Below the pieces are notes generated by a model. That model saw only the letters and a list, made by a program, of their open reading frames with translations, was not told where the DNA came from and searched no databases. A DNA stretch of 22,942 nucleotides from the IMG/VR virus record IMGVR_UViG_3300037193_000881, positions 1 to 22,942 of that record; one strand, written 5' to 3'. Below, piece by piece: positions 1 through 22,942 of this stretch. The position numbers and the translations under genes were made by a program. Every line of letters begins with the position of its first letter. Positions within the stretch are counted from its first letter, which is position 1. The stretch is from a virus.

Positions 1-111
1 ACCGCCGTCAACCGCCTACTAGTGCAAGAGGAGTTATTTGCACGGGCAGAGGTTGGCGCCACCAATGATGACGTGCGAGCGGTATTCGATGCCTATAGGC
101 GGTCGCGTTGA
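1..111 (+). CDS. 3' end of an unidentified phage gene (partial)
   Basis: The first reading frame is open from the window edge to a TGA at 109-111 and gives a 36-residue tail that reads like a helical protein end, with charged and aliphatic residues alternating and the C-terminus AYRRSR. It ends one base before the ATG of the next gene at 113, the tight spacing seen through this operon. The gene starts outside the window, so its function cannot be assigned. A competing TTG-initiated reading in another frame from 38 would overlap it, but the downstream gene is better started at 113. Confidence 0.5.
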   Translation, partial: TAVNRLLVQEELFARAEVGATNDDVRAVFDAYRRSR

Positions 112-112
112 G

Positions 113-322
113 ATGGGTTGGGCGTACGTAGTCGGCACTTGCTTTGGATGCGACACCCTATTCTCTTTCAACGCTGAGCGGGTGCCGTCCATCAACATCA
201 ACGGCACGCGCCAGCCGCTATGCCGCTCGTGCATCGAGGTCGCCAACCCGATCCGCGTCGAGAATGGACTAGAGCCAATCGAAATCCTGCCTGGCGCCTA
301 TGAGGCGAGCGAGACGTTGTGA
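113..322 (+). CDS. small zinc-ribbon-like phage protein
   Basis: This is a 69-residue protein starting at ATG 113. The motif GTCFGC (residues 8-13) is followed about 25 residues later by CRSC, a pair of CxxC knuckles likely to bind one zinc ion. Between them lies a segment reading RVPSININGTRQPL. From memory, proteins of this length and pattern starting MGW(A/S)YVVGTCFGC are common in actinobacteriophages; their function is unknown. The frame stays open upstream to a TTG at 38 that has a good GAGGAG, but that start would overlap the preceding gene and add residues the family does not have. Its stop overlaps the GTG of the next gene. Confidence 0.75.
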   Translation: MGWAYVVGTCFGCDTLFSFNAERVPSININGTRQPLCRSCIEVANPIRVENGLEPIEILPGAYEASETL

Positions 323-717
323 GCACCTACGTAGTGGCCATATCGGTCACTGAGGTTGGCGCGCCCCTCCAACCGTCTGGCGTAGCTCAACCTACCCTGT
401 TTGCCTCAGAGCCTTGGGATACTGAGGACATCAACGACAAAGAGCTATTCGCCATCTTGGGCCGACTATGCGGGAGACTCTTTCACTTGGCATCGGACGT
501 CAAAGAGCATGGTCCGCCATTTCAGTATTTCTGTTGCGCACGGCATGCCTTTATCTATGGCTATCAACGCGGACTAAGTCTCGCCACGCTCGACCCATTG
601 ACGTCGATGCTATCGGCTAAGACGCAATTACAAATAGAGCAAGCCATTACCAAGCAAGCCGAGACGTTGGCCGATCGGTTTGGGCTAGTGCATCCTGAGG
701 TGGTACCGCCCAAATGA
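319..717 (+). CDS. hypothetical phage protein
   Basis: This 132-residue protein starts at GTG 319, which overlaps the previous TGA as GTGA and suggests translational coupling. The N-terminal 30 residues look like a beta strand and loop region (TYVVAISVTEVGAP). The rest is mainly helical, with a cysteine- and aromatic-rich stretch PPFQYFCCARHAF at about residues 75-87. There is no signal peptide or membrane segment. I do not recognise the family, and no function can be given. Confidence 0.7.
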   Translation: MSTYVVAISVTEVGAPLQPSGVAQPTLFASEPWDTEDINDKELFAILGRLCGRLFHLASDVKEHGPPFQYFCCARHAFIYGYQRGLSLATLDPLTSMLSAKTQLQIEQAITKQAETLADRFGLVHPEVVPPK

Positions 718-757
718 GAGACGGCTTGTGGCATTGGCGGACCCAAGCGAGGTGGCT

Positions 758-1051
758 ATGTCCGTAGCCCTCATGCCAATGACTTGGGTTGACTTCGCCG
801 CGTCCGTTGTCTGGCATGAGACGGGCGTGCACGTCGACCATCGCACCGCCGATGCGCTCCTATGGGCGCGCACTGGCTTTCCCTCATTCTGGAATGGTGA
901 ACCGATGCAAGAGGCAGAGAGGCAACTGCGGGCGTTCCTACGCGGTATCAAGCATTGCGACCGCTGCGGCACTGAGGTCTACCGCTATGGCTTGTGCGAC
1001 GATTGTGATTCGATCCTATGGCAAGAGCTAATCGCTGCCGGTCACCTATGA
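758..1051 (+). CDS. small protein with C-terminal zinc ribbon
   Basis: The chosen start is ATG 758, preceded by GAGGTG at good spacing (749-754); the frame is open to GTG 728, which would add ten residues and sits closer to the previous stop, so the start is uncertain. The protein has about 97 residues. The helical N-terminal part contains a tryptophan-rich segment (PMTWVDFAASVVW), and the C-terminus has CDRCG then CDDCD about 13 residues apart, a compact zinc knuckle. It may bind nucleic acid or protein, but no specific role can be inferred. The stop overlaps the next ATG as ATGA. Confidence 0.7.
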   Translation: MSVALMPMTWVDFAASVVWHETGVHVDHRTADALLWARTGFPSFWNGEPMQEAERQLRAFLRGIKHCDRCGTEVYRYGLCDDCDSILWQELIAAGHL

Positions 1052-1194
1052 CCGGCCTAGTCATCGGCTTAACAATGGGCGCTAGCGCAGCGCTCCTATT
1101 CATTGCGACGCACCGATGGTCAGATGAGCGCCGGCGCGTGAAACGTTCCCAAGAGGTCGCTAGGAGGTTGCGCGATGGCAAAGCCGGACGATAA
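1048..1194 (+). CDS. tiny single-helix membrane protein
   Basis: This 48-residue ORF starts at ATG 1048, sharing ATGA with the previous stop, and ends at TAA 1192-1194. Residues 3-20 are hydrophobic (TGLVIGLTMGASAALLFI) and form one membrane span. A strongly basic tail follows (RWSDERRRVKRSQEVARRLR), so the C-terminus should face the cytoplasm. It overlaps the next gene by 20 bases and its end contains that gene's Shine-Dalgarno sequence. It is too short to name; another protein of the same design lies at 2777-2902. Perfect packing between its neighbours is the main evidence that it is real. Confidence 0.6.
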   Translation: MTGLVIGLTMGASAALLFIATHRWSDERRRVKRSQEVARRLRDGKAGR

Positions 1195-1474
1195 CGACCG
1201 ATTGCATTTCCTTGGTGCGTTTGAGTTTGACGAAAGCCACAAAGGCGCGTTCGTCGCTGGCTACGTCAATGCCATGCATCTCATTGGCTCAGCGTTCCTA
1301 GCCGGCGCACCTCAACCGCTCGACAACGCCCAAGCACGTCGAGCTAACCGTTTCATGATACAGACGCACCTCGCGCAAGCTCACGTCGCTTGGGAGGAGC
1401 TACAGCGCTTGAGCGAGCGAGGGCCAAAGGAGCGGGATGCTTTCAAGCTCTTTGATGAGGGAGACATTAACTAA
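1175..1474 (+). CDS. hypothetical phage protein
   Basis: This 99-residue protein starts at ATG 1175 behind a textbook AGGAGG at 1162-1167, one of the clearest ribosome binding sites in the window. The sequence is mostly helical, with a central segment KGAFVAGYVNAMHLIGSAFL that is mildly hydrophobic but interrupted by polar residues, so it is probably an amphipathic helix and not a membrane span. There are no cysteine motifs or catalytic signatures. The stop TAA overlaps the next start as TAATG. Confidence 0.75.
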   Translation: MAKPDDNDRLHFLGAFEFDESHKGAFVAGYVNAMHLIGSAFLAGAPQPLDNAQARRANRFMIQTHLAQAHVAWEELQRLSERGPKERDAFKLFDEGDIN

Positions 1475-1842
1475 TGGCGGATGCAATCGAAAGCTACCAA
1501 GACAATCGTCCTGCCGATGGTCAGATCAATCACTTTGGCGTAGAGCATATGCTTGGCGTTGAGTTTGGCGCTTTAATCAAAGTGACGATTGAAACCGAGA
1601 TGAGGCAAGAGGGCGACACTGATCTAGGGCCAGTGCCAACGCACATATGGCGTTCGCTCTTGACGCCTACCAATGCCCGAGAGATCGCCAACAACCTATT
1701 ACTTTGTGCGGCACGGGCAGAGTATGAGGCGGACCTCGTGCGAGGGTTGGAGTCGATCGAAATGGATAAGCCGGCAATTGCCTCGATCGTAATGCTAGTG
1801 CGTAGAGGCGAGATCGGCAGAGAGCAAACCGAGATCGTATGA
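1474..1842 (+). CDS. hypothetical phage protein
   Basis: This 122-residue protein starts at ATG 1474, overlapping the previous TAA. It is acidic to neutral and mostly helical, with a motif MRQEGDTDLGPVPTHIWRSLLTP in its centre followed by a helix rich in alanine and leucine (NARE..NNLLLCAARAEYEADL). No membrane segment, signal peptide or metal motif is seen. I do not recognise the family. The stop overlaps the next gene as ATGA. Confidence 0.7.
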   Translation: MADAIESYQDNRPADGQINHFGVEHMLGVEFGALIKVTIETEMRQEGDTDLGPVPTHIWRSLLTPTNAREIANNLLLCAARAEYEADLVRGLESIEMDKPAIASIVMLVRRGEIGREQTEIV

Positions 1843-1967
1843 GCTTGCAGACAGAGGCTCAACGCTATGCGCTTGAGCACATACTCGCTACGCCCGAGGA
1901 TGGTACGCCTAAGCATTTCGGCATGCTCGACACTCGCTGGCGCTATGGCCTAACCGTCAACCTTTGA
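1839..1967 (+). CDS. short ORF ending at an in-frame TGA before coding-like sequence
   Basis: ATG 1839 overlaps the previous stop as ATGA and opens 42 residues beginning MSLQTEAQRYALEHILATP and ending RYGLTVNL before TGA 1965-1967. The frame then stays open with protein-like sequence straight into the gene annotated at 2085-2414. The unit could be a genuine short protein, the N-terminal part of a split gene, or a segment read through at the TGA. The coupling overlap supports translation of this segment. Its function is unknown. Confidence 0.5.
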   Translation: MSLQTEAQRYALEHILATPEDGTPKHFGMLDTRWRYGLTVNL

Positions 1968-2084
1968 AGTGACGCATGTGGCGGCAAGCCGGTCTGGCTT
2001 GTCTCAATATCCCAATGGGACCCTAGAGGTAGGAACATACCGTTTGAGCGTTGGGGGCGCGGCACGCGCAACCTAGCCGAGAGC

Positions 2085-2414
2085 TTGGCTATGTCGTTTC
2101 TCTCTGGCGTTGGCGATGCTGAGCGCATGCGTGCGTTCGCGATGGTATCGACCTACTGCGTGCACAAAGCCGTGAGCGACGATGAGTTAGCGACGTGCGA
2201 TGCGCTCTCAACCGGGCGCACAAGCCACCTAGCCGGGCCGGCAGCGGTCGAACTATGGCGCACGCCAGCGTTCCCCGCGTTGCCTCTCACGGCTCAGCGA
2301 TGCGAGCGTGGCGTATGGGATCACGTCTATCACAAAGGGCAGCGCATCAAGTTGCCGGGCGATTGTGGCGAGTGCCCGCCGTGCCTCGCCCGTAAGGATT
2401 GGGATAGCGCGTGA
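2085..2414 (+). CDS. phage protein with a problematic 5' end
   Basis: Only the region from TTG 2085 (or ATG 2091, preceded by GAGAG) has a canonical start, giving about 108 residues. The sequence FLSGVGDAERMRAF...VHKAVSDDELA and the upstream in-frame stretch reading VWLVSISQWDPRGRNIPFERW (1992-2054) together resemble a family I recall from actinobacteriophages, in which that stretch is the N-terminus. No ATG, GTG or TTG lies in frame between TGA 1965 and 2085. A one-base shift near 1984-1986 would join the stretch to GTG 1969. The C-terminus carries CGECPPC, a possible metal knuckle. The true start is therefore unresolved; the 3' end is secure, overlapping the next gene as GTGA. Confidence 0.6.
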   Translation: MAMSFLSGVGDAERMRAFAMVSTYCVHKAVSDDELATCDALSTGRTSHLAGPAAVELWRTPAFPALPLTAQRCERGVWDHVYHKGQRIKLPGDCGECPPCLARKDWDSA

Positions 2415-2575
2415 GCATTCTACACAACCTCAATACTGGCGGCCTATTCCGTTGCTGCGTTGCCTATTGGCATTCCCTCGATGATGCAACGCTAAACGAA
2501 CGCGCCGAGGTCACTTGTCCCAATTGCCAATCATCCATTGCAAAGGGTGACGATAACGTTTGGCGTTGGGTCTAA
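2411..2575 (+). CDS. small zinc-binding-like phage protein
   Basis: GTG 2411 overlaps the previous stop (GTGA) and opens 54 residues ending at TAA 2573-2575. The N-terminus MSILHNLNTGGLFRCC followed by CPNC about 20 residues later, and a tryptophan-rich end (VWRWV), matches a pattern I recall for a small actinophage family of unknown function. The two cysteines at GLFRCC and the CPNC pair probably hold one zinc ion. The TAA overlaps the next ATG as TAATG. It is likely co-translated with its neighbours. Confidence 0.65.
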   Translation: MSILHNLNTGGLFRCCVAYWHSLDDATLNERAEVTCPNCQSSIAKGDDNVWRWV

Positions 2576-2793
2576 TGCAAGTCCGATGCACTTGGACCTT
2601 TACCGATGGCTCAGAGGTCGACGAAACGCTAGAGGCGATTTGGGACGATGAGACACATACGCTCAACGTCATTGTTCCCTATGGGATCGTTCCCAACGCT
2701 GAGCTATCGGTCAACCTCTCGGATATGGCGGAAATCATGCGTGAGCTAACTAGGGGCGATGACGAACGCGGGGGCGATGATGACAACGGGTGA
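2575..2793 (+). CDS. small acidic hypothetical protein
   Basis: The start is ATG 2575, overlapping the previous TAA; a TTG at 2560 in the same frame is less likely. The protein has 72 residues. The first 50 form a beta-rich domain (VRCTWTFTDGSEVDETLEAI, then HTLNVIVPYG), and the tail is very acidic and glycine-rich (GDDERGGDDDNG). No motif allows a function to be named. The acidic tail overlaps the start of the next gene. Confidence 0.65.
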   Translation: MQVRCTWTFTDGSEVDETLEAIWDDETHTLNVIVPYGIVPNAELSVNLSDMAEIMRELTRGDDERGGDDDNG

Positions 2794-2902
2794 CCGAATC
2801 ACTTGGGCGCTAGTGCTTGTCGCCTTTGTGTCGTTCCAATACGGCATACGGAAACACAGAGAGAGCGTGCGTAATGCCAAGCGTAGGTTTCCTAAGCTCT
2901 AG
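2777..2902 (+). CDS. tiny single-helix membrane protein
   Basis: ATG 2777 (or 2780, three bases later) follows a G-rich GGGGGCG that may act as ribosome binding site. The 41-residue product has one membrane helix (ITWALVLVAFVSFQYGI, residues 8-24) and a strongly basic tail (RKHRESVRNAKRRFPKL), predicting a cytoplasmic C-terminus. It overlaps the genes on both sides. Its design repeats that of the protein at 1048-1194, although the sequences are not obviously related. The function is unknown; small phage membrane proteins of this sort may affect lysis timing or exclusion, but nothing here shows that. Confidence 0.55.
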   Translation: MMTTGDRITWALVLVAFVSFQYGIRKHRESVRNAKRRFPKL

Positions 2903-3017
2903 GCGACGGCATCGAGCCAAGTGCCTAGAGTGCAAGCACTATTGGCGAGCGGTCATCGGCACCGCCTATCCGTCTTGTCCCAAGTGCGGTGCGCTCCTCG
3001 TTGTTGTCGTGCGATAG
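2874..3017 (+). CDS. small zinc-ribbon protein
   Basis: The start ATG 2874 is preceded by a GAGAGAG purine tract at suitable distance and lies inside the end of the previous gene. The 47-residue protein has CLEC and CPKC separated by about 14 residues, with a basic N-terminus (SSRRRHRAK): a minimal zinc ribbon that could bind nucleic acid. A longer reading from 2817 exists but would bury most of the previous gene. The C-terminus is hydrophobic (ALLVVVV), probably the last strand of the ribbon. Confidence 0.65.
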   Translation: MPSVGFLSSRRRHRAKCLECKHYWRAVIGTAYPSCPKCGALLVVVVR

Positions 3018-3026
3018 GCTCCGCGC

Positions 3027-3302
3027 ATGAGTGACCTAATGGCGGTTTACAGCGCAAGCGGCTCGGTTGCCCATATCGGTCGGCACATGATGCCGAGCGG
3101 CAAAGGCTGGCGGACCTACTGCGGTGCGGTTGGCTTTGCGCCAACGCGTCGACAGATCATCGACCTAGTAGAGGTACCGATCCGCAAGCGGTGCAAGCGG
3201 TGCCTCGCCAATTGCGCCAATGACGTCATGGGTCCGATTGACCAAGCCAAAGCTCTTATCGCCGAAGCTCTAGCCGATAGCTCAAGTCCACTTGAAACAT
3301 AA
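3027..3302 (+). CDS. phage protein with cysteine knuckle
   Basis: This 91-residue protein starts at ATG 3027, nine bases after the previous stop. It contains HIGRHMM, YCG and then CKRCLANC, so His and Cys residues suitable for one zinc site are spread over residues 17-62. The pattern H...YCG...CxxCL resembles small zinc-binding phage proteins I recall from actinobacteriophages, function unknown. The last 25 residues form a helix (DQAKALIAEALADSS). No clear Shine-Dalgarno is visible. It is the last gene before the internal promoter at 3314-3343. Confidence 0.65.
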   Translation: MSDLMAVYSASGSVAHIGRHMMPSGKGWRTYCGAVGFAPTRRQIIDLVEVPIRKRCKRCLANCANDVMGPIDQAKALIAEALADSSSPLET

Positions 3303-3313
3303 GTGTTTGGCTC

Positions 3314-3343
3314 TTTACTAAACGCTCGAGCGATTGGTACAAT
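3314..3343 (+). promoter_or_regulatory. sigma-70-type promoter with extended -10 for the gene at 3351
   Basis: TTTACT (3314-3319, four of six matches to TTGACA) lies 18 bases before TACAAT (3338-3343, five of six matches to TATAAT), and the -10 box is preceded by TGG, the extended -10 motif. The ATG at 3351 begins eight bases after the box, where transcription should start. The transcript would therefore be leaderless or nearly so, a frequent arrangement in actinobacteria. Confidence 0.6.
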
Positions 3344-3350
3344 GCGAGTC

Positions 3351-3569
3351 ATGGCAATAGGCAGAGCTAAAGCGGAAGAGTACGCGGGAGACATTCGCAT
3401 AGCGATTGAGTACCTAGAGGGCGTGGCGGAATACCTCGATCAATTGGCGGATGAGGAAATCAAGGGGGAGGATCGGCAGAGCATTGCCGAGGAACTACAG
3501 AGCCAAGCCGATGAGGCAATGGGCAGCGTCGATGAGGCTCGCAAGATAGTGAGCCGGCTCGGAAGCTAG
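3351..3569 (+). CDS. acidic helical protein, probably leaderless
   Basis: From ATG 3351 the protein has 72 residues, is rich in Glu, Asp and Ala, and reads as two or three amphipathic helices (AEEYAGDIRIAIEYLEGVAE, then RQSIAEELQSQADEAMGSVD), a likely helical hairpin or coiled coil. Starts at 3342 and GTG 3303 are in frame, but the first overlaps the -10 box and the second lies before the promoter. No Shine-Dalgarno precedes 3351, consistent with a leaderless message. The function is unknown. A terminator-like hairpin follows, so this may be a single-gene transcript. Confidence 0.65.
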   Translation: MAIGRAKAEEYAGDIRIAIEYLEGVAEYLDQLADEEIKGEDRQSIAEELQSQADEAMGSVDEARKIVSRLGS

Positions 3570-3590
3570 GCTCACGCCAGCCGGGTAAGG

Positions 3591-3650
3591 CAGACGGAGC
3601 CGACGGAGGAGAGCGAGAGGGCGCCCTTAGGGGCGCTCTCTGCGCGTCTG
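3591..3650 (+). terminator. terminator-like nested hairpin
   Basis: An outer pair CAGACG (3591-3596) with CGTCTG (3645-3650) encloses a strong inner hairpin. In the inner hairpin GAGAG and CGCCC (3615-3626, with a two-base GG bulge) pair with GGGCG and CTCTC (3631-3640) around the loop TTAG. It lies 20 bases after the stop of the gene at 3351. There is no T-run, so it may be a T-less actinobacterial terminator or another structured RNA element. Confidence 0.5.
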
Positions 3651-3779
3651 AGGGCCGGCGCCGGCACCGCCTAGAGCATCGAGCAATCTCCTTCCTCTGA
3701 GGTGGCGGTACCGCTGGCGCCGGCTCACGAGGTATCGGCACTCGCGGCATGCCGGCTGAGTCGATGGTCCTACCCGCGT

Positions 3780-3844
3780 GGCACGTTATGTGCCAGTGCG
3801 GTTACAGTGTTGCCCGATCGCTTGGCTCTGGCACGAAATGTGCC
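3780..3844 (+). promoter_or_regulatory. paired operator-like inverted repeats with a possible promoter between them
   Basis: Two 15-bp inverted repeats of the form GGCACG-NN-ATGTGCC lie exactly 50 bp apart, at 3780-3794 (GGCACGTTATGTGCC) and 3830-3844 (GGCACGAAATGTGCC). The first extends to TGGCAC...GTGCCA. Between them TACAGT (3803-3808) fits the TANNNT -10 consensus, though no good -35 is seen; if used, one repeat would cover the -35 zone and the other would sit about 15 bases downstream of the start. This geometry suits a repressor dimer pair that can loop the DNA. The likely regulated operon begins at 3894. Confidence 0.5.
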
Positions 3845-3893
3845 GCATGCTCTCTTGGCGCCCGCACGAGCGGGCCGGCAGAGAGGTCACGAG

Positions 3894-4085
3894 ATGAGCA
3901 CCAAGGCAAAGACAAGCGAGCTACGCAAAGGCGATCGGGTGATCGTTGGCGAGCGTGAGCTTGAGGTTGTGGCGGTTAGCCGTTGGGCGTCAAACGCCCT
4001 CACGTTCGATGTCATCCTCGCGGATGCGGCAGGCAAGCGTTACGCCATGATCAAGCCGGCAAGCGCCAAGTTTGTGAGGGCGTGA
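3894..4085 (+). CDS. small basic protein, first gene of the regulated operon
   Basis: ATG 3894 follows AGAGG (3882-3886) at seven bases. The 63-residue product has a short basic lead (MSTKAKTSELRKGD) and then a beta-rich segment with GDRVIVGERELEVVAVSR and KRYAMIKPASAKFVRA, which resembles a small SH3-like barrel (KOW type). That fold call is a guess from strand pattern. It lies one base upstream of the helix-turn-helix gene's ATG. It may bind nucleic acid or help its neighbour, but no motif proves this. Confidence 0.7.
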   Translation: MSTKAKTSELRKGDRVIVGERELEVVAVSRWASNALTFDVILADAAGKRYAMIKPASAKFVRA

Positions 4086-4086
4086 G

Positions 4087-4449
4087 ATGAGCGAGAACAA
4101 CCGCACCAACCCTGTCCCGAAGATGAGCACCGAAGATGGCGCTTGGGCGGCACTAGAGGTCGCACGCCAGCGCCTTGCCCTCGCTGAGCGAGCGCGAGAG
4201 GTCGCCATCCTCGATGCACTGAACGTTGGCCTATCGGGCCGAGCCATCGCATCGGCGCTTGGCATCTCACATACCCAAGTCCAACGCGTTGCCGCCAAGG
4301 CGAAGCCGGCAACCGAAATGCGCAACCTCTCGTGCGGTCATACCGCTGAGGTCGCGACCGATTGGCAAAGCCAAGTGTTCTGCGTCGAGTGCAAGGCGTA
4401 CAAACTTGGTCCCAAGGCAGATACCAACCGAGAGAGCAACGACCGATGA
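4087..4449 (+). CDS. helix-turn-helix DNA-binding protein with zinc knuckle
   Basis: This 120-residue protein starts at ATG 4087, one base after the previous stop. Residues 47-71 (VGLSGRAIASALGISHTQVQ and following) form a clear helix-turn-helix of the sigma-region-4/resolvase-like type: GRAIASALGIS is helix-turn and HTQVQRVAAK the recognition helix. It is preceded by a long helix (about 18-45) suited to dimerisation. The C-terminus has CGH (83-85) and CVEC (99-102), a CxH-X13-CxxC zinc site. A start at 4123 is possible. It is the natural candidate to bind the paired repeats upstream of its own operon, as an autorepressor; this is inferred from position only. Its stop overlaps the next gene as ATGA. 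Confidence 0.75.
   Translation: MSENNRTNPVPKMSTEDGAWAALEVARQRLALAERAREVAILDALNVGLSGRAIASALGISHTQVQRVAAKAKPATEMRNLSCGHTAEVATDWQSQVFCVECKAYKLGPKADTNRESNDR
4104..4118 (+). repeat. 15-bp direct repeat, first copy (second copy 4451-4465)
   Basis: CACCAACCCTGTCCC occurs at 4104-4118 and again at 4451-4465, near the start of two adjacent genes, encoding the shared peptide TNPVP in both. It may reflect a small duplication of a gene start; it has no known function. Confidence 0.6.
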
Positions 4450-5132
4450 GCACCAACCCTGTCCCCAACCCGCGAGGCGATGTCGGCTTTGACCTTGGCC
4501 AGCCGGTCGACGTGCCGGCAAGCGCCGGCACTGAGGCGATCTCGCACAACCCCGAGCGAGGGCGTGAGCCGCTAGAGCTTGAGCCTGCCGCCGCGCCGGC
4601 GCCGGCAGAGACGCCCTCTGTGGCGCCCGTAGAGGCGCCCGAAGCGGTTGCCGTGCTCGACGTAGCCGAGCCGGCGCCCGTGGCGCCCTCTGAGGCTCCT
4701 AGCGCCCTCACTGAGACGGTTGCTGCCGTGCCTGTCCCAAGCGCCGGCACGCTGCCGGTAACCGGCTCTGAGGCGACTACAACGGCTCTCCTCGCCTTGG
4801 CCCTCATCCTCGCTGGCGTGCTCGCCCTCGTGCGCTCACGCACGCTCACGCGGCGCGCCATGCCAGCCGTCGCCCTGGCGGTCGCTCTCGGCGCCAGCGC
4901 TTGCGGCGGTAGCGAGCCTGACGCCAAGTCGAGCGACGGCAAGCGTGAGTACTGCAATCCCGAAATTGTGACGCACGTAACCGCTGGCTACGCCAACGAC
5001 AGTAGAGGCAATCGGAAATGGAAGCCGGCGCACAACGTGACCGAGACGGATTGCTTTCGCTGCAATCCCGATCACATCACGCGGACGTTCTACGACGATG
5101 AGGAGCGCTACGTATGCAATACGCCTAGCTAG
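4446..5132 (+). CDS. membrane protein joining an LPxTG sorting signal to a lipoprotein-like signal and four-cysteine domain
   Basis: This 228-residue protein starts at ATG 4446, overlapping the previous stop (ATGA). Residues 1-102 are a Pro/Ala/Glu-rich, unstructured segment without a signal peptide. LPVTG (103-107) is followed by a hydrophobic span (112-129) and a basic tail RSRTLTRR, the full layout of a sortase cell-wall sorting signal. Instead of ending, the chain runs into a second hydrophobic span (139-150) and ASACGG with Cys153, the layout of a lipoprotein lipobox, and then a hydrophilic domain with cysteines 170, 203, 206 and 224. An in-frame GTG (4830) or ATG (4860) could start a separate lipoprotein, but neither has a visible ribosome site. 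It may act at the cell surface, for example in exclusion of other phages, but this is inference. Confidence 0.7.
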   Translation: MSTNPVPNPRGDVGFDLGQPVDVPASAGTEAISHNPERGREPLELEPAAAPAPAETPSVAPVEAPEAVAVLDVAEPAPVAPSEAPSALTETVAAVPVPSAGTLPVTGSEATTTALLALALILAGVLALVRSRTLTRRAMPAVALAVALGASACGGSEPDAKSSDGKREYCNPEIVTHVTAGYANDSRGNRKWKPAHNVTETDCFRCNPDHITRTFYDDEERYVCNTPS

Positions 5133-5143
5133 CTAAGCCGAGA

Positions 5144-5184
5144 CGCGAAACGAGGGCCGGTCATTGCGACCGGCCCTCTTCGCG
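5144..5184. terminator. bidirectional intrinsic terminator between convergent genes
   Basis: CGCGAA (5144-5149) and GAGGGCCGGTC (5152-5162) pair with GACCGGCCCTC (5168-5178) and TTCGCG (5179-5184) around the five-base loop ATTGC, with only AC bulged on one side. It sits between the stops of the plus-strand operon (5132) and the minus-strand lysis genes (5190), so it can end transcription from both sides. T-runs are short. Confidence 0.8.
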
Positions 5185-5189
5185 TTCCG

Positions 5190-5546
5190 TCACTCTCGAT
5201 GCTGGCGCAGCGTCGATACCTCATCCCGCAATTGCCGCACCTCGATACGTGCAAGCTCAAGCTCTCGCTTAAGAGCGGCAATCTCAATGCGTGCACCGTC
5301 AAGGTGGTCGCGCAAGCTCTCCTCAATGCGTGAGCTTTCTTGTCGCTGCGTGCGGTAGTCGGCTATGTCCGCCCGGTATAGCTCGCTCAACTCATGCAAT
5401 TGATCGTAGGCGGTTTGGCCAAGTTGCAACTCTGTCGGCTTGCGTTGGATGAGTGCAACGGCAATGCCAACGAGGGCGCCACCTACCAACCCGAGAGCAC
5501 CAACAAGAGGCGAGTTGTACCAAGCCGCCAAGAGGTAGCTAGTCAA
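5190..5546 (-). CDS. lysis-cassette membrane protein with coiled coil
   Basis: The chosen start is TTG 5546, preceded by GAGGAGG within the end of the holin gene; it overlaps that gene by eight bases. The 118-residue product has one membrane helix (about 12-33, PLVGALGLVGGALVGIAVAL) and then an uninterrupted charged helix from about residue 40 to the end with heptad-like spacing (ELELARIEVRQLRDEVSTL), a long coiled coil. In actinobacteriophages a one-span protein of this kind often follows the holin and may be a second holin or a late-lysis accessory protein. The exact role cannot be told from sequence. It is the last gene of the late operon. Confidence 0.7.
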   Translation of the reverse strand: MTSYLLAAWYNSPLVGALGLVGGALVGIAVALIQRKPTELQLGQTAYDQLHELSELYRADIADYRTQRQESSRIEESLRDHLDGARIEIAALKRELELARIEVRQLRDEVSTLRQHRE

Positions 5547-5913
5547 GGCGTATGACCTCCTCTGGCGGCTCTGTGTGCCTGGCACTGGCCATCGGTCGCA
5601 AGTGCGTCGAGCGGAATCGGGCGGCACGGATAAAGAGGAAAGCCGCCATGACGTGAGCGACGTACGCCAGCGCGGCAGCGGGCGAGATCAAGTCGCCATA
5701 AGTCTCGGCGCCAAGCACCTCAAGCTCATGGCCAAGCGAGAGCACCGCAACCGAGCAGAGTACGGCGGAAATGAATAGGCGCCCGAGCGTGGAATCTTTC
5801 GGCGGGTAATCACGCTTGATGCTTACCCATACCGCATAGACGCTGGCGACCGCTGCCGCTACCCGGCACATCATGATGAGCGTATTATTCTGTCCCACAA
5901 AGAATGAGCGCAT
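5539..5913 (-). CDS. holin (three membrane spans)
   Basis: This 124-residue protein starts at ATG 5913, six bases after the endolysin stop. Hydrophobic segments at about 10-31, 44-61 and 78-96 predict three membrane helices, followed by a basic, hydrophilic C-terminus (IRAARFRSTHLRP). Size, number of spans and position directly after the endolysin point to a holin, which makes the inner-membrane lesion that releases the endolysin. Holins share little sequence, so this rests on context and topology. Confidence 0.7.
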   Translation of the reverse strand: MRSFFVGQNNTLIMMCRVAAAVASVYAVWVSIKRDYPPKDSTLGRLFISAVLCSVAVLSLGHELEVLGAETYGDLISPAAALAYVAHVMAAFLFIRAARFRSTHLRPMASARHTEPPEEVIRLD

Positions 5914-5919
5914 GCGGCA

Positions 5920-6726
5920 TCATCCGCCAACGATAGGGATTGATCTAATATCCCAATCCTCTAGCTCGATAAAGAGCGATGGCGGATTGCCGTTGGCGGC
6001 TGGCCATTGGGCGCATGACGGGTGCAAGGCAACAAGATTCTTAAGGCGAGTCTCAATGCCTTGCCAATCATCGTCCGCGTTCGTCGGTACGGGCGCCCGC
6101 GTCTGCCCATTCCACCACCAAAGCGAGCCGTCTTTGCGATTTCTGATGAGCCTGACCATCTCGGCATCGTCCTTACTTTCAATCATCGCGGGTTGCCCGG
6201 ATATGATGTGTGCAACTTGCTCGATCACATAGGCAATGGGAAAGCTCTTGCCACAATCCCAATGATCGCCACCATAGGCACGGCTACAGCGCTCGTGATC
6301 GGTAATGCCAGCCTTGCCGGCAAGCAAGTCGGCAGGCTCAAGCAATACCGGCGGGATTCCCCAACGGCGGCAGAGGTCGACAAGCAATGGCACGGTTTGC
6401 GTATTGAGCATGCCGATAGGTCCTACGTCCGTCCACGACGCCCAACCGACTAAGCCAAATTCTGCGTAGCCGGCTTGCTCAATTTGGAAACCGTCCGCGT
6501 TGACCGAGGGTGTTGCCCAAGCCGTATCGGTTTCGTCGACTTGCTTAACTGTCTCGGTTGGGTCGGTAGCGTAGTGGCATGACGCTTGCACGCTTGAGCG
6601 TGAGAGGTAAGAGCAGATGCCATAGGCGCGCCCGACCTCGCATGGCGTCTGCGCTGCGTGCAACACAATGACTCTAGGCGGACGCAACCGACCGGTATGG
6701 TAGTTGGGCGAATAGACAACGCGCAT
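5920..6726 (-). CDS. endolysin, N-acetylmuramoyl-L-alanine amidase (type 2)
   Basis: This enzyme cleaves the bond between N-acetylmuramic acid and L-alanine in peptidoglycan. The start ATG 6726 lies two bases after the stop of the tail gene (TAG CA ATG); a start at 6747 would overlap that gene. The 268-residue protein has an amidase_2/PGRP domain over about residues 1-180: VIVLH with His23, GITDHE with His144, and HWDCG with Cys158 fit the two-His, one-Cys zinc site of T7-lysozyme-like amidases. The remaining 85 residues contain a tryptophan-rich patch (GSLWWWNGQ) and may bind the cell wall, but match no domain I know. Holin follows directly. Confidence 0.85.
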   Translation of the reverse strand: MRVVYSPNYHTGRLRPPRVIVLHAAQTPCEVGRAYGICSYLSRSSVQASCHYATDPTETVKQVDETDTAWATPSVNADGFQIEQAGYAEFGLVGWASWTDVGPIGMLNTQTVPLLVDLCRRWGIPPVLLEPADLLAGKAGITDHERCSRAYGGDHWDCGKSFPIAYVIEQVAHIISGQPAMIESKDDAEMVRLIRNRKDGSLWWWNGQTRAPVPTNADDDWQGIETRLKNLVALHPSCAQWPAANGNPPSLFIELEDWDIRSIPIVGG

Positions 6727-6728
6727 TG

Positions 6729-7262
6729 CTAGCCGTTCCCAATCCAAGTAGCGGCAAAGGTCGGCACCGCGCCTACGTCGATGTTCGATGCCGCACCGCT
6801 ATTCTGGTAAGCCTGCAATTGGAAATAGTCGCCAACGCTAGCCTTTAGTTGCGTAACGCCAGACGTCTCGGCATAGAGGATGGGACCGCCGCCGTAATAG
6901 ACGTGAGGCATTGTCTCATCGACCATTGCGCCGTTGTGGAGTACCCGCACAAGCTGATAATGATTGACGTTGGCTTGAGGTCCAAGGCGAAGATACCAAC
7001 TCACTACATAGATACCGGCTTGAGGTACGGTAAGCCGCCCGGTATTGGATACCGTGCTATGCAAACCGGCAGTGTCCCAAAGCTCATGTGTCCAGAGCAC
7101 TTCGGTTAGGACATTGTTGGGCAGAGCTTGCACGGCGGAGCGGTACACTTTGGCACTAGGCGGATTCATCAAGCTAGTGAGAATGCCACTAATGTAAGTG
7201 TTCATTTCACTAGCAAGGATTGGGTCGCCAGCAACCCAAGTCTTAGCGGGTACGATCGGCAT
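6729..7262 (-). CDS. C1q-like minor tail protein
   Basis: This 177-residue protein has the N-terminal segment typical of actinophage tail-tip proteins (TWVAGDPILASEMNTYI), followed by a beta-rich domain of about 130 residues: VYRSAVQALPNNVLTEVLW, RLTVPQAGIYVVSWYL, and the closing strand TFAATWIG. This layout fits the C1q/TNF-like jelly-roll fold used by phages as a trimeric receptor-binding or fibre-tip domain. It lies two bases after the large minor tail gene and just before the endolysin, the usual place for a tail-tip protein. Confidence 0.75.
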   Translation of the reverse strand: MPIVPAKTWVAGDPILASEMNTYISGILTSLMNPPSAKVYRSAVQALPNNVLTEVLWTHELWDTAGLHSTVSNTGRLTVPQAGIYVVSWYLRLGPQANVNHYQLVRVLHNGAMVDETMPHVYYGGGPILYAETSGVTQLKASVGDYFQLQAYQNSGAASNIDVGAVPTFAATWIGNG

Positions 7263-7264
7263 AG

Positions 7265-9220
7265 TTAGGGTCCCAACGTCGCGGTATCGTCAAGCTCAGA
7301 GGGCGCGGAGCCATCGAGTAGGAACGGCTCGGTAATGGTCACACGGGCAGGGGACGTGCCGTAGGTGGCTTGCCAAGTAAGCTCAGTGACGTTGATATGG
7401 TGCTCAACGCTTTCGATCCATTGGTCATAGCTATTGGCACTGCCAACACCTAGAGGCGTGTGGCTCACGGTAATGCGGTCACCTAGCCAAAGGTCAATGC
7501 ACGCGTCCCATATGGCTTGAGAGGTCCGTGCATTAAGCGTGATCGACCGCAACCGATCTCTTGGCGTTGAGTACGTGCGCAAGAGGTAACCGAGAAAGCC
7601 AACAACCTCAGCATCATCGACCGCCCGGACCTCACCAAGGTTGAGGTTGCGTGCAAAGTACGTTTCCACGCTGGCGGCATCCCGCACGGTATAAGTGCGC
7701 TCGCCACCGCGGAGCTTGCCGGTAATGACGTTATAAACGTACTCATCATCAAGCGCCGGCTTGAGGTCGACGTAGCGATACGTCGCACCGCCAGCGTCAT
7801 CAAATGCCGCTTGCACGTTGATGCTGCGTGCTTCCGTGAGGAGCGCATAGCGGTTGCGGAATTTGACCGAGCCGTCTCGCATGCCAAGCACGGTTGAGCC
7901 GTCTTGCCGTGTGAGGCTCAAGAGGTATGCCAACGCGTCGCTCGGTAGCTCGCTCTCGATCGGTTGCAGTGAGCCGCTATAGCCAGCGGTGCGCAGCGCT
8001 GAGGGCCAACCGGCAGCGTCGAGCACTCTACCTACCCGTTGTGCCTCTGTGTCGCCTTGCCAACCCTTTGCCGCTGCGTAGAGGGCGCCCGCTGCGTCAT
8101 TCCACAACGTCGCATCGTCGCTTTGCATGAAAGCCAAGTTGCTGGCGTTGCCGGGCGGGTAGGGCGCTTGATTGTAGCGGCGGTCGCCCGGTTGGCTCAT
8201 CGAGTATTGCGTTGCTACGTAGTGCGTCTCGAATAGCCCGCGTCCGCCCGTAGTGGCTTGGGTCCCAAAGAGCGAGCCGTCAAAGTAAAACCGAGCGGAA
8301 TTGGCGGTGCGGTCGACAACGACAAAGAGATGGTGCCAAAGGCTATCGCCAAGGTCGGGCGCCCAAGTCAGAATCGTTCCACTTATATCGGTATAGACCA
8401 ATTGTGTGCCGCCATGAAAGCCGATCAATTGACCTTTGCCGAACGCGCTACCCGGTCGGCTATCCGATACCATGACGAAACCGCGAGGGCCAAAGAGCGG
8501 ACCGCCCGCAAAGACGGGCGGCACGTCATTGAGCCAAGCAATGCGGACCCATACCGAAAGCGCTTGGTAGCGCTTGAGCGTGGCGCCATTGTAGAGCGGC
8601 GGAATGACATAGGCGAAGCTACCGCCCGTCAATCCGCCATCAAAGGCGATGGCGCTCGTTTGCCCGACCGGCAATGGCGGCTCATCAACCTTTGGCTCTT
8701 GCGTCAATGCGCCCGTGACCACCGCGTGATTATCCTCGCCGCTTGAGTCAATGAGTAGACTCAAATCCTCATCATCACAACGCAAGTAAAGGTCTGGCGC
8801 GTAGACGCTTTGGGTAGCAATGTAGGGCGTCTGCCCGAGCGAGCTAAGCGCCAGCATGCCAAGCGAGTCGACCGCTTGGAGTTGCACCGTAGCGTTGCCG
8901 CTCATGAGGTCTAGCGTTTGTGGCCAACCTCTGACCCAACCCGTAAAGAGGACGTCGCTACCGATCCGCACACGGATGCGCTTACGCTGGCGCAGATTGC
9001 CGAAATACGGACCGCTAGCGTGCGATGGGTCAAAGCGTCGATCTCGGTTGTTGAGCGTTACCGCTAGGGTGCCAACGCTCGGCTTGTCTAGCTCAGCGAC
9101 TCGCCCTTGCTTGATGGCGATATCGCCAATCACGTAGTCGGTAACGTCGACCCAAGTAGGAGCGCTCGCTACGGGCGCGCTCACAAAGGCGATCTCTACC
9201 GTTGGCGTAGTCCAAGCCAT
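7265..9220 (-). CDS. minor tail protein with Dit-like N-terminus and lectin-like domain
   Basis: This 651-residue protein starts at ATG 9220, sharing a base with the tape measure stop (TAATG). Residues 1-125 resemble the N-terminal baseplate domain of actinophage minor tail proteins (VDVTDYVIGDIAIKQGR, NNRDRRFDP, GWVRGWP). Residues about 140-345 look like a concanavalin A/LamG jelly roll (YLRCDDED, AIAFDGG, LSVWVRIAW, WHHLFVVVDRT, FYFDGSLFGT), which may bind host sugars. The rest (350-651) is mixed, with a late baseplate-like segment (ITVSHTPLGVG). It probably forms part of the tail tip and contacts the host. Confidence 0.8.
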   Translation of the reverse strand: MAWTTPTVEIAFVSAPVASAPTWVDVTDYVIGDIAIKQGRVAELDKPSVGTLAVTLNNRDRRFDPSHASGPYFGNLRQRKRIRVRIGSDVLFTGWVRGWPQTLDLMSGNATVQLQAVDSLGMLALSSLGQTPYIATQSVYAPDLYLRCDDEDLSLLIDSSGEDNHAVVTGALTQEPKVDEPPLPVGQTSAIAFDGGLTGGSFAYVIPPLYNGATLKRYQALSVWVRIAWLNDVPPVFAGGPLFGPRGFVMVSDSRPGSAFGKGQLIGFHGGTQLVYTDISGTILTWAPDLGDSLWHHLFVVVDRTANSARFYFDGSLFGTQATTGGRGLFETHYVATQYSMSQPGDRRYNQAPYPPGNASNLAFMQSDDATLWNDAAGALYAAAKGWQGDTEAQRVGRVLDAAGWPSALRTAGYSGSLQPIESELPSDALAYLLSLTRQDGSTVLGMRDGSVKFRNRYALLTEARSINVQAAFDDAGGATYRYVDLKPALDDEYVYNVITGKLRGGERTYTVRDAASVETYFARNLNLGEVRAVDDAEVVGFLGYLLRTYSTPRDRLRSITLNARTSQAIWDACIDLWLGDRITVSHTPLGVGSANSYDQWIESVEHHINVTELTWQATYGTSPARVTITEPFLLDGSAPSELDDTATLGP

Positions 9221-11547
9221 TACGCTCCTACCGTGATCGGCACCGATCCGTTGAGCCGTTCATACTCTTTGAGGGCGCGCACTACGTCATCGCCATTAGC
9301 GCCAACCGGCAGATAGATATTGGCATTGACGTTGACTTGAGTAACGCTACCCGTGGCAGCGGGCAGAGGTGTGACGCTCGCACCCTTGGGCAGTGTCAAC
9401 AGTTCCGGCCCTCGCTCGCCAACCCATACGCTGCCGGCGCTCGTGAGGATACCGCCATCGGCAAGTCGCTCGATGTCTGGCGTACTCAAGCCAAAGCCGC
9501 CAACCTTACCAATGCCCGGAATGTGAGTATCGACCTCCGGTAAAGTAAACTCTAGGCCGTTCCACATATCGATCATCCAATTAATCGCGCCACGGAATGC
9601 CTCACCAATGCCATCCCACATACCGCTAGCGGCATTGGCAATGCGATCGGGTAGGTCCGTGATGAACGTTACGACTTCCTCAAACTTTGTCGTAATGCCA
9701 TCCTTAACGGCAATCACCTTATCCCAAACCGCTTGGAACTTATCAATGAGGAAACCGACGGCATCCTTGCCGAGGTTGACTGACGTCACGAACGCACCGC
9801 CAATCCATTCGCCAACCGTCTGCAAGAATGGAAAGACGTAGGTGCTGACCAAATCCCAAAGCTCTTGGAATACGTCAATGACGAAACCGATTACCTCTTT
9901 GGCACCCTGGAAATAGAGCACAAAGGCGTTGCCGATAAATTCGCCGATCTCGGTAACAATCGGCAGCACGTAGGTTGAGATGAGGTCCCAAAGCTCTTGC
10001 CCTCGCTCGACTACCCAACCGATCGCCACCCGCGCAGCGTCCCAAAGGGCGACAAACGCAGTACCGAGCCAAGCGCCAACCTCTTGCAGAATTGGCCAAA
10101 GCGTATCGGTAAAGAATGAGGCTACGGCTTGCACTGCCTCTCTAAACCATCCGACATTCTGGTATGCCCAAATGACGCCAGCGACAAGCGCAGCGATGGC
10201 AATACCAATGGCGGCAATCGGCGCATAGGTGGCAATCACTGCGCTCGCCACCGCCCATTGAGCCGCGGCCCAAGCGATGAGCGACGGCAGCATGGTAACG
10301 CCAATCGCCAAGCCGACAACGCCAACCGCTACGCCAATGCCAATGAGGATTTCCTCATGGTCACCAAGGAAGCCAAAGAGACTCTGTGCCGCGGGCAGAA
10401 CGGTGCCCGTGATGAATTCGGCAAACGTGCGGAAGCCTGCCACAACGTCAGTAGCAATGCGGGTAATGGCAGGACCATACTGCGCCCAAAGGTCAAAGAG
10501 CTTGGTAAAGCCTTTGTTGCCAAGCTCACTGAGGGATACCATTACTTTATTCTTCATTGTGGCAAAGCGAGCGCTAACGGTTTGGTCCGTCTCTGCCGCC
10601 CGCTCTTGCATATTCTGACCCGCGGCACCAACGTTGATGAGGTTGCCCGCAAACGCATCGGCTTGAGGGCCGGTCAATGCGAGCACGGTATTCAAACCCT
10701 CCACGCTGCCGAAGAGTCTCGCCATTGTCTCGACGTTGCCGCCCGTTGCCGTCTTGATCTCCTCAAGGAAAGTCGGCAAGCCAACCGCTGCCAAATGCTC
10801 TTGGCTAAAGTTAATGCCAAGCTCCTTAGCGGCTTCCGCAGCATCCGCGCTTGGCTTGATGATTCCGGTAATGGCACCCTTGAGTCCGGAATACGCTTGG
10901 CTTGCCGGCGCGCCCGTAGCCGTAATGGCAGCGGTTGCCGCCATGAGGTCATTAAAGCTCACGCCAGCCGCAGCGGCGAGAGGGGCGATACCGCCAAAGC
11001 CTTGAGCGAGGTCGGCGGTAGTCGTCTTGCCAGAGGCAATCGTGCCAAAGAATAGCTCTGCCGCTTTCTGGCTATCCAAGCCCTCGCCTTTAAAGCTATT
11101 CATGGCAGAGGTAATAAGGTTGGTGGCTTCCTCGGTACTACCCAAGCCAGCGCCAGCGAGGTCGGTCGCATCCTGCAACGCCTTAAGCGCTAGGTTGGTA
11201 TCGGTAATGCCGGCAGACAAGATGGTATAGGCGGCACCGCCAAGCTCTGCCGGATTGTCTGGCGAGCTAGCCACCATATCCTTAATGCCGGCAGAGAGGT
11301 CGGCAAACTGTTGGCTCTGTGTTCCTACCAACGTGCCAATGGGAGACATCGCATCTTCCATTGACGTCATGGCGGTAAACACTGCGCCCGGCAATTGCTG
11401 TGCGAGGTCAGAGCCGAGATTGCCAATCGCTGAGCCGATAGCGATACGCGCAGCGCCAACCTTACCCTCTGTGCGCTTTAGGCCATCGTCGGCTTCGCTA
11501 TCGTCGTAGCCGACCTTAACGAGTAGCGAAGCGGCAGTAATACTCAT
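9220..11547 (-). CDS. tape measure protein
   Basis: This 775-residue protein, which sets tail length and travels with DNA entry, is the longest gene in the window and follows the tail assembly chaperones, overlapping their frame by four bases (ATGA). Residues 1-350 match the TP901-type phage minor tail region in style (GGAAYTILSAGITD, LAQGFGGIAPLAAAAGVSF, AYSGLKGAITGIIKP). Hydrophobic spans around 395-470 and a region of three 44-residue repeats (about 477-609) follow. At about 1.5 A per residue the tail would be roughly 115 nm, a rule-of-thumb value. The C-terminus is glycine-rich with a final beta segment. Confidence 0.9.
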   Translation of the reverse strand: MSITAASLLVKVGYDDSEADDGLKRTEGKVGAARIAIGSAIGNLGSDLAQQLPGAVFTAMTSMEDAMSPIGTLVGTQSQQFADLSAGIKDMVASSPDNPAELGGAAYTILSAGITDTNLALKALQDATDLAGAGLGSTEEATNLITSAMNSFKGEGLDSQKAAELFFGTIASGKTTTADLAQGFGGIAPLAAAAGVSFNDLMAATAAITATGAPASQAYSGLKGAITGIIKPSADAAEAAKELGINFSQEHLAAVGLPTFLEEIKTATGGNVETMARLFGSVEGLNTVLALTGPQADAFAGNLINVGAAGQNMQERAAETDQTVSARFATMKNKVMVSLSELGNKGFTKLFDLWAQYGPAITRIATDVVAGFRTFAEFITGTVLPAAQSLFGFLGDHEEILIGIGVAVGVVGLAIGVTMLPSLIAWAAAQWAVASAVIATYAPIAAIGIAIAALVAGVIWAYQNVGWFREAVQAVASFFTDTLWPILQEVGAWLGTAFVALWDAARVAIGWVVERGQELWDLISTYVLPIVTEIGEFIGNAFVLYFQGAKEVIGFVIDVFQELWDLVSTYVFPFLQTVGEWIGGAFVTSVNLGKDAVGFLIDKFQAVWDKVIAVKDGITTKFEEVVTFITDLPDRIANAASGMWDGIGEAFRGAINWMIDMWNGLEFTLPEVDTHIPGIGKVGGFGLSTPDIERLADGGILTSAGSVWVGERGPELLTLPKGASVTPLPAATGSVTQVNVNANIYLPVGANGDDVVRALKEYERLNGSVPITVGA
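9723..10118 (-). repeat. three tandem 132-bp imperfect repeats in the tape measure gene
   Basis: Within the tape measure protein three units of exactly 44 residues follow each other. Each contains the pattern ...P(I/F)(L/V)...(V/I)G.(W/F)(I/L)G.AFV...(V/A)(I/V)GF(V/L)I...FQ..WD. The DNA word TCCCAAA recurs at 9722, 9854 and 9986, precisely 132 bp apart. The units are diverged but in phase. Confidence 0.75.
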
Positions 11548-12091
11548 TTGCCCTTTACTCCCTCTTTAATCTTTGCCGCATCATGCTCAGCGCGCATGGC
11601 AGCGAGCGCGGCATCGCGCCAATGCAAAGGCGCGTTGTCGAGCCATTGAGGATCGACGCCAAGCCATCGACTAACGGCTAGGTGATTCCACCACCAAGGC
11701 GGCTCCCAATCGGCATGCGGTTTGAATCTGCCGTCTGTCGAGAGGTAGCGAGCTATCGCTTTCGCTTCGGCGTCGAGGTCTGGCCCAAAGGGTTGGTGCG
11801 CGTGTTTGCCTCTTTCCAAATCCAAAGCACTACCGAGCTAGGCAAGTGCTCGCTAATGGCGTCTGGCTTAAGCTCAAGAGGTGAGTTAGGCTCAAGCTCT
11901 AGGTCCCATTCGACCACATACTCACAGAAGAATTGGAGCAATTCCTCGATGATGTCCTCGCCATCAAGTCCGTTGAGCCGGCGCTCAACCTCTGGCGTCA
12001 TGAGGTAGGGGCGAACAGTAAGCGTGAGAGCTTCGCCCTCAAGCTCAAGCGTTACCGTCTTTGTCGTCTTGGTGAGCTTGCTAATTTGCAT
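11544..12091 (-). CDS. tail assembly chaperone, -1 frameshift fusion (gpG-T type)
   Basis: Translation would start with the upstream chaperone at ATG 12091, slip back one base at CCCTTTG (11786-11792), and continue in the second frame to the stop at 11544, giving about 182 residues: 102 from the first frame and 80 from the second. The second frame is open across the overlap but has only a TTG (11825) as own start, without a ribosome site, as expected for a frame reached only by shifting. Its sequence (RYLSTDGRFKPHADWEPPWWWN) resembles the T part of actinophage chaperones. In lambda the fusion recruits tail tube subunits to the tape measure protein. Confidence 0.8.
11753..12091 (-). CDS. tail assembly chaperone (gpG type)
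   Basis: This 112-residue protein starts at ATG 12091 behind AGGATGATG. The N-terminal half is beta-rich (TKTVTLELEGEALTLTVRPY), followed by acidic helices (EDIIEELLQFFCEYVVEWDLELE) and a basic C-terminus (TPKRKR) that would be lost in the frameshift product. Position between the major tail protein and tape measure gene, and overlap with a second frame containing a slippery site, identify it as the short chaperone product. Confidence 0.85.
   Translation of the reverse strand: MQISKLTKTTKTVTLELEGEALTLTVRPYLMTPEVERRLNGLDGEDIIEELLQFFCEYVVEWDLELEPNSPLELKPDAISEHLPSSVVLWIWKEANTRTNPLGQTSTPKRKR
11786..11792 (-). other. programmed -1 frameshift slippery site
   Basis: On the minus strand CCCTTTG is read as C CCT TTG in the first chaperone frame and obeys X XXY YYZ; slipping back gives CCC TTT GGG in the second frame. 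The overlapping heptamer TTTGGGC (11783-11789) obeys the same rule, so either could serve. Confidence 0.65.
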
Positions 12092-12130
12092 GGGTCATCA
12101 TCCTGGCGTGGTCGCATCGGGCGTTGGTGA

Positions 12131-13120
12131 CTAGAGGGCGGTAAGAGAGTTGACAACCTCAGCGGTAAGCGCTTTGTCCCAAGTCGCGTCATGCACAAGC
12201 TTGAGGGTAAAGTCAATGGCAAAGACGCCATCGCGATCGGCATACTCGCCCGGTTGCTCGGCAACCTCGCCAGCGAAATCGAAAGTCGCCCGGTACGGCT
12301 CGCCCGTGCCGGCTTCGGTATCGCTCTCAATGTCGACGCGAATGAACTTGCGCGTACTGTTGCGCATTGCCGTGAGCAAACCCATACCTTGAGCGTCTGC
12401 CTCAAGCGTGAGCTTGACCGTTGCATCAATCGGCATCTCTACCAATTCGACGAAAGAGGTCTGGCTCTTGTCGACAACCCAAAGAGGGCCGACCTTGTTG
12501 GCGATCGACATTTCCCAAGAGAGCAACCGCGTGAGCTTGGTAGTGCCGAGGTCGCCAGAGTCATCGTCGAGATACACAGTGACGTCATCGCCAAGGATCG
12601 GCACTTGCGGCACGGCGGTAGGCGCTGCCGTGAGGGCGATGCCATCGCTAATAGAGCGAGCGATGAGGTCGGCACTGAAATCGACTTTGTCTCGATCGCC
12701 AGAGAGCTTGATGCCTTGACACTGGGCATACGTCGCTTTGTGCGCACGGACGGCAGAGCCTTGCTCAATGGTAAAGCTCTTGACGGTATCCTCTGCCTTG
12801 GTCGCAATATCGTGCGTCCAAGTGTAGGCGCCCGTTACGCCAATCTGTACCGGCGCGGCATACGCAAACAGAGACGTCAGAAAGTAGACAATCTCATCGT
12901 ACGTTGTCGGTTGGGTAGGCGCAGTGAGCTTGGACCATTCTTTACCAAGCACCTCAAGCGTTGGGAACTTATGCCCGCTCGCCTTGACTTCAGTAAAGGT
13001 TGCCTGCGGACCAAAGTTGATAGCGACCGATGGCAAGAGCTTTGACGCTGCAACGCTCGTGCCCTTAGTAGCCTCAACTCCAATTTGCACAACTTGAGTA
13101 ACGCTAGTGCGTTCGGCCAT
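12131..13120 (-). CDS. major tail (tube) protein
   Basis: This 329-residue protein lies immediately upstream of the tail assembly chaperones, the standard place for the tail tube subunit. The N-terminus (VVQIGVEATKGTSVAASKLLPSV) and later pattern (beta strands separated by loops, with FIRVDIESDTEAGTGEPYRA and FAIDFTLKLVHD near the end) match tube proteins of actinobacterial siphoviruses. Tube subunits stack as hexameric rings around the tape measure protein. It is highly translated in most phages; a clear gap of about 40 bases separates it from the chaperones. Confidence 0.8.
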   Translation of the reverse strand: MAERTSVTQVVQIGVEATKGTSVAASKLLPSVAINFGPQATFTEVKASGHKFPTLEVLGKEWSKLTAPTQPTTYDEIVYFLTSLFAYAAPVQIGVTGAYTWTHDIATKAEDTVKSFTIEQGSAVRAHKATYAQCQGIKLSGDRDKVDFSADLIARSISDGIALTAAPTAVPQVPILGDDVTVYLDDDSGDLGTTKLTRLLSWEMSIANKVGPLWVVDKSQTSFVELVEMPIDATVKLTLEADAQGMGLLTAMRNSTRKFIRVDIESDTEAGTGEPYRATFDFAGEVAEQPGEYADRDGVFAIDFTLKLVHDATWDKALTAEVVNSLTAL

Positions 13121-13125
13121 CTCGG

Positions 13126-13563
13126 TTAATCCTCTGTGCTCTGTGCGTAGAATCGATATATACCGCCGAGATGGCGGAACGGCTTACCGCTTTGTTCATC
13201 GACTAGGCGGTAAGGTTGTTCGCGGTGGCTTTGGAATACCAACGCTTTGTTGTCATCGACCGCCCGCGACGTGCCGTCTCGGAATAGCCGATCTATGCAA
13301 GCCGCCAACGCTCGTGCCGTTGCGTTGTAGGAGCCATCTTGCACAACCGCTCGGATGACCCATAGGCCATCAATCATGATGCGAGTATTGCCGCTGCCAC
13401 GGACGTCAAGCGCCGAGAGGTTGTTAAAGAGGATGAGCGGTAGATCGGCGCCGGCTGGCGCTTGCTCGCCATAGACGCGTTGGGCGATGAGCGCAGTAGT
13501 CGAGGCATCTTCTGTGAGTTGACGGTAGATATACTCATCGACCGCTAGCGTTTCGTCGCTCAT
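13126..13563 (-). CDS. tail terminator / tail completion protein
   Basis: This 145-residue protein is adjacent to the major tail protein gene, and its start overlaps the previous gene's end by four bases. The pattern (EYIYRQLTEDASTTALIAQRVYGEQAP, then a central RIMIDGLWVIRAVVQDGSYN and a C-terminal IYRFYAQ) fits the DUF3168/lambda gpU-like fold that caps the tail tube and joins it to the head. Assignment is by pattern and order. Confidence 0.7.
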   Translation of the reverse strand: MSDETLAVDEYIYRQLTEDASTTALIAQRVYGEQAPAGADLPLILFNNLSALDVRGSGNTRIMIDGLWVIRAVVQDGSYNATARALAACIDRLFRDGTSRAVDDNKALVFQSHREQPYRLVDEQSGKPFRHLGGIYRFYAQSTED

Positions 13564-13895
13564 GCAAGCTTGGGCTCTATCCGGCGCGCTTCGCCCTCAA
13601 AGCGTGCGCGGTTGCTTTCGGCAATGGGAGTTACAAACGGGCGAGCCGTTTGGTGAATAGTGCCGTACTCGACAAAGCCGACAAAGAATCTGCGGCGGTC
13701 GCCAACCTTAATGGTATTTGTCTTGGCGCCACGGGTGACCGTAACCGGCGCACCCTTGGGCAGATGATCGCTCGCCTTGATCTCGGCAACAATCTCCTCT
13801 GAGGTTGTCTCAACGAGAGCGGCGAGAGTGTCGCCAAGCCGCTGGCGTATCTCCTCAAAGCGATCGTATTGGACCTCTACGCTCGATGCCATCAT
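13560..13895 (-). CDS. HK97 gp10-like neck protein
   Basis: This 111-residue protein starts with two adjacent ATGs (13895 or 13892); the second has GAGAGG at good spacing. Helical N-terminal part (RFEEIRQRLGDTLAALVETT), then beta strands and the family-like VGFVEYGTIHQTARPFVTPI segment: a conserved feature of HK97 gp10-type proteins is E[FY]GT...A.PF..PA. These act at the head-tail junction. Overlaps both neighbours by four bases. Confidence 0.8.
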   Translation of the reverse strand: MMASSVEVQYDRFEEIRQRLGDTLAALVETTSEEIVAEIKASDHLPKGAPVTVTRGAKTNTIKVGDRRRFFVGFVEYGTIHQTARPFVTPIAESNRARFEGEARRIEPKLA

Positions 13896-14257
13896 TCGAC
13901 CTCTCGACAGACAAGCCGCAACGAAACGAGGTCGGCTCGCCCTCGATCAAGCGACGTAATCTCAAGCATCAAGCCGGATACCTCAACGCGATCGGTGCTC
14001 AGCACCTCAGCGTCATGAGGCACCGTGACAAGCCATTGCTTGTCGGTAACCGACCGGCCCTCGATGACTACCTCTGCCTCAGTGCGGGATGAGCCGGGCG
14101 CCAGCCGGCATGGCAGCGCATCCTCATGCAAGGCGTACGTCTGCGTCTGCCCGCCACGGTTGTCGCTCACAACGCTGAGACGCCATACCCGGCACGTCTG
14201 CGGTAGCCAAGCCGTCGCGTCCGTCCGCATACTCGCTAGCTCGCCAGCGCTCAGCAT
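13892..14257 (-). CDS. head closure (stopper) protein
   Basis: This 121-residue protein sits between the connector and the gp10-like gene, where head closure proteins usually lie. It is beta-rich with segments CRVWRLSVVSDNRGG, LPCRLAP and LVTVPHDAEVLSTDRVEV, consistent with the small barrel of SPP1 gp16-type stoppers. The motif 'rvevsG..leI' near the C-terminus resembles that family. The overlap with the connector gene is seven bases. The family call is by order and fold style. Confidence 0.65.
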   Translation of the reverse strand: MLSAGELASMRTDATAWLPQTCRVWRLSVVSDNRGGQTQTYALHEDALPCRLAPGSSRTEAEVVIEGRSVTDKQWLVTVPHDAEVLSTDRVEVSGLMLEITSLDRGRADLVSLRLVCREVE

Positions 14258-14799
14258 CGGTCATCCGCCCGGCGCAGACGGATTGTGCCGGCGCATCGAC
14301 GCTCATAGGTTTGCGCCATCGCCAAGCACATAGCGTGCACTTGATTGCGGCTGAACTGTTGGCCATCGGTCATAAAGCCAAAGCGACTCGCCGCTTTGCC
14401 AGCCTTGATCCGCCAAGCCGCTGCCGCTGCCGCATCGAGTCCGAACGATCCAAGCCAAGCGGTGCCTTGGTAAACCCAAGTAACCGCATTGTCGACAACG
14501 TGCCAGCCGCCTACGTCAAGTCCGTAAGGCGAGGGCCATTGAGGCTCGACGCTGCCGCTCGTGCCGGCAGTAATCGAGCGCCAGTAACCGCCAGCGCTAT
14601 CGATCACGAGGGCGCCAATCTCATAGGAGCCTGACGCCCAAGCCGACGCGCCCTCTTGCACGTTGCTTGGCGGATTGCCGCCAGCGTCGACACTCGCCGC
14701 GATCGCCATGCATGCGTCGATATCGCTTTGGGAGAGCGCCGGCTCGGTTTCCCAATCCGTCATGCTCTTGAGCAAAGCCTCAAGCGCTGCGTTATCCAT
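14251..14799 (-). CDS. head-tail connector (adaptor) with an inserted carbohydrate-binding-like domain
   Basis: This 182-residue protein starts at ATG 14799 behind GGAGAG. Residues 1-45 (ALEALLKSMTDWETEPALSQ) and 122-165 (AAAAWRIKAGKAASRF, GQQFSRNQVH) look like the helices of a portal-adjacent adaptor. Between them, residues about 52-115 have YWRSITAGTSGSVEPQWPS and VTWVYQGTAW, a pattern common in phage tail-fibre sugar-binding modules. Position in the head-neck gene block supports the adaptor role; the inserted module would project from the neck. Small adaptors usually lack this insert. Confidence 0.7.
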   Translation of the reverse strand: MDNAALEALLKSMTDWETEPALSQSDIDACMAIAASVDAGGNPPSNVQEGASAWASGSYEIGALVIDSAGGYWRSITAGTSGSVEPQWPSPYGLDVGGWHVVDNAVTWVYQGTAWLGSFGLDAAAAAAWRIKAGKAASRFGFMTDGQQFSRNQVHAMCLAMAQTYERRCAGTIRLRRADDRC

Positions 14800-14815
14800 C
14801 TCTCTCCTATCCCAA

Positions 14816-14845
14816 AGAGGGCGAGAGCCGTAGCCCTCGCCCTCT
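14816..14845 (-). terminator. hairpin in the head gene block
   Basis: AGAGGGCGAG (14816-14825) pairs perfectly with CTCGCCCTCT (14836-14845) around a ten-base loop. On the minus strand a short TTT follows. It lies in a 70-base gap after the capsid-adjacent gene and before the connector. It may be a partial terminator or attenuator that sets the ratio of capsid to connector transcripts, or an mRNA-end protector. Confidence 0.5.
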
Positions 14846-14869
14846 AGGTTCGCCCGACGGAAATGGCGA

Positions 14870-15232
14870 TTAGCTCACTGCGTTGCGCGGAAAGACAGAT
14901 GGCGTAAGGTCAACGCCAGACTTGTCAGTATCGTCATCGGCTTGATAGGCGTTGATCTCTTCGGCGGTTGCGTATCCGCCCTTAGGCGTCGACGCGGGAA
15001 GCTCCTCGCAATCAACTCGCTCGGGAAGATTTCCCTCGCCCTTGCTCACCAAGTAATAGCACTTGGTGTCATTGACGCCATGCACCTCATACTCAGTACC
15101 GTCTGCGGCAACGCGGGTCGTCTTGTCGACCGTATTGTCGTCATTGATCTGACTAGCCGTGCGAGGTGCATCCTCGGTGCGGCGGTCATCTCGCTTTGCG
15201 GTTGTGCTCTTGTCGTTGTCGTTATCTGCCAT
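14870..15232 (-). CDS. small acidic head-region protein
   Basis: This 120-residue protein starts at ATG 15232 behind GGAG. The first 45 residues are highly charged and disordered (NDNDKSTTAKRDDRRTEDAP). The rest has a short beta segment (KCYYLVSKGEGNLPERVDCEEL) and an acidic C-terminus. It directly follows the major capsid gene, a site often held by a decoration or head-to-tail protein, but no family is recognised. Confidence 0.65.
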   Translation of the reverse strand: MADNDNDKSTTAKRDDRRTEDAPRTASQINDDNTVDKTTRVAADGTEYEVHGVNDTKCYYLVSKGEGNLPERVDCEELPASTPKGGYATAEEINAYQADDDTDKSGVDLTPSVFPRNAVS

Positions 15233-15258
15233 CGCTGTAGCTCCTTGGTGCCTGTCTC

Positions 15259-16158
15259 TTAGCTTTCCACCACGACGGCGGCAACGTCTCGGTACTCACC
15301 AACACCCCAAAGAATGTCGTAAGTGAACTGCCAACCGAGAGCGCGAGTGTCGTAAGCGATGGTCTGGCGAATAGCGATACCGCTACCCGGATCAGTCACC
15401 AAGCTTTGATCGGCATTGTTGGCATCGGTCGGCAGCGTGCGCATGGCGAGCACCATCGACTCTGGCGAGCCAAACAGATTCTTGGTCGCGTCGGGCGTAC
15501 CGGCAACGACCGGCACCCGATTGGACATAAACAGATCGAATCCGTAGAGCCTGCCAATCCGGCCCTCGGTAATGCCTTGAGGGTTAGTGTTGGCAAAGTA
15601 GGCAGCGAGGTCGGTATCGCTGAGCAAAGCGACCTCATCCTTTGCCGAGATGACGCCAAAGCGCCCGGCTTGGGGAACGTTGACGGCATCAAGCGTTGAC
15701 TTTGCCTCAAGCACGGTTGCCTTGGTGAGGTCCGTGCCAGCCGTACCGATACCCTGGCTAAAGCCAGAGTAGAGAGCAAAGAGCGAATCTTCCACGGCAT
15801 TGGCGAGAGGGATCATCGCATTGCGCATACGCGCAGTGACAATGCCCGGCAGGCTTTGCATGCGAGCAGGGTCCTCAACGAGGAAGCTCACCTCTTTGTG
15901 ATTGGCGAGGGTAATGTCAATCTTGTTGTCGGTAGGAGCCTGCAACGTGACGTTGGCGTTTGCCGTCTTGTTATTGGCGGTAAACGTACCCGGCACCATG
16001 ACGTGCACGGTATCGCCAAGCGATGCGGCAGCGTCAATCTCAGTATCTCGAATGACTCGCCGCGCCAACACAATGGCATCGCGCAGAGACTCAAGAGCAA
16101 CGTTCGCCCAAATCTCTGGAATGATGTTGGCAGCGGTAGTGGTGGTGATGTTGGGCAT
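15259..16158 (-). CDS. major capsid protein
   Basis: This 299-residue protein starts at ATG 16158. The N-terminus ANIIPEIWANVALESLRDAIVLARRV, the E-loop-like stretch (GDTVHVMVPGTFTANN) and the segment HKEVSFLVEDPARM are like HK97-fold coat proteins of the P22-coat-like family in actinophages. The C-terminal part (RVPVVAGTPDATKNLFGSPE, then QTIAYDTRALGWQ) fits the P-domain and A-domain order. It follows the scaffold gene by 13 bases. It is expected to be the most abundant virion protein. Confidence 0.88.
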   Translation of the reverse strand: MPNITTTTAANIIPEIWANVALESLRDAIVLARRVIRDTEIDAAASLGDTVHVMVPGTFTANNKTANANVTLQAPTDNKIDITLANHKEVSFLVEDPARMQSLPGIVTARMRNAMIPLANAVEDSLFALYSGFSQGIGTAGTDLTKATVLEAKSTLDAVNVPQAGRFGVISAKDEVALLSDTDLAAYFANTNPQGITEGRIGRLYGFDLFMSNRVPVVAGTPDATKNLFGSPESMVLAMRTLPTDANNADQSLVTDPGSGIAIRQTIAYDTRALGWQFTYDILWGVGEYRDVAAVVVES

Positions 16159-16171
16159 TGGCGGTTATGTC

Positions 16172-16855
16172 CTATGTGTCATCGACGATTTGACCCGCGG
16201 CAGCGGCTTGCATGATCGCCTCGCGGTTTGCCGCGAAGAAAGTCGGATCGCGCAATTGGGACCTAGTGAATTGACCGCCACTAGTAGACGTTGCCTCAGT
16301 GCTGCCACGCTGCCCGATGTTGCCAGCCGGGCGAGCCGTGCCTCTGAGGTAGGGCTTTGATTCGAGCAACGTAGCGACGGCTTCCGTTACTCCTTCAATC
16401 TCACCCTTGGCATTGATTAAAGCACCTCTGTCGACCAATGCCAACACCGCATCGGGATCAATGGCGCCGGCAGTGCGCGCCTCACCCGTGATCGCATTTC
16501 GCAAACGCTCCTCACGTAGCGCTTGCTCGGCAGCGGTTGCCCGCTGCGTAGCTTCCTCTGCCGTCTTGGTAGCTCGCTCGATGTCACTAAGCCGAGCCGA
16601 TTCGCCCTCGTCCCATTTGAGCGCCTTGGCTTTGAGATCATCGTAGTCGGCAAACTTGGCACGCTCGCGACCAAGCCGCATGCCTAGTTCGTATTCCAAC
16701 TCGCGCTGCGTAAAGGTGCGCTCGCCCGTTGTCTTGTTGTCGGTCGACGTCGCGCCATTGGCATCGGTCGTTGTTGCTTGCGTTTGGCTCGCACCGCTGG
16801 CGTTGGTATCGCCAGCGTTGGCGTTAGCATCGGTTGTCGTTTGTGTGTCTGGCAT
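16172..16855 (-). CDS. scaffold protein
   Basis: This 227-residue protein directly precedes the major capsid gene. The first 50 residues are low-complexity Thr/Ala/Asn/Asp-rich. Residues about 60-125 form a charged coiled coil (LEYELGMRLGRERAK, ATKTAEEATQRATAAEQALR), and the C-terminus has a short helical region (SQLRDPTFFAANREAIMQAA) likely to bind the coat protein. Size, charge pattern and order are those of phage scaffold proteins, which guide procapsid assembly and then leave or are cut. Confidence 0.85.
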   Translation of the reverse strand: MPDTQTTTDANANAGDTNASGASQTQATTTDANGATSTDNKTTGERTFTQRELEYELGMRLGRERAKFADYDDLKAKALKWDEGESARLSDIERATKTAEEATQRATAAEQALREERLRNAITGEARTAGAIDPDAVLALVDRGALINAKGEIEGVTEAVATLLESKPYLRGTARPAGNIGQRGSTEATSTSGGQFTRSQLRDPTFFAANREAIMQAAAAGQIVDDT

Positions 16856-16893
16856 TGTCCTTACCGCCGATTACCGCTCGACGTAAGCGTTTG

Positions 16894-17199
16894 TTAGGTG
16901 AGCACCCGCGAGCGAGCCACTAGCAAGGCTTGCTCGGTAGCGCTCACAACCTCATCGGCACCATTGAGCGTTTCCGCTCTAACGTCATATCTGCCCGGCG
17001 CGGCAGCATCAAACGTAAAGCGGTAAGTCATACCGTCATCATCTGACGTGACCTCATCATCGCTGCCAAGCTCAAACGTCAAGGCATCGATACCCGGCGC
17101 TTTGAGTCGAAACCTCACGCCAGCCGGCTCAGCGGGTGAGCCATCAAGGTTGGTGGCAGTGAGCGTTACCGTTATGTCCTGACCAACGTAGAACGTCAT
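16894..17199 (-). CDS. small Ig-like structural protein
   Basis: This 101-residue protein starts at ATG 17199, overlapping the previous gene's stop by four bases. Its sequence alternates strands and turns (ITVTLTATNLDGSPAEPAG, MTYRFTFDAAAPGRYDVRAE), the pattern of an immunoglobulin-like sandwich such as those displayed on phage capsids and tails. It has no cysteines. It lies in a three-gene insert between the MuF-like and scaffold genes, so a head-surface role is more likely than a tail role; this is inference. Confidence 0.65.
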   Translation of the reverse strand: MTFYVGQDITVTLTATNLDGSPAEPAGVRFRLKAPGIDALTFELGSDDEVTSDDDGMTYRFTFDAAAPGRYDVRAETLNGADEVVSATEQALLVARSRVLT

Positions 17200-18284
17200 A
17201 GGCCAACCCCAATCGTCATGCGCTGGCGCGCCGTTGCAGTGAGGGCGAGCGATTGGCGAGCGCTCACGCTGAGCGCCAGCCGTTGAGGTGGCGTGATGAC
17301 CGCGGGCCCTCGTGCCGTCGCGGTGACGCCCGGCAATACCGTCGTAATCGAGCCGTGCACCGTGCGCCGGCCCGTGGCGCCCGCTACAACGCCCGCTAGG
17401 GCGGTTGAGATCACGCCCGCTACCGCACGAGGGCCGGCAACCGCCGTCGCCTCTACGCCCGCTAGAGCGGTCGCTATGGCGCCCCTCACGCCACGGGTGC
17501 CGGTAGCCGTAGCCGTGACGCCCGACAGCACGGTTGAGATGGTCCCGCGTCGCGCTCCCGAGCCGATGGCGGTAGCGCTCACGCCCGGTAGCTCGGTTGC
17601 GATGGCGCCCGCTACGTGCCGTGTGCCTTGAGCCGTAGCGGTAACGCCCGGCAATACAGTCGAGATGACGCCCGACACTTTGCGAGTGCCGGTCGCTGTA
17701 GCGGTAATGCCGGCAAGCGTTGTGCTAATTGTGCCGGTTACGTTTGAGCCGCCGCCCGCTGGCGGCAAGTTGAATTCGCTAAAGGCAGCTTCGCTAGTGG
17801 CAGAGCCGCCACCCGCGTTGAGGTCGACGTCTGCCGTATCCATACCGGCTGGCGTTGCTGCGCTACCTCTAGTGGTCCAAGTGCCCGGCGCGCCCGTTGG
17901 CGATGTCTCAAGGTAGAGGGTGCCGGCAGACTCACGCACTTGCCACCAAGCATGGTCAGTAGCGTTGTACGCCATGCTCGCCAACGTCGAGCCGTTCACC
18001 TTAAAGGTAATCGTGCCGCCGTTGAATTGGATTTGCGCACGGATAGTGCCGCCATCGTAGACGTCGATGCCGCATACGCCAGTAGCGCCCGGCTCAACGC
18101 GGCAAAGGATTTGGCTAGCGAGGAGATCATCGCCATAGCGAGTAGCGCCAGCGTAGTTGCTGCCCGTGATCGGGTAGCGCAACTTATTGCCGCTAATCGA
18201 ACGGGTGCCATAGCCAAACCACCCGCTCGGCAGTGTAGTTCCACTACCCGGAAAGTTAGTGCTATACGCACCCCATTTCGCCAT
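17196..18284 (-). CDS. lectin-like protein with seven 21-residue repeats
   Basis: This 362-residue protein starts at ATG 18284. Residues 1-175 form a beta-rich domain like a concanavalin A-type jelly roll (GWFGYGTRSISGNKLRYPIT, IQFNGGTITFKVNGS, HAWWQVRESAGTLYLETSPTG). Residues 184-326 consist of seven repeats of about 21 residues of the form G.I.T.L.GV.ATA.G.R.V., suggesting a regular beta fibre. The last 30 residues have a shorter repeat (QRLALSVSAR, QSLALTATAR, QRMTIGVGL). Between the MuF-like and scaffold genes, it is a likely head fibre or decoration. Each neighbouring gene overlaps by a few bases. Confidence 0.7.
   Translation of the reverse strand: MAKWGAYSTNFPGSGTTLPSGWFGYGTRSISGNKLRYPITGSNYAGATRYGDDLLASQILCRVEPGATGVCGIDVYDGGTIRAQIQFNGGTITFKVNGSTLASMAYNATDHAWWQVRESAGTLYLETSPTGAPGTWTTRGSAATPAGMDTADVDLNAGGGSATSEAAFSEFNLPPAGGGSNVTGTISTTLAGITATATGTRKVSGVISTVLPGVTATAQGTRHVAGAIATELPGVSATAIGSGARRGTISTVLSGVTATATGTRGVRGAIATALAGVEATAVAGPRAVAGVISTALAGVVAGATGRRTVHGSITTVLPGVTATARGPAVITPPQRLALSVSARQSLALTATARQRMTIGVGL
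17307..17735 (-). repeat. seven 63-bp repeats (one of 66 bp)
   Basis: The protein of the gene at 17196-18284 has units starting at residues 184, 205, 226, 247, 268, 290 and 311, each opening with Gly-x-Ile and containing Leu-x-Gly-Val-x-Ala-Thr-Ala. Spacing is 21 residues except for the fifth unit, which has one extra residue. The last unit is truncated. The DNA copies are diverged in third positions but keep phase. Confidence 0.8.
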
Positions 18285-18673
18285 TAGGTCGCCAGTGCGA
18301 TGCTAAGGTCGATGTCGCCCGCGGCAAGCTCGAACGTATCTGCGGTTACGACCGGATTGGCGGTAAGCACACCCGACAGAATAAAGTTGCCAGCGCTTGA
18401 GGCATCATGCAAAGAGTAGTGCGAATAATCCTCGCTTGTGTCAACCTCGCTCGTTGACCATTGCACGGCAGCGTCATTCGCAATGGCGCCGCTAGCGGCA
18501 ACGCCAAAGCTCACGGCTTTGCGCACCTCATTGCCGGCAATGGCAGTGCTGCCGGCAGTGCCCGGCTCAGCGGTATGCAATTGGATATAAAGTTGAGCGA
18601 CTTGGAATGCGGTATTGTTGCAAGCCGCATTAAGGATTGCATTCGCCGCGTACGCGGACCAACCGGTTGCCAT
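18284..18673 (-). CDS. head fibre or decoration-like structural protein
   Basis: This 129-residue protein starts at ATG 18673. Segments YIQLHTAEPGTAGSTA, NEVRKAVSFGVAASGAIAN and YSHYSLHDASSAGNFILSG match a widespread phage structural family I recall with the pattern LHTgdPG...R..vtFa.as.G....n...W. It is variously annotated as tail fibre or virion protein. Its place next to the MuF-like gene supports a head location. It shares a base with the start of the next gene. Confidence 0.7.
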   Translation of the reverse strand: MATGWSAYAANAILNAACNNTAFQVAQLYIQLHTAEPGTAGSTAIAGNEVRKAVSFGVAASGAIANDAAVQWSTSEVDTSEDYSHYSLHDASSAGNFILSGVLTANPVVTADTFELAAGDIDLSIALAT

Positions 18674-18685
18674 TGGCGTTACTCC

Positions 18686-19513
18686 CTATCGTTTAGGCAA
18701 CTTTGCTCTCGCCTTAGCGGGTAGGTCGCTAGGGCCGGTAAAGCTCTCGCTCGCGTAAGTCAATTGCGGACCTAGCTCGCCATGCTCTCGCACCTTGACT
18801 CGCTCGGCATATGCCGCCAATGCCGACGCCTTGCTATCGATGCCAAGCGCCTTTAGCTCAGCAAGCATTTCCGGCTCGATCACATGACCGGGATCACGCT
18901 TGCCGATGATCGGTGCGGTTGAGCAATGGCAAGAATCGCCATGCATCGGCATGAGTGAGCCGGTCGTGTACCGCTGCGTTGAGGCGAGTAGGCATAGCTC
19001 GCATGCGCCGGCATTGGTCACGCGCCGGTAGCCGACAATGCGAGGCGAGGCATCCATTGCCGCTGCGCTGCCGTTGCGTAGGGCCATGCCGGTATTCGCC
19101 GCTTGGAGGTCACCCGCATAGGCGCCGGCGCGCACGAGGGCGTCTGAGAGCGGCATACCGTCGGCTAGGAGCCGCCGCAAGCGAATGACCGGGCGCTGCC
19201 AGAGGTCGGCTTGAGGCAAGCCGTTACGCACGCCCTGGCGGACCTCAGCGAGGTCGATCGGGTTGGACGCTTGCTCACCCGTGATTGCCCGCTCATACGC
19301 TTGGACATAGCCGGCGCCGGCTCTGGCGCCCGCTTGTCGGTAGGCATTGTCGACCGCTGCGGCTCGCTCGACGAACGGCACCAAGACGCCATCGCTCGGA
19401 TTGTTGACCGTAGCGGCAAAGGTCCGTGCCATGACGGTACGGCTTTGCTCGACAAGCGCTAGCGAGCGGTTGTTATGCGTTAACGCTAGAGCCGTTGCTT
19501 GAGCTTGGCTCAT
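18686..19513 (-). CDS. MuF-like minor head protein
   Basis: The chosen start is ATG 19513 (a TTG at 19522 is also in frame); it overlaps the portal gene by about 40 bases. The 275-residue protein is helical up to about residue 155. It then has the compact C-terminal motif of MuF-type proteins: VGYRRVTNAGACELC (Cys171 and Cys174), RYTTG, and MHGDSCHCS with His191, Cys195 and Cys197. These are possible zinc ligands. MuF-like proteins sit inside or at the portal of the procapsid and may be ejected with DNA. The tail end is basic (LPAKARAKLPKR). Confidence 0.8.
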   Translation of the reverse strand: MSQAQATALALTHNNRSLALVEQSRTVMARTFAATVNNPSDGVLVPFVERAAAVDNAYRQAGARAGAGYVQAYERAITGEQASNPIDLAEVRQGVRNGLPQADLWQRPVIRLRRLLADGMPLSDALVRAGAYAGDLQAANTGMALRNGSAAAMDASPRIVGYRRVTNAGACELCLLASTQRYTTGSLMPMHGDSCHCSTAPIIGKRDPGHVIEPEMLAELKALGIDSKASALAAYAERVKVREHGELGPQLTYASESFTGPSDLPAKARAKLPKR

Positions 19514-20858
19514 TGCTGCCAACCGTCAATGCCCGTGGCGCGATGGCAGCAACTTGGATCGGTTGTGCCATGCCTGCCGTAATGGCTTCCTCTTGAGCAA
19601 GCACCTTGAACCGCGCAATTTGCACGGGCGTATAACCGGCTTCCGCCCATAGCGCCTCTTTCGGTACGCCTAGAGCCAATTGCTTAACGAGAGCGTCGAT
19701 ATGCTCGCTTTCGGTGCGGCTTTCAGGATCGGCCCAAATCGTTTCGGCTTTGACCTCATCGGCGCGCCCGTCGCCGATGACGGCAAATGCCAACCGCATG
19801 ACCTCTTCCCAAGACTCACCAAACGAGCGCATGCGCGACCGCACCTTTGCGACCAAGCCAGTTTCAGCCGCTTTGGTGCTCTCGCCATTGGGGAACACAC
19901 CCGACGCCAAGAGGTAATGAGGTGGCGTGCGCGACCGAGACGCCAAGCTTTGAATTCGAGACGTGATCGCGTCTATGTAGTGCTTGAGGTCGGTCGCCTC
20001 GAATGAGCCAAAGCGGGCATCGGCTGGCGGTGCCACAAACAAACGGTTAATGCTTGTCTCGAACGGCTCAATTGGCTTACCCGTTTGCGGGTCCTTAGGT
20101 ACCTCTAGGCCAGTAACCCAACGCTGCCGGAACGCACCAAACTCGCTGGCGACAATCATATCTGCCACTAGCTTATTGATTTGATCCTGCGTCGAGGTAA
20201 AGCCGTCAAGCTCAGAGCGATAGTCGCCCTTGGTATTCTGCCGGTTGCGGAATGCAACGACCGGCACTCGCCCGGTCGGATTGTCGATGCGCTCAGCGAG
20301 CACATAGTCAACGCTCGCCTTATCCTTTGTGCGGTACTTGAGGATTTGATCGGGCAGATAGAGGACGCACCAACGCGTATCCTCATAGTCATCAATCCAA
20401 CGCTTGAGTGCCGCCAAGCGCTTACGCGCCGAGCCGGCGCTATGCACAACGGTTACCTCTGAGGGATGCTCAACCGTGATCGATGGCGAGTCGGTTTCCT
20501 CATCTCGCCAGACCATCGCGTATGCACAACCGTACTTGAGGGCGTCGAGATGCAATAGCTCGCTCTCGTTATCCAACCCGTTGGCTTGCCAAATGAGCCA
20601 AGCGTCATCATCGGCAGCGGGATTCTCGCCAAAGCGAAAGCCATCGACGTGCAAGCGCTCGTTTACTGCCTCGATGAGTAGCGGCATCCAATTATCGCTA
20701 ATGCTCTTGACCATCGACTCAAACTCTTTGCGGTACTTGGACGTTGTGAAAGCCAAGGGTTGCGAGCCGTCAAAGTAGCTATCCCAACGCTTGAGCGTAG
20801 AGACTTGTCGATCAAGGCGTTCGCCAAGGTGCTTGAGCCACCAATCGTTATTTGGCAT
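19473..20858 (-). CDS. portal protein (SPP1 gp6-like)
   Basis: This 461-residue protein is downstream of the terminase and forms the ring through which DNA enters and leaves the head. Typical features of SPP1-family portals are seen: N-terminal RWDSYFDGSQPLAF, SISDNWMPLLIEAVNERLHVDGF (about 52-74), the wing part DALKYGCAYAMVWRDEE, and the clip/stem region DQINKLVADMIVASEFGAFRQRW and RSRTPPHYLL(A)SG (typically PP.Y L..). Acidic C-terminus. The start at 20858 is nine bases after the terminase stop. Confidence 0.88.
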   Translation of the reverse strand: MPNNDWWLKHLGERLDRQVSTLKRWDSYFDGSQPLAFTTSKYRKEFESMVKSISDNWMPLLIEAVNERLHVDGFRFGENPAADDDAWLIWQANGLDNESELLHLDALKYGCAYAMVWRDEETDSPSITVEHPSEVTVVHSAGSARKRLAALKRWIDDYEDTRWCVLYLPDQILKYRTKDKASVDYVLAERIDNPTGRVPVVAFRNRQNTKGDYRSELDGFTSTQDQINKLVADMIVASEFGAFRQRWVTGLEVPKDPQTGKPIEPFETSINRLFVAPPADARFGSFEATDLKHYIDAITSRIQSLASRSRTPPHYLLASGVFPNGESTKAAETGLVAKVRSRMRSFGESWEEVMRLAFAVIGDGRADEVKAETIWADPESRTESEHIDALVKQLALGVPKEALWAEAGYTPVQIARFKVLAQEEAITAGMAQPIQVAAIAPRALTVGSNEPSSSNGSSVNA

Positions 20859-20866
20859 TGGCTCTC

Positions 20867-22489
20867 CTAGAATGAGTAGAGCGTGCGGTCGCTCGTGCGG
20901 TTAAGCCGCTCTAGCGCACCTTGGGAAATCGCTATGTATCGAGCCTCATGGCTCAGAATGTCGGTAACGCAAGCGTCTATCTTTGCGCTCGACTTAGGCC
21001 GCTCTTTGCGCGGGACCCAAGCGACCGTTTCCTCGATAGTCACACGGACGTTACGACGATGAGCGTTGGCGACGTGAGTAGCAACCGTTGGGTTACCGTC
21101 ATGCCGCCATGCTTTCGCCATGATGCTTGAGTGCCAACGGTGCGTTGCCCAAGCCATTTGCGTATCGCGGTTGGTCCACCAAGGCACTATCACTTTGTCG
21201 CCATACTTGGCGCGCCATTTGCCAAGCTCATCATGCCAGTAGGGCGGATCGGCAAACATGAGCACTACTCGCCAGCGCTCGCACGCTTGCCGTAGCGTTT
21301 CGTCCACCAAAGCGAATAGCTCGCTAACGCCATCATCGGCGCCAGACGGTTGCCAGACGCCAAGCGGAAATGAGTAGCCATCGGATAGGCAACGGGCAGA
21401 GAGGGCGGTGCAATCGTCAAACATCGAGCCGTCAAAGCCGAGCACCAATGCCTCACCATCGGAAACGTCTCTAGGCTCAGCGAGGCAGAGCCAATCGTCA
21501 GGATCAAGCGCCCTCGTGACATCGACGCTGCGCCGATTCCACCAATAGCGAATACCCTCGATCGGATCGCGTTTAAATTGCCGTACGATGCGCTCCTCAT
21601 CAAGCCAATAGGCATCGCCTATCGCCTCGCGCACGCCGCGCCGAATGTCCTCATCCCGCTTGGCGCTGAGCTTGCTAGTCGCTCCCCGATGATCCCAAAG
21701 CAATGACTCATCGTCGGCAAGGCTGGCGTTGTAGTCATCCTCTAGGACGCTATTCTCGCCAGCCTTAAACATTGTGCTTACCTTGAATCCGTGAGGATCG
21801 TTAGCACCAAGCTTTGCGAGGTTGCGGTCAAGCGTCTTAAAGAGGTCGCGCAACTCTCGGCTATGCCAGAGGTGCGGCTCCTCAACAACGGTGCACGTTG
21901 GGCGACCGCCATCACGAGCGATTGAGCTTGAGGTCACAACGCGAGCGTTACCGCTGCCTACGTTATCCCACACCTTACGTTGATTGATGTCGAGGTTATG
22001 GGAATAGTCGCAATGCTGAGCGACATAGTAGAACGTCGACCAAGCGGTATCCTCTGCTTGATCCTCTGAGGTGGCGGCAAAGGGTATATCGGATACGCCA
22101 TGCAACGCCCGCAACGGTGCCGCTACCGGCTCGCCGCTCGCGTCCCAACCGGCAAACCGAGCCGGCCCATGCAACTCAACGTGCGCAAGCCACGCGGCTA
22201 GCTCGCTCTTGCGAGCACCCTTGAGCCTGACGTAATCCGCCCAAGTGAAACGGAACAATCCGACACGGGCAGAGCAAGTGCAGCGAGGGTTACCGCAAAG
22301 CGCACGAGGGTGCACCTCATAGGCTCTGAGGATAAAGCGCACCTCTTCCTCAGTAAGCTTAGGGCGTTCGCCTTGCATCGGACCTGGACCATGCACAAGC
22401 GTTTGCTCTATGTAGTCGCAAACCTCAAAGCCGATGCTAGGCCAAGGTCCTACCCAATCACTGGCGCGGATCGCTTCGCTTTCGCTCAT
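20867..22489 (-). CDS. terminase large subunit
   Basis: This protein couples ATP hydrolysis to packaging and cuts the concatemer. ATG 22489 has a GGGAG upstream and gives 540 residues; a start at 22546 is possible but would overlap the upstream gene by 90 bases. The ATPase half has a deviant P-loop KGARKSE (about 90-96), adenine-side LAAWLAHVELHG, and Walker B with its glutamate CTVVEEPHLW (about 199-208). The nuclease half has VLGFDGSMFDD (Asp about 353), MFADPPYW (Asp about 414) and a late TDILSHEAR, in line with an RNase H-like active site. It also has a cluster CGNPRCTC near residue 65-72. Confidence 0.88.
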   Translation of the reverse strand: MSESEAIRASDWVGPWPSIGFEVCDYIEQTLVHGPGPMQGERPKLTEEEVRFILRAYEVHPRALCGNPRCTCSARVGLFRFTWADYVRLKGARKSELAAWLAHVELHGPARFAGWDASGEPVAAPLRALHGVSDIPFAATSEDQAEDTAWSTFYYVAQHCDYSHNLDINQRKVWDNVGSGNARVVTSSSIARDGGRPTCTVVEEPHLWHSRELRDLFKTLDRNLAKLGANDPHGFKVSTMFKAGENSVLEDDYNASLADDESLLWDHRGATSKLSAKRDEDIRRGVREAIGDAYWLDEERIVRQFKRDPIEGIRYWWNRRSVDVTRALDPDDWLCLAEPRDVSDGEALVLGFDGSMFDDCTALSARCLSDGYSFPLGVWQPSGADDGVSELFALVDETLRQACERWRVVLMFADPPYWHDELGKWRAKYGDKVIVPWWTNRDTQMAWATHRWHSSIMAKAWRHDGNPTVATHVANAHRRNVRVTIEETVAWVPRKERPKSSAKIDACVTDILSHEARYIAISQGALERLNRTSDRTLYSF

Positions 22490-22898
22490 TCTTGGGCATC
22501 TCCCGAACAACGGCAAGCGGTTGGTCCGTTGGGTTACCGTCATCATCGAGGATGAGCCAACGCAATTGCAGTCTTGCCTTTGGAGTTAGGCCGAGTCTGT
22601 CCTCTAGCTGCCGCATCTCGGAAAGCGTAGGGCCATTGGGAATGACGTTGTAACGCCAACGCCCCTCGTGCAACAACGCCAAGCGCTCATGCGCCGGATC
22701 ATCGGTGCGCCATTGCGTTGCGCATGGATGACTCCAATGCACTCGCCACCAATGTTGCGTACCCTCATGCCAATTGCCTGGCGGCATTGGCGGTGCGGGA
22801 TTGGGATTACCGCTAGCCGGAAGCTTTACCCAATCAAAGGTTGGAGCATTGCGCCTTTGCCTTTGACTGTCAGGTTTAGGATAAGCTGCGCCCGGCAT
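22458..22898 (-). CDS. probable terminase small subunit
   Basis: This 146-residue protein starts at ATG 22898 behind GGAG and overlaps the large-subunit gene by about 30 bases. Tryptophan-rich middle (WHEGTQHWWRVHWSHPCATQW), then a helical C-terminal half (TLSEMRQLEDRLGLTPKARL) ending in a charged tail. Its position directly before the large subunit suggests the DNA-recognition subunit, which would choose packaging sites. No convincing helix-turn-helix is seen, so it could instead be an unrelated upstream gene. Confidence 0.6.
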   Translation of the reverse strand: MPGAAYPKPDSQRQRRNAPTFDWVKLPASGNPNPAPPMPPGNWHEGTQHWWRVHWSHPCATQWRTDDPAHERLALLHEGRWRYNVIPNGPTLSEMRQLEDRLGLTPKARLQLRWLILDDDGNPTDQPLAVVREMPKNERKRSDPRQ

Positions 22899-22900
22899 TG

Positions 22901-22942
22901 CTACACTCCAAAGGTGATAGTCCGTACGGTATGCGAAAGCCT
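22901..22942 (-). CDS. possible 3' end of an upstream gene (partial)
   Basis: On the minus strand an open frame runs from the window edge to TAG at 22901-22903, giving 13 codons ending VRTITFGV. It is followed by CA and the next ATG, the same TAG-CA-ATG join as at 6726. This is plausible for a tightly packed operon, but too short to be sure. Confidence 0.3.
   Translation of the reverse strand, partial: RLSHTVRTITFGV

Follow-up and report, generated by a model that had tools for sequence, protein, structure and literature searches.

PMC11980579, citing Navarre and Schneewind 1994, reports that a sorting tag can work from a position in the middle of a protein. The same paper describes the myxobacterial protein MXAN_5598, which has an internal MYXO-CTERM tag and for which an origin by gene fusion is suggested. 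The phage protein described here shares with MXAN_5598 a C-terminal-type sorting signal placed mid-protein, whereas MXAN_5598 is a bacterial host protein with another signal and another enzyme, and has no lipobox behind the signal. Ltp proteins of Streptococcus thermophilus phages are superinfection-exclusion lipoproteins in which a spacer carries an outer domain of two repeats (PMC3952083). The present protein is likewise phage-encoded, and its sequence shows a lipobox followed by a short linker and then a CNP repeat; in contrast, the signal of Ltp is an ordinary N-terminal one, and Ltp lacks LPxTG. A tblastn search of phages gave no meaningful match, and no sequence similarity to known Ltp-type members was found. 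A third point of comparison is the NCBIfam profile NF058595, which is described only as 'lipo-invert putative C-terminal anchoring domain'; a literature search for a paper naming it found none.

The locus and its reading frame

The window, meaning the whole stretch of DNA analysed, is a 22,942-base IMG/VR viral record and represents a fragment. Its structural genes are siphovirus-like, and all the portal matches listed are to phages of Actinobacteria (Streptomyces, Thermobifida, Arthrobacter and others). Actinobacteria hosts possess sortase as well as Lgt and LspA. Scans for close phage relatives by tape measure, tail, capsid, HTH, terminase and endolysin found few or none. The gene of interest is the last in a unit of three, after a 63-aa ORF and a helix-turn-helix (HTH) protein. 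The features of this region are as follows.

3610..3648, + strand: hairpin ahead of the unit that may terminate the preceding operon, putative terminator (z -2.9)
3779-3795 and 3829-3845: two near-identical 17-bp dyads, TGGCACGTTATGTGCCA and TGGCACGAAATGTGCCG, spaced 50 bp from start to start, putative operators
3894..4085, + strand: 63-aa ORF, first of the three-gene unit, with a good Shine-Dalgarno match
4087..4449, + strand: gene for the HTH protein, which carries a CxxC-type tail at its C-terminus; it precedes the LPxTG gene in the unit
4446..5132, + strand: whole LPxTG ORF, 228 aa, with an ATGA overlap with the upstream HTH gene
4446..4751, + strand: residues 1-102, Pro/Ala/Glu-rich N-tail without a signal peptide
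4752..4766, + strand: LPVTG motif, residues 103-107
4773..4832, + strand: first membrane span, about residues 110-129, strong
4833..4859, + strand: basic loop RSRTLTRRA, residues 130-138, four Arg
4860..4904, + strand: short second hydrophobic stretch, residues 139-152, closing with the lipobox-like GASAC at Cys153
4905..5129, + strand: soluble C-terminal part (residues 154-228) with four Cys and two copies of a CNP-containing unit; a beta-rich structure is predicted with low confidence
5140..5187, strand not assigned: strong hairpin between convergent units, putative bidirectional terminator (z about -6)

The 228-aa protein of the first-pass annotation is the translation of 4446-5132. Its start at 4446 is supported by the overlap of the ATG with the HTH gene stop (ATGA) and by a modest Shine-Dalgarno score of -4.1 kcal/mol. 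In codon statistics this frame beats the other five, and it does so in each of the segments 1-100, 101-138 and 139-228, so the ORF codes in a single frame across both halves. The large antisense ORF at 4040-4957 has a lower codon score and was for this reason not accepted as coding.

The neighbouring DNA-binding gene and the paired operator-like region, both noticed earlier, are real. The HTH protein matches PF13384 with E=5.7e-5, slightly under the cut-off, and the dyads at 3779-3845 lie upstream of all three genes as putative operators of an autoregulated unit. A consensus scan of 3400-5900 found no sigma-70-type promoter; from the layout, we infer that the unit has a promoter of its own. 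The LPxTG gene has the highest GC and GC3 among the 37 genes of the window (z 2.8 and 2.4), and part of the total GC is due to its Pro/Ala-rich tail. With this GC3, and at the end of a unit that has its own dyads and flanking hairpins, it resembles an independently expressed phage 'moron'. A near-perfect 19-bp direct repeat, GCACCAACCCTGTCCCNAA, at 4103-4121 and 4450-4468 opens both the HTH and the LPxTG genes and gives TNPVP in both. On the opposite strand at 5190-5913, two small membrane proteins follow the endolysin, one of them a span with a coiled-coil-like tail; their genes are convergent with the LPxTG gene and are probable lysis genes.

Within the collections searched, the LPxTG gene is an orphan, one of a kind. 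No homologue was found for the whole protein and its C-terminal part in viral contigs and phages, for the span region in phages and plasmids, or for the whole unit 3600-5200 by blastn. The C-terminal part also had no genuine homologue in plasmids and bacterial genomes (one close-relative scan). The only bacterial-genome tblastn match to this part, L014:5887-6243, was discarded as chance because it is antisense to an ftsZ-like gene. Separate searches of the two parts, as suggested in the first-pass annotation, gave the expected profile matches for residues 1-138 and about 132-181 (weak for the latter), and no stand-alone homologue in these collections.

These results bear on a recent fusion or acquisition, in which a host surface-protein end was joined to a lipoprotein start in a possibly non-functional product. 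The orphan status, the independent position between hairpins and the top GC and GC3 values would fit such an origin. However, the Pro/Ala-rich tail itself raises GC, the codon signature is uniform over both halves, and searches of phages, plasmids, viral contigs and one bacterial-genome scan yielded neither a donor gene nor a stand-alone homologue of either half. The high GC3 agrees with acquisition, not specifically with the fusion of host-derived genes that had been proposed, and a fusion or acquisition of this kind is considered improbable.

The sortase-type signal and the N-terminal tail

A complete sortase-type signal lies in mid-chain, as first noticed: translation, profiles and residue analysis all give LPVTG, then a span, then RSRTLTRR in the correct order. 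Shuffling of residues 1-112 placed an LPxTG among the 16 residues ahead of the span in only 0.07% of trials. Against TIGR01167, with its cut-off of 15.9 bits, residues 1-138 alone reach 17.4 bits, the full-length protein falls just under the cut-off at 15.8 bits, and the PF00746 (Pfam) score of residues 1-138 is 19.1 bits (cut-off 20). TIGR01167 gave no match in 13 other records. A TIGR01167 match alone is weak evidence, since the model also matches some genomes that are not known to have classical sortases. The weight therefore rests on the exact LPxTG motif with its correct order and spacing, not on the profile match. As in known LPXTG sorting signals (TIGR01167, PF00746), the motif comes first, followed by a hydrophobic span and then by a basic tail; unlike them, this signal is not C-terminal, with about 90 residues after the first basic loop, and the protein has no N-terminal Sec signal peptide.

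The reported absence of a signal peptide holds, because no hydrophobic segment precedes residue 105, and extension to an upstream TTG brings in no signal peptide either. The N-tail up to residue 110 has 3 basic residues, all before residue 41, and about 16 acidic ones; the last 60 residues ahead of span 1 carry no positive charge.

The lipoprotein-type signal and the joined region

The chain continues, as had been described, through a second hydrophobic span to the lipobox-like Cys153 and a soluble part with four Cys (170, 203, 206 and 224). Span 2 is 15 residues long, and both its hydrophobicity and its rough insertion energy are marginal, closer to a lipoprotein h-region than to a complete span. 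Cys153 is followed by GGS, as in lipoproteins, and about 1-3% of shuffled sequences have a lipobox pattern in the matching region. Residues 132-181 alone weakly match the N-termini of actinobacterial lipoprotein families (best E=0.008). Segment 130-155, when translated from GTG 4830, has the basic n-region, h-region and lipobox with Cys of a bacterial lipoprotein signal; within the 228-aa ORF this signal is internal.

One alternative is a plain two-span membrane protein that is not processed at all, LPVTG and GASAC being chance or vestigial motifs. It would explain the missing signal peptide, Ala-rich hydrophobic segments match the anchor models in many genomes, and homologues that could show conservation of LPVTG or Cys153 were not found. 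Yet an LPxTG at exactly this place is rare in shuffles (0.07%), and the second stretch would make a short and marginal membrane span, with GGS after its lipobox as in lipoproteins. This alternative is regarded as somewhat unlikely.

It was also proposed that one frame gives two products, a long protein and a separate lipoprotein from an internal start. GTG 4830 and ATG 4860 are both in frame with the ORF, and the sequence read from GTG 4830, MRSRTLTRRAMPAVALAVALGASACGG, satisfies the Gram-positive lipoprotein pattern (G+LPP) over segment 130-155. The subsequence matches lipoprotein N-termini. In contrast, Shine-Dalgarno-like pairing is only -1.5 kcal/mol at GTG 4830 and -1.7 kcal/mol at ATG 4860 versus a window-gene median of -5.4, whereas 4446 and most genes have some, and a product from ATG 4860 would lack the basic n-region. 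A product from GTG 4830 would fit the lipoprotein pattern, but the internal-start reading is weak because both positions lack a ribosome-binding site, and two products from this frame are unlikely.

NF058595 aligns to residues 102-158 with E=7.8e-5 and 23.0-24.1 bits against a curated cut-off of 37 bits. In truncated versions, most of the score proved to stem from the two spans, the loop between them and the lipobox, and not from LPVTG. The profile covers span 1, the basic loop, span 2 and the lipobox region of the phage protein, whereas the score of 23 is far below the cut-off and also under the background. At E <= 0.1, all 14 control genomes match, and four matches in 297 other genomes reach 27.6-29.6 bits; none in 13 other records is over the cut-off. 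The match, at first a key lead, was lowered after this background test, and since background genomes reach equal scores it is a lead about architecture and not membership. The midcut-by-XrtH profile NF033207 gave 16.7-19.7 bits against its curated cut-off of 45.

Predicted topology, processing and surface role

The best explanation, a tentative one with a probability of about 0.42, is a single polypeptide with both ends outside and a hairpin between them, whose second span is of lipoprotein type and which would be a lipid-anchored, Cys-rich and likely surface protein. The two-span hairpin with both ends on the same side, one of the readings first offered, is the best supported, given the charge pattern, strong span 1 and marginal span 2. 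The charge pattern predicts an N-out, loop-in, C-out arrangement: span 1 would insert so that the acidic N-tail faces outward and the RSRTLTRR loop inward, and the second short stretch would go back outside, as a lipoprotein signal would. A lipoprotein signal is favoured over a true second span because this stretch is short and weakly hydrophobic. Since it would be oriented like a lipoprotein signal, Lgt could lipidate Cys153 and LspA could cleave ahead of it, and the outer face would keep a 76-residue lipid-anchored Cys-rich domain.

In a host with a matching sortase, LPVTG might also be cut, the N-tail joined to the wall and the hairpin between discarded. This cut is possible but less certain because a 108-residue tail must cross without a signal peptide, and export of the N-tail is a precondition for any sortase action on LPVTG. 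In E. coli ProW, a long acidic N-tail of 100 residues is exported without a signal peptide. A true double-anchor precursor, in which sortase would yield a wall-linked N-half and Lgt/LspA a lipoprotein C-half, with the hairpin discarded and no classical signal peptide involved, is unlikely to be the case. As cell-wall and lipid signals both lie mid-chain, the host surface may receive from the virus two pieces with different anchors. If both signals work, one chain from one gene would give these two pieces. One membrane hairpin could then serve a sortase signal and a lipoprotein signal together, export of a long N-tail would not require a signal peptide, and the phage would have a compact route to altering the host surface. 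It would also be a real example of an architecture named only as putative in NCBIfam.

Under the single-polypeptide reading, the protein would be expressed from a small unit under separate control, and its most likely role would be at the cell surface, for instance in exclusion. Roles in lysogeny, exclusion or conversion, put forward earlier, may be inferred at most. A search of defence families gave no assignment for the LPxTG gene. Exclusion is a plausible guess by analogy with the Ltp lipoproteins, and only a guess because the record is a fragment and no gene in the window was recognised as an integrase.

For the domain predicted to remain outside, AlphaFold models of the protein are of low confidence, and a fold search with the uncertain C-domain model gave no match at E <= 0.001. 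The tail contains two CNP[DE] units, and 0.5% of shuffles score as high at the chosen split. A 12-bp direct repeat at 4952-4963 and 5060-5071 encodes these C-terminal CNP units, which suggests an internal duplication.
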